Below are positions 1 through 64,000 of a DNA stretch of 64,000 bases, one piece after another. The stretch's first letter is position 1, and the number at the start of each line of letters is the position of its first letter. The notes beneath the pieces are model-generated. The model was not told where the DNA came from, did not search any database, and saw nothing but the letters and a program-made list of their open reading frames with translations. Source of the DNA: Fidelibacterota bacterium (GTDB taxonomy: Bacteria; Pseudomonadota; Alphaproteobacteria; Rhodospirillales; Rhodospirillaceae); assembly GCA_947476625.1 (NCBI GenBank), contig CANJRA010000001.1, positions 62,001 through 126,000 of the forward strand, given 5' to 3'. The position numbers and the translations under genes are program-made.

Positions 1-163
1 TTGCAACGTGTTGCGACGGGTTAGCTTTGCTGGGGCTATCGCCCGGCTTGGCAAGCGCGGAAGGATCGACTTTGATTTGCGTGCCGGGCGGAGCGTCCGC
101 CAAAACCGGCGCGGCGATGACCGCAACGCTAAAGACAGTCGCTACCAAAGCTGAACGCGTCAT
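1..163 (-). CDS. Exported protein, N-terminal fragment (runs off the window)
   Basis: Only the first 54 codons are in the window; the 3' end lies beyond base 1. The ATG at 163 is preceded by a purine-rich AAGGGAGG ribosome binding site. The product opens with Thr-Arg, then a hydrophobic stretch of about 17 residues ending in Val-Leu-Ala-Asp, a good Sec signal peptide with an AxA-like cleavage site near residue 20. The mature part seen so far is rich in Pro, Ser and Lys and shows no domain. Transcribed away from grpE on the same strand, with a 22-base gap. Function cannot be assigned from this fragment. Confidence 0.65.
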   Translation of the reverse strand, partial: MTRSALVATVFSVAVIAAPVLADAPPGTQIKVDPSALAKPGDSPSKANPSQHVA

Positions 164-185
164 TCCGGCCTCCCTTGTTTTGATT

Positions 186-791
186 CTATGCCGTCGTATT
201 TACACCGTTGTTGGCGTTTGCGTTGTTCGCGGCGTCGCGTTTGGGTCCGCCTTTGGAGACGACAACCATGGCCGGACGCAGCAGACGGTCGTGGATCATA
301 TAGCCTTCCTGAAAAACCTGCACGACGGTTCCATGAGGTACGGTCGTATTCTCGACCTCTTGAATGGCGTTGTGAAGATTGGCGTCGAAGGGCTGTTCGA
401 GGGCGTTCAAGCGCCGTACACCTTGATTCTCGAGTACCGTCTCGAGTTCTTTGCTGGTGAGTTCAACACCGGTCGCCAGATTACGAAGGGTTTCGTTAGA
501 CGCACGCGATTCTACCGGCGCCGCCAGCAACGCCCGTCCAAGATTGTCGGCCACCTGTAACAACGCCTTAGCGATATTCGAAACAGCGTATTTAGCGTTG
601 TCGGAGATGCGCTTGTCGGCGCGTTTGCCGGCATTCTCAGCTTCGGCCAGCGCCAGCAGCTTGTCTTTCTTCAACGTTTCGACCTGCGCTTCAAGCTCGG
701 TGATGCGCGTCTGCGGATCGACGGGCGGCTCAGAGGCGGGCGCGGGCTGTTCAAAGGATGGTTCGGTTTGGCCGTTCGTATCGGAGGTCAT
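186..791 (-). CDS. grpE: Nucleotide exchange factor GrpE
   Basis: 201 aa cytosolic co-chaperone that drives ADP release from DnaK in the DnaK-DnaJ-GrpE refolding cycle. The sequence has an acidic, Pro-rich disordered head (about 1-28), a long charged helix beginning ITELEAQVETLKKDK (about 29-60) that forms the family's dimer coiled coil, and the C-terminal beta domain with the signature around VVQVFQEGYMIHDRLLRPA (about 150-170). Length is normal. It lies 34 bases downstream of hrcA on the same strand, the usual alphaproteobacterial hrcA-grpE arrangement, so it is probably cotranscribed and heat inducible. It ends with TAG, which shows that TAG is a normal stop codon here. Confidence 0.97.
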   Translation of the reverse strand: MTSDTNGQTEPSFEQPAPASEPPVDPQTRITELEAQVETLKKDKLLALAEAENAGKRADKRISDNAKYAVSNIAKALLQVADNLGRALLAAPVESRASNETLRNLATGVELTSKELETVLENQGVRRLNALEQPFDANLHNAIQEVENTTVPHGTVVQVFQEGYMIHDRLLRPAMVVVSKGGPKRDAANNANANNGVNTTA

Positions 792-825
792 GATTCACTA
801 TCTTCTATTGTGTAGTTAATGACGA

Positions 826-1893
826 TTATTGTTCGAGCATACGGCCGACAAGCTTTGCGGTGTAGTCGACCATGGGAATGATACGGGCGTAATTCAAACG
901 TGTCGGGCCAATAACGCCGATGGCGCCGACGATTTGCTCACGGGCGTTTTGAAACGGCGCCACGACCATAGAACATCCGGCCATGCCGAAAAGTTCATTC
1001 TGCGCACCGATGAAAATCTGCACACCGTCGCCGCGGCCTACCAGATCGAGCACACGCACCATTTGCTCGCGTGCTTCCAGTACCGAGAACAGATGGCGGA
1101 TGCTTTCCAGATCTTCCATGCCGGTGACGTTATTGAGCAAATTGGATTGGCCTTTGATGATGAGCGCTGTGTCGCGCGGCCCGGCAACGGCCCCGGCCCA
1201 CGTGGCCAGCCCGGCTTTCACCACTTTTGCCGTCAGCTCGTCGAGCTGGGCACGGCGGGAATCAAGGTCGATCAAAATGTCCGCCTTGGCTTCAGCGAGG
1301 GTCTTGCCGGTCAGGTGGGCGGCGAGGAAATTACCGGCTTCAACCAACGCCGACGGAGGCAGGTCTGCCGGCACTTCGAGCAGGCGGTTTTCGACAACCC
1401 CGTTTTCGTTGACCATCACCACGAGCGCGCGGCCGGGCTTGAGATTGACGAATTCGATGTGTTTGAGAGGCGCCTCGACTTTGGGCGCGAAAACCAGACT
1501 CGCGCATTGAGCAAGACCGGCGAGCGTGCCGGTGACTTGACTCAAGACGTCTTCCGACGATCTTCCGGACGCTTGGCAATGGGCGTCGATGGTCTTGCGC
1601 TCTTCAGCATCGAGACCGCCGACTTGCAAAAGGCCGCTGACAAACATGCGCAAACCCGCTTCGGTCGGCAGACGTCCGGCGGAGGCGTGCGGCGCATAGA
1701 GCAAACCGGCATATTCCAGATCCGCCATGACGTTGCGGATGGTTGCCGGCGATAGCATCCCGTTCAGTTTACGCGCAATGGTACGCGAGCCGACAGGTTC
1801 GCCGGTTTCGACAAACGCATCGACGATATGGCGGAAGATATCCCGCGACCGTTCATTTAAGGCGACGACGCCATGCGCATCGGAAGCGATCAT
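826..1893 (-). CDS. hrcA: Heat-inducible transcription repressor HrcA
   Basis: 355 aa repressor of class I heat-shock genes; in the family it binds CIRCE operators (TTAGCACTC-N9-GAGTGCTAA) with help from GroEL. Visible are the N-terminal winged-helix region (about 10-80, including ATIRNVMADLEYAGLL and PHASAGRLPTEAGLRMFV), a GAF-like middle, and the C-terminal dimer segment with IGVIGPTRLNYARIIPMVDY. Length is typical. No CIRCE element is visible in the upstream gap, so its own operon may be controlled by a sigma factor instead; groESL, the usual target, is not in this window. A TTGACG / TACATA promoter candidate lies 58-86 bases upstream of the ATG. Confidence 0.97.
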   Translation of the reverse strand: MIASDAHGVVALNERSRDIFRHIVDAFVETGEPVGSRTIARKLNGMLSPATIRNVMADLEYAGLLYAPHASAGRLPTEAGLRMFVSGLLQVGGLDAEERKTIDAHCQASGRSSEDVLSQVTGTLAGLAQCASLVFAPKVEAPLKHIEFVNLKPGRALVVMVNENGVVENRLLEVPADLPPSALVEAGNFLAAHLTGKTLAEAKADILIDLDSRRAQLDELTAKVVKAGLATWAGAVAGPRDTALIIKGQSNLLNNVTGMEDLESIRHLFSVLEAREQMVRVLDLVGRGDGVQIFIGAQNELFGMAGCSMVVAPFQNAREQIVGAIGVIGPTRLNYARIIPMVDYTAKLVGRMLEQ

Positions 1894-1950
1894 GTGCGGT
1901 GCTCGAACTTGGTCAGGGTTAAGGGGGCCAAAAGTTAAAAGGCTGTCCGC

Positions 1951-1979
1951 TATGTAAGCCGCGGGGCGGGGGTCGTCAA
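1951..1979 (-). promoter_or_regulatory. Candidate promoter for hrcA-grpE
   Basis: Reading the minus strand, TTGACG (1974-1979) and TACATA (1951-1956) are separated by exactly 17 bases and lie upstream of the hrcA start at 1893. Each box has one or two departures from the sigma70-type consensus. The match is by eye; a sigma32-type promoter could overlap. Confidence 0.4.
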
Positions 1980-2072
1980 TGCGCCCACAACCTTAAGAAT
2001 TCCAGCCACTTTTGACCATGCTGCGGGAGAGTGTTAGACGAAGCCTACAAGCCCTGGATCTGGAATTCATCA

Positions 2073-2819
2073 ATGACCTTAGAGACGCCTGCAAAACGCC
2101 CGTCGGGCCGTGCCGCCGATGCCTTGCGGCCGGTAAGCTTCGAGTTGGGTGTCAACAAACACGCCGAAGGCTCGTGCTTGGTGAAATTCGGCGACACCCA
2201 TGTGCTGTGCCTGGCTTCGGTCGAAGAGTCGGTTCCCTCATGGCTCAAGAACAGCGGCAAGGGTTGGGTGACGGCGGAATACGGCATGCTGCCGCGCGCG
2301 ACCAATACGCGCATGCCGCGTGAAGCTGCCAAAGGCGGTCAGACGGGCCGCACACAAGAAATTCAGCGTCTCGTGGCGCGCGCCTTGCGCGCGGTTACCG
2401 ATATTCGCGGCTTCGGCGAAATTCAGATCCGCGTCGATTGCGACGTGATCCAGGCCGACGGCGGCACACGCACCGCCAGCATCACCGGTGGTTATCTCGC
2501 GCTCTATCAGGCTTTCGCAAAAATGAAGCAGTTGGGCGCGATCAATAAAATTCCGCTGCGCGAACCGGTCGCGGCGATCAGCTGTGGTCTCGTCAAAGGT
2601 GCTGCCATCCTCGATCTCGATTACATCGAAGACTCCGGCGCGCAAGCCGATGCGAATTTTGTGCTGACCGCGTCGGGAAAAATTGTCGAAATTCAAGGCG
2701 CGGCGGAAGATAATCCTTTTGAAGAAGCAGAATTCCTGGCGTTGCTGGCGCTGGCTAAAAAGGGCGTCGCAGATCTTGTGACGTTGCAGCGCGCGGCGCT
2801 GGCGCAAGCCGGCTTTTAG
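2073..2819 (+). CDS. rph: Ribonuclease PH
   Basis: 248 aa phosphate-dependent 3'-5' exoribonuclease that trims tRNA 3' ends; it acts as a cytosolic hexameric ring. Family hallmarks are RPSGR near the N terminus, [13 protein letters not shown], the catalytic region [20 protein letters not shown] and [16 protein letters not shown]. The reading frame is open from a GTG at 2031, but the ATG at 2073 puts [13 protein letters not shown] about ten residues from the N terminus, as in the family, so I prefer it. Divergent from hrcA and first of an rph-rdgB-hemW run. rph beside rdgB is a common bacterial pairing. Confidence 0.95.
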
Positions 2820-2826
2820 CATTCGC

Positions 2827-3429
2827 ATGACGACGCGCCGACGCTTCGCGGGCGGAAAGCTGGTGGTCGCCAGCCACAACGCCGGCAAGGTGCGCGAGAT
2901 CAGAGAACTGCTCGCAGCTTTTTCTACCGATGTTATCTCAGCCGGTGATTTGAATTTGCCGGAGCCGGAAGAGACCGCTCTGACATTCATCGGTAATGCC
3001 GAACTAAAAGCCCGCGCTGCAGCGACCAACGCACAGCTTCCTTCGTTGGCGGACGACTCAGGCATGGCGATTGATGCGCTCAACGGCGCGCCGGGGATTT
3101 ATTCCGCGCGCTGGGCGGGACCGACGAAAGATTTTGCGTTTGCCATGAACCACATTGAACGCGAGATGGAAGGCAAAGCTGATCGTCGCGCGCACTTTAT
3201 TTGCGCGTTATCGCTGGGGTGGCCCGACGGTCACTGCGATAGTTTTGAAGGCAAAATCAGCGGTCAACTGCACTTTCCGGCGCGCGGGACAAAAGGTTTT
3301 GGTTACGATCCGATCTTCATCGCCGACGGGTACGACATCACTTTCGCGGAAATGGAACCAGCCGCGAAACACGCCATCAGCCACCGTGCCGATGCTTTTC
3401 GGCAATTGGTGGCCGCTTGTTTTAAATGA
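2827..3429 (+). CDS. rdgB: RdgB/HAM1 family dITP/XTP pyrophosphatase
   Basis: 200 aa house-cleaning enzyme that hydrolyses non-canonical purine triphosphates (dITP, XTP, ITP) to monophosphate and pyrophosphate, keeping them out of DNA. Family motifs in order: [17 protein letters not shown] (substrate-binding SHN..K), [28 protein letters not shown] with the DDSG metal and catalytic residues, and [11 protein letters not shown]. Length is normal. It starts 8 bases after rph and its TGA overlaps the ATG of hemW (ATGA), so translation is probably coupled. Confidence 0.96.
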
Positions 3430-4607
3430 GCGGCACGTCTCAGGGTGATGAAGGCTTTGGGCTCTATGTCCATTGGCCATTCTGCCTTTCAAAATGTCCT
3501 TACTGCGATTTCAACAGTCATGTCTCAGCAGACGTCGACCAACGCGCGTGGCGTGATGCGCTGCTGCAGGAGTTGACGTATTACGCCGCGCGCACGCAAG
3601 GCCGTACGCTAACGAGTATTTTCTTTGGCGGCGGCACACCGTCGCTGATGGACCCGAGCACGGCGGCGGACATAATTGATGCGGCGCGACGTCATTGGTC
3701 TTCCGCGAATGATTTGGAAATCACGCTGGAAGCAAATCCCGGCACGGTCGACGCCGAGCGCTTTCAAGCCATACGTGATGCTGGTGTGGCGCGGCTATCC
3801 ATGGGTGTGCAAGCGCTGAACGATGCTGATCTTTCATTTTTAGGTCGACGCCATGATGTGAGTCAGGCGCGCCAAGCATGGCGCACGGCAGCGAAAACAT
3901 TTTCGCGCGTGTCGTTTGATTTGATTTACGCGCGGCCGCAGCAGACGGTCGCTGCGTGGCGCGCGGAATTGGACGAGGCTTTGAAAGAGGTACACGACCA
4001 CGGCATCACGCATCTTTCGCTCTATCAACTGACCATGGAGCAGGGCACGGCGATGCATGACGCACACAAGCGCGGTGCGTTCACATTGCCCGACGAAGAC
4101 CTCAGCGTCGCGCTGTACGACGTTACGCAAGAGGCCTGCGCGCGTGCCGGGTATCCGGCCTACGAGATTTCGAATCATGCCAAGGGCGACGACGCCTGCC
4201 GTCACAACCTGACCTACTGGCGCGGCGGCGACTATGTCGGTATCGGGCCCGGCGCCCATGGGCGTTTGACGATCGAGGGGACTCCGTGCGCCACACGTCA
4301 GGTCAAAGCCCCGGCCCTCTGGCTCAAGCGCGTCAAAGCCACCGGTCACGGGACTCAGGAAGAAGAAGAACTGACGCCGCAAACCCGCGCCGAGGAACTG
4401 GTGATGGTTGCTTTGCGACTGACGGAGGGCCTGGATAAAAGCCGGTTTTCCCGCCTCGCCGGGCGCCCAGTGGATGAGATTGTCGATACCGATGCCGTCG
4501 CCGCTTTGGTCCAGGATGGGTTTTTGACTGATACCCCAGCCTTTATGACCGCAACCGATAAAGGGCGATTGGCGCTCAATGCCGTCCTCCGAGAGCTGCT
4601 GGTTTAA
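3426..4607 (+). CDS. hemW: Radical SAM protein HemW (haem chaperone, HemN-like)
   Basis: 393 aa. The CxxxCxxC cluster motif (C20, C24, C27 in [12 protein letters not shown]) binds the radical-SAM 4Fe-4S cluster; [10 protein letters not shown] and the C-terminal HemN-type domain follow. Proteins of this length and this exact motif belong to HemW, now regarded as a haem-trafficking protein rather than an active coproporphyrinogen oxidase; HemN proper is longer. Linked to rdgB, as in many proteobacteria. It overlaps rdgB by 4 bases, so no separate start signal is needed. Confidence 0.93.
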
Positions 4608-4731
4608 GTGTCTTAAAGTTAAAAGTATTTAACTATTACAGATAGTTATATGGCGCTACCGAGACAGTCCCGGCACTCTCAGGCAAAGACTCAAGAGTCG
4701 GTTGGATATAACTGTAAATTATATCTTTTTT
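4591..4731 (+). promoter_or_regulatory. Structured leader with partial glycine-riboswitch resemblance
   Basis: The 233-base gap between hemW and the aminotransferase is rich in secondary structure. Seen directly: GTTAAA/TTTAAC (4618-4633), AACTAT/ATAGTT (4631-4647), ACTCTCAGGCAAAGAC (4675-4690), GACTC/GAGTC (4688-4699), and GATATAA/TTATATC (4705-4725) followed by six T. The string CTCTCAGGCAAA is the hallmark of the 3' half of glycine aptamers, and a GAGAG able to pair with it sits at 4591 in the end of hemW. The central CGCCGAAGG-type block is poorly matched, so this may be coincidence. Confidence 0.28.
4705..4731 (+). terminator. AT-rich intrinsic terminator or attenuator
   Basis: A perfect 7-bp stem GATATAA (4705-4711) / TTATATC (4719-4725) with a 7-base loop is followed by TTTTTT (4726-4731). 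The stem is AT-rich and therefore weak. It could end the rph-rdgB-hemW transcript or work as the expression platform of the leader upstream of the aminotransferase. Confidence 0.4.
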
Positions 4732-4840
4732 GCCTTTTGTTTACGTTTCGTATACCTTGCTGACCGAGGATTGGGGCAATGAGTGCCGGACCTAGAAAAC
4801 GGGTCCAAACTCATGGTTTGGGCTTGGTCACGACAACGCA

Positions 4841-6052
4841 ATGTACAACACCCGTTTAGATGGGCTGACGGAATACCCGTTTCAGCGGCTGGCGGCCCTC
4901 TTAGCAGGGATCGAGCCGCCCGCGGGCGTGCCCCCCATGATCATGTCCATCGGCGAGCCGCAACATGCGCCGCCGGCGTTGCTGCACACGGCCCTGGCCC
5001 AGAACCCCCTCGATTGGGGAAAATACCCACCCACGCCCGGCACACCCGATTACCGCGCCGCCGTCGGCGCCTGGTGCAACAAGCGCTACGGCCTGCCAAC
5101 CGGCCTTCTCGATCCCGAAAAGCACATCCTGCCGGTCGCCGGCAGCCGTGAAGGTCTGTTTATGGCCGCGCAGTTGTGCATTCCGCCGCAAAAAAACGGC
5201 ACGACGCCCGCGGTGCTGATGCCTAATCCCTTTTATCAGGTCTATTTCGGTGCGGCGGTGATGAACGGCGCTGCGCCGGTGTTTGTACCTGCGACTAAAG
5301 AGACCGCTTTCTTGCCTGATTTTGCGGGCGTGGCGCGCGCCGATCTTGACCGCGCCGCCATGGCTTATCTGTGCACACCGGCGAACCCGCAAGGCGCGGT
5401 CGCCAGCATGGACTTGTTAAAAGCGTCCATTCGCCTCGCGCGCCAGCATGATTTCGTTCTGATCTCGGACGAATGTTATTCCGAGATCTATGACACCACG
5501 CCGCCCGCAGGCGCGTTGCAGGCCTGCGCCGAACTTGGTGACGGATTCGCCAATGTTCTGGTTTTTAATTCCTTGTCCAAGCGATCCAGTGTTCCGGGCT
5601 TGCGCGCTGGCTTTGTTGCAGGCGATGCGGATTTGATCGCGAAATTCTTGAAGCTTCGGGCGCACGGCGGCGCTGTTCAGCCGGTACCGGTGTTAAACGC
5701 CGCTGCCGCTTTGTGGCGCGACGAAGCACACGTTGAAGATAATCGCCGCCTTTACCGCGCTAAAGCCGATGACGCCGCGCGCATCTTCGGCAATCAATTC
5801 GGATTCTATCGTCCTGCAGGTGGTTTTTTCCTGTGGCTCGATGTCGGCGACGGCGAAGCCGCGACCAAGAAATTATGGAGCGAAGCGGGCGTCAAAGTTC
5901 TGCCGGGCGGCTATCTCGCGCGCGCCGTCGGCAACGATAACCGCGCCAATCCCGGAAGCCCGTATATCCGCGTAGCCTTGGTGCATAACCGCGCGCGCAC
6001 CGAACACGCCATGCTCCGTATGAAACAAACACTCGACAGCCTTTCTCAATAG
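4841..6052 (+). CDS. PLP-dependent class I/II aminotransferase, DapC-like
   Basis: 403 aa fold-type I aminotransferase. Visible active-site features are CTPANPQG (about 178-185), ISDECYSEIY (about 208-217) and SLSKRSSVPGLRAGF with the probable PLP lysine at K247. The motif SLSKRSSVPGLR, with a substrate-binding arginine near the C terminus, resembles N-succinyl-diaminopimelate aminotransferase (DapC, lysine and peptidoglycan pathway). Other class I aminotransferases are possible, so I leave the symbol blank. The start codon has no clear ribosome binding site. It follows a structured leader and precedes ftsK by 13 bases, so the two may be cotranscribed. Confidence 0.85.
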   Translation: MYNTRLDGLTEYPFQRLAALLAGIEPPAGVPPMIMSIGEPQHAPPALLHTALAQNPLDWGKYPPTPGTPDYRAAVGAWCNKRYGLPTGLLDPEKHILPVAGSREGLFMAAQLCIPPQKNGTTPAVLMPNPFYQVYFGAAVMNGAAPVFVPATKETAFLPDFAGVARADLDRAAMAYLCTPANPQGAVASMDLLKASIRLARQHDFVLISDECYSEIYDTTPPAGALQACAELGDGFANVLVFNSLSKRSSVPGLRAGFVAGDADLIAKFLKLRAHGGAVQPVPVLNAAAALWRDEAHVEDNRRLYRAKADDAARIFGNQFGFYRPAGGFFLWLDVGDGEAATKKLWSEAGVKVLPGGYLARAVGNDNRANPGSPYIRVALVHNRARTEHAMLRMKQTLDSLSQ

Positions 6053-6065
6053 AGGAAATGCCATC

Positions 6066-8528
6066 ATGAATACCGCCGTCCGCACCCAGAACGTGCCCTT
6101 CTTGCCCCCCGCTTGGGCAGCCATGCTGAAGCGCAGCGCGTTATTAGCAGCTGGTCTTGCGATTGTCGTGACCTGCGTTTGCATTTTGCTCGCGCTGTTG
6201 AGCTACACACCGACCGACCCGTCGCTTAACACCGCGACCGACACCATCCCCGACAACGCGCTGGGCTTGTTTGGCGCACTCATCTCCGACGCGGCTTTGC
6301 AAACGGCTGGGCTGGCCTCGGGCGTCATCGTACTGAGCGTCGCAGCCTGGGGCGCACGCCTCATGCGTGCCGAGATGGTGAGCTGGCTGTGGCTGCGCAC
6401 ATTGGCGGCGATTGCTGCGTCGTTGCTGCTGGCGATGGGGTTGGAGTTGATTCCCGCGCCTGATGCATGGCCGATTGTCGCGGGCCTTGGCGGCTCCGCA
6501 GGTCAGGTTTTGCTTGATCTGGGTTCGCGCCACGGGTTTCTAAATGCGATCGACCCGATGGCTGTCGACGGATTGCGCGTGGGCCTCGGTGTGATCGCCG
6601 GTATCGGCGGTGTGTTTCTTGCCCTCTGGACCATGACACTCAAAGCCGCCGTTGTCGGTGACGTGCTCGCCGAAGCGGGTGCGGGCGTGCTGGTTGTGGT
6701 TGAGACTGCTGCGCGCACATCATCTGCGTGGCTGCGCGGCCGTTTTGAACGGTCGGCAGATATGGACGATGCTGCGCCGACCAAACGTATGCGCAAAGAG
6801 CCGATTGCGATTGAAAGCGCACCTGCCGCCGATAGCACCTTTGACGAAGACTTCGAAGATATGGAACCCGTCGCCGGCACAGCTGCGGCCTTTGAAATCG
6901 ATATGCCGGTGAAGCCCAAGGATATGGTCATGCCGCGCGCAAAGGCGGCAAAGCCGTCTAAGCGCGAGATCGCAGCGCGGCAAGGAAACTTGCTGCCGGA
7001 TTCCAAGAGGGGCTTCGATTTGCCGCACCTCGACGTCCTGACGGCGCCGCCGCCGGAACGCGTTGAAAAAGTGATCAGCCGCGAAGCGTTAGAGAGCAAC
7101 GCGCGCATGCTGGAATCCGTGCTGGACGATTTCGGCATTAAAGGCCAAATCACCAAGGTCCGTCCGGGCCCGGTTGTGACGTTGTATGAATTGGAACCCG
7201 CGCCGGGGACCAAGACCTCGCGTGTCGTCTCGCTGGCCGACGACATCGCCCGCTCCATGAGCGCGGTCGCTGTGCGTATCGCCGTGGTGCCGGGCCGCAG
7301 TGTCATCGGCATTGAACTGCCCAATGCCAACCGCGAAACCGTTTATCTGCGCCAGATGCTGGCGGCGGAAGAATTTGAGAAGAGCGACGGCAAACTCATT
7401 ATAGCGCTGGGCAAGGACATTGGCGGTATGCCGGTCTTCGCCGACCTCGCACGTATGCCGCACCTTCTCGTTGCTGGAACCACCGGCTCGGGCAAGTCGG
7501 TGGCCATCAACACCATGATCATGTCGCTGCTCTATCGCAACACGCCCGCTGACGTGCGTTTGATTATGATCGATCCGAAGATGCTCGAATTGTCAGTGTA
7601 CGACGGCATTCCGCATTTGCTGTCGCCCGTGGTCACCGAGCCCGGCAAGGCCGTCATGGCCTTGAAGTGGGCGGTGCGCGAGATGGAAAACCGCTACCGC
7701 GCCATGAGCCAGCTCTCGGTGCGGAACGTCGCCGGATATAACCAGCGCCTGCAGGAAGCCGCCAAGAAAGGCACGGTGCTGAAGCGCACGGTGCAAACCG
7801 GCTTCGAGCCGACGACCGGCAAGCCGATCTATGAAGAACAAGATCTCGATCTCACGCCGCTGCCCTACATCGTCGTCATCATCGACGAAATGGCCGATCT
7901 GATGCTCGTGGCCGGCAAGGACGTCGAAGCCGCCGTGCAGCGTTTGGCGCAGATGGCGCGTGCCGCCGGCATTCACGTCATCATGGCGACGCAGCGCCCC
8001 TCGGTCGATGTCATCACCGGCACGATTAAAGCCAACTTCCCGACGCGCATTAGTTTCCAAGTCACCAGCAAAATCGATAGCCGCACGATTTTAGGCGAGC
8101 AGGGTGCCGAACAATTACTCGGCCAGGGCGACATGCTGTACATGGCGGCCGGTGGACGCATCACACGCGTGCATGGCCCATTCGTCAGCGACAAGGAAGT
8201 CGAGCAGGTGACGATGCATCTGCGCGAACAAGCTTCGCCTGACTACGTCGAGTCCGTTACCGAAGAGGACGACCTGGATGATGTGCCGGGCTTTGCCGGA
8301 CTTTCAGGCAGCGGCAATACATCGACCGGTGACGGCCTGTTCGATCAAGCCGTGGCCATTGTTGCCCGTGAGCGCAAGGCATCCACGAGCTTCATCCAGC
8401 GCCATCTTTCGATTGGCTATAACCGCGCCGCCAAGATTATTGAGGACATGGAACAGCAGGGCATGATTACCAAGGCCAACCATGTCGGCAAACGCGAAGT
8501 TCTGCTGCCGCAGCACGGAGATATGTAA
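6066..8528 (+). CDS. ftsK: DNA translocase FtsK
   Basis: 820 aa. FtsK is anchored at the division septum and pumps DNA toward dif so that XerCD can resolve chromosome dimers. The N-terminal ~200 residues hold four hydrophobic segments, followed by an acidic/basic linker (about 220-330), the alpha domain, and the RecA-like motor with Walker A AGTTGSGKS (K about 477) and Walker B YIVVIIDEMADLM (about 600). The C-terminal gamma winged helix (about 755-820) contains IQRHLSIGYNRAAKIIEDME, which reads KOPS polarity sequences. Length is normal for alphaproteobacteria. The GGAA-type Shine-Dalgarno sits 8 bases before the ATG. Confidence 0.97.
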   Translation: MNTAVRTQNVPFLPPAWAAMLKRSALLAAGLAIVVTCVCILLALLSYTPTDPSLNTATDTIPDNALGLFGALISDAALQTAGLASGVIVLSVAAWGARLMRAEMVSWLWLRTLAAIAASLLLAMGLELIPAPDAWPIVAGLGGSAGQVLLDLGSRHGFLNAIDPMAVDGLRVGLGVIAGIGGVFLALWTMTLKAAVVGDVLAEAGAGVLVVVETAARTSSAWLRGRFERSADMDDAAPTKRMRKEPIAIESAPAADSTFDEDFEDMEPVAGTAAAFEIDMPVKPKDMVMPRAKAAKPSKREIAARQGNLLPDSKRGFDLPHLDVLTAPPPERVEKVISREALESNARMLESVLDDFGIKGQITKVRPGPVVTLYELEPAPGTKTSRVVSLADDIARSMSAVAVRIAVVPGRSVIGIELPNANRETVYLRQMLAAEEFEKSDGKLIIALGKDIGGMPVFADLARMPHLLVAGTTGSGKSVAINTMIMSLLYRNTPADVRLIMIDPKMLELSVYDGIPHLLSPVVTEPGKAVMALKWAVREMENRYRAMSQLSVRNVAGYNQRLQEAAKKGTVLKRTVQTGFEPTTGKPIYEEQDLDLTPLPYIVVIIDEMADLMLVAGKDVEAAVQRLAQMARAAGIHVIMATQRPSVDVITGTIKANFPTRISFQVTSKIDSRTILGEQGAEQLLGQGDMLYMAAGGRITRVHGPFVSDKEVEQVTMHLREQASPDYVESVTEEDDLDDVPGFAGLSGSGNTSTGDGLFDQAVAIVARERKASTSFIQRHLSIGYNRAAKIIEDMEQQGMITKANHVGKREVLLPQHGDM

Positions 8529-8588
8529 GGCGCCTACTCTGGCTGGACTCGGCCACAGCCTCGCCATAGTCTGCGGCCGCGAACATTT

Positions 8589-9215
8589 ATGGGCCGAAGC
8601 ATGTTGCGCCGAATTTTTGCCTTTCTCACGATCTTCGCGGTTTGCGCGAATGCGCCGGCTTTTGCCTTGAGCGAAGCCGAAAGCGCTGCTGTGAAAAAGG
8701 TCGAGGCCTATCTCAACGACGTGAAGACGTTGAAAGCACGGTTCCTGCAAGTGAACCCCGACGGCACCAGCCACGAGGGTGACTTATATGTGTCGCGGCC
8801 CGGGCGCATGCGGCTGGTTTATGATCCGCCGACCCCCATGCTGATGGTCGCCGACGGTAAGTTTCTGATCTATGTTGATACGCAGATGAATGATGCCAGC
8901 CACATCGATCTCAATGACACGCCTGCCGGTATCTTGTTGAAAGAAAATCTATCGTTCACAGACTCTGCCGTGAAACTCGGCGGCGTGAAACTCGGACCGG
9001 GCACGGTAGAAATCACCGCCGCCATGGCAAAGGACCCGGGCGCGGGAAAACTCACATTGGTCTTTTCCGACGCCCCGTTTGAACTGCGCCAGTGGCGCGT
9101 GCTCGATGCGCAAAACAAGGAAGTCACTATCACCTTGTTCGATGCAAAGCAGGGCGGAAACCTGGACAAAAATCTATTCCGCTACGATGCCCGCAAAAGC
9201 GGAGATCGCGACTAG
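8589..9215 (+). CDS. lolA: Outer-membrane lipoprotein carrier protein LolA
   Basis: 208 aa. LolA is the periplasmic chaperone that ferries lipoproteins from LolCDE to the outer membrane. The sequence has a signal peptide ending in APAFA near residue 26, then the LolA fold with LKARFLQVNPDGTSHEGDLY, SRPGRMRLVYDPP and FELRQWRVLDAQNKEVTITL. Length is normal. Two ATGs (8589, 8601) could start it and neither has a clear ribosome binding site; the choice changes only the signal peptide. It lies 60 bases after ftsK, and ftsK-lolA-xthA is a common alphaproteobacterial order. No LolB is in the window. Confidence 0.93.
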   Translation: MGRSMLRRIFAFLTIFAVCANAPAFALSEAESAAVKKVEAYLNDVKTLKARFLQVNPDGTSHEGDLYVSRPGRMRLVYDPPTPMLMVADGKFLIYVDTQMNDASHIDLNDTPAGILLKENLSFTDSAVKLGGVKLGPGTVEITAAMAKDPGAGKLTLVFSDAPFELRQWRVLDAQNKEVTITLFDAKQGGNLDKNLFRYDARKSGDRD

Positions 9216-9339
9216 CTTCGCGGCGTGTGGTCTTTGGATCACTCGCGCTTAGGTCGAGTCGGTTATTAACCGCCAAAATTGCGTGTATGGACTTAATCAT
9301 GCCTCAATTGTGGCATTGACATCAAGCGTTACGCTCATG

Positions 9340-9573
9340 AATAAAACGCTATCCTATTGTTATTGTGTATATAAACCGCGCTTTCACGGCACTGCAGAAA
9401 GCGCATGGCTGCTTTGCAAGGCAGCGGGTTTGCGAATCTCCAAATCACTCCTATATCGATTTCACAATGCGTCCCGCCGCAACGGCGTCAGGCGCAGTCT
9501 GGAAGTGGTATCCCCTGCCACTCTGGGCAGAGTTAAGCGCCCGGTGTCCCCCCACACCGGGCGCTATTTTTTT
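9340..9573 (+). ncRNA. Candidate structured small RNA between lolA and xthA
   Basis: The 372-base gap 9216-9587 has no convincing coding frame but is full of hairpins on the plus strand: GCGCTTTC/GAAAGCGC (9378-9404), GCTGCTT/AGGCAGC (9408-9425), CGCCG/CGGCG (9475-9487), AGTGGTA/TGCCACT (9504-9522), and then a very strong terminator (9537-9573). A TTGACA (9316-9321) lies upstream with a poor -10 about 17 bases later. Together these look like an independent transcript of about 200-230 nt. No match to 4.5S or tmRNA is evident and I could not confirm 6S RNA. The alternative is a long lolA 3' UTR. Confidence 0.42.
9537..9573 (+). terminator. Strong intrinsic terminator
   Basis: A perfect 11-bp GC-rich stem GCGCCCGGTGT (9537-9547) / ACACCGGGCGC (9554-9564) with a C6 loop is followed by TA and a run of T to 9573. 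The U-tract is on the plus strand only. It ends transcription just 15 bases before the GTG start of xthA, so xthA must be driven from within or after the hairpin, or by read-through. Confidence 0.88.
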
Positions 9574-9587
9574 CAGGGTGTGATGTC

Positions 9588-10415
9588 GTGCTGACGCCCC
9601 CTTTTCTGACGATCGCTTCTTGGAACATCAATTCGGTGCGCAAACGCATTGCGCAGCTGGAAAGGCTGGCAGAAGCCGCGTCGCCCGATGTGATCTGCCT
9701 GCAAGAAACCAAGACCAACGACGATTGCTTTCCCGCCGCTGACATCGCGGCCATGGGGTACGAGCATCAAGCGATTGCGGGTTTCGGCGGGTACAACGGC
9801 GTCGCGATCCTCTCCAAATTGCCGCTGTCAGACATCACGCGTTACCCACACTGCGGGCGCAACGATGCCCGGCATATCAGCGCAACGATTGATGGCGTGA
9901 GTGTGCACAGTCTTTATGTGCCGGCGGGCGGCGACGTACCTTGCACCGAGCGTAATCCGAAATTCGCGCACAAACTTAAATTCGTCGAGGCGGTTGCCGA
10001 CCACTTCGCAGGCAATCATGGATACCGGGATGCTTTGGTCGTTGCCGGAGACTTCAACGTGGCGCCACTGCCGTCGGACGTATGGGACCATGTGAAGCTT
10101 TCGCGCATTGTCACGCACACGCCCATCGAGATTGCGGCCCTCGAGCGCATGAAGCGTTCATTGCAATTTATCGACACCTTGCGCGAGGTCGTGCCCGAGA
10201 ACGATCCCGTATTTACATGGTGGAGCTACCGCGCAGCGGATTGGCAAGTCGCCAACAAGGGCCGCCGTCTGGATCACATTTGGGTAACGCAACCGCTGAA
10301 AGACCGTATCGCCAGTGTTGAAGTGCTGACGGATATCCGCCACTGGACACCACCCTCGGATCATGTGCCGGTGATTTTGAAATTGCGCGACGCACTGGAT
10401 TCGCGCGCGCTGTGA
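9588..10415 (+). CDS. xthA: Exodeoxyribonuclease III
   Basis: 275 aa Mg-dependent AP endonuclease and 3'-5' exonuclease of base-excision repair. Motifs of the exonuclease/endonuclease/phosphatase family: ASWNINSVRKR (about 10-20), CLQETK with catalytic E40, VVAGDFNVAP (about 150-160), RRLDHIWVT, and the terminal catalytic SDHVPV. Length is normal. The start is a GTG at 9588 because the nearby ATG at 9582 is out of frame. It sits immediately downstream of the strong terminator at 9537-9573. Confidence 0.95.
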   Translation: MLTPPFLTIASWNINSVRKRIAQLERLAEAASPDVICLQETKTNDDCFPAADIAAMGYEHQAIAGFGGYNGVAILSKLPLSDITRYPHCGRNDARHISATIDGVSVHSLYVPAGGDVPCTERNPKFAHKLKFVEAVADHFAGNHGYRDALVVAGDFNVAPLPSDVWDHVKLSRIVTHTPIEIAALERMKRSLQFIDTLREVVPENDPVFTWWSYRAADWQVANKGRRLDHIWVTQPLKDRIASVEVLTDIRHWTPPSDHVPVILKLRDALDSRAL

Positions 10416-10454
10416 AGCCGGCCTAAAAAGTGCCAATTCTCATGAGCGTTGGGC

Positions 10455-11009
10455 TTACGTACGTTGGCGCTTCAACAGCACGTAGAGAGCGCCGGCGCCG
10501 CCATCGCGCATGTGAGCCTGGCTGACGGCAAGAATAAGCGGACGCAATGTCGATTGATTAAGCCAGTACGGCGTTTCATTGCGGATTTTTCCGATACTTC
10601 CGCCTTTTCCTTTACCCGTGACAACCATGACGCACCGCGCGCCGCGTGCATGCGCACCACGGATAAAGGCGGTGAGTGCACCGTGCGCTTGATCGAGCGT
10701 CAGGCCATGTAGATCGATGCGGCCGTCGACAGCCATCTCGCCGCGCGTGAAGCGCTGCGCCGTGCGGCGGTCGATGTCATTGGTAGCGCCCAAGCCCAAG
10801 GGCGCCAGCGGGCGCGGCGACACGCGTGCGAGCGGCGGCGGTTCAATGACGGTTTTTGTGCGTGGGCGCGGCTCATCGCTCGGGGTAGCCGGCTCTTCCT
10901 CAGTGGGATGGCGTGGATGTATGGGGCTGACGCTGCGCGTCACGAAACGCCAAATCTTCGTATCCTCGGGGCTGAGATCACGCCGTGCGCGGGTCATGCC
11001 CGCAGTCAC
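10455..11009 (-). CDS. Smr/MutS2-type endonuclease domain protein
   Basis: 184 aa. The first ~90 residues are Pro/Arg-rich and probably disordered; the C-terminal half is a Smr domain with the diagnostic DLHG (99-102) and the TGKG loop (131-134), followed by a conserved basic strand near the end. Smr domains are nicking nucleases of DNA or RNA; the substrate of stand-alone alphaproteobacterial Smr proteins is not settled. It overlaps the upstream membrane-protein gene by 4 bases (ATGA) and lies in the common alphaproteobacterial order timA-mltA-smr. Confidence 0.9.
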   Translation of the reverse strand: MTAGMTRARRDLSPEDTKIWRFVTRSVSPIHPRHPTEEEPATPSDEPRPRTKTVIEPPPLARVSPRPLAPLGLGATNDIDRRTAQRFTRGEMAVDGRIDLHGLTLDQAHGALTAFIRGAHARGARCVMVVTGKGKGGSIGKIRNETPYWLNQSTLRPLILAVSQAHMRDGGAGALYVLLKRQRT

Positions 11010-11563
11010 ATATTCAGATCATGAAGGCGCGCAGCTTCTTTGTCTGGGTTATCGGGCCGCTCCATTCTCTTGAAGTTCTGATAGGCTTCGACGCCTTCCA
11101 ACTCCATCTCCGGCAGATAGCGCGTCACGAAAGCACGCCAGTCGCCATCGGGCGCAACGCAACGTGTTTTGTTCATGTAATTGAGCGTGATGACAAGACC
11201 GCCGATTTTCCACAACAGATTCCAGTTGTGCAGGTTCTCGGTGGCCGCTTCGATCGCCCGGCGATAGACACGCTGCGCGATCCACGGGCGCATGACAAAA
11301 AGATAGAACAACACGCCAAGCACCATCGTCGCTGTGCCGAGCAGGAGATTGATGAAGAACATCAGCCCCAATGATCCACCCAGTATGATTAGGAGCGGTG
11401 CGATGTTTTCCCACGGACTCAAGACGGGCGAGCGGAGTGCGTTGAGGCGATCAAAATCGACAAAAATGCTGACGCGATCGGCCTGATAGGATTCCACCAA
11501 GCGTGAGTATAGCGCGCGATCACGTTTGCGCTCTCCGGCCTTTGGTGTACTTGCGTCTGCCAT
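11006..11563 (-). CDS. Conserved membrane protein, unknown function
   Basis: 185 aa. A basic cytosolic head is followed by a tight pair of hydrophobic segments (about 51-91, including APLLIILGGSLGLMFFINLLLG) that can form a transmembrane hairpin, and then a soluble C-terminal half with WNLLWKIGGLVITLNYMNKT. I do not recognise the family. It is translationally coupled to smr (4-base overlap) and lies 130 bases after mltA on the same strand, which suggests an envelope-related role by context only. Confidence 0.75.
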   Translation of the reverse strand: MADASTPKAGERKRDRALYSRLVESYQADRVSIFVDFDRLNALRSPVLSPWENIAPLLIILGGSLGLMFFINLLLGTATMVLGVLFYLFVMRPWIAQRVYRRAIEAATENLHNWNLLWKIGGLVITLNYMNKTRCVAPDGDWRAFVTRYLPEMELEGVEAYQNFKRMERPDNPDKEAARLHDLNM

Positions 11564-11693
11564 CGTTCCTCGTCCCCGCGGCGCAAAACATATATGGCGC
11601 GCGCTGCTCTGCTCTAGACTTTATGTGAGAATGTTTACCTGATTCTAAATATCGGGTTGGAAAGGCCGGAAGGGATCTACCGCTGATTGATAG

Positions 11694-13070
11694 TCAGTTT
11701 TGGGCGCCGGAACCTTTGGTGTCTTCCGCGTTCGCGGGTGACGGCTCCGTGACCGGTTTAGCCGCGGCGTTTGGCACAAAAACAACATAACTGCCCGCGC
11801 TCTTCATGCGTCCAGCCTTCAAAAAGGCCTCTTCGCCATGACCCCAAAAAATGTCGCCGCGCACAGCACCCGTAATAGCTGCGCCTACATCTTGGGCCAC
11901 CATGAGCCGCTGGAGCGGTATGTTGTCGGGATCGACCGTATCGAGCCAGATCGGCGCACCAAGCGGAATGAACTGAGGATCAACAGCGAGCGAACGCATA
12001 GGTGTCAGCGAGACCCCTTGGGCGCCCAATGGCCCATCCGTCGTTTCGGACGGTTCGAGCTTACGGAAGAAGACATAACGCGCGTTGCGGTTCATATAAT
12101 CGGCTGCTTCAACCGGATGCGTTGCGAGCCATTCGCGCACCGCGACCATCGATGCGCCGCCCGGCTTCAGTTCACCGGCTTCAAGCAATATGCTGCCGAT
12201 ACCGCGGAAAGCGTGACCATTATGACCGGCGAAGCCAATGCGCACGCTCTGGCCATCGGGAAGCGTTACGCGTCCCGAACCCTGAATATGCAGAATATGA
12301 ACTGCCACCGGATCGTCGGCCCATAGCAGAACATCGGCATCGTCGGCGATGGCTCCGGCGGCATCGATTTCAGCGCGCGTATAATATGGTTTGATTTGCC
12401 CGCCCACGGCGGTGGCATCGATATCAGGTTGATCGCCGCGCGGAAGGAGACGGCCAACCAGCGTGCCGGGCATGCCCATAGGCAACTGAACCGACGGCGG
12501 CAGGAAGTCCTTCAGATTGACGGTAACGAGGTTGCGCGGGACGTCATAAATCGGAACTTGATAACTTCCGCCGCGCGTCAAAGATCCATTGAGGTCGGTT
12601 TCATAGTAGGCCGTGAACGTTCCGCGATCTTGAATCCGGTCTCCAGACTCTTCGGTTGCGTTAGGTTGCGCGACGCCGACACGATACGCGGTGAAGTCCT
12701 TGGCGAGGAAGGCGCGCAGCGCTGCATCACCGTCGGTGATCTGGCTCAGCACGCGGCAGGCGTCCTGCCATACCTGAGCGGGACGCGCGATAACGTCGCG
12801 GCCAACCGTACTGTCGGGCGCCATATCGAGAAGTTTCTGACAGGAGCGTTTCAGTGCCGGCAGGGCCAGCGCGGCGGAATCTTGCGTCCAACCGGGCAAC
12901 TCATTGACGTTGATCGGTGTGTAAGCCGCGACCGGGGCAACTTTCGGCGCCGGCACGAGCCTGACAGGCGGCGGTGGCGGCTGCATGCGCTTGACCAATG
13001 CTGCGACCAAGCCGGCACCAACCAGCAAAGCCATAAGCACGATGACAGTCAAACGCGTGAGAGGAGTCAC
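11694..13070 (-). CDS. mltA: Membrane-bound lytic murein transglycosylase A (MltA)
   Basis: 458 aa enzyme that cleaves the glycan backbone of peptidoglycan to 1,6-anhydromuropeptides. It opens with an uncleaved or signal-anchor helix (about 6-27, LTVIVLMALLVGAGLVAALV); no lipobox cysteine is seen. The MltA domain includes GTFTAYYETDLNGSL, and the C-terminal 3D domain carries the aspartates in DPQFIPLGAPIWLD, MVAQDVGAAI and VRGDIFWG, including the proposed catalytic Asp. Length is normal. It starts 19 bases after timA, so the two are likely cotranscribed. Confidence 0.94.
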   Translation of the reverse strand: MTPLTRLTVIVLMALLVGAGLVAALVKRMQPPPPPVRLVPAPKVAPVAAYTPINVNELPGWTQDSAALALPALKRSCQKLLDMAPDSTVGRDVIARPAQVWQDACRVLSQITDGDAALRAFLAKDFTAYRVGVAQPNATEESGDRIQDRGTFTAYYETDLNGSLTRGGSYQVPIYDVPRNLVTVNLKDFLPPSVQLPMGMPGTLVGRLLPRGDQPDIDATAVGGQIKPYYTRAEIDAAGAIADDADVLLWADDPVAVHILHIQGSGRVTLPDGQSVRIGFAGHNGHAFRGIGSILLEAGELKPGGASMVAVREWLATHPVEAADYMNRNARYVFFRKLEPSETTDGPLGAQGVSLTPMRSLAVDPQFIPLGAPIWLDTVDPDNIPLQRLMVAQDVGAAITGAVRGDIFWGHGEEAFLKAGRMKSAGSYVVFVPNAAAKPVTEPSPANAEDTKGSGAQN

Positions 13071-13089
13071 AAAAAGCCGAGGTTGGAAT

Positions 13090-13788
13090 TCAGACGTCTA
13101 CGCTACGCGTCGCGATAAGCATCCAATTAGGATCCGCACTGGCAAGTTCGTGTGCAAAGGTCCAAATGTCTGTCACGCTTTCGACGTGTTCACGGTCGCC
13201 TTCGATAACTGCGCCGGTTTTATCTTTAACAATGTTGACTTGCTCGCTTTGGAAACGCAAATCGATAACTGCGCGGGTACCTTGCACTTCTACAGCTTCC
13301 AACTTTGGCGGCTTAAGAACCACCAATTCCGTTTCCATGGTTTCGCCGCGTTCTTCGCGTTGCTGAATGGATGTCGCAAAACGCGCATAAACATCGCTGC
13401 TGAGAAGCGGCTTTAAGGTATCGATGTCATGCTTGGCGTAAGCCGTGACGATCATTTCAAAAGCCGTGCCGGCGCCTTCCAAAAAGGCGGTGGCGGAAAA
13501 AGCGGGATCGGCCATTTTAATCTGAACTAAGCCGGCCTCGAACGCTGTGCCCTGATAGGCAGGTTCGATGTCATGCAAAACGCTTTCCTTCGTGCGACGC
13601 GCCGGTGACGTCGGCAGCGTGACAACATTGTCGGTTTTGCGACCAAAAGAATCATCTGTGCGCGGATCGGTGGAATCTGGTGTGGGTTCATGTCCGGTGC
13701 GCCGACCCAGCACGCCGCGCAGGCGCAGAACGATAAAGCCCGCCGCCATGGCCAGGATGATAATGTCGATGAACTGGAAACCTTCCAT
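13090..13788 (-). CDS. TimA/Tim44-like domain protein
   Basis: 232 aa. An N-terminal membrane anchor (about 5-22, FIDIIILAMAAGFIVLRL) precedes a polar linker (about 30-70) and a Tim44-like domain (about 90-230, including GAGTAFEMIVTAYAKHDIDTLKPLL and VTDIWTFAHELASADPNWMLI). Tim44-like proteins of alphaproteobacteria are relatives of the mitochondrial import-motor subunit, placed at the inner membrane; their exact role is unclear. Gene order timA-mltA-smr opposite secB is conserved in the class. The segment that often holds fxsA between timA and secB is empty here. Confidence 0.9.
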   Translation of the reverse strand: MEGFQFIDIIILAMAAGFIVLRLRGVLGRRTGHEPTPDSTDPRTDDSFGRKTDNVVTLPTSPARRTKESVLHDIEPAYQGTAFEAGLVQIKMADPAFSATAFLEGAGTAFEMIVTAYAKHDIDTLKPLLSSDVYARFATSIQQREERGETMETELVVLKPPKLEAVEVQGTRAVIDLRFQSEQVNIVKDKTGAVIEGDREHVESVTDIWTFAHELASADPNWMLIATRSVDV

Positions 13789-14090
13789 CGTGCAATCTGT
13801 TCCGTGTTGGTTCTATTGGCTCCAGCGTAAGGCGCCGAGCTGCTTTATCTATATGGGACTAAAAGACATATGGGGCGAAAAGACTGTGCTGACAGCCCCA
13901 GCCGCCGCATACGCGGAGTAAACGTTTCAAACTGAAAATAGGCCCTTAACCCCTAAAGGGCAAGCGATGGGCAAAGACCGTTGGGATTCCGGGTGGAACG
14001 CTTGTGCATGGCAGAGAAGCGTGTTAGTTCGCACGGCTTTTTAGCGGAAAGCGCCCGCATATAATGGGCATCGCCACCGGGAGATAATTG
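13789..14090. other. Divergent intergenic region timA / secB
   Basis: 302 bases without a convincing gene, holding the promoters of both divergent genes. A perfect consensus -10 TATAAT lies at 14060-14065, 25 bases before the secB ATG, with only a T-rich tract at the -35 position. A short inverted repeat GCCCTT/AAGGGC lies near 13948-13967. No fxsA-like frame is visible, although that gene occupies this spot in several alphaproteobacteria. Confidence 0.5.
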
Positions 14091-14609
14091 ATGAGCGACA
14101 CACCTCAGGATACCGCCGCCCCGCCTGCCGAAGGCCAACCGTCGGGCCGTCCGCTCACGTTTTTAGGGCAGTACATTAAGGACTTGTCCTTCGAGGTGCC
14201 GGGCGCACCCGATATTTTCAACACGTTGCGGCAGACCCCGCCGGAAATTCCGATCGCCTTGGACGCCAATGTGCGACAAATCGAAGGCCCGGTATTCGAG
14301 GTCACTTTGAACGTGCATCTGGAAGCCAAGACTGGCGACAAGGTCGCTTTTATTCTGGAGCTGGTTTACGGCTGCGTCGTCGAGCTTAACCCGCAGCTTG
14401 TTCCCCAGGAACATGCCCATCCGGTGCTCATGATCGAAGTCCCGCGTCACCTTTTCCCCTTCGTCCGCCAGATTGTGGCTGACACGACGGGTAGCGCAGG
14501 CTTCCCACCGCTGATGCTGCAGCTTGTCGATTTCACAGATATGTATCGCAGAAAGTTTGCGACGCAGGTCGAAGCCCCAGCAACCGAAGCCACTCCCGCA
14601 GTCCACTAA
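14091..14609 (+). CDS. secB: Protein-export chaperone SecB
   Basis: 172 aa cytosolic tetrameric chaperone that keeps preproteins unfolded and hands them to SecA. Recognisable are the N-terminal strand FLGQYIKDLSFEVPGAP, the FEVTLNVHLEAK segment and the SecA-contact region HLFPFVRQIVADTT followed by GGFPPL-like SAGFPPLMLQLVDF. I take the ATG at 14091, eight bases after GGGAG; the frame is open three bases further up at a TTG. Length is normal. Divergent from timA. Confidence 0.96.
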   Translation: MSDTPQDTAAPPAEGQPSGRPLTFLGQYIKDLSFEVPGAPDIFNTLRQTPPEIPIALDANVRQIEGPVFEVTLNVHLEAKTGDKVAFILELVYGCVVELNPQLVPQEHAHPVLMIEVPRHLFPFVRQIVADTTGSAGFPPLMLQLVDFTDMYRRKFATQVEAPATEATPAVH

Positions 14610-14621
14610 GCGCGGATTACA

Positions 14622-15308
14622 TCAAGCGGCCGGATCGACCCGAACCCAGATCGGGTTTTTGAGGGTCGTCAGAAATAGCTCATGGGCGGCACGTTCTTCG
14701 TCCGTCGGCGCGTGGGGCCGCGCGCCGCGTACGACGCGCTCTGCGGCGACTTGCTGCACGGATGCATTCTCAAGCGTAGCAAGCGCGAGACCCGGTTCAC
14801 GCCCGCCTACGAGTTCCAGATAGACTTTTGACAGCAGTTGCGCGTCGAGCAGCGCGCCGTGCTTGTCGCGGGCTGAGGTATCGATCTGGAATCGACGGCA
14901 GAGAGCATCGAGACTGGCTTGAGCGCCGGGGAATTTGCGGCGGGCCAAAGTAACCGTGTCGATGGAACGATTATTGGCCAGTGGCATTTTACCGGCGCGC
15001 TTCAATTCAGCATTGATAAAATTCATATCGAAGCTGGCATTATGCGCAATGATCGGTGACTCCCCGATAAATGTCAGGAAGTCGTCGGCGATAGATGGAA
15101 ACAATGGTTTGTCGGATAGAAACGCTATCGATAGGCCATGAACCGCCTCGGCCTCGGCCGGCATGTCGCGTTCAGGATTGAGATAGCGATGAAACTCGTT
15201 GCCGGTCGGAATATGATTGAAAAGCTCGATGCAGCCGATTTCAACGACGCGGTGCCCGGTTAGCGGGTCAAAGCCTGTGGTTTCAGTATCGAGGACAATC
15301 TCGCGCAT
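14622..15308 (-). CDS. dnaQ: DNA polymerase III epsilon subunit (proofreading exonuclease)
   Basis: 228 aa 3'-5' exonuclease of the replicative polymerase. Exo motifs: DTETTGF at residues 7-13 with the metal-binding D and E, NASFDMNFINAEL in the middle, and the HGALLDAQ block carrying the ExoIII-epsilon His and Asp. The frame extends 44 codons upstream, but that extension overlaps coaE in another frame. MREIVLDTETTG at 15308 is the family start and lies 7 bases after the coaE stop, with GAGATAAAG before it. Part of the ppsR-maf-aroE-coaE-dnaQ block beside the origin. Confidence 0.95.
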   Translation of the reverse strand: MREIVLDTETTGFDPLTGHRVVEIGCIELFNHIPTGNEFHRYLNPERDMPAEAEAVHGLSIAFLSDKPLFPSIADDFLTFIGESPIIAHNASFDMNFINAELKRAGKMPLANNRSIDTVTLARRKFPGAQASLDALCRRFQIDTSARDKHGALLDAQLLSKVYLELVGGREPGLALATLENASVQQVAAERVVRGARPHAPTDEERAAHELFLTTLKNPIWVRVDPAA

Positions 15309-15315
15309 CTTTATC

Positions 15316-15981
15316 TCACATCGCCGATGATGGGTGCCGCTTTGCCTGCACTTTGAGGATTTGTTTGAGGCGGCGCAAGGTCTCGCGCTTGCCAAGACCT
15401 GACGGAATGACCGCATCGGCACGCGCACGTTTCCGGGCATCTGACCATTGGCGGGAAAGAATGCCGTTGAACTTGGCTTCCGACATCCCCGGCCGGGCTA
15501 GAGCGCGCTGACGCTGCAAAAATGCCGGTGCCGAAACGACAACAACAAAATCCCAATTCGGCGGCATCTTACTTTCAAACAACAACGGGATATCTAACGC
15601 GACGACCGGCGCGCGGCGTAAACCGACTTTGCGAAGAAACTGCATACGTTCTTGGTGCACCAAGGGATGCAGGATGGCTTCTAAATCCGTCAACGCCGCC
15701 GGGTTGCCAAAAACGATGGCGCCCAAGGCCTTGCGATCAATGCCATCGGGGCTATGAACGCCAGGAAACCGCGCCGCAACGGCTTTTGTCGCCTTGCCGC
15801 GTGGACCCATCAGCTTATGCACCTCGGCGTCGGCGTCGAAGATTGGAATTCCCAGATATTTTAGAAATGCCGCCGCTGTAGATTTTCCCATGGCGATGGA
15901 GCCGGTGAGCGCAAGAATACGGCCTGGACGGCGCGCGCGTCGACGCTGAGCGCGCGATGTCTTGAGCTTAACCCACCGCAA
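15316..15981 (-). CDS. coaE: Dephospho-CoA kinase
   Basis: 221 aa; last step of coenzyme A synthesis, phosphorylating the 3' hydroxyl of the ribose of dephospho-CoA. The P-loop GSIAMGKS lies at 27-34, followed by FDADAEVHKLM, the LID region and DIPLLFESKM. Compared with most family members, which start about four residues before LTGSI, this one has a basic head of about 20 residues (RAQRRRARRPGR). The head overlaps the end of aroE by 14 bases; no alternative start is visible inside it. Confidence 0.94.
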   Translation of the reverse strand: MRWVKLKTSRAQRRRARRPGRILALTGSIAMGKSTAAAFLKYLGIPIFDADAEVHKLMGPRGKATKAVAARFPGVHSPDGIDRKALGAIVFGNPAALTDLEAILHPLVHQERMQFLRKVGLRRAPVVALDIPLLFESKMPPNWDFVVVVSAPAFLQRQRALARPGMSEAKFNGILSRQWSDARKRARADAVIPSGLGKRETLRRLKQILKVQAKRHPSSAM

Positions 15982-16810
15982 GAACGTGATCTCTCAGTGC
16001 GAGTGTGACATCGGGGCGATGTCCAAACCAACCTTCGAAGCCCGGCTGGGCCTGGAAAAGCAGCATACCAAGACCATCGACAACCGTATTTCCGCGCGCC
16101 CGCGCCGCCGCCAGCAGCGGCGTTTCCAAAGGAGCATAAACGATATCCGTGACCGTGGCGCGGGGAGAAAGCAGCGCGAGATCCAAATCCAGGGACGCCT
16201 GTCCCTTCATCCCAAGCACGGTTGTGTTGACCAACAGTCCGGCATTTTTCAGTCGGGCCGTCCGCTCGGTCCACGGCGCAACCGTGAAAGGTCCGTCGAG
16301 CGCTTTTGCCAATGCCTCTGCACGGTCGGTTGTGCGATTGATGATGCAGATTTCAGGAACGCCCGCATCCTGCAGAGCTACGCATATCGCACGCGCCGCG
16401 CCGCCGGCCCCGAGTACAACCGCCGGACTGGACGTAAAATCCACGTTGGGCGCAGAAATTTTGAGGTTAGTGATAAAGCCGTAAGCATCCGTGTTAGTGG
16501 CCTTAAGCTGGCCTTGCTCGACAAAAATCGTATTGACGGCGCCTATACGTTTTCCAACCGGCGAAATTTCATCCACCATTGCCATCGCCGCTTCTTTGTG
16601 CGGCAGAGTGAGGTTTACGCCGGCAAAGCCTTTGTCGGGCAATTCACGCAGCGCTTGCGATAATTCTTCAGGCTTTACGGGCAACCGTAAATAGTCGCCG
16701 TTGATGCCATAGGCTTTAAGCCAGAAACCATGCAGAGCCGGCGAGCGCGAATGATCAACCGGCCATCCCATGACGCCCGCCAGAATTTTTATTGCGGCCG
16801 TTTTCGTCAC
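15968..16810 (-). CDS. aroE: Shikimate dehydrogenase
   Basis: 280 aa NADPH-dependent reductase converting 3-dehydroshikimate to shikimate. Visible are the substrate serines in PVDHSRSPALHGFWL (about 16-30), NLTLPHKEAAM with the catalytic lysine (about 63-73), and the Rossmann glycine loop VVLGAGGAARAICVAL. Length is typical of AroE. It overlaps maf by 4 bases and coaE by 14 bases, so the block is translated as a tightly coupled operon. Confidence 0.95.
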   Translation of the reverse strand: MTKTAAIKILAGVMGWPVDHSRSPALHGFWLKAYGINGDYLRLPVKPEELSQALRELPDKGFAGVNLTLPHKEAAMAMVDEISPVGKRIGAVNTIFVEQGQLKATNTDAYGFITNLKISAPNVDFTSSPAVVLGAGGAARAICVALQDAGVPEICIINRTTDRAEALAKALDGPFTVAPWTERTARLKNAGLLVNTTVLGMKGQASLDLDLALLSPRATVTDIVYAPLETPLLAAARARGNTVVDGLGMLLFQAQPGFEGWFGHRPDVTLALRDHVLAVG

Positions 16811-17412
16811 GCCGGCACCACATTTTTTTCGCGCAGAAATGTCAGCAATTCCAATAGCGGCAGACCTAGAATAGTGAAGAAATCGCCTTCTATACGGCTA
16901 AACAATTGTGCGCCTGGTCCCTCAAGCTGGTAGGCACCGACGGATGTTGTAACCGCAGGTCCTGCCGCTTTTAGATACTCTTCGACAAACGATTCGCTAA
17001 ACGCTCGCATCGTCAGCTTCGGTAAAGCGACGTAGTGCCAGATCCGGATTCCATCCAGCGCGACGCAAACTGCTGTGGGAAGCACATGTGTTTTATCACG
17101 AAGTTTCCGTAAATGGCTGCGTGCGCCGTTTTCATCTGCAGGCTTGTCGAACCATGCCCCGTCGCACTCGAGCATTTGATCTGCACCGATGACAAAGCTT
17201 CCGGGCCGACTTGCTGAAACATGAACCGCCTTGAGTTCGGCGAGCGCTTCAGCGCAGGCTGCAGCGGTAGCGCCCTTAGCTTTCATGGTGTGTTTTACAG
17301 CATCCTCGTCAGCATTGGTCGGCACGATCTCAAAATTAACGCCGGCTGCGCGCAGGAGACTGGCGCGGCTTTTACTGGCTGAGGCCAAGATAATTTTTGA
17401 CGCAGAACTCAT
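16807..17412 (-). CDS. maf: Maf family nucleotide pyrophosphatase
   Basis: 201 aa. Maf proteins hydrolyse nucleoside triphosphates, including modified or non-canonical ones, and affect septation when overproduced. The N-terminal signature IILASASKSRASLLRAAG and the central GADQML motif (Asp as catalytic base) are present, as is the C-terminal EGDFFTILGLPLLEL. Which nucleotides it prefers cannot be told from the sequence. It overlaps ppsR and aroE by 4 bases at each end. Confidence 0.93.
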   Translation of the reverse strand: MSSASKIILASASKSRASLLRAAGVNFEIVPTNADEDAVKHTMKAKGATAAACAEALAELKAVHVSASRPGSFVIGADQMLECDGAWFDKPADENGARSHLRKLRDKTHVLPTAVCVALDGIRIWHYVALPKLTMRAFSESFVEEYLKAAGPAVTTSVGAYQLEGPGAQLFSRIEGDFFTILGLPLLELLTFLREKNVVPA

Positions 17413-18239
17413 GAGACGGTGGTGTTGTGACGTTGGTTATAAAGCTGGATGATGGTCGCCGCGGTTTCCTCAATTGAGCGTCGCGTCACATCAATGACCG
17501 CCCAGTTGTATTTAGCAAAAAGACGGCGGGCCTCAGCTATTTCCTCGCGGATCCCATCAAGATCTGCATAAGCCCCGCCGCGCTTATCATTCATGATTCT
17601 CAGCCGGCTTTGGCGAATATCACTGAGACTTTTAGGCTCGCGCGTCAGACCGACAAAAAGCGGCTTTGTTGCCGTGGCAATATTTTTCGGCAAGGTCATA
17701 CCGGGAATCAAAGGAATATTGCCGACCTTAAATCCACGGTTAGCCAAATACATGCACGTCGGCGTTTTCGACGTACGTGATACGCCGACAATGATCATGT
17801 CGGCGTCGCCCATACTTTCAAGAGACTGACCATCATCGTGTTGCGCCGTGAAATGCATGGCGTCAATACGGCTGAAGTAATCGTCGTCAAGCGCGTGCTG
17901 TTTGCCAACCTCGGATGTAGCCTGACGTTCGAAGAAGCGCGAGAAAGACTGCATCACAGGATCGATCGCCGAGACATACGGCATATGCATATCGCGGCAC
18001 GCATGCTCGAGCATGTCTCTGACTTTCTTATCGAGCAGCGTAAAAACCACCAGACCAGGTGTATTTTTGATGCCCTCGATAACGCGGTTCATTTGACCCG
18101 GTGTACGAACAAGCCACCAAAAATGTTCGGTAACTTGAATATTCTCGTACTGCACAAGACAAGCTCGCGCGATATTCGTGACGGTCTCTCCGGACGAGTC
18201 GGAAACCAGATGCAGATTATAGACGTCGGGCGAGGTCAT
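17409..18239 (-). CDS. PpsR/PDRP family kinase-pyrophosphorylase (RP001 orthologue)
   Basis: 276 aa protein of the DUF299 family, which controls PEP synthase or pyruvate phosphate dikinase by ADP-dependent threonine phosphorylation and phosphate-dependent dephosphorylation. Visible are the N-terminal LVSDSSGETV, the P-loop-like GVSRTSKTPTCMYLA (about 152-166) and the region KSLSDIRQSRLR. Neither target enzyme is in the window. This gene flanks the replication origin in Caulobacter and Rickettsia (RP001), which supports the origin call at 18240-18872. It overlaps maf by 4 bases. Confidence 0.92.
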   Translation of the reverse strand: MTSPDVYNLHLVSDSSGETVTNIARACLVQYENIQVTEHFWWLVRTPGQMNRVIEGIKNTPGLVVFTLLDKKVRDMLEHACRDMHMPYVSAIDPVMQSFSRFFERQATSEVGKQHALDDDYFSRIDAMHFTAQHDDGQSLESMGDADMIIVGVSRTSKTPTCMYLANRGFKVGNIPLIPGMTLPKNIATATKPLFVGLTREPKSLSDIRQSRLRIMNDKRGGAYADLDGIREEIAEARRLFAKYNWAVIDVTRRSIEETAATIIQLYNQRHNTTVS

Positions 18240-18872
18240 GAACGAAGGCCAGGAGCTGTTTTCTAACCACGGGATAAGAAAAGCATTATGGGGATGATTT
18301 GGAACTTTTGCACAGGTGACGCCATTTTTAACACTTAGACCCGCTCTTCATCCCCAGAGTATGAGTTTTGGGATAAGCGGAAGTTCAAACCGTGAATCGC
18401 GCGCACATTTTTTGCCTTGCGAGACGATACCTCATTTTCCACCCTTTCGCATAACTGTGAGACAGCGCGTACTACGGGCTAAAACGAGTTTCGTGCACAG
18501 ATCTATTCACAGGATTTGGAATACGCCAGAACACGCATGCACAATTGGTACAGGTTGGGACCAAGCGGTAATCCATCTGACTCACAGGCATTACTACCTC
18601 CAATACACTTTAAGAATTCTTTTTATATAGATGACGAACACGCCATTCCATGCGGTCAGCGCCAAGCGAACAAGTGTGTTGACTTGAAAACCTGGCTCAG
18701 GTATCGCTGGGATTATCAAGACAGGGCGTTCGCCCAATCACCTTTCCTGGCCTGCTCCTTCCAGATTATTTTACCGCACCTTGTTGCCCAACAGCGCCTT
18801 GACGCTGATTCCGACAAGCGAAACACCTCCTCGGTTTTTCTTTCCACTTAACAATATTATAAGTCTCCCATC
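18240..18872. other. oriC: Putative chromosomal replication origin (oriC)
   Basis: A 633-base gene-free stretch between divergent ppsR/RP001 (minus) and rho (plus). Near-consensus DnaA boxes (TTATNCACA), all on the plus strand: TTTTGCACA (18306-18314, one mismatch), CTATTCACA (18503-18511, one mismatch), TCGTGCACA (18491), GCATGCACA (18535) and TGACTCACA (18578), each of the last three with two. TCCCCA, the Caulobacter W-box core, occurs at 18351 and inverted at 18289. GANTC methylation sites lie at 18394, 18579 and 18807, and a TTAA-N7-ATAA CtrA-like half match at 18848-18862. Genes point outward on both sides, and parA-parB-parS lie about 7 kb away. In Caulobacter the origin lies between hemE and this same RP001 gene; hemE is not here. 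Confidence 0.7.
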
Positions 18873-20135
18873 ATGCATCTTCAGGAATTGAAGCGCAAAA
18901 CCCCCGCAGAACTGCTGGCTTTTGCCGAAGAATACGGAATTGAAAACGCGTCTAACCTGCGCCGGCAGGACTTGATGTTCGGAATCCTGAAGATTATGGC
19001 GGACAAAGATACCGTCATCGACGGTGATGGCGTGCTCGAAATTCTGCAGGACGGCTTCGGCTTTTTGCGTTCTCCTGAAGCGAGTTATCTACCCGGTCCA
19101 GACGACATATATGTGAGCCCAAGCCAAGTCCGCCGCTTTGGATTGCGCACCGGCGATACGGTGGAAGGTCAAATCCGTGGGCCTAAGGACGGCGAACGCT
19201 ATTTCGCTTTGCTCAAGGTCAACACCATCAATTTCGAAGATCCGGACAACGTCCGCCATCGCATCAATTTCGATAACCTGACGCCGCTCTATCCTGACGA
19301 GAAGCTCAAGATGGAGATCGAGCAAAAGGATACAAAAGTTAAGGACATTACCCAGCGTGTCATCGAGTTGGTGGCGCCGCTCGGTAAAGGTCAGCGCGCT
19401 GTGATCGTCGCTCCGCCGCGTACCGGCAAAACCATTATGTTGCAGAATATCGCGGCCGCTATCGCCGCCAACCATCCCGAGGTCTACCTGATCGTGTTGC
19501 TCATCGACGAGCGGCCGGAAGAAGTGACCGACATGGACCGTACGGTAAAAGGCGAAGTCGTCAGCTCAACCTTCGACGAGCCGGCCTCGCGCCACGTTCA
19601 GGTGGCGGAAATGGTGATCGAAAAGGCCAAGCGCCTGGTCGAACACAAACGCGACGTCGTGATTTTGCTCGATTCCATTACGCGCCTTGCGCGCGCCTAC
19701 AACACGGTTGTGCCCTCGTCGGGCAAGGTGTTGACCGGCGGTGTCGATGCCAATGCGTTGCAACGTCCTAAGCGCTTCTTCGGCGCCGCGCGTAACATCG
19801 AGGAAGGCGGTTCGTTGACCATTATCGCTACGGCGCTGATCGATACCGGTAGCCGCATGGACGAAGTCATCTTCGAAGAATTCAAAGGCACGGGTAACTC
19901 GGAAATCGTGCTTGATCGCAAGCTGGCCGACAAACGCGTGTTCCCGTCAATCGACATCACGAAGTCCGGCACCCGTAAAGAAGAACTGCTGGTCAACCAG
20001 GGCACATTGTCGAAGATGTGGATCCTGCGGCGTATTCTGGATCCGATGGGCGTGCAGGACGGCATGGAGTTCTTGCTCGACAAGCTTCGGGAGTCGAAGA
20101 ACAACAACGATTTCTTCGATCGGATGAACAAGTAG
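18873..20135 (+). CDS. rho: Transcription termination factor Rho
   Basis: 420 aa hexameric RNA-dependent ATPase that ends transcription at rut-dependent sites. Domains: N-terminal helical bundle starting [20 protein letters not shown], the cold-shock-like primary RNA-binding fold (about 50-120, [20 protein letters not shown]), and the RecA-like motor with Walker A PPRTGKT (about 178-184) and [13 protein letters not shown]. Length is that of the compact form without insertion. It directly flanks the putative origin on the plus strand, as in other alphaproteobacteria where rho, mnmE, mnmG, rsmG and parAB follow. Confidence 0.98.
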
Positions 20136-20139
20136 CGAA

Positions 20140-21114
20140 TTAGACTGCGAGTGTCGTCGGCCCTGTCGTTGAACGCGACTCAAGATCGCTATGGGCATGG
20201 GCGGCTTGCGTGAGGCCGTAAGACTGCCCGACGTCGGCTTTTACAATGCCGCGCAGCATCATGTCGAAAAGCTCATTGCAGGCTTGAACGTATTCCTCGC
20301 GGGTTTCGAAGTAATCGTTCATGCGCGGTCGGGTTAAAAACAATGAGCCTTTGGCGGCCAGCACGCTGGGCTCGATTGCCCGCGCTGGACCTGATGCGTT
20401 ACCGAACGTCACCATAATGCCGCGCGGTTTCAGGCAATCCAGCGAACCCATGAAGGTGTCTTTGCCAACGCCGTCATAGACCGCTGACACGCCTTTGCCG
20501 TTTGTAAGCGCACGGACTTTGGCGACCCAATCCTCGCTTTTATAAAGGATAGTGTGGGCGCAACCGCAATCGCGCGCGACTTTGGCTTTCTGTTCGGAAC
20601 CGACAGTTCCGATGACAGTTGCCCCGATGTGCCGGGCCCACTGACAGAAGATCGTACCAACACCGCCGGCGGCGGCGTGAAACAGCACGGTCTCGCCGGC
20701 TTTCAATTCATGCAAACTGCGCAGCAGGAACCACACGGTGAGTCCACGCAGCATCATGCCGGCAATTTGCTCGTCCTTCAGCTGCGGCGGGACTTTCACG
20801 ATTTTGGCCGCCGGGATCAGGCGTTCTTCAGCATAGCCGCCGATAGGCCCGTTGCCGTAACACACGCGGTCACCGAGTTTGAAGTCGGTAACGCCAGGCC
20901 CCATAGCTTCGATACGCCCGATGCCTTCAAAGCCCGGGATCAAGGGAAGCGGCAGCTGGTAAAGGCCAGAGCGATAGTAGATGTCGATAAAATTCACGCC
21001 GATGAGGCTTTGCCGTAAGCGGACTTCGCCATGGCCTGGCTTACCGACCTCGACATCTTCGTAGCGTAAGACTTCCGGACCACCGGTCTCGTGAATGACA
21101 ATCGCTCTCGACAC
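20140..21114 (-). CDS. Zinc-free quinone oxidoreductase (zeta-crystallin type MDR)
   Basis: 324 aa NADPH-dependent medium-chain dehydrogenase. The GroES-like N-terminal domain contains VNFIDIYYRSGLY and PLIPGFEGIGRIEAMGPGV; the Rossmann domain has HAAAGGVGTIFCQWAR (about 144-159). Structural and catalytic zinc ligands are absent, as expected for quinone oxidoreductases, which perform one-electron reduction of quinones or act on enones. It ends 4 bases after the convergent rho stop and starts at the base following the ogt stop, so it is likely cotranscribed with ogt. This pair interrupts the otherwise plus-strand rho-to-parB run. Confidence 0.9.
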   Translation of the reverse strand: MSRAIVIHETGGPEVLRYEDVEVGKPGHGEVRLRQSLIGVNFIDIYYRSGLYQLPLPLIPGFEGIGRIEAMGPGVTDFKLGDRVCYGNGPIGGYAEERLIPAAKIVKVPPQLKDEQIAGMMLRGLTVWFLLRSLHELKAGETVLFHAAAGGVGTIFCQWARHIGATVIGTVGSEQKAKVARDCGCAHTILYKSEDWVAKVRALTNGKGVSAVYDGVGKDTFMGSLDCLKPRGIMVTFGNASGPARAIEPSVLAAKGSLFLTRPRMNDYFETREEYVQACNELFDMMLRGIVKADVGQSYGLTQAAHAHSDLESRSTTGPTTLAV

Positions 21115-21588
21115 CTAAATACCCAATTCCATCTGCGTGTATTTTTCGTCGGCGCCTTCAAGCGTTAGGAGGGCGCCTTTTGTTTTGAGACCGCCATCAC
21201 CTGAATAGCCGCCGAGGCTTTGTGTTCCGACGATACGATGACAGGGAATAATGATCGGCAGCGGATTGCGGCCGCAAGCCGTACCCACGGGCCGCGCACC
21301 GGATTTAAGCTTCGAAGCCACGGCGCCATACGTCATGACACGGCCATAGGGGATTTTTGTCATCTGCCGCCAAACCCGGCGTTGAAACTCGGTGCCGGAC
21401 GGTTTGAGCGGCAAATCAAAGGCGGTGAGCTTGCCGTCGAAGTAAGCATTGAGCTGCTTCAAGGTCTCCTTGAGTAAGGGTGTCGGCACTTGATCGCGAC
21501 CCCACCCAAAATCCAATGCGACTAAAACGTCATCTTCCTGGCTGACGGTGAGGTCACCTACGGGCGAATGAAGCGATAATTGCGGCAT
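21115..21588 (-). CDS. ogt: Methylated-DNA-[protein]-cysteine S-methyltransferase
   Basis: 157 aa suicide repair protein that transfers the alkyl group from O6-alkylguanine to its own cysteine. The active-site motif PCHRIV and the preceding helix-turn-helix (RVWRQMTKIPYGRVMTYGAVA) are intact, as is GGYSGDGGLKTKGALL. The frame is open upstream to 21714, but MPQLSLHSPVGDL at 21588, preceded by AAGG, looks like the family N terminus; the longer form would add 42 residues of Arg-rich sequence without family likeness. It abuts qor, so a two-gene stress or repair operon is plausible. Confidence 0.9.
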   Translation of the reverse strand: MPQLSLHSPVGDLTVSQEDDVLVALDFGWGRDQVPTPLLKETLKQLNAYFDGKLTAFDLPLKPSGTEFQRRVWRQMTKIPYGRVMTYGAVASKLKSGARPVGTACGRNPLPIIIPCHRIVGTQSLGGYSGDGGLKTKGALLTLEGADEKYTQMELGI

Positions 21589-21793
21589 GAGGCCTTGTGC
21601 GACGTTGTTTAGGCGGCCGAGCATACCGGGCCCCCACAAACATAAACAGCGGGTTTCATCGGCCCTCCGGTTACGCTCTTTTGTCATGGGGGCCTCAACG
21701 CTTGCGGCGCTCACCCGCAGCCCTTAACCTTATGCAGGTCAGGACGAAAATTAATGTACCCGGCTGTTTACGGGTACCGGCACGGAGCGCAGC

Positions 21794-22048
21794 ATGAAAG
21801 TCACCGTTGATGTTGATTGCACACCCGAGGAAGCACGCGCGTTCCTGGGATTGCCGGATGTCGCTCCGTTGCAGGCGGCCATGATGGATCAGATGAAGAC
21901 GCAGATGCAGAAAACTGCCGCTGCGCTTGAACCTGAGACGATCTTTAAAACACTGTTTCCCATGCATACCGAAGGCTTTGCCGATTTGCAGAAGACTTTC
22001 TGGGGTCAATTCATGGGCAATATGAAAAACGGCAAATCCGACAAATAA
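21794..22048 (+). CDS. DUF6489-like small protein
   Basis: 84 aa, starting MKVTVDVDCTPEEARAFLG, a beta strand followed by a helix, with a Met/Gln-rich helical middle (MMDQMKTQMQKTAA) and a C-terminal TFWGQFMGNM. Short proteins of this design, often placed just before mnmE in alphaproteobacteria, correspond to DUF6489, with no known function. It ends 2 bases before mnmE, so the two are probably cotranscribed. Divergent from ogt. Confidence 0.82.
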   Translation: MKVTVDVDCTPEEARAFLGLPDVAPLQAAMMDQMKTQMQKTAAALEPETIFKTLFPMHTEGFADLQKTFWGQFMGNMKNGKSDK

Positions 22049-22050
22049 TC

Positions 22051-23373
22051 ATGACGGAAGAGACGATCTTTGCGCTGGCCTCGGCGGTGGGGCGCGCAGG
22101 TATCGCCGTTATCCGCGTGTCTGGGACGAAGACCGCAACTGCGCTTAAAACGCTGAGCTGTGTGTTGCCGTTACCGCGCAAAGCCGTTCGCTCACGCTTC
22201 ATCGATCCCAGCAGCGGTGAGTTGCTGGATGACGGTTTGCTGTTGTGGTTTCCCGCGCCGCATAGTTTCACGGGCGAAGATGTCGCCGAACTTCACGTAC
22301 ACGGCGGCCGCGCTGTGGTCGACAGTCTTCTCACGGCTTTAAGTGCCGTTGCGGGTTTGCGTCCGGCCGAGCCCGGTGAATTCACACGCCGCGCATTTGC
22401 AAACGATAAGATGGATCTGACACAAGCCGAAGCGCTGGCCGATCTTGTCGATGCCGAAACGCGCGCGCAGCAAAAACAAGCTTTGCGCCAGATGGGCGGC
22501 GCGCTCAAGGAGCTTTACGATGATTGGCGTTTAAGGCTGGTGCAGGCGCTGGCTCATCTGGAGGCCGTGATCGACTTTCCTGATGAGGATTTATCGCCGG
22601 AAGTAGCTGATAAGGTATGGGGTGAAGTCAGCGGTCTTGAGCGCGTAATCACCGATCATCTGAACGATCAAGGCCGTGGTGAGCGGATTCGTGAGGGCTT
22701 GATGGTCGCTATTGTTGGTCCGCCCAACGTAGGCAAGTCGAGTTTGCTCAATGCGCTCGCGCAGCGGGACGCAGCGATCGTCTCGGCCATTCCCGGAACA
22801 ACGCGCGATGTCATCGAAGTTCATATGGACCTAGGCGGCTACGCTGTGACGCTGGCCGATACGGCGGGTCTCAGGGACGCTGGGGATGTCATCGAAAGCG
22901 AAGGCATTAGACGCGCCGTACAGCGCGCGGCTCAGGCCGATCTCAAGATTGTCGTCTTCGACGGCGCCACATATCCGGCGCGCGATGTCGCCACGGTGGC
23001 GCTAATTGATCGCGACACGTTGGTGGTGATCAATAAAGCCGATCTGCTACCGTCGCGAAAAGACGCGGACACGACGGAACAGTTTATTTCCGTGAAGACG
23101 GGTTTTGGGATGGAATCGTTTCTTGGGCAGCTTCAAAGTTTAGTGCGCGAGAAAACCGGCGCGAATGTCGGCACGCCGTTGACGCGCACACGTCATCGTA
23201 AAGCTTTGGAGGAATGCCGCGATGCGTTGGTGCGCGCACGCGCGATTGATTTACCGGAACTCGCTGCAGAAGATTTGCGCCTGGCGGCAAAATCGCTGGG
23301 TCGTCTGACCGGGCGTGTCGATGTCGAGGAAGTTCTTGATGTTGTCTTTCGCGATTTTTGCATCGGAAAGTAG
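22051..23373 (+). CDS. mnmE: tRNA modification GTPase MnmE
   Basis: 440 aa. With MnmG it installs carboxymethylaminomethyl at U34 of tRNAs reading split codon boxes. Domains: N-terminal folate-binding region opening TIFALASAVGRAGIAVIRVSG, a helical domain, and an inserted G domain with G1 GPPNVGKSS (about 226-234), G3 DTAGLRDAGD and G4 NKAD. It ends with the catalytic C-terminal FCIGK including the conserved Cys. Length is typical. The initiation codon is 2 bases after the DUF6489 stop. Confidence 0.97.
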   Translation: MTEETIFALASAVGRAGIAVIRVSGTKTATALKTLSCVLPLPRKAVRSRFIDPSSGELLDDGLLLWFPAPHSFTGEDVAELHVHGGRAVVDSLLTALSAVAGLRPAEPGEFTRRAFANDKMDLTQAEALADLVDAETRAQQKQALRQMGGALKELYDDWRLRLVQALAHLEAVIDFPDEDLSPEVADKVWGEVSGLERVITDHLNDQGRGERIREGLMVAIVGPPNVGKSSLLNALAQRDAAIVSAIPGTTRDVIEVHMDLGGYAVTLADTAGLRDAGDVIESEGIRRAVQRAAQADLKIVVFDGATYPARDVATVALIDRDTLVVINKADLLPSRKDADTTEQFISVKTGFGMESFLGQLQSLVREKTGANVGTPLTRTRHRKALEECRDALVRARAIDLPELAAEDLRLAAKSLGRLTGRVDVEEVLDVVFRDFCIGK

Positions 23374-23440
23374 ATAACGAATCCTGATTGGTTAGGCGCA
23401 CCTGTGGATATATAAGGTGCCCATAACTGATCGGGTTTTA

Positions 23441-25336
23441 ATGACTGAGGCAGCGTCACGCGCTTTTGACGTTATCGTTGTCGGCGGCGGTCACGCCGGG
23501 ACCGAGGCCGCAGCCGCGGCCGCGCGCACCGGCGCGCGTACCCTTCTCATCACGCATAAAGTCGAGACCATCGGCCAGATGTCGTGCAATCCGGCCATTG
23601 GCGGATTGGCCAAGGGACATCTGGTGCGCGAAATCGACGCCCTCGACGGCATTATGGGCCGCGCGATTGATCGCGGCGGCATCCAGTTTCGGATGCTGAA
23701 TCGCTCTAAGGGGCCCGCCGTTCGTGGCCCGCGGGCGCAGGCGGATCGCAAACTCTATCGCCAAGCGGTTCAGAACCTATTGGCGGAACAGCCGAATCTG
23801 GAGATGCGTTCCGGAGGGATTGAAGATCTAACCCTTGATGCCTTGGGCGGACGCATAACCGGCGTCGTCACTGGGTCGGGCGAAAAAATCTCTGCCGGGG
23901 CCGTGGTTTTGACGACCGGTACGTTCCTCAACGGTCTCATTCATCGCGGTGAAGCCCGCATAGCGGCCGGCAGAATTGGCGAAGCCCCAGCGTTGGGTCT
24001 ATCTAATACACTGAAATTTATAGGCTTTGCTGTTGGCCGCCTTAAAACAGGCACACCGCCACGGCTGGACGGCCGCACGATTGATTGGAAAGCCTTGGAG
24101 ATGCAGCCGGGCGACGATCCGCCGGAGCCGTTCTCTTTTTTGACCACCAAAATCGATACGCCGCAGGTTCAGTGCGGCATTACCTATACGACGCCGGAAA
24201 GCCACGCTCTCATCCTGGCCAACAAGAGCCGGGCGCCGATGTATAACGGCCAAATCCAAAGCGCCGGCCCGCGTTACTGCCCGTCCATCGAAGATAAAGT
24301 GGTGCGGTTTTCGACACGCGACCGGCACCAGATTTTCTTGGAACCAGAAGGACTTGACGACAATGCTGTTTATCCCAACGGGATCTCCACATCGCTTCCC
24401 GAGGACGTCCAACTGGCGCTGCTCAAGACCATCGCCGGGCTTGAAAACGCAGTCATGCTGCAGGCGGGCTACGCTATCGAATACGACTATGTCGATCCCC
24501 GCGAACTGCATCCGACGTTAGAAACCCGCAAAGTCGCCGGCCTCTATTTCGCCGGACAAATCAACGGCACGACCGGATATGAAGAAGCCGGTGCCCAGGG
24601 CCTTTTGGCCGGATTGAATGCTGCCCGCCAGGTTGGCAATTCCGCGCCGGTTACCATTGATCGCGCCGAGGGCTATATCGGCGTCATGGTTGACGACCTG
24701 ACGACGTTGGGTACGGTCGAGCCCTACCGCATGTTTACCTCCCGCGCGGAGTACCGGCTGCTGCTTCGTGCCGACAATGCTGATTTGCGTTTAACGGAAA
24801 AAGGTATTGCGGCCGGCTGCGTAGGCAGCGCGCGGCAGGACCACTTCACGGCAAAAAAGGCCGAGCTGGAAAATGCCCGTAATTATTTGAAATTGTTGCA
24901 ATTTACGCCTTCAGAATTGGCAAATAAGGGCGTCGTTATCAACCGCGATGGTGTGCGCCGTAACGGGCTCGACCTCTTGGCCATGTCGGGAATGTCGTGG
25001 ACCCGCCTCCGGACGCTGTTGCCGGAAATCCCGCTTTTCCGCCAAGATGTTGAAGAACAACTAGAAATTGATGCTCGTTATGCCGGCTATGTCGACAGGC
25101 AAGAAGCTGACGTGCGGGCTTTTCGGAAAGATGAATCCCTCCATTTGCCGCAAACGTTGGATTACGGCCAGATTGGCGGTTTATCAACGGAAGTGCGTTT
25201 GAAGCTCCAGGCGGCCTGCCCGCCCACTTTGGGCGCGGCGGCCCGCATTCCCGGGATAACGCCCGCGGCTCTCACGGCCCTTCTTAAATACGTCAACCGC
25301 GCCAAGTCCGACGCCGCTATCGCCAAAGCTGGTTAA
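23441..25336 (+). CDS. mnmG: tRNA uridine-5-carboxymethylaminomethyl synthesis enzyme MnmG
   Basis: 631 aa FAD enzyme and MnmE partner, historically GidA. Visible are the dinucleotide-binding [14 protein letters not shown] (about 11-24), the signature [15 protein letters not shown] and the second GidA signature around [19 protein letters not shown]. The C-terminal helical domain binds MnmE. The frame is open 8 codons earlier at a GTG (23417), but [14 protein letters not shown] at 23441 fits the family. Stop at 25334-25336; the rsmG frame continues in the same phase 21 bases later. Confidence 0.97.
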
Positions 25337-25349
25337 TCCCGTGCTGGAC

Positions 25350-25365
25350 TGTTTCACGTGAAACA
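25350..25365. other. parS: parS centromere site 1
   Basis: Perfect 16-bp palindrome TGTTTCACGTGAAACA, the canonical chromosomal ParB-binding site. It sits between mnmG and rsmG and includes the GTG start codon of rsmG (25358-25360), so ParB bound here would cover the rsmG translation start region. parB itself is 1.4 kb downstream. Confidence 0.97.
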
Positions 25366-26011
25366 ATATGGCCCTGAGGCCTTCCTACAGGATACCGGTG
25401 TTTCACGTGAAACATTGAGCCGGCTCCAAACCTATGCCGATCTGCTGCTGACCTGGAATAAAAAGATCAACCTTGTTGGCAAGTCTACAGAGGCCGACCT
25501 GTGGCAACGCCACATGCTGGACTCCGCCCAGATTTATCCCCGACTCTATCCCCGAAGTTCCCACAATTCTTCGAAGCTCCTGGACATGGGATCGGGGGCC
25601 GGTTTTCCCGGTCTTGTCCTCGCAATTATGGGCGTCCCTGAAGTCCATCTCGTGGAAGTAGATCAGCGGAAGGCGACCTTCCTACGTGAGGCGGCCCGGG
25701 TAACGGGTGCACCGGTAACGGTTCATGCCAAACGAATCGAAGACGTCCCTGCATTCAAAATTGACGTATTAACGGCTCGCGCACTCGCGCCGCTCGAAGA
25801 TTTGTTAGCTTGGGGCGAGAGATTTTTGGCGGAAAACAGCCACTGCATTTTCCTCAAGGGACAAAATGTAGAGGTTGAATTGACGGAGGCACACAAAAGG
25901 TGGAGAATTTCAGTAGATCAGGTGCCCAGTCGCACCGATCTAAGAGCTTCTCTTCTGCATATTAGTGAGGTGCGCCGTGTCGGACCCGATACAACAGACC
26001 GCTCAGCCTGA
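25358..26011 (+). CDS. rsmG: 16S rRNA (guanine527-N7)-methyltransferase RsmG
   Basis: 217 aa class I SAM methyltransferase (GidB) that methylates G527 of 16S rRNA; loss gives low-level streptomycin resistance in other bacteria. The SAM loop is LLDMGSGAGFPGLVLAIMG (about 70-88), followed by VDQRKATFLREA. The start is a GTG lying inside parS site 1, with no separate Shine-Dalgarno. The N-terminal protein sequence is partly dictated by parS: VKQ from site 1 and GVSRET from site 2 (codons 14-19). Its end overlaps parA by 35 bases. Confidence 0.95.
   Translation: MKQYGPEAFLQDTGVSRETLSRLQTYADLLLTWNKKINLVGKSTEADLWQRHMLDSAQIYPRLYPRSSHNSSKLLDMGSGAGFPGLVLAIMGVPEVHLVEVDQRKATFLREAARVTGAPVTVHAKRIEDVPAFKIDVLTARALAPLEDLLAWGERFLAENSHCIFLKGQNVEVELTEAHKRWRISVDQVPSRTDLRASLLHISEVRRVGPDTTDRSA
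25399..25414. other. parS: parS centromere site 2
   Basis: A second perfect TGTTTCACGTGAAACA, 49 bp from site 1 centre to centre and wholly inside the rsmG coding sequence, where it encodes Val-Ser-Arg-Glu-Thr. Two tandem sites near parAB and about 7 kb from the putative origin are typical of alphaproteobacterial centromeres. Confidence 0.97.
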
Positions 26012-26804
26012 AGCGTCCCGGCGTCCCCGCATCCTCGCCATCTCCAACCAAAAAGGCGGCGTTGGTAAGACCACAACGACGGTCAATCTTGCGACCGCCA
26101 TGGCGGCCGTGAATAAGCGTGTGCTGGTCATCGACATGGACCCGCAGGGTAATGCTTCGACAAGCCTCGGCATCGATCAGAAGCACCGGACCATTAACAT
26201 CTACCATGTGCTGACGGGTGAAGCGACGCTCGACGCCGGCATCGTTCCGACCGCGATCCCCAATCTGAGCGTTATTCCGTCGGGTGTCGACCTGGCCGCC
26301 GCTGAACTCGAGCTGGTGGACTTGGAAAATCGTCAGGCGCGCCTCAAACAAGCCTTTGTAAATCAAGGGGTTGGCTGGGATTTCATTCTCATAGACTGTC
26401 CGCCGTCGCTGGGTCTTTTGACTCTTAATGCCTTAGTCGCCGCCGATGCCGTGATGGTGCCATTACAGACCGAGTTCCTCGCGCTCGAAGGCATCAGTCA
26501 GCTTGTTAAAACCATCGAACGCGTGAAAAAGGCCTTCAACCCGACGCTGGAACTGCAGGGTATCGTCCTGACCATGGTGGACAAACGCAACAACCTGTCC
26601 GAAATGGTCGAGAGCGACGTGCGTGGATTTTTCGGGGCGAAGGTCTACACCACCACTATTCCCCGCAACGTCCGTATTTCCGAAGCCCCTTCTCACGGCA
26701 AGCCTGTGTTGCTTTATGACTTCCAGTCAAAAGGCTCGCGGGCCTATCTTGATCTCGCCAGCGAAGTTTTGAAAAGAGAGAAGAATCAAGGGGTTGCCGC
26801 ATGA
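25977..26804 (+). CDS. parA: Chromosome-partitioning ATPase ParA
   Basis: 275 aa Walker-type ATPase that forms the gradient along which ParB-parS complexes move to segregate origins. The deviant Walker A is KGGVGKTTT in ISNQKGGVGKTTTTVNLATA (about 24-43), followed by VIDMDPQGNASTSLG and the Walker B-like FILIDCPPSLGLLTLNAL. I take the GTG at 25977 (MSDPIQQ) because GAGG lies 7 bases upstream; a GTG at 25965 adds four residues. It overlaps rsmG by 35 bases and parB by 4, so all three are coupled. Confidence 0.96.
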   Translation: MSDPIQQTAQPEASRRPRILAISNQKGGVGKTTTTVNLATAMAAVNKRVLVIDMDPQGNASTSLGIDQKHRTINIYHVLTGEATLDAGIVPTAIPNLSVIPSGVDLAAAELELVDLENRQARLKQAFVNQGVGWDFILIDCPPSLGLLTLNALVAADAVMVPLQTEFLALEGISQLVKTIERVKKAFNPTLELQGIVLTMVDKRNNLSEMVESDVRGFFGAKVYTTTIPRNVRISEAPSHGKPVLLYDFQSKGSRAYLDLASEVLKREKNQGVAA

Positions 26805-27757
26805 ATCCCTCCGATCCCAAACGCAAAAACCTAGGCCGCGGCCTGAATGCCCTATTCGGCGAGGACGCTGACGCCGCGCCCGCCGTGGCTCCTGCCACTG
26901 CACCGGCACCGATAGCAACGCCCGGCTTGCCGGTGACGCGCCTCCCGCTCGACCTCATGTCGCCGTCGCCTTTGCAGCCGCGCCGTCATTTTGATGAAAC
27001 CGCCTTGAATGAGCTATCGGCGTCGATTGCGGAAAAGGGGGTACTTCAGCCTCTTCTCGTCCGGATTGACCCCACCCAGCCGGGCCGTTATGAAATTATC
27101 GCCGGCGAACGTCGGTGGCGTGCATCCCAGCGGGCCAAGATCCACGAGGTGCCGGTTCACGTCACGACGCTGAACGACGCCGAAGTCCTAGAAGTCGCGT
27201 TGATCGAAAACCTTCAGCGCCAGGATTTGACGGCGGTCGAAGAAGCGCGCGGCTACAAGCGCCTGGTTGATGAGTTTGGTCACACGCAAGAACGCGTCGC
27301 CGAGGTTGTCGGCAAGAGCCGCGCCCATGTTGCTAATACATTGCGATTGCTCACTTTACCGTGCGGCGTGCAGGATTTGCTCGATGCTGGCCAAGTCACC
27401 GTCGGCCAAGTTCGCCCCCTCATCGGTATGAGCGATGCCGAATCCATTGCAAAACTCATCGTGAAACGCGGCATGAGCGCCCGGCAGGCGGAAAAATTTG
27501 CCAAAGGCTTTGGCCGCAAGCGCCGTCTCGCACTTGTTGCAAAAGACACCGACACGGTCGCCCTCGAGCAGAGCCTTGAGCAAACTACCGGCTATAAGGT
27601 CAGCATTTCCTTTGACGGTAAGGGCGGCCAGGTTGGCATCGCTTACACCAGCCTCGAACAGCTGGATGACATCGTCCGGCGGCTATCCAACGGCGGCCGT
27701 ATAAAGAGTGCGGTCGACGCCGACGATGAAACGGGCGATCTGCAGCAAGCCTCATAA
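26801..27757 (+). CDS. parB: Chromosome-partitioning protein ParB
   Basis: 318 aa CTP-dependent DNA clamp that loads at parS. N-terminal KNLGRGLNALFGED is the ParA-stimulating motif seen in chromosomal ParBs; a Pro/Ala-rich linker follows. The CTPase domain includes PLQPRRHFDE and IIAGERRWRASQRA with the GERR motif, and ENLQRQDLTAVEEARGY leads into the helix-turn-helix (about 150-215). The C-terminal dimerisation domain is present. Its own parS sites lie at 25350 and 25399. Overlaps parA by ATGA. Confidence 0.97.
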   Translation: MNPSDPKRKNLGRGLNALFGEDADAAPAVAPATAPAPIATPGLPVTRLPLDLMSPSPLQPRRHFDETALNELSASIAEKGVLQPLLVRIDPTQPGRYEIIAGERRWRASQRAKIHEVPVHVTTLNDAEVLEVALIENLQRQDLTAVEEARGYKRLVDEFGHTQERVAEVVGKSRAHVANTLRLLTLPCGVQDLLDAGQVTVGQVRPLIGMSDAESIAKLIVKRGMSARQAEKFAKGFGRKRRLALVAKDTDTVALEQSLEQTTGYKVSISFDGKGGQVGIAYTSLEQLDDIVRRLSNGGRIKSAVDADDETGDLQQAS

Positions 27758-27794
27758 TCTTTTCACATCAACGACATAGAGTTTGACGTCCGCC

Positions 27795-28397
27795 ATGCTG
27801 ACGCCCACGCCGTTCTATTTTTTGCGCCATGGCGAAACCGACTGGAATCGCAATCGTCTCATCCAAGGCCAGGCCGACGTTCCACTGAACGATCTGGGTC
27901 ACGCTCAAGCGGAAAGCGTTCGCGCCGCTGTCGAGGCCCTGCCAATAACCACAATTTGCTGCAGTCCTTTGCTGCGGGCCCGCCGCACAATGGAAATCGT
28001 CAACCGCAACATATGCAAGCCGACGGTCTTCGTTCCGGAGCTCATGGAATGCGGCCTCGGCGAAATCCAGGGTCAGTCCAGCAACGGCGAATGGCGCGAG
28101 CCGTGGGTCAAAGGTGAATTTACACCCCCGAGCGGTGAGACATTTCTGGAATATGTCGCACGCACCATTCGGGGCGTGAATCTCGCCCTTGCTCAGCCTG
28201 GCCCGATGATGATGGTTGGTCACGGCGGAAATTTCTGGGCGCTCGAGCACTTCGGCCTCACGGCACCCGGCCTGCGGGTTGGTAATTGTGCGCTGTTTCG
28301 GTTGGACCCGCCGCGCGATACAAAACTCTGGTCGGTATCACAACTCGCTTGCCCCGAAGGCGACGCGCTCGTGATTGGCGAAGGCGCAGCGCCTTAG
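27795..28397 (+). CDS. Histidine phosphatase family protein (phosphoglycerate mutase-like)
   Basis: 200 aa. The catalytic RHG motif is in FLRHGETDWNRNRLIQGQAD, and the second catalytic histidine in MMVGHGGNFWAL. Members dephosphorylate small metabolites (for example alpha-ribazole phosphate or broad-range phosphosugars); the substrate cannot be inferred. I start at the ATG 27795 (MLTPTPFYF) rather than the TTG four codons earlier. It converges with holA, overlapping by 4 bases, and is 37 bases after parB. Confidence 0.9.
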   Translation: MLTPTPFYFLRHGETDWNRNRLIQGQADVPLNDLGHAQAESVRAAVEALPITTICCSPLLRARRTMEIVNRNICKPTVFVPELMECGLGEIQGQSSNGEWREPWVKGEFTPPSGETFLEYVARTIRGVNLALAQPGPMMMVGHGGNFWALEHFGLTAPGLRVGNCALFRLDPPRDTKLWSVSQLACPEGDALVIGEGAAP

Positions 28398-29437
28398 CGT
28401 CTTCCTGCAGACCGCCCCACCTGCGCTAACTGCAATAGCGCGCGCTCCACTGCGGCTTCGGTGGGAATGTCGGTCGACTTCGCGGCCATCTCTGCGTCCA
28501 TAAGTATGTCGAGGCTGCGTGCGAGCAGCGCCTCGTTCCAGCGCTGTGCCTGGCCATTGAAGCGCTGTTTGAATTTAAAGAACACCGGCGGGCGCAGCGA
28601 CATCGCGGCTTGCTCGGCATTTTTCCCCTCGGCCATGCGTCCGCGTGTTTCATGCAGGCGCATGAAATGGCGCGCGACGGATGTCAGAATACTGATCGAT
28701 GATGTGCCTTCGGCCGTAAGACGACCGAACACACGCTGCATTGTTGCTTGATCGCCATCGCCAATCGCATACGTCAAATCATCGAGATTGAGCGCGGCGG
28801 TGTCGCCGATGCAGGCGAGCACGTCATCTTCCGTCACGTTGCCGCCGGTCTTTTTGGTATCGGCGCCCATATAAAGGATAAGCTTTTCCAGCTCGCGGCG
28901 GCTCAGTTCGCGGTCGCCGCCAAGGCGATCCGTCAGCCATCCCAGCGCGTCGGCGGAAATCTGCAAGCCCGCATCCCTCAACGTCGCCTGGATCACGCTC
29001 TCGAGTGATTCGTCGCTGTCGGCGTAACACGGCAGCGCCGCACCCAATTCCGATTGCTCGAACACAGTGCGTAATTTTGACTTCGGACCGAGATCGCTGC
29101 CGGTGACAATGACGAGCGAATTGCCGCCGGCGTCTTCAAGAAAACCTTCGAACAAACCAGCCAAGGTGTCGCTCGCATCGCGAATGCGGACCACGCGGCG
29201 ACCACCGGTCAGCGAAAGTGCCGCGGCTTCGTCGCCGAGCCGCGCAGGATCTTCGCTTAAAACGCTCGCATTAAATTCGATGACGCTGAATGGATCATCC
29301 ACCGCACCAGCGATCGCTTTCGTCATCAGATTGAGACGTTCGCGAATCAGTCCGGCGTCGGGACCATAAATTAGTACCGCCCGAATTTTCGGGTCGGGCT
29401 TGGAGACAAAAGCGTCGGCGCGACCGGTGATCTTCAT
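28394..29437 (-). CDS. holA: DNA polymerase III subunit delta
   Basis: 347 aa clamp-loader subunit that opens the beta clamp. The AAA+-like N-terminal half includes RAVLIYGPDAGLIRERLNLM (about 19-38, without a working P-loop, as usual for delta), NSLVIVTGSDLGPKSKLRT and the lid region. The C-terminal collar domain has EAVERALLQLAQ near the end. Length is normal. It lies 9 bases downstream of lptE in the leuS-lptE-holA order, which is widely conserved in proteobacteria. Confidence 0.95.
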   Translation of the reverse strand: MKITGRADAFVSKPDPKIRAVLIYGPDAGLIRERLNLMTKAIAGAVDDPFSVIEFNASVLSEDPARLGDEAAALSLTGGRRVVRIRDASDTLAGLFEGFLEDAGGNSLVIVTGSDLGPKSKLRTVFEQSELGAALPCYADSDESLESVIQATLRDAGLQISADALGWLTDRLGGDRELSRRELEKLILYMGADTKKTGGNVTEDDVLACIGDTAALNLDDLTYAIGDGDQATMQRVFGRLTAEGTSSISILTSVARHFMRLHETRGRMAEGKNAEQAAMSLRPPVFFKFKQRFNGQAQRWNEALLARSLDILMDAEMAAKSTDIPTEAAVERALLQLAQVGRSAGRR

Positions 29438-29446
29438 GCGAAGAGC

Positions 29447-29995
29447 CTAGTGCTTATCGGCGACCATAGGAGATTTCTGCTTGTCGTGAAAATAGACGGC
29501 AAGGCGCGTTTTAATTTCCTCGCCCAATTTCTTTATGCCGCGGTTCTCAGCATCGGCCTGAGATGCAACGGTGGCAAACTGATCGTCGAGGATGTTGTAG
29601 CTGACGATGGTTTGAGCGCGGTCTGTAAAGACCGATTGCCCACCCTGCACGAGATTGAACGTCGCCGAAAAAATCAGATTTGCGCGCGAGCTGGTGGCAT
29701 CGGGCCGGATGCCCAGTTCTTCGATGCGGGTCGCGAACATTACGTCCAGATCATAGACCCGCTGCGTCATTCCCGAGGGCTGCAGGCCTTCACGCAAAAC
29801 CTGGCGCAACTTCTGACCTTCGCGGTCGGGCAAAGGCCGGATGGCAATTGTCGCGAGTTGGTCGACCACATCAGGCGAGGCAGCTGAGCTGTGCGCGCCG
29901 TAAAGTGGCGCGAATCCACATCCAGCCAGACCAAGCATCACTGCAAATAGTGCGGCGAATTTCAAACCCGGCAGGAGGTGAGGCGAAGGGACCAT
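29447..29995 (-). CDS. lptE: LPS-assembly lipoprotein LptE
   Basis: 182 aa outer-membrane lipoprotein that plugs the LptD barrel and helps insert LPS. Signal peptide with lipobox LAGC (C about 26, in VMLGLAGCGFAPLYG); GFxPLYG after the cysteine is the family hallmark. The mature part (about 45-175) matches the LptE fold by pattern (IAIRPLPDREGQKLRQVLREGL). LptD is not in the window. Sits 3 bases after leuS and 9 before holA, so a three-gene operon is likely. Confidence 0.93.
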   Translation of the reverse strand: MVPSPHLLPGLKFAALFAVMLGLAGCGFAPLYGAHSSAASPDVVDQLATIAIRPLPDREGQKLRQVLREGLQPSGMTQRVYDLDVMFATRIEELGIRPDATSSRANLIFSATFNLVQGGQSVFTDRAQTIVSYNILDDQFATVASQADAENRGIKKLGEEIKTRLAVYFHDKQKSPMVADKH

Positions 29996-29998
29996 GCT

Positions 29999-32590
29999 TT
30001 AAGCCGCGACGATGTTGACGATCTTACCCGGCACTATAATCACTTTTTTTGGTGGCTTGCCGTCTAATTGTTTCTGTACTGCCGGCAATGCCAGCGCCGC
30101 GGCTTCTAACATACTTTTGTCGGCGGCCTTGGCGATCGTGATGGTGCCGCGCAGCTTGCCGTTGACTTGCACGCCCACGGTGACGGTGTCGTCTTCCAGT
30201 AACGTCGGGTCAAACACTGGCCAAGGCGCTTCGGTCAAAATCGTCGTATGGCCCAGAGTCTGCCAGATTTCCTCGGCGATATGCGGCGTCAAAGGGTTGG
30301 CAAGCTGCGCCAAGGTCTCAACGCCGAAACGATAAACGGCTGCCCCGCCCGGCACGCCGCGGTCTAAGTCGGCGATGACATTTGTGAGTTCGCGGATACG
30401 CGCGACGGCAGAGTTAAAACGGAACTTCTCCAGGTCGTCGCCGACTGCAGCGATGGTCCGGTGAATCTGGCGAACAGCTGCCGTCGCGCCTGCATCCATA
30501 ACGGGGGGTAACCCGCTGGTCGGCGTATCGCGCGCAATCATCGCCAATCGCCACACACGGTTGAGATAGCGCCACGCGCCCTCGATCCCGGCGTCGGTCC
30601 ATTCGAGATCGCGGTCGGGCGGTGAATCGGACAACATGAACAGACGCGCGGCGTCGGCGCCGAACGTGTCGAGAATGCTGGCGGGATCGACGACATTCTT
30701 CTTCGACTTCGACATTTTCTCGGAACGGCCGATCGTGATCGGCTGGCCGTTGGCGGTTGCGGTCTCACCTTGTTTCACGACGTCGCCGGGCTCCATCCAG
30801 CTTCCGTCGGCAGCGCGGTAAGTCTCGTGACACACCATGCCTTGCGTGAACATGCCGGCGAAGGGTTCTTTCAGACTCAAATAGCCGCATTCGGCCATGG
30901 CCCGTGTGAAGAAACGCGAATAGAGCAAATGCAAAACCGCGTGCTCAACGCCGCCGATATATTGATCTACCGGCAGCCACCTCATCGCTTCGACTTCATT
31001 GAAAGGCCGGTCGGCCAGGTTCGGCGAGCAAAAGCGCGCGAAATACCACGACGATTCAAAGAATGTATCGAAGGTATCGGTTTCGCGTACTGCGTCCTTA
31101 CTACAACTCGGACATTTTACATGTTTCCACGTCGGATGACGCTCGAGCGGATTGCCGGGTTTGTCGAAGGTCACGTCTTCCGGCAGCGTTACCGGCAGTT
31201 CCTTATCGGGCACGGGAACCGCCCCGCAGGCTTCACAGTGGATGATCGGGATCGGGCAACCCCAATAGCGCTGGCGAGACACACCCCAGTCGCGCAAGCG
31301 GTATTGCACCGTGCCCGTACCGCGGCCGATAGATTCCAGTTTCTCAATGGCGGCGCGCTTAGCGGCGTCGACTTTCAGACCGTCGAGGAATTCCGAATTG
31401 ATCGCGACGCCATCCTCGGTATAGGCGGTGTCGCCGGCTTCCAGCTTGGCGGCAAAGGTTTTCGGATCTTCCCCCGCGGGCGCTACAACACAGCGGACGG
31501 GTAATCCGTACTTGCGCGCGAACTCCATGTCGCGCTCGTCATGGCCCGGACAGCCGAAGATGGCGCCGGAGCCGTATTCCATCAGCACGAAGTTCGCCAC
31601 ATATACGGGAACTGTTTTATCACGCATGAACGGATGACGCGCCTTCAGACCGGTATCGAAGCCTTGCTTCTCGGCAGTCTCGATGGCCGCCGTCGATGTA
31701 CCGCTGCGGCTACACGCGGCGATAAACTCGCTTAAGGGCGGATTGTTTTCGGCGATCTTGGCTGCCAACGGGCGCTGCGCGGAAATCGCGCAAAAACTCG
31801 CGCCAAATAAAGTGTCTGGCCGCGTCGTAAAAACATCCAGCATCTCACCGCGATCGGAGCCGTCGGCATTAACCAGCGGCCACGTGACGCGGGCACCTTC
31901 TGATCTTCCGATCCAATTGTGCTGCATCAGGCGGACTTTGTCGGGCCAGCGATCTAGGGTCTCAATGGCTTGCAGCAAATCCTCGGCATAACGCGTGATC
32001 TTCAAGAACCATTGATTCAGCTTACGCTGTTCGACCGCAACGCCGGAGCGCCAGCCCTTGCCGTCGATGACTTGTTCGTTGGCCAGCACGGTGTGTTCAA
32101 CCGGATCCCAGTTGACCCATGACTCTTTGCGATAGGCGAGGCCGGCTTTCAGGAAGTCGAGGAACATCTTCTGTTCGTGTTTGTAGTAGGCAGGCTCGCA
32201 GCTAGTGATCTCGCGGCTCCAGTCGAGCGACAAGCCCAGCGGACGAAACTGCTCGCGCATGATCGCGATGTTCTGACGCGTCCATGTCCCTGGATGCACG
32301 CCGCGCTCGAGCGCGGCGTTTTCGGCCGGGAGGCCAAACGCATCCCAACCCATGGGATGAAGGATGTTGAAGCCTTTGGCTTTCTTGTAGCGCGCAACGA
32401 CATCGCCGAGCGTGTAGTTGCGCACATGCCCCATGTGGAGACGCCCTGAAGGATAGGGAAACATCTCGAGCACGTAATATTTCGGTTTTGCCGAAGCCTC
32501 TTCGACCGCGAAAGAATTTCGGGCAGCCCAAGCCTGCTGCCACTTGGCTTCGGTTTCGCGGAAATTATAACGCTCTTCAGGTGATGCCAT
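29999..32590 (-). CDS. leuS: Leucyl-tRNA synthetase
   Basis: 863 aa class I synthetase charging tRNA-Leu. HIGH motif in [17 protein letters not shown] (about 43-59), a zinc-binding cysteine cluster ([11 protein letters not shown] and [10 protein letters not shown]), the CP1 editing domain with [10 protein letters not shown] (about 245), the KMSKS motif [13 protein letters not shown] (about 620) and the C-terminal anticodon domain. I use the ATG at 32590 ([10 protein letters not shown]); the frame is open 13 codons upstream. First of leuS-lptE-holA, about 100 bases after the DUF3576 lipoprotein gene. Confidence 0.97.
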
Positions 32591-32692
32591 CGCAATTCTC
32601 AAATACGCACCGGCAAAGCGCGCCGACAAAGCGCAGGTGTCGCGGTCTCTGGTTCGCGACCGCGGCGCCGCAACTCCACAGTCAAAAGTGAT

Positions 32693-33229
32693 TTAGTTTT
32701 GTGCGACCGCGCGAAGTCGCAGTTCGCGCGCCTGACTCAGAACCGCGTTCTCGAACTCAACTGCCACATCCGGCCCGACAGTGACGTCGTTCCACCGGCC
32801 GGCGTTATCGCGCTGCTGACGGAAGACCGAGACCTTGATCCCGTCGGCGCGCAGCACGCGCCCGAGAATGTAGACATTCACCTTGAAGCGCTCTTCAGGT
32901 GTTTCCGGCGGCGCAAACCAATCTGTGATGATCACGCCGCCAAAAGGATCGGCTGATGCCAACGGCATAAAAGAAATCGTATCGAGAGACGCGCGCCACA
33001 AAAACGCATTCACCGCGACAGCGCCCTCAGCGGCCGGCGCACTGCTATTACCGCCGCCGAAAAGATTGGTGATCCCGCCGCCGCCGCTTTTGGCTGAAGG
33101 GTCGCGATCCGACCGACTCGTTTGATATTCCCGTTCGCGCGTGCCGCATCCGGACAACCCCAGCACCAAGGCCACAGCCGCACAAGCCGTTAACCCATAA
33201 AACCCGTGGCCTTTGCGTAACATGCGCAC
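32693..33229 (-). CDS. DUF3576 family lipoprotein
   Basis: 178 aa. Signal peptide with lipobox LSGC (C about 28, in VLGLSGCGTREREY), then a Ser/Gly-rich linker and a DUF3576 domain (about 70-175) with AVAVNAFLWRASLDTISFMPL, DPFGGVIITDWF and YILGRVLRADGIKVSVFRQ. The DUF3576 gene next to leuS is a frequent alphaproteobacterial arrangement. Probably outer-membrane anchored; function unknown. Divergent from the porin at 33566. Confidence 0.93.
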   Translation of the reverse strand: MRMLRKGHGFYGLTACAAVALVLGLSGCGTREREYQTSRSDRDPSAKSGGGGITNLFGGGNSSAPAAEGAVAVNAFLWRASLDTISFMPLASADPFGGVIITDWFAPPETPEERFKVNVYILGRVLRADGIKVSVFRQQRDNAGRWNDVTVGPDVAVEFENAVLSQARELRLRAVAQN

Positions 33230-33565
33230 TCCTTAATATGTCGGGGACAGGAACCGGCAATCTAGAGGCCGTTTATAGCCAACCTCCGTGCGCTTGCGAA
33301 GGGGCCGGAACATGTACCCAAGACAAGCAAGAAATATCGGGTTTTTTTGGAAATAGGCCGTTGCTTGCCTTTGCCGCACTGCGGGGTTTCACAAAACTGT
33401 CAAATCTCTGTCACGAAAACCAACACATAGCCTGCCTATGTTCCGCCCGTTCCAGGGGCCGCTACCCCTCTAGGAACAAACGGAGATCGTTGCCCCCTCC
33501 GGGGGACTTTGGAGGCACAAAATCGCCTCGGCGGTCGCGAAATGTGGGGCATTGAGGGACAAAAC
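33230..33565. other. Divergent intergenic region before the OprO/P-like porin
   Basis: 336 bases with no convincing gene. The main signal is the Pho box at 33397-33414, listed separately. The 60 bases before the porin ATG contain GC-rich material and a strong ribosome binding site (GAGGGA, 33553-33558). An inverted CCCCTC...GAGGGG-like pattern is not clear enough to call. Confidence 0.5.
33397..33414 (+). promoter_or_regulatory. Pho box (PhoB binding site)
   Basis: CTGTCAA (33397-33403), four bases, CTGTCAC (33408-33414): two 7-bp direct repeats at 11-bp spacing, the architecture of a PhoB half-site pair (CTGTCAT-N4-CTGTCAT). It is about 150 bases upstream of the porin ATG at 33566 and is followed by AT-rich sequence. 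phoB itself is not in the window. Confidence 0.65.
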
Positions 33566-35152
33566 ATGAAAAAAATCTTCCTGGCTACTTCGGCATTGGC
33601 TTTGACGCTTTCGAGTGGAACCGCTTTCGCGGCGGAATCGACGACGGGCCTGGCGCGCCAGATTCAGACGTTACAGCAGCAACTTCGCGTCATGCAGCAG
33701 CAGCTGGAGGCCGTCCAGGCCAATGACGTGGCTCAAAAAGAAGCCATCGCCAAGGAAGTAGGCGCTCGCGAAAGCACCGAAAAGGCTGCCCGTGAAGCCA
33801 ACCTAGAAGCCGGCGGCAAGAACGTATTCGAAGGCGGCAAGGTCAAGATGATCCCGCCCGCCAACCCAAAAGTGGTTCAGAACAATGCCGCTTTCACGCT
33901 TTCCAGCGCCGACGGCAATTGGACGGTATCGCCCACCGGCCGCGTCCACATGGATATGGGCACATATTTCAACCAAAAGCCCGAAAGCACCGGTCCCGGC
34001 ACCGTTGCAACCGGCAAACTGTCAAATGGCGTGAACCTGCGCCGGGCCCGTTTCGGCGTTACCGGCAAGGCTAACGGCGACTTTACCTATTCTCTCGTTT
34101 TCGAAGGCGGCGGCACCAACGATGGCGTGCCCACCGGCGGTTCGGGCGTGCTCATCAATCAGGCGGTCATCGGTTATACCGGCATCAAAAATACCATCAT
34201 CGATGCGGGCTATCAGGCGCAGTTCTTAACGCTCGATGAATCCAACAGCTCTAACAACATCATGTTTATGGAGCGCGCGACTCCAGCGACGGTCGCTTCA
34301 AGCTTCGCCGGCGGTGATCCACGTTTTGGCGCAGGTTTCCGGACGTGGGAAAGCAACTGGTTCTTCGCGGCTTACGTCAGTGGTTCACAGCCCGGCGTGG
34401 TCAAAAACCTGACCAACCGTGGTTGGAGCGCTTATCAGCGTGCGACCTACAACATCATCCAGAACGACCTGCAGTCGGTGCATATCGGTGTCAATGCGAC
34501 ACAGCTTTTGCAAGTCCCGACGGGCACGCCCAACACGACGACTGCGCCCAGCATTGGTTTCAGCGATCGGCCTGAGCTGCGCATCGACGCCACGCAGGTC
34601 TTGAACACCGGTGCGATCGGCACGGGGGCAAATCCCGTCACGGGAGCCCAGGTTTACGGTGTTGAAGCCGCCGCGGCATTCGGCAGCTTCTATACCCAGG
34701 CGGAATACTTCAAATATATCGTCAACCGTAGCGGCAAAACCAATGCCGACTTCGATGGCGGGTATGTCCAGGCCAGTTACACCTTCGGCGGCCGCCGGAC
34801 ATATAGCGCCAACTGCGGTTGCTATAGCGGCGTCAATCCCGTCACGCCGTTCTCGCCCATCAAAGGCGGCATGGGCGCCTTTGAAATCGCGGCGCGGCTT
34901 AGTTACATCAATCTGACCGATCAGCTGGTGAAAGCCACTACCAAAGCCATCGGCGCGACAGGCGTCAATTTTAACGCCGTCAATGGTGGTCAACAAACCA
35001 ACCTCACCGTCGGCCTGAACTGGTTCTGGAACGCCAACATGCTGTGGAAGCTTAACTACATCCACAGCAACTATGACAAAACCAATGTTGGCGGCGGGCA
35101 AGCTGGTCTTGGCGTTGATGCCCTTGCGGCGCGCTTCCAATTCAATTTCTAG
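33566..35152 (+). CDS. Phosphate-selective porin O/P-type outer-membrane protein
   Basis: 528 aa. Signal peptide ending SGTAFAAE (about residue 22), then a coiled-coil stretch rich in Gln (TLQQQLRVMQQQLEAVQ, about 30-50) that can trimerise in the periplasm, and a long beta barrel with alternating aromatic/polar strands ending in a C-terminal Phe (ARFQFNF). This layout resembles OprO/OprP porins. The upstream Pho box supports phosphate control. The frame opens 19 codons earlier, but the ATG at 33566 has GAGGGA 8 bases before it. A GNRA-loop terminator follows at 35190-35220. Confidence 0.88.
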   Translation: MKKIFLATSALALTLSSGTAFAAESTTGLARQIQTLQQQLRVMQQQLEAVQANDVAQKEAIAKEVGARESTEKAAREANLEAGGKNVFEGGKVKMIPPANPKVVQNNAAFTLSSADGNWTVSPTGRVHMDMGTYFNQKPESTGPGTVATGKLSNGVNLRRARFGVTGKANGDFTYSLVFEGGGTNDGVPTGGSGVLINQAVIGYTGIKNTIIDAGYQAQFLTLDESNSSNNIMFMERATPATVASSFAGGDPRFGAGFRTWESNWFFAAYVSGSQPGVVKNLTNRGWSAYQRATYNIIQNDLQSVHIGVNATQLLQVPTGTPNTTTAPSIGFSDRPELRIDATQVLNTGAIGTGANPVTGAQVYGVEAAAAFGSFYTQAEYFKYIVNRSGKTNADFDGGYVQASYTFGGRRTYSANCGCYSGVNPVTPFSPIKGGMGAFEIAARLSYINLTDQLVKATTKAIGATGVNFNAVNGGQQTNLTVGLNWFWNANMLWKLNYIHSNYDKTNVGGGQAGLGVDALAARFQFNF

Positions 35153-35189
35153 ATTACTCCTCGGCTCCGCATTGCTGCGGACGACACTC

Positions 35190-35220
35190 AAGGGGCGGCG
35201 CAAGCCGCCCCTTACTTTTT
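35190..35220 (+). terminator. Intrinsic terminator after the porin gene
   Basis: GGGGCGGC (35192-35199) / GCCGCCCC (35204-35211) with a GCAA tetraloop, extended by AA/TT, followed by TTACTTTTT to 35220. A classic stable hairpin with U-rich tail, 38 bases after the porin stop; it isolates this gene from the second porin at 35297. Confidence 0.88.
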
Positions 35221-35296
35221 GCCACACCCGTATCTATCTGCTTGTTTCCCTTGACGCTTTTCTCGCCTAAGGTACCGCGGGTCGAGGGGTACAAGG

Positions 35297-36361
35297 ATGA
35301 CGGCGGACGATATGTGGCGAAGAGTACTGGCAGGTGTTGCGGTCGTCGGGGCGGCTAGCGCTTCTCCCGCGTTCGCCGCGGACGCCATTACTCTAACGCT
35401 CGGCGGGCGGATCAAAGAGTTTTTCGTTGTTGCCAGTCAAACCCAAGCGCCGGCGGAGAATCTAAACTCTACCGGCATGTTCAACGACACGCGCCTTTCG
35501 GTTGAAGGCAAGACGGCGCTCGACAATGGCATCAGCATCCGCGCTTTTGTGCGGTTCAATGCCGTCGCCCGTGAGACCAAGGATATCGATGAGGCCTATG
35601 TCGATGTTGTCAGCAGCTTCGGGCGCTTGCGCATAGGCGAAAAGGCCGGCGTTAATACCACGACCATCGGCGACCCCGTCCCGCAGGCTTTTCTCAGCGT
35701 CGACGAAGAGATTATCAGCGACGCATTGGTGCCGCGCACCGGCATTACGTTGCGCGATGCTTTTACCTTCAAGCGGTTTACCGGCAACGCACTTGGTGTG
35801 GCCTATCAAACGCCTGAGATCCTCGGCGTCAAAGTCGGCGTCACGTATCATCCAACGGTCACCGCCGCCGTCGGTCCGATCAACAATCAACTTAATCCGC
35901 ACAATGCCATCGATGTGACGGCAGGATATGAAGGTGATTTTGCGGGCGGCACATATCGTATCGCCAGCGGATACTTTCACATGGCATCGCGTAACGGCGG
36001 CAATGACGGTGTCCAGGCTTGGAACCTATCGCTGGGCGCGACATATGGCGGTTGGGAGTTGTCGGGCGCTTACATGAACGTGAAACCCCACAGCCGCCTC
36101 GATGAGACGGCCTGGACTGTGGGCCTTCTCTATGGAATCGGTCCGTTGCAGATTTCAGCGGATTATCGTGCCGCCGAGCGCCGCCCTTTCCTGGCCGCGG
36201 CGATGAAGGAACATGTTGATCGTGCCACGCTGCAAACGGCGTATAAGCTTGCGCCAGGTGTTGTCGTAGGGCTTGCTGGTTTCTACGGCGAACAAACAGA
36301 TGCCAGCGGCGCAGACTGGGACGGCGGCGGCGTGTTGGGCGGAATCAAAATCGACTTCTGA
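35297..36361 (+). CDS. Gram-negative porin (Porin_4-like)
   Basis: 354 aa. Signal peptide ending SPAFAAD (about residue 28), then a beta barrel: LGGRIKEFFVVASQ, TRLSVEGKTALDNGI and FGRLRIGEKAG resemble general porins of the 16-stranded class; the C-terminal IKIDF ends with the Phe typical of BAM substrates. No coiled coil, so it is not a paralogue of the upstream porin. Two ATGs (35297, 35312) compete; the first has AAGG close upstream. Followed 9 bases later by the rimK-associated protease gene. Confidence 0.88.
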   Translation: MTADDMWRRVLAGVAVVGAASASPAFAADAITLTLGGRIKEFFVVASQTQAPAENLNSTGMFNDTRLSVEGKTALDNGISIRAFVRFNAVARETKDIDEAYVDVVSSFGRLRIGEKAGVNTTTIGDPVPQAFLSVDEEIISDALVPRTGITLRDAFTFKRFTGNALGVAYQTPEILGVKVGVTYHPTVTAAVGPINNQLNPHNAIDVTAGYEGDFAGGTYRIASGYFHMASRNGGNDGVQAWNLSLGATYGGWELSGAYMNVKPHSRLDETAWTVGLLYGIGPLQISADYRAAERRPFLAAAMKEHVDRATLQTAYKLAPGVVVGLAGFYGEQTDASGADWDGGGVLGGIKIDF

Positions 36362-36370
36362 TCTCCTCGG

Positions 36371-36904
36371 ATGGTCATAAAAAAAACGTCCAAGAAAAAA
36401 ACAGTCTCGAAAGACAAAAGCGCGGAAACGCCGCTTTTGCCGCGCAAGAAACCTGTGAAAAAGACAATTGGTTGGCGCGAATGGGTACGCCTGCCGGACC
36501 TTTATAGCGGACGTATCAAAGCCAAGGTCGATACCGGTGCGCGCACATCGGCGTTACACGCTTTCAAGATTACGCCGTTCTCTAAAGACGGCGCTTCCTA
36601 CGTGCGATTTATTATTCATCCGTTGCAACGCTTACGTGAACCGGAAGTCAGCTGTGTTGCGTTGGTGATTGATAATCGCGACATTACGGATTCCGGTGGT
36701 CGCATTGAACACCGCTATGTCATCCGCACGAGTCTGAAACTTGGCAAGCGGCGCTGGCCGATAGAATTGACGCTGACCAACCGCGATCAAATGGGATTTC
36801 GCATGTTGATCGGTCGCCAAGCTTTGCGGGGTCGTTACGTCGTTGATACCGGCAGGTCCTTCGTCAGCCGAAAAAAGAAAATGAAGAAAATCAAAAGCGC
36901 TTAA
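36371..36904 (+). CDS. RimK/LysX-associated zinc protease-like protein (PF05618 type)
   Basis: 177 aa. A very basic head (Lys-rich, about 1-32) precedes a pepsin-like fold of the ATP-dependent zinc protease family: VRLPDLYSGRIKAKVDTGARTSALHA contains the DTGA motif, and LIGRQALRGRYVVDTGRSFV the C-terminal counterpart. In many genomes this family (RimB in Pseudomonas) works with RimK, removing glutamates from ribosomal protein S6. Here it lies 190 bases upstream of a rimK, which supports that pairing. Function in this organism is inferred. Confidence 0.85.
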   Translation: MVIKKTSKKKTVSKDKSAETPLLPRKKPVKKTIGWREWVRLPDLYSGRIKAKVDTGARTSALHAFKITPFSKDGASYVRFIIHPLQRLREPEVSCVALVIDNRDITDSGGRIEHRYVIRTSLKLGKRRWPIELTLTNRDQMGFRMLIGRQALRGRYVVDTGRSFVSRKKKMKKIKSA

Positions 36905-37095
36905 TGCGCGTTGTACCGGCAGCGGTGGTAGAGCGAACCGCACCGTCACCCCCATTCATGGTAGGCGTCAGCGGGTTTGCGTTAAACCATTGTGAATATT
37001 GGGAATGTGCCAAATCAAGGTTTGCGTCGCGACGTCGAGCAGATAAGGTACCGGTCTTCACGCAATTTATTATCCGATGCTAAGGAGCGATCTTC

Positions 37096-38001
37096 GTGAA
37101 ACTGGCGATGCTCGCGCGCAACGCACGTCTCTATTCGCACACGCGGCTTGTCGCCGCGGCGAAAGCACGCGGCCATGAGATCGACGTCATCGATACGCTC
37201 AAATGCTACATGAACATCGCATCGCATCGGCCCGAGGTGCGCTACAAAGGCCGCGCACTCGAAGGCTTTGATGCGGTGATCCCGCGTATCGGTGCGTCCG
37301 TCACATTCTACGGTCTCGCGGTGCTGCGTCAGTTTGAGATGATGGGCGTCTATCCGCTCAATGAATCTGTTGCCATCGGTCGTTCGCGCGACAAGCTGCG
37401 CGGACTCCAGTTGCTCTCACGCAGGGGAATTGGACTGCCAGTTACGGCCTTTGCGCATGTCACCAGTCAGGCGGACGATCTGATCGACATGGTCGGCGGC
37501 ACACCGCTCATCATTAAGTTACTTGAAGGCACGCAAGGCATCGGTGTGGTGCTGGCCGAAACGCGCACCTCGGCCAAAAGCATGATTGAGGCTTTCGGCG
37601 GTGTCGGAGCCAACATCATGGTGCAGGAATATATCAAGGAAGCGAACGGCAGCGACGTGCGCGCCTTTGTCATCGGCGGCAAAGTCGTCGCGGCCATGCA
37701 GCGCAAGGGCGCTGCCGGAGAGTTTCGCTCTAATCTTCATCGTGGCGGTCAGGCCAAGGCCGTCAAAATCACGCCGGAAGAGCGCTCGACAGCGGTACGC
37801 GCGGCCAAGATCCTGGGCCTCAATGTGTGCGGGGTCGATATGCTGCGTTCAAACCACGGACCGGTCGTCATGGAGGTCAATTCGACGCCCGGGCTGGAAG
37901 GCATCGAAAGCGCCACCGGCACCGACATTGCCGGGCAGATTATTGAGTTCCTGGAAAAAAATGCTGCGCCCAATAAGACAAAGACTCGGGGGGACGGGTA
38001 A
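37096..38001 (+). CDS. rimK: RimK-family ATP-grasp ligase (S6 glutamate ligase)
   Basis: 301 aa ATP-grasp enzyme that adds glutamates to the C terminus of ribosomal protein S6 in E. coli. Features: [33 protein letters not shown], the ATP-grasp lysine in [19 protein letters not shown] and the metal-binding [16 protein letters not shown] start with AGGAG 8 bases upstream. Close relatives act on other amino-acid termini, so substrate is tentative, but the adjacent protease favours RimK. Followed by a 246-base intergenic region with an inverted repeat. Confidence 0.9.
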
Positions 38002-38167
38002 TTCGCACGCTCGAGTCGCAGACGTTGCGAAGGCTCCCATTCTTGAAATTCGCGTCGATAAAGCTAGGCCGCCTCCCAACACCCGTCTTTTTTACAACAG
38101 TTAAGCGTTAAATGGCTGGCGGTTGTGGACTCTTTGCCACAATTCCCTAGATTCTAAGTTAGATGTA

Positions 38168-38206
38168 AGCGGGTGTATTGACCCGCTCTACCTGCAGTGC
38201 AAAATT
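38168..38206 (+). promoter_or_regulatory. Promoter with overlapping inverted repeat
   Basis: AGCGGGT (38168-38174) / ACCCGCT (38181-38187) is a perfect 7-bp inverted repeat with a 6-base spacer. TTGACC (38178-38183), in its right half, is followed 17 bases later by AAAATT (38201-38206), a passable -35/-10 pair for the gene at 38248. The repeat could be an operator overlapping the -35 box, or a hairpin in a longer transcript. Confidence 0.35.
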
Positions 38207-38247
38207 GGTCATAACAACTAACTAAATCGTTTTTGACACATAAAATC

Positions 38248-39030
38248 ATGCGTTTCGTGTCCAACTTTTGGCGTTTAACCGCAACGGCTGTCGTCGCCGG
38301 CTGGACGCTTTTGGCTGCGCCGCAGGCGGACGCTGCCGAAAATCTGCGCTTGGGACGGACTTCGGCCTTCCTGCCGGCCCCGGCGAACATTGTCCGGCTC
38401 GGCTCGGTCGCCGTGGTTAGCCAGTCTCTGACCATCGGGACATTCTCGCCGGCTTACGGCACAAAGACCCTGGGTGTTTCGCCGCTTTTTGCCCCGCGCG
38501 TGGGCAATGTCGGCAGCGGTAACGGCATTTTACGTACGATTGACGCCGGCGGTTATGCCTCCTCAGTGGCTTTGATCGCTCCGGGCGGTGCGCAGGTCGG
38601 GGTGTTTGGCGCCTATGAACAACGCCCCTCGATTATGGCGCTGGTTCCGGCAAGTTCCTGGAACTTCGCGGCGTCCGTTGGCTATGCGGGCTTCTATTTG
38701 CGCGGCGGCCTCAATGAGGCGGCTCGCGTTGGGCCGCTCATGGGCCTTCAAGGCATGCAGGCCGGCTTCGGATATGACGACGGCGCCTTTGATGTGCGCT
38801 TTACCTATTTAAGCTCTCAGGGCACCGGTACAGGTTCAGCCGAACGCGAACCCGACAGCAAACAATGGACGATCGGCGGCATTTACCAGATTTCGCCGTC
38901 GATCCGTTTGAATGCCGATGCCTTCTACGGTTTAGGCAATGACCATAACGCGTCTCCGGCCGTGCTGCCGGCAGCTGCCACCTCGCCGCCGGGCACAGGC
39001 GCCCGCGTTGGTGTTCAGCTCCGCTTCTAG
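38248..39030 (+). CDS. Predicted small outer-membrane beta-barrel (porin-like) protein
   Basis: 260 aa. Signal peptide ending QADAAE (about residue 30). The mature part is rich in Gly/Ala and alternating residues typical of barrel strands (ASVALIAPGGAQVGVFGAYEQRP, SVGYAGFYLRGGL, QWTIGGIYQISPSIRLNADAFYGLG) and ends with VGVQLRF, a C-terminal Phe. I do not recognise a named family; it is shorter than the neighbouring porins. I take the ATG at 38248; the TTG 15 bases up is inside a TTGACA. Converges with the thiE-like gene, overlapping by 4 bases. Confidence 0.75.
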   Translation: MRFVSNFWRLTATAVVAGWTLLAAPQADAAENLRLGRTSAFLPAPANIVRLGSVAVVSQSLTIGTFSPAYGTKTLGVSPLFAPRVGNVGSGNGILRTIDAGGYASSVALIAPGGAQVGVFGAYEQRPSIMALVPASSWNFAASVGYAGFYLRGGLNEAARVGPLMGLQGMQAGFGYDDGAFDVRFTYLSSQGTGTGSAEREPDSKQWTIGGIYQISPSIRLNADAFYGLGNDHNASPAVLPAAATSPPGTGARVGVQLRF

Positions 39031-39653
39031 TCAGTCTTTTTCGCAAAACCAATCCCGGCAATGCCCGCGAACGACCGCAGGCCCTTGATGCTTGCCGCCG
39101 TCACGCCGCCAAGGGCTACCGCGGGCGTTGAAAGACCGCGCAATAGTAGTGCGGCGCGCGTTGTTCCTATGGGCGTATGGGTTGGGTGACTTGCGGTCGC
39201 GAAGATCGGCGACAGCAGAACTGCAGATGCCTTCAGAGTTTGGGCGCGCCTCAATCCGGCAGCATTGTGAGCCGCCGTTGTTGCAAGGCGCTGCGCATGC
39301 TTTCGCCATAGGCGACCGCCAGGCGCTAGACCTTGCCGGGCCATATGTTCGGGAAGATGTACGCCCGCTGCGCCGACCTTTGCCGCGAGCCGCCAATCAC
39401 CCGCGATCAGCAAAATGAGTCCGCGCTGCCGGCATGCCGTCGCCAGACGTTGGGCAAGTGCTGCACGCGTCTGTGCGCCATAGTGACGCAGAATAAGACC
39501 TGTGCCGCGCGGCAACGTTGCCAGCACGGATTCCGGATCCGATAACCGTTGATCGTCGGTCATCACCCACACGGCCGGCAGTGATGACGCGCGCACACCG
39601 ATTTTTGTGCGGCGTTTGAGATTGGCGGCTACCTTTGATAGCGTCGGGTTCAT
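39027..39653 (-). CDS. Thiamine phosphate synthase-like protein (TenI/ThiE family)
   Basis: 208 aa TIM-barrel relative of thiamine phosphate synthase: LPAVWVMTDDQRLSD, LILRHYGAQTR, KVGAAGVHLPEHM, SAVLLSPIFATASHP and STPAVALGGVTAASIKGL follow the TenI/ThiE pattern. Phosphate-binding GG is present in the last motif. Related TenI-type proteins can be aminases of thiazole tautomers instead. No other thiamine gene is nearby, so its role is open. I choose the ATG at 39653 (GAGAA upstream). Divergent from yggS, 29 bases apart. Confidence 0.78.
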   Translation of the reverse strand: MNPTLSKVAANLKRRTKIGVRASSLPAVWVMTDDQRLSDPESVLATLPRGTGLILRHYGAQTRAALAQRLATACRQRGLILLIAGDWRLAAKVGAAGVHLPEHMARQGLAPGGRLWRKHAQRLATTAAHNAAGLRRAQTLKASAVLLSPIFATASHPTHTPIGTTRAALLLRGLSTPAVALGGVTAASIKGLRSFAGIAGIGFAKKTD

Positions 39654-39682
39654 CGTTCTCATTCTAGCAACTGATCGCACGC

Positions 39683-40381
39683 GTGTCTGGCATCACCGCA
39701 CCGGAAGCAGAAGTCGAGGCCGCGCTCGCGTCGGTGCGCGCCCGCATCGCGTCGCGTTGCCGCACCGTCGGCCGCGATCCGCAAGATGTGACGCTGATTG
39801 CTGTTTCCAAGACGCATAGCGCGGAACGCATTTGCGCCGCGCTCGCCGCGGGTCAACGTCATTTCGGCGAAAACCGCGTGCAGGAGTCGCAAGCAAAATG
39901 GCCTTCACTCCGCGCGACGGCGCCCGATGCCACGTTGCATCTCATTGGTCCGCTACAGACCAACAAAACCGCCGACGCCATCGCGTTGTTCGACACAATT
40001 CACACGTTGGACCGGCCGCGCCTCGCCGAAAAACTCGCAGAGGAAATGCTGCGTCAGGGCCGTCGCACATCGTGTTTTGTGCAAATCAATACCGGCCGCG
40101 AACCGCAAAAAGCCGGCATTGATCCCTCAGATGCCGATGCGTTCATTGCCGCGTGCCGCACGACATGGAACGTGCCGATCGAAGGTTTGATGTGTATTCC
40201 ACCGGTGAACGAGAATCCAGCGCTACACTTCGCATTTCTACGCGATATCGCAAAACGCAACGGCCTGTCCCGGCTGAGTATGGGCATGAGCGACGATTTC
40301 GAAACGGCGATCGATTTCGGTGCAACGCATATTCGTGTCGGTAGCGCGATTTTTGGCGCGCGTGAAGTTCAAGCAGACTGA
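39683..40381 (+). CDS. YggS/PLPBP-type pyridoxal phosphate homeostasis protein
   Basis: 232 aa PLP-binding TIM-barrel protein (COG0325) without known enzyme activity; it buffers PLP and affects amino-acid pools. The PLP lysine is K43 in TLIAVSKTHSAERI; HFGENRVQE, WHLIG-like LHLIGPLQTNK, and the C-terminal LSMGMSDDFETAIDFGATHIRVGSAIFG are all present. GTG start without a strong Shine-Dalgarno. Overlaps the end of the convergent L,D-transpeptidase gene by 13 bases. Confidence 0.93.
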   Translation: MSGITAPEAEVEAALASVRARIASRCRTVGRDPQDVTLIAVSKTHSAERICAALAAGQRHFGENRVQESQAKWPSLRATAPDATLHLIGPLQTNKTADAIALFDTIHTLDRPRLAEKLAEEMLRQGRRTSCFVQINTGREPQKAGIDPSDADAFIAACRTTWNVPIEGLMCIPPVNENPALHFAFLRDIAKRNGLSRLSMGMSDDFETAIDFGATHIRVGSAIFGAREVQAD

Positions 40382-40899
40382 ACTTCGAGGACGCTGCTCG
40401 CGGAGACGCTCTGTAAAACGCGCAGAAAATCATCCGGCGTCAATGCAATACACCCCGCCGTTGGCGTGCCGTCTTCGGAGGCGATGTGCATAAAAAGCGC
40501 ACTTCCATTCCCCGGAACGATGGGATCGTCATTGTGTCCTAGAACGACGACCACATCGTACATGCGGTCGTCACGCCACATATGTTCGGCGCTGGCTGCA
40601 TAGGGCAGCTTCACGGGCTTGTTATAAGAAGCGTCGGCTGGGTCATCGCACCACCCGTCGTCGCGCGCGATGGGGGTCGCATTCAGATGTGTAGGCGGCA
40701 AGCTCACGCGATCGGCGCGGTAAAGTACGTGCCGCAAGGAAAATGTACCGACGGGTGTCGCGCCGTCACCTTCGTGCTTATCGCGGCGCACGCCTGCACG
40801 TCCCAGAACGCACGGCAACCGCATGTCTCCACACCGCAACGTGCCGCGCTGCGGCTGCAGAGGATCGGCGGTCACGTGCAGATGAGATACCAATGTCAT
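40369..40899 (-). CDS. L,D-transpeptidase family (YkuD-like) protein
   Basis: 176 aa. The catalytic motif is HIASEDGTPTAGCIAL, matching the HxnS...hGCx(R/A) pattern with nucleophile Cys about residue 155; RRDKHEGDGATPVGTFSL is the family's N-terminal block. L,D-transpeptidases form 3-3 peptidoglycan cross-links or attach lipoproteins. There is no visible signal peptide (the N terminus is MTLVSHLHVTADP), so either it is exported by another route or it acts in an unusual place; many short alphaproteobacterial members look like this. Confidence 0.85.
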   Translation of the reverse strand: MTLVSHLHVTADPLQPQRGTLRCGDMRLPCVLGRAGVRRDKHEGDGATPVGTFSLRHVLYRADRVSLPPTHLNATPIARDDGWCDDPADASYNKPVKLPYAASAEHMWRDDRMYDVVVVLGHNDDPIVPGNGSALFMHIASEDGTPTAGCIALTPDDFLRVLQSVSASSVLEVQSA

Positions 40900-40944
40900 G
40901 GTTTATTGTAGCGCGCTTTTTTCGCGCCACGCGAGAGCGGCGCA

Positions 40945-41532
40945 TTACGGCGCGGGCGCGGCTTTCATGGCGTCATATTTATCCAGCGCGCTTTGCGCAG
41001 CCTTGTCGAACCAGACCGGCACACCGGCCGGTTTGTCGTTCGCCGCAGCGTTGAAGCCGTAGGTATAAGCTTCGACCGCTTTCACCGGCGTCACGCCTCG
41101 TGCAGCGACGGCCGCCGCCGGCGCGAGGTTGGGATTCAAAACAGAGCCTGTCGGAAACTTGGTGGTGGCACGCTAAGTTTGCGTAGTGCCGGCCCCATTT
41201 TGGATGACCGGGCCGGAATAAATCTTTGCCGCACCCGGACCCGTCCGCAATGACATGAAGCGGCCCTCGGTAGCGACCGGCGGAATAGCCACCGGCGCGG
41301 CGCTAGCTGCCGGCAAAACCATGCCGCGTTTCACGCCGGCGTTTACATTCGCTTTTGCTGCGATTTGTGCTTCCATGGCTGACGGCACGGTACCGTTTTT
41401 AGGCGCGGCCACGCCTTGCGAGGCCAGCATTGTTCGGAAATCCGCATCGCTCGGTGGCGCATCGTGGGCGCCGCGCGCGGGCATCGGCGGTAACGGAATC
41501 TGGGACGAAGAGAGCAGCGAAGTCGTTTCCAT
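40945..41532 (-). pseudogene. Unknown small protein gene with one in-frame TAG
   Basis: From ATG 41532 (AAGGG 7 bases upstream) an Ala/Pro-rich frame runs to TAG at 41173-41175, then continues in the same phase without another stop to 40945. Before the TAG: METTSLLSSSQIPLPPMPAR and PPSDADFRTMLASQGV. After it: LNPNLAPAAAVAARGVTPVK and VPVWFDKAAQSALDKYDAMK. Together 195 residues including the amber position. The second half alone would need a TTG start (41139). I do not recognise the family. TAG is a normal stop elsewhere in the window, so this is most simply a nonsense mutation or two separate short genes. Confidence 0.45.
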
Positions 41533-41672
41533 GGCACACCCTTTTGGGTCAATTTGTCTCTTGCTACGCAAGATTGGTGCCAGAATAAACTCTTTATAAA
41601 TCAATAGATTAGAGGCGGCCTATTGCCCGAGGTCGGCAGTTTCTTCCGGGAGGCCCGGCGAGGTTTTCCTGT

Positions 41673-42866
41673 CTAGAACAGATGGCCCGAGCGCTTGGCC
41701 TTGGTCTGGAGGTAGTGCCAGTTATGTTCGTTTGAGGGGAATGTATGCGCGACCCGTTCCACGACGTCGATGCCGTGACGCGCCAGGGCGCCGACCTTAG
41801 CGGGGTTATTGGTGAGGAGCCGTACACGGGTAAAACCCAGGTGGCGCAGCATCCGCACCGCGGGAAGATAGACGCGTTCGTCATCGTCGAACCCCAACTG
41901 CTCGTTGGCATCGACGGTATCAAAGCCGCGGTCTTGCAGGGTGTAGGCGCGCAGTTTGTTGACGAGACCAATGCCGCGCCCTTCTTGCGCCAAGTATAAC
42001 AGGACACCGCCGTTTTCCCGCGCCAGGACGTCAATGGCGCCGCGCAACTGGTCGCCGCAATCGCAGCGTAAAGATTGCAGCAAATCACCGGTGAAGCATT
42101 CCGAATGCAGACGCACCAATACCGGATGCTGGGCATCAGGTTTGCCAACGACAATCGCTAAATGCTCAGCGCCGCCGTCGCTCGGGCGAAAAGAAATGAT
42201 GCGTGTGTCTTTACTTCCCGCTAGTGGAACGTGGGCTTCGCTCGTAGGCCGCAGATCGTCGGCATGGGCACGGTCATAGTTTTCTATGGCACCTGCCGTC
42301 ACGGTAAACCGGGCTGTCGTGCGCGCCCATTCTGCGGGCACTTCTACCATCAGCGGCGCGATCACAGCCGCAGGCAACAGCCGCGCGATTTTTGTCAGGC
42401 GCACGGCTGCATCCATAGCGCTGTGCGGCGGCGCGGCTATGGCGGTAATCCCCGGCGGAGGTATGCGAGCGTCCTCCATCTGCGGGTCGATCAAGGACCG
42501 TATATGCTCGGGCGTGAAGGCCTGCGTACTGGTGAGCTTAACGGCGCGCACAGTCGGCTCGCTTAAACCCAGAATCGATGCGCGCCGTCCGGTGACGACA
42601 AGAGATAATGGCCCGACGCCGGCATGGGTAAAAAACGGCAGCGGCCATGTATCGACGGTTTCCGCAGCGCGCACCAAGACAGCTTCAATCTGCCCGGACG
42701 AATCAGCTGCCGTCACCACAACCGCCGCGCCGCGCCGCAGCTCTGCTATGGCGCGCTCTACTGTCTCGATTGGTTCACTAGCCTCGCCCGACGGCAGGAG
42801 GCCGGCATCGGATTTCGTGCGCATTGTCATGGTGTCTATATAAACTTGGCCATGCGTGGCCGCCAC
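41673..42866 (-). CDS. ribA: GTP cyclohydrolase II with degenerate RibB-like N-terminal domain
   Basis: 397 aa. The C-terminal half (about 205-397) is GTP cyclohydrolase II, first step of riboflavin synthesis: zinc ligands in HSECFTGDLLQSLRCDCGD, YLAQEGRGIGLVNKLRAY and LLTNNPAKVGAL. The N-terminal ~200 residues resemble 3,4-dihydroxy-2-butanone-4-phosphate synthase, but the acidic DDEDRE...E metal motif is replaced by VVVTAADSSGQIEAVLV, so RibB activity is unlikely; such RibBX domains are known in proteobacteria. The GTG at 42866 with GAAGG 7 bases upstream fits the start. No FMN riboswitch is seen. Confidence 0.92.
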   Translation of the reverse strand: MAATHGQVYIDTMTMRTKSDAGLLPSGEASEPIETVERAIAELRRGAAVVVTAADSSGQIEAVLVRAAETVDTWPLPFFTHAGVGPLSLVVTGRRASILGLSEPTVRAVKLTSTQAFTPEHIRSLIDPQMEDARIPPPGITAIAAPPHSAMDAAVRLTKIARLLPAAVIAPLMVEVPAEWARTTARFTVTAGAIENYDRAHADDLRPTSEAHVPLAGSKDTRIISFRPSDGGAEHLAIVVGKPDAQHPVLVRLHSECFTGDLLQSLRCDCGDQLRGAIDVLARENGGVLLYLAQEGRGIGLVNKLRAYTLQDRGFDTVDANEQLGFDDDERVYLPAVRMLRHLGFTRVRLLTNNPAKVGALARHGIDVVERVAHTFPSNEHNWHYLQTKAKRSGHLF

Positions 42867-42986
42867 CTAAGGCCTTCGACAACCTGAATAAACTGCCCAG
42901 GTGAAATTTCTGTTTAGTTACCAATGCGATAGCTTTAAAAAGGAGCAGTAGCTGGGCTTATGGTCTGGTTGACAGGGAGACGGGCA

Positions 42987-43679
42987 GTGGCCGCCGCACA
43001 TACTTTATTGATTGTCGAGGAAGACGACCTGCTGCGCGGTGCCCTTAAAGAGCAACTCGCCGCACAAGGCGACTTCGCGGTTGTTGATGAAGCTGCCACC
43101 GGCGCTGCGGGCTTGGCGCAAGCACAAAGCAAGATCTTCGATGTTATCCTGCTCGATATCGGCCTGCCGGACATGGACGGTCGCGATGTATGTTTGCGTA
43201 TGCGCGAAAGTGGCGTGCGCTCGCCGATCATCATGCTGACGGCCGCCGATTCTGAAGACGACACGATCACCGGCCTGAATGCAGGCGCCAATGACTATGT
43301 GACAAAGCCTTTCCGTATGGCGGTGCTATTGGCGCAGGTGCGCGCGCACTTACGTCAGCACAATCAATCCGACGATGCGATTTTCCTTGTCGGCCCCTAT
43401 AAATTTCAACCGGCGGCCAAAATGCTTGTGGTCGGCGACGGACAAAAGAAAATCCGCCTCACGGAAAAAGAAACCGCAATTCTCAAATATCTCTACCGCG
43501 TGGGTAATAAAACCGTCTCGCGTGAAACGCTGCTTGGCGAAGTGTGGGGCTACAACGCAGCTGTGACGACGCACACGCTTGAAACGCATGTTTATCGTTT
43601 GCGGCAGAAAATCGAAGTTGAGCCGTCAGCAGCACGCTTTTTGATTACCGAGCCCGGTGGATATCGGCTCAATCCCTAG
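42987..43679 (+). CDS. OmpR/PhoB-type two-component response regulator
   Basis: 230 aa. Receiver domain 1-120: EEDD acidic pocket at 11-14, phosphoacceptor D57 in VILLDIGLPDMDG, Thr in MLTAAD (about 88) and Lys in DYVTKPF (about 109). The C-terminal winged helix (about 135-230) has IRLTEKETAILKYLY, VSRETLLGEVWGYN and THTLETHVYRLRQKIE. I take the GTG at 42987, 7 bases after GGGAG; an ATG at 42960 adds nine residues. No sensor kinase is adjacent, so it is an orphan here and its stimulus is unknown. Confidence 0.92.
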   Translation: MAAAHTLLIVEEDDLLRGALKEQLAAQGDFAVVDEAATGAAGLAQAQSKIFDVILLDIGLPDMDGRDVCLRMRESGVRSPIIMLTAADSEDDTITGLNAGANDYVTKPFRMAVLLAQVRAHLRQHNQSDDAIFLVGPYKFQPAAKMLVVGDGQKKIRLTEKETAILKYLYRVGNKTVSRETLLGEVWGYNAAVTTHTLETHVYRLRQKIEVEPSAARFLITEPGGYRLNP

Positions 43680-43708
43680 GCGGCTGTGTTCTCCTCTGTG
43701 ATGCTTTA

Positions 43709-43733
43709 CCGCGGGCCAGTTTGTGGCCCGCGG
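43709..43733. terminator. Hairpin between convergent genes
   Basis: A perfect 10-bp stem CCGCGGGCCA (43709-43718) / TGGCCCGCGG (43724-43733) with loop GTTTG lies between the convergent response-regulator and XRE genes. Neither side has a run of T, so any termination would be Rho-assisted or serve to block read-through. Confidence 0.45.
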
Positions 43734-43748
43734 AAGCAGACAGTGGCG

Positions 43749-44228
43749 CTACTCGCGCTTGGAGATGTTGCTTAGAAGCTCCAGCACATTGCGGCGGAGG
43801 TCGGCGTTATGCAGGCGCCAATAGGCGCGCACCAGCTCAAGTGTTTCCGTGCGCTGCATGGGATCTGCGTCAAAATCGGCCGTTTCTTCGGCAAGATCGT
43901 CCGGGCTGCGGGCGGCAGGCGTTGTTCTCACGCCCGTCGTTTCCAGCCCGATGTCCTCGAAGAAATAGGCGATTGGGCAATTCAGCACGCGCGAAATATC
44001 GTACAGACGGCTCGCGCTCACGCGATTATGGCCGCTCTCGTACTTTTGCACTTGCTGGAAGGTTACGCCGATATCACCGGCCAGTTGTTCCTGGCTGATG
44101 TGCAATAAGGTCCTGCGAAGCTTAATACGCTTGCCGACATGGATATCGATCGGGTCCGGACCGCCGCCGCGGGTACCGGGTTGCCGGCCTCTGCCACGGG
44201 ATTTCATATTGATGACTGTCGACTCCAT
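43749..44228 (-). CDS. XRE/Cro-CI family transcriptional regulator
   Basis: 159 aa. After a basic, Gly/Arg-rich head (about 1-28, [13 protein letters not shown]), a helix-turn-helix runs about 30-85 with [40 protein letters not shown]; the C-terminal part (about 90-159) is acidic, then helical ([22 protein letters not shown]). Alphaproteobacteria carry several such regulators, some in stress or cell-cycle control, but I cannot name the target. A perfect inverted repeat at 44286-44304 upstream is a candidate operator. Start codon may be 44228 or the ATG at 44207. Confidence 0.9.
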
Positions 44229-44567
44229 AACCCACTCTTTTTAATTGTTGTTGACCGCGAATATAACGCTGCGACCACCACTTATGTTGCCGTTTGACGG
44301 CAACAAGACAATTTTAAACCTTATTTGTCACCCTGTAACCCGACAAAGTTGGGTTCAGGGTATGGCATTCGTACCTTTGCGACTCATAACGACGCAAAAC
44401 ACGTAAAGGTTACGCATTCTTATTCGCGGGGCTTATTCGCAAGTGGCTTCGGCTTAAAGGACCTGCTAGAAAGCCGCGCATTGAAACCGGCCGTTTCACG
44501 GCGCTTCGTCTGGTTTCTCAATGCTTTAAAGTGCACGTTAATGTTCGTAGCCGATGGAGCGGCAGCC
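44229..44567. other. Intergenic region upstream of the his operon
   Basis: 339 bases between the divergent XRE regulator and hisB. It contains the 8-bp inverted repeat described separately and a TATATT (44260-44265, minus strand) that could be the -10 of the XRE gene. The plus side is open in the hisB frame for 81 codons, but this translation (Ser/Arg-rich, no HisB likeness) is unlikely to be used. No T-box or leader peptide with consecutive His codons is evident. Confidence 0.45.
44286..44304. promoter_or_regulatory. Perfect inverted repeat, candidate XRE operator
   Basis: GTTGCCGT (44286-44293) TTG ACGGCAAC (44297-44304): an 8-bp perfect dyad 58 bases upstream of the XRE regulator's start. 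It overlaps the region where a -35 box would pair with the TATATT at 44260-44265. This arrangement suits autorepression by the XRE protein, but it would also fold as a hairpin in a transcript reading either way. Confidence 0.42.
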
Positions 44568-45167
44568 ATGCGTCAGGCAACTGTAGAGCGCGCCACCAAA
44601 GAAACGCGCATCAAGGTAACAGTCAATTTAGATGGCACCGGCAGTTATGCCGTTGCCACCGGAATAGGCTTCCTTGATCACATGCTTGAACAGCTCTCGC
44701 GCCACAGCCTGATGGACCTCCAGGTCGAGGCCAAAGGCGACATTCATATCGATTTTCACCACACCACTGAGGACGTGGCGATTTGCATCGGCGAAGCCGT
44801 GGCAAAAGCCCTGGGCGATCGCAAGGGCATTGGCCGCTACGGCAATGCCGTTATTCCCATGGATGAAACTCTGACGGAAGTGGCGATCGATCTTTCCAAT
44901 CGTCCCTACCTGATTTGGAATGTCGCCTTTACCAAACCGAAGCTTGGGGAAATGGATACCGAGCTTTTTAAAGAATGGTTCCAGGCTTTCGCCCAGGGTG
45001 CCGGTGCGACGCTGCACGTCTGGAACAAGTACGGCGAGAACAATCACCACATCGTGGAATCCTGTTACAAGGGTCTCGCGCGTGCTTTGCGTCAGGCGGC
45101 GGAAATCGACGTGCGCAAGGCCGATGCAGTCCCGTCCACAAAAGGGGTTCTCGGCGGCAGCCTCTAA
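44568..45167 (+). CDS. hisB: Imidazoleglycerol-phosphate dehydratase
   Basis: 199 aa Mn-dependent enzyme of histidine synthesis. Metal-binding His/Glu motifs: [32 protein letters not shown] and the C-terminal [19 protein letters not shown]. Length is that of the monofunctional family. The ATG at 44568 has GGAG 9 bases upstream; an ATG at 44541 adds nine residues. First gene of the hisB-hisH-hisA-hisF-hisE cluster. Confidence 0.96.
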
Positions 45168-45195
45168 TCTGTCCGCCGGTTGAGTACGTTTCGTC

Positions 45196-45858
45196 ATGAG
45201 CGTTGCAATCATCGATTATGGTTCGGGCAATCTGCGTTCGGCGGCGAAAGCCTTCGAACGCGCGGCCCGTGAGTCCGGCTTCAAGGGCGAGATTGTGGTG
45301 ACAGCCGAAGCCGACCGCGTTGCCGCCGCCGATCGCGTCGTGTTGCCCGGCGTCGGCGCCTTCGCTGATTGCCGCCGCGGCCTTGGCGCGGTGCCCGGCA
45401 TGATCGAAGCGTTGACGGAAGCAGTGATGTCGAAGGGCCGCCCATTTCTGGGAATTTGCGTTGGCATGCAGCTGCTGGCTGAACGCGGCTTGGAACACGG
45501 CGAAACCGCAGGCCTTGGCTGGCTGCAAGGCAACGTCGTCGCGCTCACGCCCGAAGGTAATGAAAGCCCCGGCGGCGCCGGCTATCGCGTGCCCCATATG
45601 GGTTGGAATGAACTCAATATTCTTGCGCCGCGTCACCCGGTATTCGCCGGTATCGCCAATGGCGGCCACGCGTACTTCGTGCACAGCTATCATATGCAGT
45701 GTCACAACCCCGGCCACGTCATGGCAACGGTGTCCTATGGGCAGACCGTGACCGCGCTAGTCGGGCGCGACAATATCGTCGGCACACAGTTCCATCCGGA
45801 GAAAAGCCAGGCGCTTGGCCTCCGGTTCATTTCGAATTTCTTGGACTGGAAACCATAG
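45196..45858 (+). CDS. hisH: Imidazole glycerol phosphate synthase, glutaminase subunit
   Basis: 220 aa class I glutamine amidotransferase that feeds ammonia to HisF. The catalytic triad is Cys in [15 protein letters not shown] and His/Glu in [13 protein letters not shown]; the opening [21 protein letters not shown] is the family signature. Lies 28 bases after hisB and 10 before hisA. Confidence 0.96.
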
Positions 45859-45868
45859 TGGGGAAGCC

Positions 45869-46594
45869 GTGATCTTTTTTCCCGCCATCGATTTAAAGGA
45901 TGGCCGTTGTGTGCGCCTCATCAAAGGCGACATGAATCAGGCAACGGTGTTCAACGACTCTCCCGCCAATCAAGCGCGCAGCTTTGCTGATGCCGGTTGC
46001 CGGTGGATTCACGTGGTCGATCTCAATGGCGCCTTTGCGGGTGCGCCGGTAAATGCCGCAGCCGTTCGCGACATTCTCAAAGCGGTCGCCGTGCCCGTTC
46101 AACTGGGCGGCGGCATTCGCGACATGCAGACCGTCGCGGCTTGGATCGACGCCGGTATCGCGCGCGTGATTTTAGGCACCGCGGCGGTGAAGAATCCTGC
46201 GTTTGTGCATGATGCTTGCCGGGCATATCCCGGAAAGATCGCGGTCGGCATCGATGCGCGCGGCGGCAAAGTTGCTACCGAAGGCTGGGCCGATACCGGC
46301 GAACTTACGGTTCTGGATTTGGCCAGGCGTTTTGTCGATGCCGGTGTCGCGGCGATCATTCACACCGATATCGATCGCGACGGCGTCCTCGCCGGTCCGA
46401 ATGTGGCTGCCTCGGCGGAACTGGCCCGGGCAGTGCCTATCCCCGTTATCGTCTCCGGCGGTGTGTCGTCGCTGGACGACCTCAAGGCGGTAAAGGCCCA
46501 GAATGCCTCGGGGATAGCAGGGGTTATCTCCGGCCGGGCGATCTACGACGGCCGTATCGACCTCGCCGAAGCTGTTGCTTTGTTGGCGGCGTAA
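45869..46594 (+). CDS. hisA: Phosphoribosylformimino-5-aminoimidazole carboxamide ribotide isomerase
   Basis: 241 aa TIM-barrel isomerase (ProFAR to PRFAR). Catalytic Asp in [19 protein letters not shown]; phosphate-binding [13 protein letters not shown] and [13 protein letters not shown]. The frame opens earlier inside hisH, but the GTG at 45869 ([12 protein letters not shown]), 10 bases after the hisH stop with GGGGAAG before it, gives the family N terminus. Second phosphate motif intact. Followed by hisF after 41 bases. Confidence 0.95.
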
Positions 46595-46635
46595 GGCCAT
46601 ACAAAACCTGTAATAACGGGCTTTTGGATATCGCT

Positions 46636-47409
46636 TTGCTCAAAATTCGCATCATTCCCTGCCTCGACGTTAAGGACGGTCGCGTTGTCAAAGGCGTGAA
46701 CTTCGTCGACCTGAAGGACGCTGGCGATCCGGTCGAGCAGGCGCGCCTGTATGACGCCGCCGGGGCAGACGAGTTGTGCTTTCTCGATATCACCGCCAGT
46801 CACGAAAATCGCGACACGCTTTATGACGTGGTTTCGCGTACCGCCGAGCAATGCTTCATGCCGTTGACGGTCGGTGGCGGCGTGCGCACGGTGGAAGATA
46901 TCCGCAAATTGCTTCTCGCCGGTGCCGACAAGGTCTCGATCAATACTGCGGCTGTGAAAACCCCGGAGTTTGTCCGTGAAGCGGCCGAGAAGTTCGGCAG
47001 CCAGTGCATTGTCGTTGCGCTCGACGCCAAACAAGTCTCCCCCGGACGCTTCGAGATATTCACCCACGGCGGCCGCAACGCCACCGGTATCGACGCCGTT
47101 GCTTGGGCCAAGCGCATGACGATGTACGGTGCTGGAGAAATTCTTCTCACGTCCATGGACCGCGACGGCACGCGCGGCGGTTACGATATTCCTCTGACGC
47201 GCGCCGTGGCCGACGCGGTCAATGTGCCGATCATCGCTTCCGGCGGTGTCGGCACGCTCGATCATATGGTCGCCGGGGTACGTGAAGGTCATGCGACGGC
47301 GGTTCTGGCCGCATCGATTTTTCACTTCGGCCATTACACTTTGCGTCAGACAAAAGAACATCTCCAGGCAGCGGGAATTCCCGTGCGCCTCTCGCAACAG
47401 GCTGCTTAA
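46636..47409 (+). CDS. hisF: Imidazole glycerol phosphate synthase, cyclase subunit
   Basis: 257 aa TIM barrel that joins HisH ammonia to PRFAR. Catalytic Asp in [19 protein letters not shown] and in [15 protein letters not shown], phosphate loops [12 protein letters not shown] and [12 protein letters not shown]. The frame is open well upstream, but TTG 46636 ([12 protein letters not shown]) yields the family N terminus; a TTG at 46624 adds four residues. HisA-HisF follow each other as in most alphaproteobacterial his clusters. Confidence 0.95.
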
Positions 47410-47426
47410 GCGCGCCAGAGGGTTTC

Positions 47427-47765
47427 ATGAGCGGAAACGTCGACGAAAAAATTCTGTTGAAACTGTTTGAGGTCATCAAGGAGCGCAAAAACGGCGATCC
47501 GGAAGCCTCCTATACCGCGCGTCTCTATGCCAGGGGCATCAACAAGATCGCCCAGAAACTCGGCGAGGAGGCGGTCGAAACGGCTATTGCGGCCGTCGTT
47601 GAAGGAAACGATCGCTTGGTGCGCGAGAGCGCCGACCTTCTGTATCACCTGTTGGTGCTTTGGGCCGCCAAGGGCGTTGCGCCGGACGATGTGTGGATAG
47701 AGCTTGAGCACCGCTTCGGCACTTCGGGCATCGCGGTAAAGGAAGCCCGTAAGAAAAACGTTTGA
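47427..47765 (+). CDS. hisE: Phosphoribosyl-ATP pyrophosphatase
   Basis: 112 aa single-domain enzyme for step 2 of histidine synthesis (HisI is not in the window). The helical family pattern ends in QKLGEEAVETAIAAVVEGN and RESADLLYHLLVLWAAKG, with the metal-binding EExxE and ExxD residues. Length is normal for stand-alone HisE. Overlaps the frame of the HIT gene only if a TTG start were used. Confidence 0.95.
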   Translation: MSGNVDEKILLKLFEVIKERKNGDPEASYTARLYARGINKIAQKLGEEAVETAIAAVVEGNDRLVRESADLLYHLLVLWAAKGVAPDDVWIELEHRFGTSGIAVKEARKKNV

Positions 47766-47773
47766 GGCTGGCG

Positions 47774-48133
47774 ATGTACGACGACAACAACATCTTCGCT
47801 AAAATCCTGCGCGGCGAAATCCCCTGCAAGAAACTCCATGAAGACGAGCACACACTGGCGTTTGACGACATCAACCCTCAGGCCCCGGTGCACGCCCTCG
47901 TTATCCCCAAGGGCAAATACGTTTCGATGAAGGATTTCGCGGCGAAGGCTTCGGATGTTGAGATCGCGGCCTTTGTACGGGCCGTCGGTAAGGTGGCTGC
48001 GCTGAAGGGTCTCGACGAATCAGGCTACCGCATTCTTGCAAACGCGGGCCTGAATGCGCATCAGGAAGTGCCGCATCTGCACGTTCATATTTTTGGCGGC
48101 AGGGCTCTGGGTCCGATGCTCATCAAGCACTAG
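47774..48133 (+). CDS. HIT-family nucleotide hydrolase (HinT-like)
   Basis: 119 aa purine-nucleoside phosphoramidase of the histidine triad family. Triad motif HLHVHIFGGRALG near the C terminus; INPQAPVHALVIPKG in the middle. ATG at 47774 has GAGG 6 bases upstream; a TTG four codons earlier is less likely. Location directly after hisE is a conserved alphaproteobacterial linkage. Converges with the next gene, overlapping by 4 bases. Confidence 0.93.
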   Translation: MYDDNNIFAKILRGEIPCKKLHEDEHTLAFDDINPQAPVHALVIPKGKYVSMKDFAAKASDVEIAAFVRAVGKVAALKGLDESGYRILANAGLNAHQEVPHLHVHIFGGRALGPMLIKH

Positions 48134-48732
48134 ACGTTAGCGTTTCTGCTTGGGTTGTCTGGGCAAGGATGTTGCGGATTGTCGGCGTCGCAGATCACAG
48201 CGGACGTTAGAAACGCCATCGCGGCTTCAATCTCTAATGCTGGAATATTCGGCCCACCTTTAGCTTTCGCGTAAGCCGGTGTCCGCCAGACTTGACTCAG
48301 AATATATAGCCCGCTCGCGCCTTGGATAATTTTTGTATAGCGCGCTTCGCCTTTGCCGGTGATGCGATTGCCTTCACACCCCAGCGTCCAGAACGCAGAA
48401 GCAAAGCCATTATTTACACCCGATTGAAAGCTGCCTTCGACCACGCCGTCGCACACTTCGCGGTTTCGGGCGGCGGCGCGTCGCTGGAAGGTGTCGAGCG
48501 GTAAGTTATTCAGGTTGTGATAAATCTCCAGCGTGATCTTGCGTTGCCAGTTCTCCGCGGTCTGTCCCGGCGGAACATATTCGACGATTTCCTGATCGCC
48601 CGGGCGCGCAAACGATTCCGCCCAGCCGGTCGGGAACATCGGCATTGCCAGGCGCTCTTCGGCGCGCGCCGGTAGGGAAAAAAGGCACACTAAAACTAAA
48701 GTCGCTCGGAGGGTGATGCGAGGCAGGGTCAT
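48130..48732 (-). CDS. Predicted exported protein, unknown function
   Basis: 200 aa. N-terminal signal peptide ending in LPARAEE (about residue 24). The mature region has two Cys in REVCDGVVEG and FWTLGCEGN, and another pair near the C terminus (VICDADNPQHPCPDN), which may form disulfides in the periplasm. Segments such as KITLEIYHNLNNLPLDTFQRRA and GASGLYILSQVWRTPAY look globular. I do not recognise the family. Next to his/HIT genes only by convergence. Confidence 0.72.
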   Translation of the reverse strand: MTLPRITLRATLVLVCLFSLPARAEERLAMPMFPTGWAESFARPGDQEIVEYVPPGQTAENWQRKITLEIYHNLNNLPLDTFQRRAAARNREVCDGVVEGSFQSGVNNGFASAFWTLGCEGNRITGKGEARYTKIIQGASGLYILSQVWRTPAYAKAKGGPNIPALEIEAAMAFLTSAVICDADNPQHPCPDNPSRNANV

Positions 48733-48929
48733 ACCTCTATCCTCGCAAACTCACGCGCTTTCAACAAGTCTGTCAGAAACGCTTATCCCGGACGGCGTGA
48801 CGGGTAACCCGTACACGAACGTCCGGGATAGGGTGCACCGCCGCTCTGTTTGTCTAGCTGCTTTACGCGATGTTGTGGCCATCCGTATTGCGGCCGACAC
48901 GTAAGCGCGGCGCCATGGGCAGCATGCCT

Positions 48930-49166
48930 TTAACGGCGATGCCGCCTGTCGAAGTTGACATCATCCGGGTCGGTCGCAGCGCCGGTCGCGGCGCCGACTG
49001 CGCCGCCTATCACGGCGCCCGTCAAAGGGTCAGCACCAAGCACAGCCGCACCTAAAGCGCCGGCACCGGCGCCAATACCTGCACCAGACAACGCACGTTC
49101 GCCGCGGTTGTAGCCGCAGCCGGACAGCGCGAGAACGATCATCGTCATTGCAATTGCGGTTTTCAT
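48930..49166 (-). CDS. Small glycine-zipper lipoprotein
   Basis: 78 aa. Signal peptide with lipobox LSGC (C about 17 in MIVLALSGCGYNRGER), then GAGIGAGAGALGAAVLG and GAVIGGAVGAATGAA, repeated Gly/Ala zippers that pack as transmembrane hairpins in OmpA-like or YMGG-type lipoproteins. ATG at 49166 has GGAGGTTGGAG upstream; the frame extends 13 codons more. Likely outer-membrane anchored. Too short for a better call. Confidence 0.75.
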   Translation of the reverse strand: MKTAIAMTMIVLALSGCGYNRGERALSGAGIGAGAGALGAAVLGADPLTGAVIGGAVGAATGAATDPDDVNFDRRHRR

Positions 49167-49329
49167 CTCCAACCTCCATAGCGTCGTGAACCAACAGAAA
49201 CCCAACGACGCACATCAATGAATGTTTCAGACGTCCGGCATCACGCGCGTTTCGCAAACGTCGCGTCAACGTCGATGTATGGAGAGAATGCAGGTATGGG
49301 TAGGGATGCGATACAACCAGCCCGCGACA

Positions 49330-50850
49330 CTAATCCACGAGCGAGCGTCCTGCGACAACGCGACGATAAGACAACGCCTCTGCGATGTGTTCGCGCTTTA
49401 CGGTATCACTGTCTTGTGGGTCTGCGATCGTGCGTCCAACGCGCAAGATGCGATGATATCCGCGCGCCGATAGCCGCATCTTTTCTGCGGCGCGTGTAAG
49501 AAGTGCGCGACCATCGGCGTCGGGAGCGGCGACCGTTTCCAGAACCTCGCCATCGGCTTCGGCATTGCATGTCAAGGTGTACGACGCATACCGTGCCGAC
49601 TGAATATCGCGCGCTTTGGCAACGCGCGCGGCAACGGTTGCCGAATCTTCCGTCGGTGCGGGCATTGCCAAATCCAATGGATCCACGGCCGCGACAGCAA
49701 CGTGAAGATCTATGCGGTCAAACAATGGACCTGAGATGCGGTTTTGATAGTCGTCCGCGCATCGCGGCGCTTTGTTGCATGCCAAACCCGGGTCACTCAG
49801 GTAACCGCATTTACATGGGTTCATGGCCGCGACAAGTTGAAAGCGCGCTGGATAGCTGACGTGCGCATTGGCGCGCGCGATGACAACACGGCCGCTTTCC
49901 ATAGGTTGACGCAACGACTCAAATGCCTGACGCGAGAATTCCGGCAGCTCGTCCAAGAACAGTACGCCGCGATGCGCTAGGGAAATCTCGCCCGGCTTCA
50001 CACGCAAACCGCCACCGACGAGTGCTGGTGTGGATGCTGAGTGATGAGGGTCGCGAAACGGACGCCGTCGCACCAGTCCACCCTCAGGCAACCGCCCGGC
50101 GATGGAATGAATCATGCTGACCTCCAAAGCCTCCATAGCGCTGAGCGGCGGCAAAAGACCAGGCATGCGGCTAGCCAGCATGGATTTGCCGGAACCCGGT
50201 GGACCGATCATCAAAAGATTATGTGAGCCTGCTGCAGCGATCTCGACCGCACGCTTTGCGGTTTCCTGACCTTTGATGTCTTTGAGGTCGAGAAAAGCGC
50301 CACCGGCTTTCGGTTCGGAAGGGTGTGGCGGCTGAAGGACGTTCACGCCCTTGAAATAGTTGATCAGCTCCAGCAGCGAACGCGGCGCAAGGATATCGGC
50401 ACCGCCGGCCCAAGCCGCTTCGCCGCCCTGTGCGCCGGGACAAATGAATCCGCGCGAGGCTGCGTTGGCGGCAATCGCGGCGGGCAATACGCCGGCTACC
50501 GATGCGATGGACCCATCCAAGCCCAATTCGCCTAAGGCAGTGTATTGCGCCATGTCGTCCATGGGAATTACGCCCATGACGACCAACAGCCCGAGCGCAA
50601 TCGGCAAATCGAAGTGACTGCCTTCTTTCTGTACGTCGGCCGTCGCCAGATTGACGGTAATCCGGCGCGCCGGTAGCGCGAGGCCTATGGCATTCAACGC
50701 TGCGCGTACGCGCTCGCGCGATTCACCGACGGCTTTGTCGGGCAGCCCAACAATCGTGAACGTCGGCAGCCCGCCGGTGATAGCGACTTGCGCCTCGATC
50801 GGTAGCACGTCGATGCCTGAAAACGCGACCGTATTGATATGTGCGACCAT
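49330..50850 (-). CDS. comM: YifB/ComM-family Mg-chelatase-like AAA+ ATPase
   Basis: 506 aa. N-terminal Lon-like S16 domain (about 15-170), AAA+ core with Walker A IGPPGSGKSMLASRMPG (about 215-230) and Walker B VLFLDELPEFSR, and a C-terminal Mg-chelatase lid with CDDYQNRISGPLFDRIDLHV. ComM is a hexameric helicase that expands D-loops during natural transformation in some bacteria; the family is widespread, so competence is not implied. The zinc-like CKCGYLSDPGLACNKAPRC block is intact. 34 bases after the broken mscS gene. Confidence 0.94.
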   Translation of the reverse strand: MVAHINTVAFSGIDVLPIEAQVAITGGLPTFTIVGLPDKAVGESRERVRAALNAIGLALPARRITVNLATADVQKEGSHFDLPIALGLLVVMGVIPMDDMAQYTALGELGLDGSIASVAGVLPAAIAANAASRGFICPGAQGGEAAWAGGADILAPRSLLELINYFKGVNVLQPPHPSEPKAGGAFLDLKDIKGQETAKRAVEIAAAGSHNLLMIGPPGSGKSMLASRMPGLLPPLSAMEALEVSMIHSIAGRLPEGGLVRRRPFRDPHHSASTPALVGGGLRVKPGEISLAHRGVLFLDELPEFSRQAFESLRQPMESGRVVIARANAHVSYPARFQLVAAMNPCKCGYLSDPGLACNKAPRCADDYQNRISGPLFDRIDLHVAVAAVDPLDLAMPAPTEDSATVAARVAKARDIQSARYASYTLTCNAEADGEVLETVAAPDADGRALLTRAAEKMRLSARGYHRILRVGRTIADPQDSDTVKREHIAEALSYRRVVAGRSLVD

Positions 50851-50884
50851 GAACTCCTCACCTCAGGGCCATCATAGGACGGAT

Positions 50885-51781
50885 TCAGGGTTTGGGAGGA
50901 GTGCCTGTGTCAGGTGGCGCGGGTGCGGCAATCCGCTGGGGCGCCATTGGCGCGGCAACGCCCATGCTCGCCAGAACCTCTTTGACGCGGCGGTTCGAAT
51001 CGAACTGGGTGGTGCGCAGATCGGCGTTGCCGACCCAAACCTCCACTAGCACCGTCATGGCGGTTTCGCTCAGTTTGGAGATGCCGACAATCGGCTTCGG
51101 GTCCGGCTGTATCCGTTTATCGGCCGCAATAACCTCGCGAAGGCGTTTGGTGAGATCGTCGATATTGGCGGCATAAGAGGCGCCGACTTCGATCAAGATG
51201 CGGCGCGTTGCGTGATGGCTTAAATTTCTGATAACGCCGGCCTTGGGTCACGTCGCCGCCGGCTTGATGCTGATTTTCTTCCGGCCGTTTCGGGTCGGCG
51301 ATTCCGTGGAAGCGGCAGGCGTCGCCGGCACGATTACCGAGATCTTGCTGTTCACCACGGAAATTTCGACCGCCGACAACATCAAGGTTGTCGTTCCCAA
51401 TAATCTGATATGGGCCCCCTGCAGCGCCAAGCCAATCGCCAAACCGACGGCGCCTAAAACCGCGACGAAGCTTGTGGTTTCCACCCCGAAACTCGACAGC
51501 ATGGCAACGATGGTGAAAAACAGCACGGCATACTTCGCCACCGAACCTAGGAAGGTAAAGATCGTGATGTCGATCCGCGGCGTATGTTTGCCGGCTTTGA
51601 TAATGGCATTCTGCACCATGCCCGAGACCGTCCAGCAGATGATCAAGATGAGGACCGCGCCGATCATCTTGAGGCCGTAGGTGGTGATGACCGTCATGCC
51701 GGTTTCGATCGCCGGGACGAGGTGCTTTTCAAGCAAAGCTGGATTCTCGGCGATCTTCTCGAGTGTTGGTAACTTGTCCAT
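50885..51781 (-). pseudogene. mscS: Small mechanosensitive channel (MscS) gene disrupted by an internal inversion
   Basis: MscS is a homoheptameric inner-membrane emergency valve. Reading the minus strand from 51781 gives MDKLPTLEKIAENPALLEK and transmembrane helices up to VLGAVGLAIGLALQG, then nonsense. The next family block, GHVAAGLMLIFFRPFRVGDS through VVVPNNLIW, is on the plus strand at 51243-51413; the C-terminal part (LIEVGASYAANIDDLTKRL on) is again on minus. If 51239-51416 is turned round, the joins read QGALGHVAAGLM and NNLIWAGVIRNLSHHATRR, and the 897-base frame is a clean 298-codon gene. As printed it cannot make a full channel. Confidence 0.9.
51239..51416 (+). other. Inverted 178-bp segment inside mscS, bounded by GGCC
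   Basis: GGCC at 51239-51242 and GGCC at 51413-51416 mark the two breakpoints; because GGCC is its own complement, exact end points within it cannot be told apart. The content encodes the pore-helix end and beta domain of MscS in the plus-strand sense. A third GGCC is inside at 51283. No longer inverted repeat flanks the segment, and no recombinase gene is nearby. Confidence 0.9.
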
Positions 51782-51853
51782 AACGTAATCTTCCGTTTAT
51801 TCCGCGCGCGAAATCAGAGCCGCAGGCTGTGACTTTTTAGGGGCGCAGCCAAA

Positions 51854-52792
51854 TTACAGGCGGTGTTCGATGGCGTTCCAAATATCGGCTTCCAAAGCCG
51901 TGCCGTTGAAGCGGTTGATTTCCTGTAAACCCGTTGGCGACGTCACGTTGATTTCGGTGAGATAGTCGCCAATGACATCAATGCCGGTGAAAATGAGGCC
52001 GCGTTCTTTAAGGGCGGGACCGATGATCTCGCAGATTTCCTGTTCGCGTTTGGTCAACGTGGTCTGCTCGGGACGTCCGCCGACGTGCATGTTGGAACGT
52101 GCCTCACCCGCCGCCGGTACGCGGTTGATGGCGCCGACTGCTTTTCCGTCGACCAGAATGATGCGCTTATCGCCTTTGCGCACCTCCGGGACATAACGTT
52201 GGACAATGACCGGTTCGCGCGAGGTGGTTGTGAACATTTCAAGCAGCGCGCCAAGGTTCTCGTCGTCGGGGCGAATATGAAAAACGCCGGCGCCCCCGTT
52301 GCCGTACAGTGGCTTGACGATGATGTCGGAATGATCGCGGCGGAAAGCTTTGATCTCATCGGCGTCGGCCGTGATGAGTGTCGGCGGCATCACGCCTGCG
52401 AAGTGTGTGACAAACAATTTCTCCGGCGCATTGCGGACATGCACGGGGTCATTCACCACCAAGGTTTTCGGGTGAATATGTTCGAGAATGTGCGTGGCGG
52501 TAATATAGGCCATGTCGAAAGGCGGATCTTGGCGCATCAGCACCACGTCCATGCCGGCGAGATCGAGTTCCTGTTCGGGCCCGAGTTCGTAGTGATTGCC
52601 TAATTCGCAGCGGACTTTCAGTGTACGCGCCCGCGCTGTCACCCGGCCTTCGCGGAAGGTCAGTTTGCGCGGGTGATAATGATAGAGTGTATAGCCGCGC
52701 TTTTGCGCTTCCAGCGCCAACACGAACGTTGAGTCGGCGTTGATATTGATGGACTCAATCGGGTCCATTTGAATGGCGACTTGCAATGACAT
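51854..52792 (-). CDS. gshB: Glutathione synthetase
   Basis: 312 aa ATP-grasp ligase joining gamma-glutamylcysteine and glycine. Opening [21 protein letters not shown], then [36 protein letters not shown] (ATP-binding glycine loop) and the metal-binding [21 protein letters not shown]. Length is typical. The mscS gene lies 72 bases downstream. gshA is not in the window. Confidence 0.96.
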
Positions 52793-52827
52793 CCGATGTT
52801 CTTTCGTTACGGTTTTAATACAGACGT

Positions 52828-53682
52828 TTAATGCAAACGTTCGCGCAGCTCTTGCACCACTTTACCGAATTTCCGGCGCTCGGGCCCGTCAGGCACGCGC
52901 GCGACGAAGCTTTCGAAGGCTTCAACCGCGTGTTTCAAGTGTCCCAAGCGCATCTGCATGACGCCGGCTTCGCGCCATAGGTTGGCATTATCGGGATCCA
53001 GCATCTGCATACTGACAAGCGCTTCCAGGGTGCCGGTGATTTCGTTCAGCTCCACACGCCTGGTCTTAACGTTGTTTTGCAGGCGGATCAGCACTTCGCG
53101 GTTGCTCACCGGTTTATAGTGCGCGGATTCCAATTCCGCGGCGGCATCTTGGCGTACCAATTTCAGCAACTCGCGCAGCGACTGCGTTTCCATAAGCCGG
53201 CCACTATGAAACGGGTCGATGATCGAGCGCCTTCCATCACGACTTTCCAGACGGATGAGAAAGTGCCCGGGAAAATTCAAGCCCGCCGCGCCCCACCCTT
53301 GCGCCCTCGCGGCATAGATATAAAGGATGCCTAAGGTCACGGGCAGTCCGCGGCGGCGTTCGATCACACGCATCAGGTTGGCGTTGTCGAGGTCGTCATA
53401 GGTATCTTCGTCGCCGGCATAACGTAACTCCTCCGCCAGCACTTTCGTCAGCACGTGCGCCATTTCCTCGGGCGATGGATTGTCCATATCAAACGCGGCC
53501 GCGACCGCGGCGTCGTGTACGGCCTCGGCCATGGCTTTCAGATGCTCACGGTAAATCTGCAAATCCGAAGCCGGATGATCGAATGACGCCAGTAGCAGCG
53601 CGGCTTCAGCCACATCGATCGCGTCATCGGATTGCGCCGAAATCCGCGAGAGAGTCGCTTTGATGGTTTCAACCGATGCCAT
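52828..53682 (-). CDS. SirB1/transglutaminase-like protein with TPR
   Basis: 284 aa. The N-terminal two thirds match the SirB1/YchA family, a transglutaminase-like fold: [35 protein letters not shown] and [11 protein letters not shown]. The C-terminal third has TPR-like helices ([30 protein letters not shown]). The family is widespread and uncharacterised; the catalytic Cys of true transglutaminases is not evident. 35 bases upstream of gshB on the same strand. Confidence 0.88.
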
Positions 53683-53771
53683 GGCCTAAAGGTGCGTCGC
53701 TCGTGATGATCCGGTTAGCTGTGTACGCTATCCGATCGGCCTTTCCAATGCACCTGAAGGCTAGGCGCGCG

Positions 53772-54155
53772 TCATGGACGCCACGCGTCGGCTATGCGGT
53801 GGGGGATAAAACCACGATCCAGGACCATCACGTCGAAGCGCACATTATAAGACGCCAAATCTGGGCGGTGCCGCAGGTAAACCTCTGCCGAGCGCGCGAT
53901 TCGTCCGCGCTGAGCCGGGGTAACGGATTCGACTGCAGCCGCGATGCTGGTGCGCGCCTTTACCTCTATGAAGGCGATGGTCTCGCCCCGCATCGCCACA
54001 ATATCTACCTCGCCAAGGCCGCTGCCACGTGAGGCTTTCATTCGCCGCGCAATAATACGCCATCCCGTGAGATGCAGCCGTATCACGCACAGGATCTCCG
54101 CCAATCGTCCGCGCTTTTCGGCGTTTACGTGTGAAGCGGATTTTACGGAACTCAT
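53772..54155 (-). CDS. YraN family (UPF0102) nuclease-fold protein
   Basis: 127 aa. The PD-(D/E)XK-like core is seen in RGRLAEILCVIRLHLTGWRI, GLGEVDIVAMRGETIAFIEVKAR and ITPAQR-like VTPAQRGRIARSAEVYL. The family is thought to bind or cut DNA but has no proven substrate. Start codon overlaps the rsmI stop by 4 bases, the rsmI-yraN pair being widely conserved. Confidence 0.93.
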   Translation of the reverse strand: MSSVKSASHVNAEKRGRLAEILCVIRLHLTGWRIIARRMKASRGSGLGEVDIVAMRGETIAFIEVKARTSIAAAVESVTPAQRGRIARSAEVYLRHRPDLASYNVRFDVMVLDRGFIPHRIADAWRP

Positions 54156-55102
54156 TTTTTCCCCAGTGCAAGCGCGCGGGCATAGACCGTCCGGCGAGGC
54201 TGGTTCAGGGCTTCGGCGACGGCTGCGGCAGCATCGCGCAGGCTCAGAGTGACAAGAGCATCCCGTAAAGCCTGATCGAGGTCGGCTTCGCTGGCCGCAG
54301 CTTGCTCCTGCGCTGCGCCGCCGACAACCACGACAATCTCGCCCTTGGGCGTGTCCTGCGCGAGGTAAGCCGCGGAAAGTTCCGTGAGAGGTCCGCGCCG
54401 GACTTCCTCATGTAATTTGGTCAACTCGCGACACACGGCGGCCTCGCGCGCGCCAAGCACGGCCGCCATGTCGGCCAGGCTGTCGGCCAGACGCGGTCCT
54501 GATTCGTAAAATATCAATGTCGCTCGCAGAGAGCTCAGCTCCATCAATGCTTCGCGCCGCGCGCCCGACTTCGCCGGCAGAAAACCGGCAAACAGCACGC
54601 GATCGGTCGGCAGTGCCGCGACCACCAAGGCCGATAGCAAAGCCGACGCACCCGGCACAGGTATGGTCGTGATTCCGGACGCGGCGCAATCCCGGACCAG
54701 TTTATAGCCGGGATCTGAAATCAGCGGCGTGCCGGCATCGCTGACGAGCGCGACGGCTTCGCCGGCCTGCAGCCGCGCCAGAATCTGCGGACGCACCCGG
54801 TCGGCATTGTGGTCATGATAGGGCAACATGGGTGTGACGATGCTAAACCGCTGCAACAAACCACCCGTCACGCGCGTATCTTCACAGGCGATGACATGCA
54901 CGTCTTTCAGGGTCTCGATCGCGCGCCGCGTCATATCGCCGAGATTGCCGATGGGCGTTGCCACAATGTAAAGACCACCCGGCAATTTAGCGGGCAATTT
55001 ACTTGCATCGATTACGGCATTAGGTTGAGCGCTCTGTGAAGCAAGCTGTTTGGAGGACGCCGTTGCGCCCTGTTTTGTCGATTTTCCAGCGTGTCGGGTC
55101 AT
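54152..55102 (-). CDS. rsmI: 16S rRNA (cytidine1402-2'-O)-methyltransferase
   Basis: 316 aa SAM enzyme of the tetrapyrrole methylase fold: GGLYIVATPIGNLGDMTRRAI, ACEDTRVTGGLL, ALVSDAGTPLISDPGYKLV, PVPGASALLSALVVAALP and FYESGPRLADSL. The family core starts around residue 42, so a basic, Ser/Gln-rich head of about 40 residues precedes it. I start at the ATG 55102; the frame is open to 55162, and TTGs nearer to the core are possible. Its 5' end overlaps the lpoA-like gene on the other strand by 40 bases if both starts are right. Confidence 0.93.
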   Translation of the reverse strand: MTRHAGKSTKQGATASSKQLASQSAQPNAVIDASKLPAKLPGGLYIVATPIGNLGDMTRRAIETLKDVHVIACEDTRVTGGLLQRFSIVTPMLPYHDHNADRVRPQILARLQAGEAVALVSDAGTPLISDPGYKLVRDCAASGITTIPVPGASALLSALVVAALPTDRVLFAGFLPAKSGARREALMELSSLRATLIFYESGPRLADSLADMAAVLGAREAAVCRELTKLHEEVRRGPLTELSAAYLAQDTPKGEIVVVVGGAAQEQAAASEADLDQALRDALVTLSLRDAAAAVAEALNQPRRTVYARALALGKK

Positions 55103-56481
55103 GCTTTGGGCTGTTTGGCTTTCTTGTCCTGGCGGCCTGCGCCAACTCCCCTGATGTAGCATCCAAGCGGGCTATTCAACAGCTGCAAGCGGTGGCCGCG
55201 ACCGACAAGCCAACCTCGACACTCAAGGCCGCACCCGCCGGTAAGGGCGGTGTCCTTGGACCGGGTCAGCTTATCCCTGGTCTCGCACGGAACAACTTGC
55301 CGCCTATCCAGATCATGCCGTCGCGTCCGAGCCCCGACGCTGCCGACTTGGTGCGTGTCGGGCTGCTGGTCCCTCTCAGCGGCCAATCCGCGCCGGTGGG
55401 TCTCGCGCTGCTCAACGCGGCGCAGATGGCATTGTTTGACGTCGGCGACGAACGTTTTGTCCTTCAGGCCTACGACACCAAGGGCACGCCCGAGGGCGCG
55501 ATCGAAGCCTCCAACAAGGCGCTGTCACACGGCGTGCAGCTTATTTTGGGTCCGTTGTTTTCAGCGGAAGTAAAAGCCATCGCGCCGCAAGCCAATGCTG
55601 CGGGCGTCAACGTCGTGGCCTTCTCCACCGACCCCACCATCGCCGGCCCGCACGTCTTCGTCATGGGCTTCCTTGTCCAAGAACAAGTGCGTCAGATTGT
55701 GACGTACGCGCGCGCGCAAGGCCTTAAGCGCTTTGCCGTGCTTGCGCCGGAATCTGCTTACGGGCAATCGGTCGTAGAAGCCCTTAAGGAACTGGTACCG
55801 GCGCGCGGTGGTACAATTTCTCAGATCGCTTTTTATCAACCCGACGGTAAAAATCTCACTGAAGTCGTCCGCCGCTTAGGCGCCTACGATCAGCGCAAGA
55901 GTGCTTTGGAGCGTGAGAAAGCCCTGCTCGCCGGCAAGGATGACGAGATTTCACAACTCGCCAAGAAGCGCCTCGACCAACTTGATACTATCGGCGATGT
56001 GGATTTCGATGCGATCCTGCTGCCGGATCAAGGCGTCCGGCTGACGCAGGCCGCAGCGCTGCTGCCGTTTTACGACATCGATCCAGGCCGCGTACAATTG
56101 CTGGGAACGCTTCTGTGGAATACGCCCGGCTTGGGGCGCGAGTCGGCCATGGTCGGCGGCATTTTCCCAGCACCGCCTGCTGAATCCACGAAGCAATTCT
56201 TCGCGCGGTACCGCGAACTCTACGGTCAGGCGGCGCCGACAATTGCGACGCACGGCTACGATGCCGTAGCGCTGGCGGCTGTGTTGTCACGCGCGATTGC
56301 AACCAACGCCTTCACGGCGGAATCCATCACGTCGGACACGGGCTTCGCCGGGATCGACGGTATTTTCCGGTTTCTGCCAAATGGACTATCACAGCGTGGC
56401 TTCGCGATGATGAAAGTTGCGCGCGACGGCAGCGCGCCAGTTCAGCCCGCGCCGACCACCTTCGAGGCCGGGCAATTCTAA
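55063..56481 (+). CDS. LpoA-type penicillin-binding protein activator lipoprotein
   Basis: 472 aa. Signal peptide with lipobox LAAC (Cys about 26, in GFLVLAACANSP), then a periplasmic-binding-protein-like fold: DLVRVGLLVPLSGQSAPVGLALLNAAQMALFD and VQLILGPLFSAEVKAIAPQA. Such proteins are LpoA-like activators of class A PBPs, though alphaproteobacterial members are less studied. The TTG at 55063 has TGGAGG 6 bases upstream; a GTG at 55036 would add nine residues. Divergent from rsmI, a conserved alphaproteobacterial neighbourhood. Confidence 0.88.
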   Translation: MRPVLSIFQRVGSCFGLFGFLVLAACANSPDVASKRAIQQLQAVAATDKPTSTLKAAPAGKGGVLGPGQLIPGLARNNLPPIQIMPSRPSPDAADLVRVGLLVPLSGQSAPVGLALLNAAQMALFDVGDERFVLQAYDTKGTPEGAIEASNKALSHGVQLILGPLFSAEVKAIAPQANAAGVNVVAFSTDPTIAGPHVFVMGFLVQEQVRQIVTYARAQGLKRFAVLAPESAYGQSVVEALKELVPARGGTISQIAFYQPDGKNLTEVVRRLGAYDQRKSALEREKALLAGKDDEISQLAKKRLDQLDTIGDVDFDAILLPDQGVRLTQAAALLPFYDIDPGRVQLLGTLLWNTPGLGRESAMVGGIFPAPPAESTKQFFARYRELYGQAAPTIATHGYDAVALAAVLSRAIATNAFTAESITSDTGFAGIDGIFRFLPNGLSQRGFAMMKVARDGSAPVQPAPTTFEAGQF

Positions 56482-56505
56482 GCGCCCAGTTTTAAGTCCG
56501 CGAGA

Positions 56506-57336
56506 TTAGTTGAGCGGCATCACCTGAACTTTACTCTTTGACGCGGGGGCCGGCGTGCCTTGCGGTACGGGCTGCGAAATCGATGCATCCGGCTCAGCTG
56601 CCTGCGGCGCGGTATCAAGGGGCGCCGCGGCAGCTGCACCTGTGCCTTTGTCCAGCGAGTCTTTTAAATTTATCGCGGCGCGCAGTTTGTTGCGTTGAAC
56701 GATGGCTTGCGGATTGTCGTTGCCGACGCCGTAAACCGCTGCGTTCCAATCCTTGCGCGGTCTGATCACGGCGCCTTCAAAGGAGCCGCCCGCGAAAAGT
56801 CCGGCGCTGGTCGAATAGGCTACGATGTCATTGCCGACATTGGTCGTTGTCGCGGCTTCCGCACCAACGCCGATTGAGCCAATCGCCATGCCGACATTGG
56901 CGCCCAGCTTGAACTCATCGTTCAGCACCGAGCTCAATCCCTTCTCGGTCAAAATAATAAAAATGATAGCGGCTGACTGCATGCCGATTTGCAGTCCCAA
57001 AGAACCAGATGTCATGCGGTAAAACGCCGGATCACCGAAGCCGCCCTCAGGCTGGCGTGTTGCCAGGATGCCGTCGCCATAAGCGCCGCCAATAATGAAT
57101 CCAGCCTTGTAGTACGACGGAATGACCAGCACGCCCTTCGCCCGGCGCATCATGCTGTCGAATTCCTCGGACTTCATCTCGCGCCGTACGCGATCGACTG
57201 TAATCGAAGCCTCTTCAAGCACATGGCGCGCATCCAGCACGTCGCCCTCGCCGTCTGCAGCGCGGGCCACCGTGATAGCCAGTGGCGTAAGAAGCAAGCC
57301 TGCCGCGACGCTGCGCCGTGATATGGAAGATGTCAT
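56506..57336 (-). CDS. SYLF (Ysc84-like) domain exported protein
   Basis: 276 aa. N terminus MTSSISRRSVAAGLLLTPLA is twin-arginine-like, with cleavage near ARAAD. The SYLF domain (about 55-225) includes AKGVLVIPSYYKAGFIIGGAYGDG and GLQIGMQSAAIIFIILTEKGL; the C-terminal 50 residues are low-complexity Ala/Pro. SYLF domains bind phosphoinositides in eukaryotes and lipids in general; in bacteria they are usually periplasmic. ATG at 57336 with GAGGCGGA upstream. Converges with the lpoA-like gene, 24 bases apart. Confidence 0.9.
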   Translation of the reverse strand: MTSSISRRSVAAGLLLTPLAITVARAADGEGDVLDARHVLEEASITVDRVRREMKSEEFDSMMRRAKGVLVIPSYYKAGFIIGGAYGDGILATRQPEGGFGDPAFYRMTSGSLGLQIGMQSAAIIFIILTEKGLSSVLNDEFKLGANVGMAIGSIGVGAEAATTTNVGNDIVAYSTSAGLFAGGSFEGAVIRPRKDWNAAVYGVGNDNPQAIVQRNKLRAAINLKDSLDKGTGAAAAAPLDTAPQAAEPDASISQPVPQGTPAPASKSKVQVMPLN

Positions 57337-57463
57337 GATTCCGCCTCTGCCGTTGTCAAAGCTGGTAAGAGCGATTTTCAACTACGCCTGAACTGTGGCG
57401 AGTATAAGACAGCCGCGTCCCGCACGAAACAGTTCAACGCCCCGCCTTTATTGCAGGCGGGCT

Positions 57464-58720
57464 TTAACGCCCTCTGGCGACACTGTCGACGTAACGCCCT
57501 TGGAACATGGTGATTCCGAGTTGCTGGCCGACCTTAACCGCGGCATCGGAATCGTAACGCGCAAGAATGGTGCGGCCTTTTTTACGGTCGCGGATAATCT
57601 GCTTCAGCTCTTGACCTTGAGAGGTGCCGATATAGGCCGCCAGATCCGGGGTCCACATCAATTTGGCGTAGGCGACGCCGAGCCGGTTGGTATCGGCATA
57701 GGCAAACGTATTGAGGGTCGGGCCGTCGATGCAAATCCGGTAGCCGCGCTCGTTAACGAAGTCGCGCGCGAAAGCAAAGCTGCCAGGATCGGCGAAAATA
57801 TCATCGATGCGCATTTCAAGAACAACGTCCTGGCTGGATGGCGCAAAGTCATCGTCGAAGCTCAAGAATTCTTCCGACAGCACCGTCGAGACGTTCACAT
57901 TGATACTGAAGCCGTCACGCAACAAGGTGCGGTCTTCGCGCCGCGCGATCTGCGCCATAACGCGCCGGTCCAATGTTTGGGTCAGATGCTGGGACAGCCA
58001 TGGATTTACGGTCAGGTTCGTGCGCGGCATCAGCGTTTCGCGCAAATCGGCGATTGAGACAAAAACTTCAGTGAAAATTACTTCCGGCTTGCCGTCCTCA
58101 ACGAAGGCGCACACCGGCTGGCGGCGTGTGAAGCTCGATAGGTCGACCCGCGCCAGTGCCTCTTCAGCGCGGCCCAGTTCCAATGGCATTAAGGGCGTGC
58201 CGCGTTCTGCGTTGTTGCGCTGAAGTTCACGTTCGGCAATCAGCTCGGGCAATAACTTGCGCACCGATCGCTCGGTGGTGGCTGATTGGCGCATAGCGAA
58301 CGTCAGAATCTTGTCGTAATCCTGCGTCATGTCGAACCAGCTCGACAGACGGTTTTTGCGCGCATCGCTTTTCGATTTCTGCATCAAGGGGTCGCGTTCC
58401 CACAGCTTGAGCAGTTTGAGCATCGCGCGTTCGGCACTATCGGTTTCGTCGCGCTCGAAAATCACCATCAAGTCGGAATTGCGAAGGCGATACAGGCGCG
58501 CCGAACGCGTGCGCGTCAGCTCATCGAAAACCGTTTCTGCATTGCGCAGATTTTGTTTGTCGCGATTCTCGGGTTGAAGTCGCGACAAGTGCAGGCGGAT
58601 AACGCCCTTGTCGCGCGCGGCCGTATCGAGGGCTTTAAGATCATCAAGGAACCGTGCTTCCTGGCTTTCGCCGAGGGGGTTGGTCGAGGATCCTGCCGCT
58701 CCGGGTTTCTCTTCCGACAT
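57464..58720 (-). CDS. Degenerate EAL-like domain protein, intact copy
   Basis: 418 aa. N-terminal part (about 20-120) includes FLDDLKALDTAARDKGVIRLHLSRLQPENR and LYRLRNSDLMVIFERD; the C-terminal ~200 residues have an EAL-like barrel (FVNERGYRICIDGPTL, GVAYAKLMWTPDLA, AVKVGQQLGITMFQGRYVD). The catalytic EAL/EVL and metal-binding residues of c-di-GMP phosphodiesterases are not recognisable, so it is probably a receptor or scaffold rather than an enzyme. Shares the same layout with the adjacent gene at 58725, 4 bases apart. Role unknown. Confidence 0.75.
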   Translation of the reverse strand: MSEEKPGAAGSSTNPLGESQEARFLDDLKALDTAARDKGVIRLHLSRLQPENRDKQNLRNAETVFDELTRTRSARLYRLRNSDLMVIFERDETDSAERAMLKLLKLWERDPLMQKSKSDARKNRLSSWFDMTQDYDKILTFAMRQSATTERSVRKLLPELIAERELQRNNAERGTPLMPLELGRAEEALARVDLSSFTRRQPVCAFVEDGKPEVIFTEVFVSIADLRETLMPRTNLTVNPWLSQHLTQTLDRRVMAQIARREDRTLLRDGFSINVNVSTVLSEEFLSFDDDFAPSSQDVVLEMRIDDIFADPGSFAFARDFVNERGYRICIDGPTLNTFAYADTNRLGVAYAKLMWTPDLAAYIGTSQGQELKQIIRDRKKGRTILARYDSDAAVKVGQQLGITMFQGRYVDSVARGR

Positions 58721-58724
58721 GACT

Positions 58725-59969
58725 TTAGCCCCTTATCCCACGGAAGTTCGCTGCGGTGGCCGGGGCAGGTGCCGGGGCGGTAGCCGGCTTTTTGCGTGAT
58801 TTGTTGAAGGAATCCAGGAAGTGGCCTTGGAAAACCGCGATGCCCGATTTCAATCCCCAGGCCAAGGCCGCGGGTGAATCGCAACGCGAAAGAACGACTT
58901 TCTCGACGCCAATCTCTTGCACCATGTGACCCGCGTTACGATTGCTTTCCGGATCCATCATGTCGAGCAGTTCCGGGGCCCAGATGATTTTGGCGTAATC
59001 TGGTTTCATGCTGGCAACATCGAGCATCTGCAAAGTTGTTGTACTAAGGCCGTCGATCAAGATGGCATGGCCCATACTATTCAGCACGTTGCGGATATCG
59101 AGATACATATTGATGTTGGTCAGCAAGTCCAGGACCTGCACTTCGACGATAACTTTCTGACCCTTTTCGATGCGTCCGATGAATTCGCCGAAAGTCGGCG
59201 TCAAAACTGTTTCCAAGTTTAAATTCAAACTGACGCTCGGCGTACCGCGCGCCAATGGCGAGCGTCCGACAGTTTCCAACATCCGCAGATCCATCGTGCG
59301 GCTCAAGTCCTGGAACAGCCAGCGATCGCCAAGCAGATTTATATTTGGCGCAACTATGCGCTGAATATCAGCCACCGAGAGGAAGAATTCATAAAATTCG
59401 ATCGAAGCTTCTTTGGTCGCGGCATTGATCCGCAAAGCCACCTGGTCGCGGATGAAGGGCGCAACATTCGCGAACGCCAGTTTCTTCTGAACCTCATCCA
59501 GCATCGGCGGCGTCATTATCGGCGGCCCCGCGGCTGCACCTTTAGCCGGGGCCTGCTGCGCCTCTTGGCGCATCTGCTGGAAAGAATGTACCGCCATGGC
59601 AGCGTCGAGCGACAGATCGTACCAGGTCGTGAATTTGTCGGCGGTTTCGGCGTTCTCGATGGTAACTGGATCGCCTTCGTAAAGTTTACGGATGCGGTGC
59701 AGGATATTGTTGACGTCGCGCTGCGCGCCGGCGTTGACGATCATCACCAAGTCGTCGTTGGTTAAACTGAAAATCTGCACCGATCGCCCGCTTTCCAAGC
59801 TGCGGAACATGCGGGTGACGATTTTAATGCGTACCTAGGTCCGGTTGGGCGGCAAAAGCTGCGAAAGATGCAGGTGCACGACCTTGCGTCCTTCGGGATT
59901 GCGCCGCATCCGGTCGAGGGTGTCGACCAGCAGCGCCTCCTGATAGCCCTTGGCGCCTTGATTATACAT
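58725..59969 (-). pseudogene. Degenerate EAL-like protein, paralogue split by an amber codon
   Basis: Reading minus from ATG 59969: GYQEALLVDTLDRMRRNP and KVVHLHLSQLLPPNRT, TAG at 59835-59837, then in the same phase VRIKIVTRMFRSLESGRSVQ and onward to 58725, 415 codons in all including the TAG. The piece before the TAG aligns with the N-terminal region of the intact paralogue (VIRLHLSRLQPENR), and the piece after it with the rest (LDVASMKPDYAKIIWAPELL, GIAVFQGHFLDSF). So one ancestral gene is interrupted. Downstream could restart at ATG 59810 (361 aa), giving a protein that lacks its first ~50 residues. Confidence 0.7.
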
Positions 59970-60210
59970 CTGCGGGCTTACACAACTATTACGAGTTTCA
60001 TTCCGAGAGTGTGAGTCCAGTTCGGCGACCCTTGCGACCGCCACCTGACCTCAGAACCAATATAGTATATTTCATCCGACCCTATGGTGCACGGTAACCA
60101 TTTGGAAAAGATTAATAAATATTCTGAAGACGGTGGCCAAGAGACTTTTGTTGGCTCGCATTGATGGCGGCACGCCGGGATAAGAGGCGCGCCGCGTGAG
60201 GGGACATGAC

Positions 60211-61146
60211 GTGAAACGAATCATCGTGACAGGCGGCGCGGGCTTTATTGGGTCTCATCTCTGCGAGCGCCTTTTGAACGAAAAAGCCGAAGTGCTGTGT
60301 GTCGACAATTTCTTCACAGGGCGCCGTCAGAACGTGGCTCGGTTGTTTTCGAATCCCGGGTTCGAGCTCATGCGGCACGACGTTACCTTTCCCTTATACA
60401 TAGAAACTGACGAGATTTACAATTTAGCATGCCCTGCTTCGCCGGTTCATTACCAGTTCGACCCCGTCCAAACGACGAAAACCAGCGTCCACGGCGCTAT
60501 CAACATGCTCGGGTTGGCAAAACGCACCCGCGCTAAAATCCTGCAGGCCTCGACCAGCGAAGTTTATGGCGACCCGGCGGTCCATCCACAGGTCGAAAGC
60601 TATTGGGGCAACGTCAATCCGATTGGGCCGCGCGCCTGTTACGATGAGGGCAAGCGCTGCGCCGAGACCCTCTTCTTCGACTACTACCGCCAGCACAAGA
60701 CGCGTATCCGCGTCGCGCGCATTTTCAATACCTACGGGCCGCGCATGCTTCCGAACGACGGGCGCGTTGTCTCCAATTTCATCGTTCAAGCCCTGCAAGG
60801 TCACGACATTACGGTTTACGGCAAGGGCGACCAAACACGCTCCTTCTGCTATGTCGACGACCTCGTCGAAGGATTTTTAAGGCTGATGGCCGCGCCGGAT
60901 GACGTCACGGGCCCGATGAACCTGGGCAATCCGGTGGAAAGCACGATTCTTGAGCTGGCCGAGAAGATCATCGGCCTCGCCAAATCCAAATCGAAGATTA
61001 TCTATAAGCCGTTACCGCAAGACGATCCCACGCGTCGCCGCCCTGACATCAGCCAGGCCCGCGCCACGCTGAAATGGGAGCCCAAAACCAAGCTTGATGA
61101 CGGGCTCGGGCTCACGGTCGACTATTTCCGCAAACTTCTCGCATGA
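60211..61146 (+). CDS. UDP-glucuronate decarboxylase / NAD-dependent SDR epimerase (UXS-like)
   Basis: 311 aa extended short-chain dehydrogenase. NAD loop [19 protein letters not shown] (about 4-22), Ser/Tyr/Lys catalytic residues in STSEVYGDP and [15 protein letters not shown] (Tyr about 144, Lys about 148), and [22 protein letters not shown]. The overall pattern fits UDP-xylose synthase, converting UDP-glucuronate to UDP-xylose for envelope sugars, though other UDP-sugar epimerases are close. GTG at 60211 with GAGGGGA 6 bases upstream is preferred over 60196. Upstream of hldE, an envelope-sugar context. Confidence 0.88.
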
Positions 61147-61188
61147 GAACCGCGTGACGCGGCAGCTTTGCCCCGCGATAATGCTTCC

Positions 61189-62685
61189 ATGACCCATTCG
61201 GCCGCCTCAGATTCCGATGACCTTGCCGCGCTGCTCGCGCGCTTCGCCGGGCGTAGTGTGTTGTGCGTGGGCGATGTGATGGTTGACCATTCGCTTTACG
61301 GCGATGTCAAACGCATCTCGCCGGAAGCGCCTGTACCGGTCGTACGTATCACACGCGAGGAAAGTGAACTCGGGGGCGCCGGCAATGTCGTGCGAAACCT
61401 TGCCGCGCTCGGCGCACGTTGCGCATTTGTCGCCGCGGTCGGTGACGACCGTGCTGGCCGCGACGTCGGCAACATGTTGGCGCAGCTGCCTGGCGTCGAG
61501 CCTTACTTGCGCGTTTCCAAGCGCCGCGAGACCACAGTTAAAAGTCGTTTCTTTAGCCAGGACGGGCAACAGCTGCTACGTGCCGACCGCGAGACCGTTG
61601 CGGAATTGTCGCCCGAAGGCTTGAAAGATTTGGAGCGCGCGGTCACCGCGCAAATCGCCGAATGCGACGCGGTTATTTTGTCTGACTATGGCAAGGGTGT
61701 GTTGACCGGCAGTCTTGCCGCGATGGTTATCGCCTGCGCGCGCAAAGCCAACAAGCCGGTCATCGTTGATCCCAAAGGCAACGACTATGCGCGCTATCGC
61801 GGTGCGACCGTTATTACACCCAACCGCGCCGAGTTGGCCGATGCCATAAAATTACCGGTCGATGATGAGGAACGCTTAGTAGCCGCGGCGAAATCCTTGC
61901 GCTCTCAGATCGGCATCGACGCGGTTCTGGTGACGCGCTCAGGCGAGGGCATGACGCTGCTCGATAAAGATACGCTTACGCATTTACCGGCAGAAACACG
62001 CGAGGTTGCCGACGTTACCGGCGCCGGCGATACGGTCGTTGCGACGCTTACGCTTGCGATTGCCAGTGGCGCCGATCTGCTTTCCGCGGCGCGGCTTGCA
62101 AACATTGCTGCGGGCATTGTTGTCGGACGTCATGGTACTGCCGTCGCTACGCCGGCCGATATCGCGGCAGCTCTGCGCCAAGACCAACGTGCGGATGCCG
62201 ACAACAAAGTCAGCGACCGCGGCGGCATGACGGCGCGCGCCATGGAGTGGCGGCGTCAGGGATTGAAGGTCGGGTTTACGAATGGCTGTTTCGATCTGCT
62301 TCACCCCGGCCATATCTCTCTGCTGCGTGAAGCGCGCGCGGCATGCGACAAGCTGGTAGTGGGCCTCAATAGCGACGCTTCTATAAAACGCCTGAAGGGC
62401 CCAGACCGCCCGGTGCAAAACGAAAGCGCGCGTGCCGCCGTCATGGCATCGCTGTCTTCCGTCGACCTGGTCGTCATTTTCGGCGAAGATACACCCGGCG
62501 CACTGATCGAGGTCTTGCGCCCGGATGTGCTGGTGAAGGGCGCCGACTACACACGGTCGCAGGTCGTCGGCGGGGACTTTGTCGAGAATTATGGCGGCAG
62601 GGTGGTTCTGGCGGAGATCCTTCCGTCTCATTCCACCACGGCGACCATTGCCGCTGCGAAGACGGCAAAATCGGCAAAGAGCTGA
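61189..62685 (+). CDS. hldE: Bifunctional heptose-7-phosphate kinase / heptose-1-phosphate adenylyltransferase
   Basis: 498 aa. The N-terminal ribokinase-like domain (about 1-330) carries ELGGAGNVVRNLAALGARCAF and the catalytic DVTGAGDTVVATLTLA; the C-terminal cytidylyltransferase-like domain begins with VGFTNGCFDLLHPGHISLLR (HxGH, about 364). HldE makes ADP-heptose for the LPS inner core. ATG at 61189 is chosen over a TTG 7 codons earlier, though neither has a strong Shine-Dalgarno. HldD (epimerase) and gmhB are not here. Confidence 0.95.
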   Translation: MTHSAASDSDDLAALLARFAGRSVLCVGDVMVDHSLYGDVKRISPEAPVPVVRITREESELGGAGNVVRNLAALGARCAFVAAVGDDRAGRDVGNMLAQLPGVEPYLRVSKRRETTVKSRFFSQDGQQLLRADRETVAELSPEGLKDLERAVTAQIAECDAVILSDYGKGVLTGSLAAMVIACARKANKPVIVDPKGNDYARYRGATVITPNRAELADAIKLPVDDEERLVAAAKSLRSQIGIDAVLVTRSGEGMTLLDKDTLTHLPAETREVADVTGAGDTVVATLTLAIASGADLLSAARLANIAAGIVVGRHGTAVATPADIAAALRQDQRADADNKVSDRGGMTARAMEWRRQGLKVGFTNGCFDLLHPGHISLLREARAACDKLVVGLNSDASIKRLKGPDRPVQNESARAAVMASLSSVDLVVIFGEDTPGALIEVLRPDVLVKGADYTRSQVVGGDFVENYGGRVVLAEILPSHSTTATIAAAKTAKSAKS

Positions 62686-62708
62686 GAAAGAAGGCGGGGC
62701 AAAGAATT

Positions 62709-63014
62709 ATGAAACGCATTTTGCATACGGTCCTTGGCATAACAGCCGCCCTTGGACTGGCTGGTTGCGTCACGAACGGCAAAACCTTCCCAAACGTAGA
62801 ATTCACGGGCGAAATGTTCCCCGAAGATCCGCCGGTCATCCGCCAGCCGGTATTGCCCGAGATGCTGGTGGCATGCCGAGGGCATGTTTTCGTGCCGGCG
62901 CTCGGTATGACGTTCGTGGTGAAGGGTAAATATGCGCCTGCGAAAGGCCAGTATCTGCGCAAAGAGCGCTTAACCGCTCCTTACCGCGTCTCATTCCGCA
63001 CGGTGCGCGCGTGA
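62709..63014 (+). CDS. Small lipoprotein, I78-inhibitor-like, probably frameshifted at its end
   Basis: 101 aa. Lipobox LAGC (Cys about 20, in ITAALGLAGCVTNGKTF). The rest (PVLPEMLVACRGHVFVPALG, LRKERLTAPYRVSFRTVRA) does not finish with a recognisable end. The stop TGA (63012-63014) overlaps a GTG in the -1 frame, from which TRLSVELDKLGRIIGLYYG follows directly to TGA at 63089-63091. That ending resembles the RLNVxLDxxGRIxxxxCG tail of I78 peptidase inhibitors. See the separate entry. Confidence 0.7.
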   Translation: MKRILHTVLGITAALGLAGCVTNGKTFPNVEFTGEMFPEDPPVIRQPVLPEMLVACRGHVFVPALGMTFVVKGKYAPAKGQYLRKERLTAPYRVSFRTVRA

Positions 63015-63091
63015 GCGTGGAGAGCAGCCCGACGCGCTTGAGCGTCGAACTCGACAAGCTGGGGCGTATCATCGGCCTTTATTACGGCTGA
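63011..63091 (+). other. Short -1 frame continuation resembling an I78 inhibitor tail
   Basis: 26 codons from GTG 63011, ending at TGA 63089-63091, with content Val-Ser-Val-Glu, then TRLSVELDKLGRIIGLYYG. A single-base change near 63008-63011 would fuse it to the upstream lipoprotein and give PYRVSFRTVRA followed by the tail, the order expected in I78. Alternatively it is a chance frame. Too short to call as a gene on its own. Confidence 0.4.
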
Positions 63092-63099
63092 GTGTCCGC

Positions 63100-63528
63100 C
63101 TAAAGGCGCGGATCTATCACCGAAGACAAACGCTGACCCGCCGCAGCACGTAAAACGGTAGCTGTATGGGCATCGGCCACCACCACACCGCAGGTCTCGG
63201 GAAGGATCTGCCAGGGAAAATGCGGCGGTACGGCGAAGGAAAAGCCGTCGCAATAGGGCACATATTCAAGCCACTTGGCGTCGCCGCGAAAATCCTCCGG
63301 CGTGCTTTTAACCTCGACCATCAGAATCGTCCCGGAACCATTAAGACCGACCACGTCGGCGCGCCGCCCATTCCCGAGCTTGAATTCCGTCAGGCTGGAA
63401 TAGCCCATGTCCTCCAGCCAGCGTGATACGCCCCGCGTGACCGCGGCAGTGACCGCCGCCGGCACCGCTTTCACCTGGGCCTTGCGAAACCGCGGGACCT
63501 GATTGAGGTTAGAAAAAGGAATGTTCAT
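63100..63528 (-). CDS. mmcB: MmcB-family DNA repair nuclease-fold protein
   Basis: 142 aa. MmcB, an SOS-linked repair protein first described in Caulobacter, has a PD-(D/E)XK-like fold: TEFKLGNGRRADVVGLN (acidic Asp) and LMVEVKSTPEDFRGDAKWLEYV (ExK) match it. N-terminal FSNLNQVPRF is shorter than a signal peptide. Converges with the short I78-like frame, 8 bases away. Its SOS box (if any) was not identified in the 190 bases upstream. Confidence 0.88.
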   Translation of the reverse strand: MNIPFSNLNQVPRFRKAQVKAVPAAVTAAVTRGVSRWLEDMGYSSLTEFKLGNGRRADVVGLNGSGTILMVEVKSTPEDFRGDAKWLEYVPYCDGFSFAVPPHFPWQILPETCGVVVADAHTATVLRAAAGQRLSSVIDPRL

Positions 63529-63722
63529 CTTATGTTCCCCTGGTCCAGATTACGGATGCAAGGGTCGAGGGCAAAGCGGCTTTATTTTACCGGTAGAATC
63601 AGTATGGTGCGCCCCTTCCCCGTTGCAAAAACGGCCCCTCAAAAAGGGGACCAAATAAGCGCCGCGCGCCAGAGAATTCAGAGTGAATTCAGAAGTGAAT
63701 ACAGATTACCGAAGGTGAGATC

Positions 63723-64000
63723 GTGGTCGAAGTAATCCGGGCAAAGCTTCACGGCATTCGGGTTACAGGTGCCGACTTGCACTACCACGGGTCGATCACG
63801 CTCGATCCGGACCATGCGGTAGCGGCGGGCCTTTACCCCACCGAGTTTGTCGATATCTGGAATAAGAACTCCGGAGCGCGGCTCAGCACGTATGTCATTT
63901 ACGGCGCTGCCGGATCGCGGTGCTGCATTCTCAACGGCGCTGCTTCGCGGACATGTCAGGTGGGCGACGAACTCATCATTGCGGCAAAAGCCGAAGTCGC
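63723..64000 (+). CDS. panD: Aspartate 1-decarboxylase, 5' part (runs off the window)
   Basis: 92 codons are seen. PanD makes beta-alanine for pantothenate and cleaves itself at a Gly-Ser bond to form a pyruvoyl cofactor. Visible are [20 protein letters not shown] with the cleavage site Gly23-Ser24, Lys9 in RAKLHG, and [10 protein letters not shown] with the conserved Arg. ATG-less start: GTG 63723 with AAGG 7 bases upstream. The end is beyond base 64000. Confidence 0.9.

Follow-up and report, generated by a model that had tools for sequence, protein, structure and literature searches.

Gene content and setting of the ppsR–rho gap

The stretch of DNA analysed here (the window, 64,000 nucleotides) comprises positions 62,001–126,000 of contig C1 of a draft genome, G000, whose assembly has 2,616,184 bp in 50 contigs. 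Contig C1 (453,664 bp; 453 kb) was assembled here by joining adjacent stretches. In the window, a gap of 633 bp separates two genes arranged head to head: ppsR, the RP001 orthologue, reaches to 18239 on the minus strand, and rho starts at 18873 on the plus strand. The features of the locus are listed below; conservation of boxes and motifs was counted over 22 aligned rho-type gaps, the window's own included.

17409–18239, minus strand: ppsR/RP001 orthologue (COG1806; Kinase-PPPase PF03618, Pfam E 3.5e-90)
18240–18872, no strand: putative oriC gap between ppsR/RP001 and rho
18306–18314, plus strand: DnaA-like box TTTTGCACA, 1 mismatch; CACA end kept in 10/22
18394–18398, no strand: GANTC (CcrM) site, kept in 16/22
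18491–18499, plus strand: DnaA-like box TCGTGCACA, 2 mismatches; CACA end kept in 12/22
18503–18511, plus strand: DnaA-like box CTATTCACA, 1 mismatch; CACA end kept in 11/22
18535–18543, plus strand: box GCATGCACA of the original prediction, not conserved; CACA end in 2/22
18569–18577, plus strand: degenerate upstream core box TAATCCATC, recognised by eye; L087 (Nisaea) has TAATCCACA here
18578–18586, plus strand: core DnaA-like box TGACTCACA, which contains a GANTC site (GACTC); CACA end in 18/22, GANTC in 16/22
18587–18602, plus strand: GC spacer (GGCA) and trio-like triplets (TTA, CTA), degenerate; from the alignment
18590–18629, no strand: least stable 40-mer, candidate DNA unwinding element
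18679–18707, plus strand: conserved TTGACT-N17-TATCGC, probable rho promoter; from the alignment, by eye
18873–20135, plus strand: rho, the present neighbour on the other side of the gap (PF07497, PF07498, PF00006)
25350–25414, no strand: two perfect parS sites, at 25350 and 25399
25965–27757, plus strand: parA (from 25965) and parB (from 26801)

Pfam searches identified maf, aroE, coaE, and a dnaQ-type exonuclease gene to the left of the gap and mnmE, gidA, and then parA and parB to the right. The original prediction had placed the gap beside the RP001 gene that ends a maf-aroE-coaE-dnaQ block, with rho and not hemE opposite; the domains found agree with both statements, and the coordinates were exact. 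The AT content of the gap was 52.9%, compared with 40.5% for contig C1, and thus lies above that of the genome as is asked of an origin. The closest named relatives of rho among the 80 matches listed were Rhodospirillales-type alphaproteobacteria (84%), in a listing that may leave out records very near the window's own genome; on this basis, the source is taken to be an alphaproteobacterium close to the Rhodospirillales.

A ppsR gene was present in 54 of the 61 genomes searched. In the best 30 of 55 matches, its neighbour was rho in 22 cases (own genome included) and hemE in seven, and in one case the contig ended there. No ppsR relative was found on viral contigs. A search of 18200–18950 against Rfam gave no credible match, the single one (E 0.53) being far under its cut-off.

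DnaA-like boxes and other motifs

Five TTATNCACA-like boxes with a CACA end lay on the plus strand of the gap, at 18306 and 18503 with one mismatch and at 18491, 18535, and 18578 with two; the several DnaA boxes expected of an origin are thus represented by five weak ones, and no box without a mismatch was found in the gap. Against 1000 first-order Markov shuffles, the number of boxes with at most one mismatch was not unusual (2 vs. 0.59 expected, P 0.11), and that with at most two was raised (13 vs. 6.5 expected, P 0.017). The gap was also the densest same-strand cluster of CACA-ending boxes on contig C1, with 5–6 per 633 bp, the next best (4 per 633 bp) being at 218.4 kb. All five boxes had been predicted; the one at 18578 proved well conserved, and the one at 18535 did not. 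The sole perfect TTATNCACA box of the window was located at 40485 on the minus strand, away from the gap.

The predicted TCCCCA motifs were found once per strand, at 18351 (plus) and 18289 (minus). A CtrA-like TTAA-N7-ATAA, likewise predicted, was present at 18848 but was kept in none of the 21 relatives, and the gap alignment contained no conserved CtrA site; CtrA control via 18848 was therefore rejected. Predicted alphaproteobacterial origins with zero CtrA sites have been reported (PMC1914354), so we did not treat such sites as defining. The IHF consensus WATCAN5WTR matched once in the window's gap (18287, minus strand). Matches occurred in 8/22 gaps, were scattered over differing places, and gave no consistent IHF site.

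A conserved core in the gap and in related gaps

The mean identity to the window over the 22 aligned rho-type gaps was 0.47. The best-conserved 20-base windows fell in the core at about 18565–18599 (identity up to 0.77) and at 18715–18735, behind the rho promoter (0.76); identity was intermediate at 18260–18319 (0.58–0.63). The functional centre of the gap is 18569–18632, where tandem degenerate DnaA boxes are followed by a 4-bp spacer, trio-like triplets, and then an AT-rich stretch. The AT-rich stretch, with an identity of 0.48–0.60, was preserved in kind more than in letters, and its 40-mer at 18590–18629 was less stable than 99.994% of the 40-mers of contig C1. In L087 (Nisaea), TAATCCACA is followed directly by GGACTCACA, as judged by eye; this comparison suggests that TAATCCATC and TGACTCACA of the window form a tandem pair.

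A profile was built from the cores of 17 relatives, leaving out the window genome, L020, L021, L023, and L024. On contig C1 and 20 kb of contig C5, it gave one match above threshold, at window positions 18567–18626 (E 7.6e-10), and the next match had an E of 1.4. Across the entire G000 draft assembly, BLAST likewise found one copy of the core. The same profile was compared with nine hemE-type gaps of family or order relatives and matched the expected core in five of them (L026, 18.2 bits; L114 of G052, 14.0; L029, 13.6; L031, 10.5; L025, 5.8), the maximum in 245 shuffled gaps being 4.4 bits. It missed the core in the other four: L027 had a match of 3.8 bits elsewhere, and three had none. The sequence TTATCCACA occurred in the core region of three of these nine gaps (L025, L031, L114), with one mismatch in L026 and L029 and with two in L028 and L123; it was absent from two.

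Among the named loci, the profile found the core in 8 of 35 hemE-type gaps with 4.6–21.0 bits, all above the shuffles (Nisaea L087, 21.0; Nitrospirillum L045, 15.8; L068, L096, and L082, 12.5–13.3; L035, 10.0; Dongia L078, 9.8; L066, 4.6). It missed the core in 27/35 named hemE-type and in all 5/5 named rho-type gaps.

Loss of hemE from the locus

In place of hemE, rho stands on the other side of the gap, and the hemE gene of G000 is located on contig C5 (L120, 23896–24897). A contig other than that of ppsR carried hemE in the own genome, in the eight genomes of the same genus searched, and in G020; no hemE was found in the family members G019, G022, and G024. In G024, hemB was also absent. 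Since criterion a, as given in the available part of PMC1914354, asks for either COG1806 or hemE, and the PF03618 gene adjoins the gap, we regard hemE as the usual neighbour and not as a defining one.

We infer that the locus derives from an ancestral ppsR-oriC-hemE arrangement and that rho came to border the gap through the loss of hemE. The HemE protein of G000 had 38–42% identity to the origin-linked HemE of seven hemE-type loci. Its nearest PDB entries were 2INF (301 bits) and 3CYV (300 bits), which we take to be from Bacillus and from an enterobacterium, respectively; for the HemE of G052, the nearest entry was 4EXQ, and 2INF was the last of its 20 matches. Judged from these comparisons, the present hemE of G000 is likely a replacement acquired by transfer. 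Of 80 named loci, 40 had both ppsR and the next gene in reach, and five of these also showed adjacency of ppsR and rho: two of Bradyrhizobium (L051, L053), one of Rhodopseudomonas (L052), one of Bartonella (L088), and L090.

parS sites, gene order, and dnaA

The parS sites and the parA and parB genes lie 6.5–8.9 kb from the gap, with both perfect parS sites at approximately 6.5 kb, close to the 7 kb originally estimated. The window's draft genome contained no other parS match with one mismatch or fewer. Matches to parS were found in 14/14 genomes and, in 13/14, at most 20 kb from ppsR on one contig; in G022, ppsR and parS were on separate contigs. Away from ppsR, there was a perfect match in G024, and there were one-mismatch matches in G015 and G052.

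Gene order was compared using relatives' contigs that were sampled and not complete. All sampled orthologues kept their side of the gap in G016 (188/188) and G003 (154/154). Between G000 and G020, a family relative, 31 of 129 sampled orthologues were on the opposite side, and all 31 were flipped; relative to the gap, their positions are +175 to +274 kb in G000 and −209 to −340 kb in G020. Symmetric inversions centre on the origin or the terminus, so this inversion fixes the axis only and would suit a terminus equally well. Another inversion, specific to G000, comprised 23 orthologues flipped on the same side, at about 190–241 kb of C1. From about 190 to 374 kb, C1 showed strong alternating blocks of GC skew (+0.164, −0.170, +0.163); the first (about 190–243 kb) is inverted relative to G016, G003, and G020, and the others are collinear with G016.

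The dnaA gene is on the same contig, 147 kb from the gap. Domain IV of DnaA had IGRAFGG and MSSARR in 13/13 rho-type genomes examined; of eight other genomes, seven had IGRKFGG and six had MHSARR. Since DnaA of E. coli also has alanine at this domain IV position, a changed DnaA specificity was rejected and is not claimed.

Other direction markers were of little use. A search for SSU rRNA found the gene in 0/9 genomes (and in 9/14 controls, Caulobacter not among them, which makes the absence uninformative). In all five genomes searched within the genus, ribosomal protein L2 was on a contig other than that of the origin, and KOPS-like octamers were too few.

GC and T-A skew

In the closed genome of the order-level relative G052 (3.83 Mb), skew was strong and of ordinary sign, and a single skew origin at the hemE-type gap accommodated every one of the 22 stretches sampled. 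Raw GC skew was minus in 12 stretches, which span 1.45 to 3.42 Mb, and plus in the remaining 10; the minus-to-plus switch fell at the homologous gap (−0.070 to +0.105); on both sides of dnaA, approximately 410 kb from the gap, it was plus.

In the window's genus, GC skew was weak, and near the gap it was reversed (C-rich leading strand) in G000, G016, and G003. The leading minus lagging contrast at fourfold sites was −0.079 [−0.126, −0.033] within 80 kb in G000, −0.071 [−0.105, −0.038] within 150 kb in G016, and −0.094 [−0.127, −0.062] within 250 kb in G003, these distances being picked from eight tried. In G000, the contrast was negative within 40, 80, and 100 kb and indistinguishable from zero from 150 kb on; in G016, it was negative up to 250 kb and not different from zero at 500 kb; in G003, it was negative at every distance tried. 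It was about zero in G020, +0.038 and not significant in G015 (28 genes), and reversed (−0.120) in G024, of which only the left side was sampled. In other family or order genomes, raw GC skew at the flanks had the ordinary sign in G028, G034, and G023 and weakly in G019, and was ambiguous in G030 and G046; among these six, only G034 and G046 had a fourfold contrast that was both significant and of ordinary sign.

Over the first 190 kb of C1, GC skew changed from plus to minus with the best split at 84.7 kb (P 0.005), and in G003 it did so at 285 kb, with the gap at 313 kb (P < 0.0005). The best GC split of the G016 contig was origin-like, at 77.6 kb and 172 kb off the gap (P 0.04); that of the whole G000 contig with its own inversion turned back was origin-like at 285 kb. 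The GC-skew analysis around 18.5 kb proposed as a check of the original prediction showed no minus-to-plus switch at the gap, the skew being reversed in G000, G016, and G003 and the switch absent in G020; this outcome speaks against the origin reading. Such a switch is not among the criteria in the available part of PMC1914354, which describes GC skew as insufficient for several alphaproteobacteria.

T-A skew at fourfold sites behaved differently in G000. Over the first 190 kb of C1, the best split was origin-like at 76.3 kb (P 0.0005), with the gap at 80.6 kb. For the whole of C1 as it stands, the best split was at 245 kb (V 824, vs. 789 at the gap); when the G000-specific inversion was turned back in the counts, it was again at 76.3 kb. 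G003 had an origin-like T-A split at 288 kb (gap at 313 kb, P 0.04), and the split was not significant in G016 and G020, although the leading-lagging contrast over the G020 contig was positive (0.10, interval above 0). On the plainest reading, the replication-linked GC bias would have changed in this lineage. G000 provides a case in which GC skew near the origin is opposite in sign and T-A skew of the same genome is not. A limited literature search, which included the available part of PMC2031905, found no work treating this lineage by title.

The gap as a probable replication origin

Taken together, the sequence comparisons indicate, with a probability of about 0.93, that this alphaproteobacterium starts replicating its chromosome in the gap 18240–18872. 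The origin reading, already put forward in the original prediction, draws support from the single core, the instability of its duplex, the skew flip in G052, parS, the symmetry of the inversion, and the T-A skew of G000. Conservation of the gap in relatives, proposed earlier as a comparison, held for the core 18569–18632 and failed for the CtrA-like site and the box at 18535. The origin is very probably of the known alphaproteobacterial hemE/RP001 type, without its usual neighbour hemE. The origin would thereby be located in a lineage for which GC skew is a misleading guide, and its core would have outlived the loss of the best-known landmark gene.

The gap could instead be no more than a regulatory region between the divergent genes ppsR and rho, its boxes being sites of DnaA-regulated promoters and the origin lying elsewhere, for example near dnaA. 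Such a reading would fit the promoter-like pair conserved ahead of rho, the GC skew, which is not origin-like at the gap, and the presence of dnaA on the same contig. Nevertheless, the conserved core is separate from the rho promoter, being located upstream of it, and is also present in gaps bordered by hemE instead of rho. The profile found no second core on C1, dnaA included, and in G052 the sampled skew flips at the gap and not at dnaA; an origin at dnaA was rejected on these grounds, and we consider the regulatory reading as a whole improbable. Still far less probable is that the gap is the replication terminus in this genus, as the sign of GC skew would have it. The plus-to-minus changes in the first 190 kb of G000 and near the gap of G003 are what a terminus would give, but parS, parAB, and the core cluster at the gap, T-A skew is origin-signed in both genomes, and in G052 the skew origin falls at the homologous gap.

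With the gap taken as the origin, DnaA would bind the row of weak boxes at 18306–18586, and the last pair (18569–18586) would load it onto the adjacent trio-like strand. DnaA would then open the AT-rich stretch at 18590–18629, where the helicase would be loaded, and parS with ParAB, 6.5–8.9 kb away, would segregate the new origins; rho, with its own promoter at 18679–18707, would have bordered the origin since the loss of hemE. Binding, opening at 18590–18629, and timing are deduced here, and loading and opening at the core are modelled on the basal unwinding system (BUS) of B. subtilis.

Comparison with known origins

With the Caulobacter/Rickettsia-type oriC, located between hemE and RP001/COG1806, the gap shares the RP001 adjacency, a cluster of weak DnaA boxes, an AT-rich stretch, GANTC sites, and nearby parS/parAB. 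It differs in having rho for hemE, no conserved CtrA site, and a weak, locally reversed GC skew. The core box TGACTCACA has a T to G change at position 2. This is presumably the same position as that of the T to G change in the G-boxes of Caulobacter. There, according to the available part of PMC4468827, the substitution is conserved and lowers affinity.

The order of elements is that of the BUS (DnaA boxes, spacer, DnaA-trios): tandem boxes, a 4-bp GC spacer, trio-like triplets, and an AT-rich stretch. The published rule, as given in the available part of PMC8287927, asks for a box with at most two mismatches to TTATCCACA and at least three trios within 16 bp. The core deviates in both respects, with three mismatches in TGACTCACA and only two consecutive trios (TTA, CTA). 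Elsewhere in the window's gap there was a match to the rule, as there was somewhere in 12/22 clade gaps (5.95 in shuffles); because shuffles match too often by chance, the rule discriminates little and was rejected as a deciding test.

GANTC sites at the putative unwinding core

GANTC sites were found at 18394, 18579, and 18807, the three that had been predicted, and were kept in 16/22, 16/22, and 5/22 gaps, respectively. The 22 gaps had 97 sites (6.95 per kb, vs. 2.19 per kb on C1). In zones of 100 bp around the least stable 40-mer of each gap, the density was 16.8 per kb (37 sites, at least one in 22/22 gaps), and seven control pentamers of like composition occurred 1–8 times. Named loci had GANTC in 22/35 hemE-type zones (40 sites; controls 3–14) and 4/5 rho-type zones (9 sites; controls 0–4), i.e., at the least stable part of 26/40 gaps (40 loci between L033 and L111). 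The hemE-type zones of family and order relatives showed no enrichment (2/9 gaps, 2 sites; controls 0–5). Like zones in other intergenic stretches, a control covering C1 alone, had GANTC in 39/139. The origin gaps are related, so these counts are not independent.

The core box of the clade reads TGACTCACA, whereas that of three order-level relatives reads TTATCCACA; the change creates the GANTC site inside the box. A candidate CcrM, found by its RAMA domain, was encoded in 13/13 genomes. GANTC sites in the Caulobacter origin are already known from the available part of PMC3973325, which also reports that replication control stayed normal in Caulobacter when ccrM was lost and so counts against a methylation switch. 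A review, available in part, describes repABC origins as rich in GANTC; in a limited search of partly available literature, no statement was found that GANTC centres on the chromosomal unwinding element.

Speculatively, with GANTC inside the core box, methylation by CcrM might touch origin firing. It is a tentative and rather doubtful proposal that GANTC at the border of DnaA box and unwinding element serves in many alphaproteobacterial origins as a once-per-cycle CcrM methylation gate, similar to Dam/SeqA. If it did, the difference between fresh, hemimethylated origins and fully methylated ones would fall precisely at the site of duplex opening by DnaA. The counts point to a placement of CcrM sites at the unwinding core that can be tested.

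A probable rho promoter and a possible leader

A consensus promoter scanner called no promoter in 18200–18900, the conserved pair at 18679–18707 having been recognised in the alignment. Just downstream of it, a conserved stretch was observed at 18700–18740, in which GGGCGTTCGCCC can form a hairpin; by its sequence, this stretch is possibly a rho leader element.
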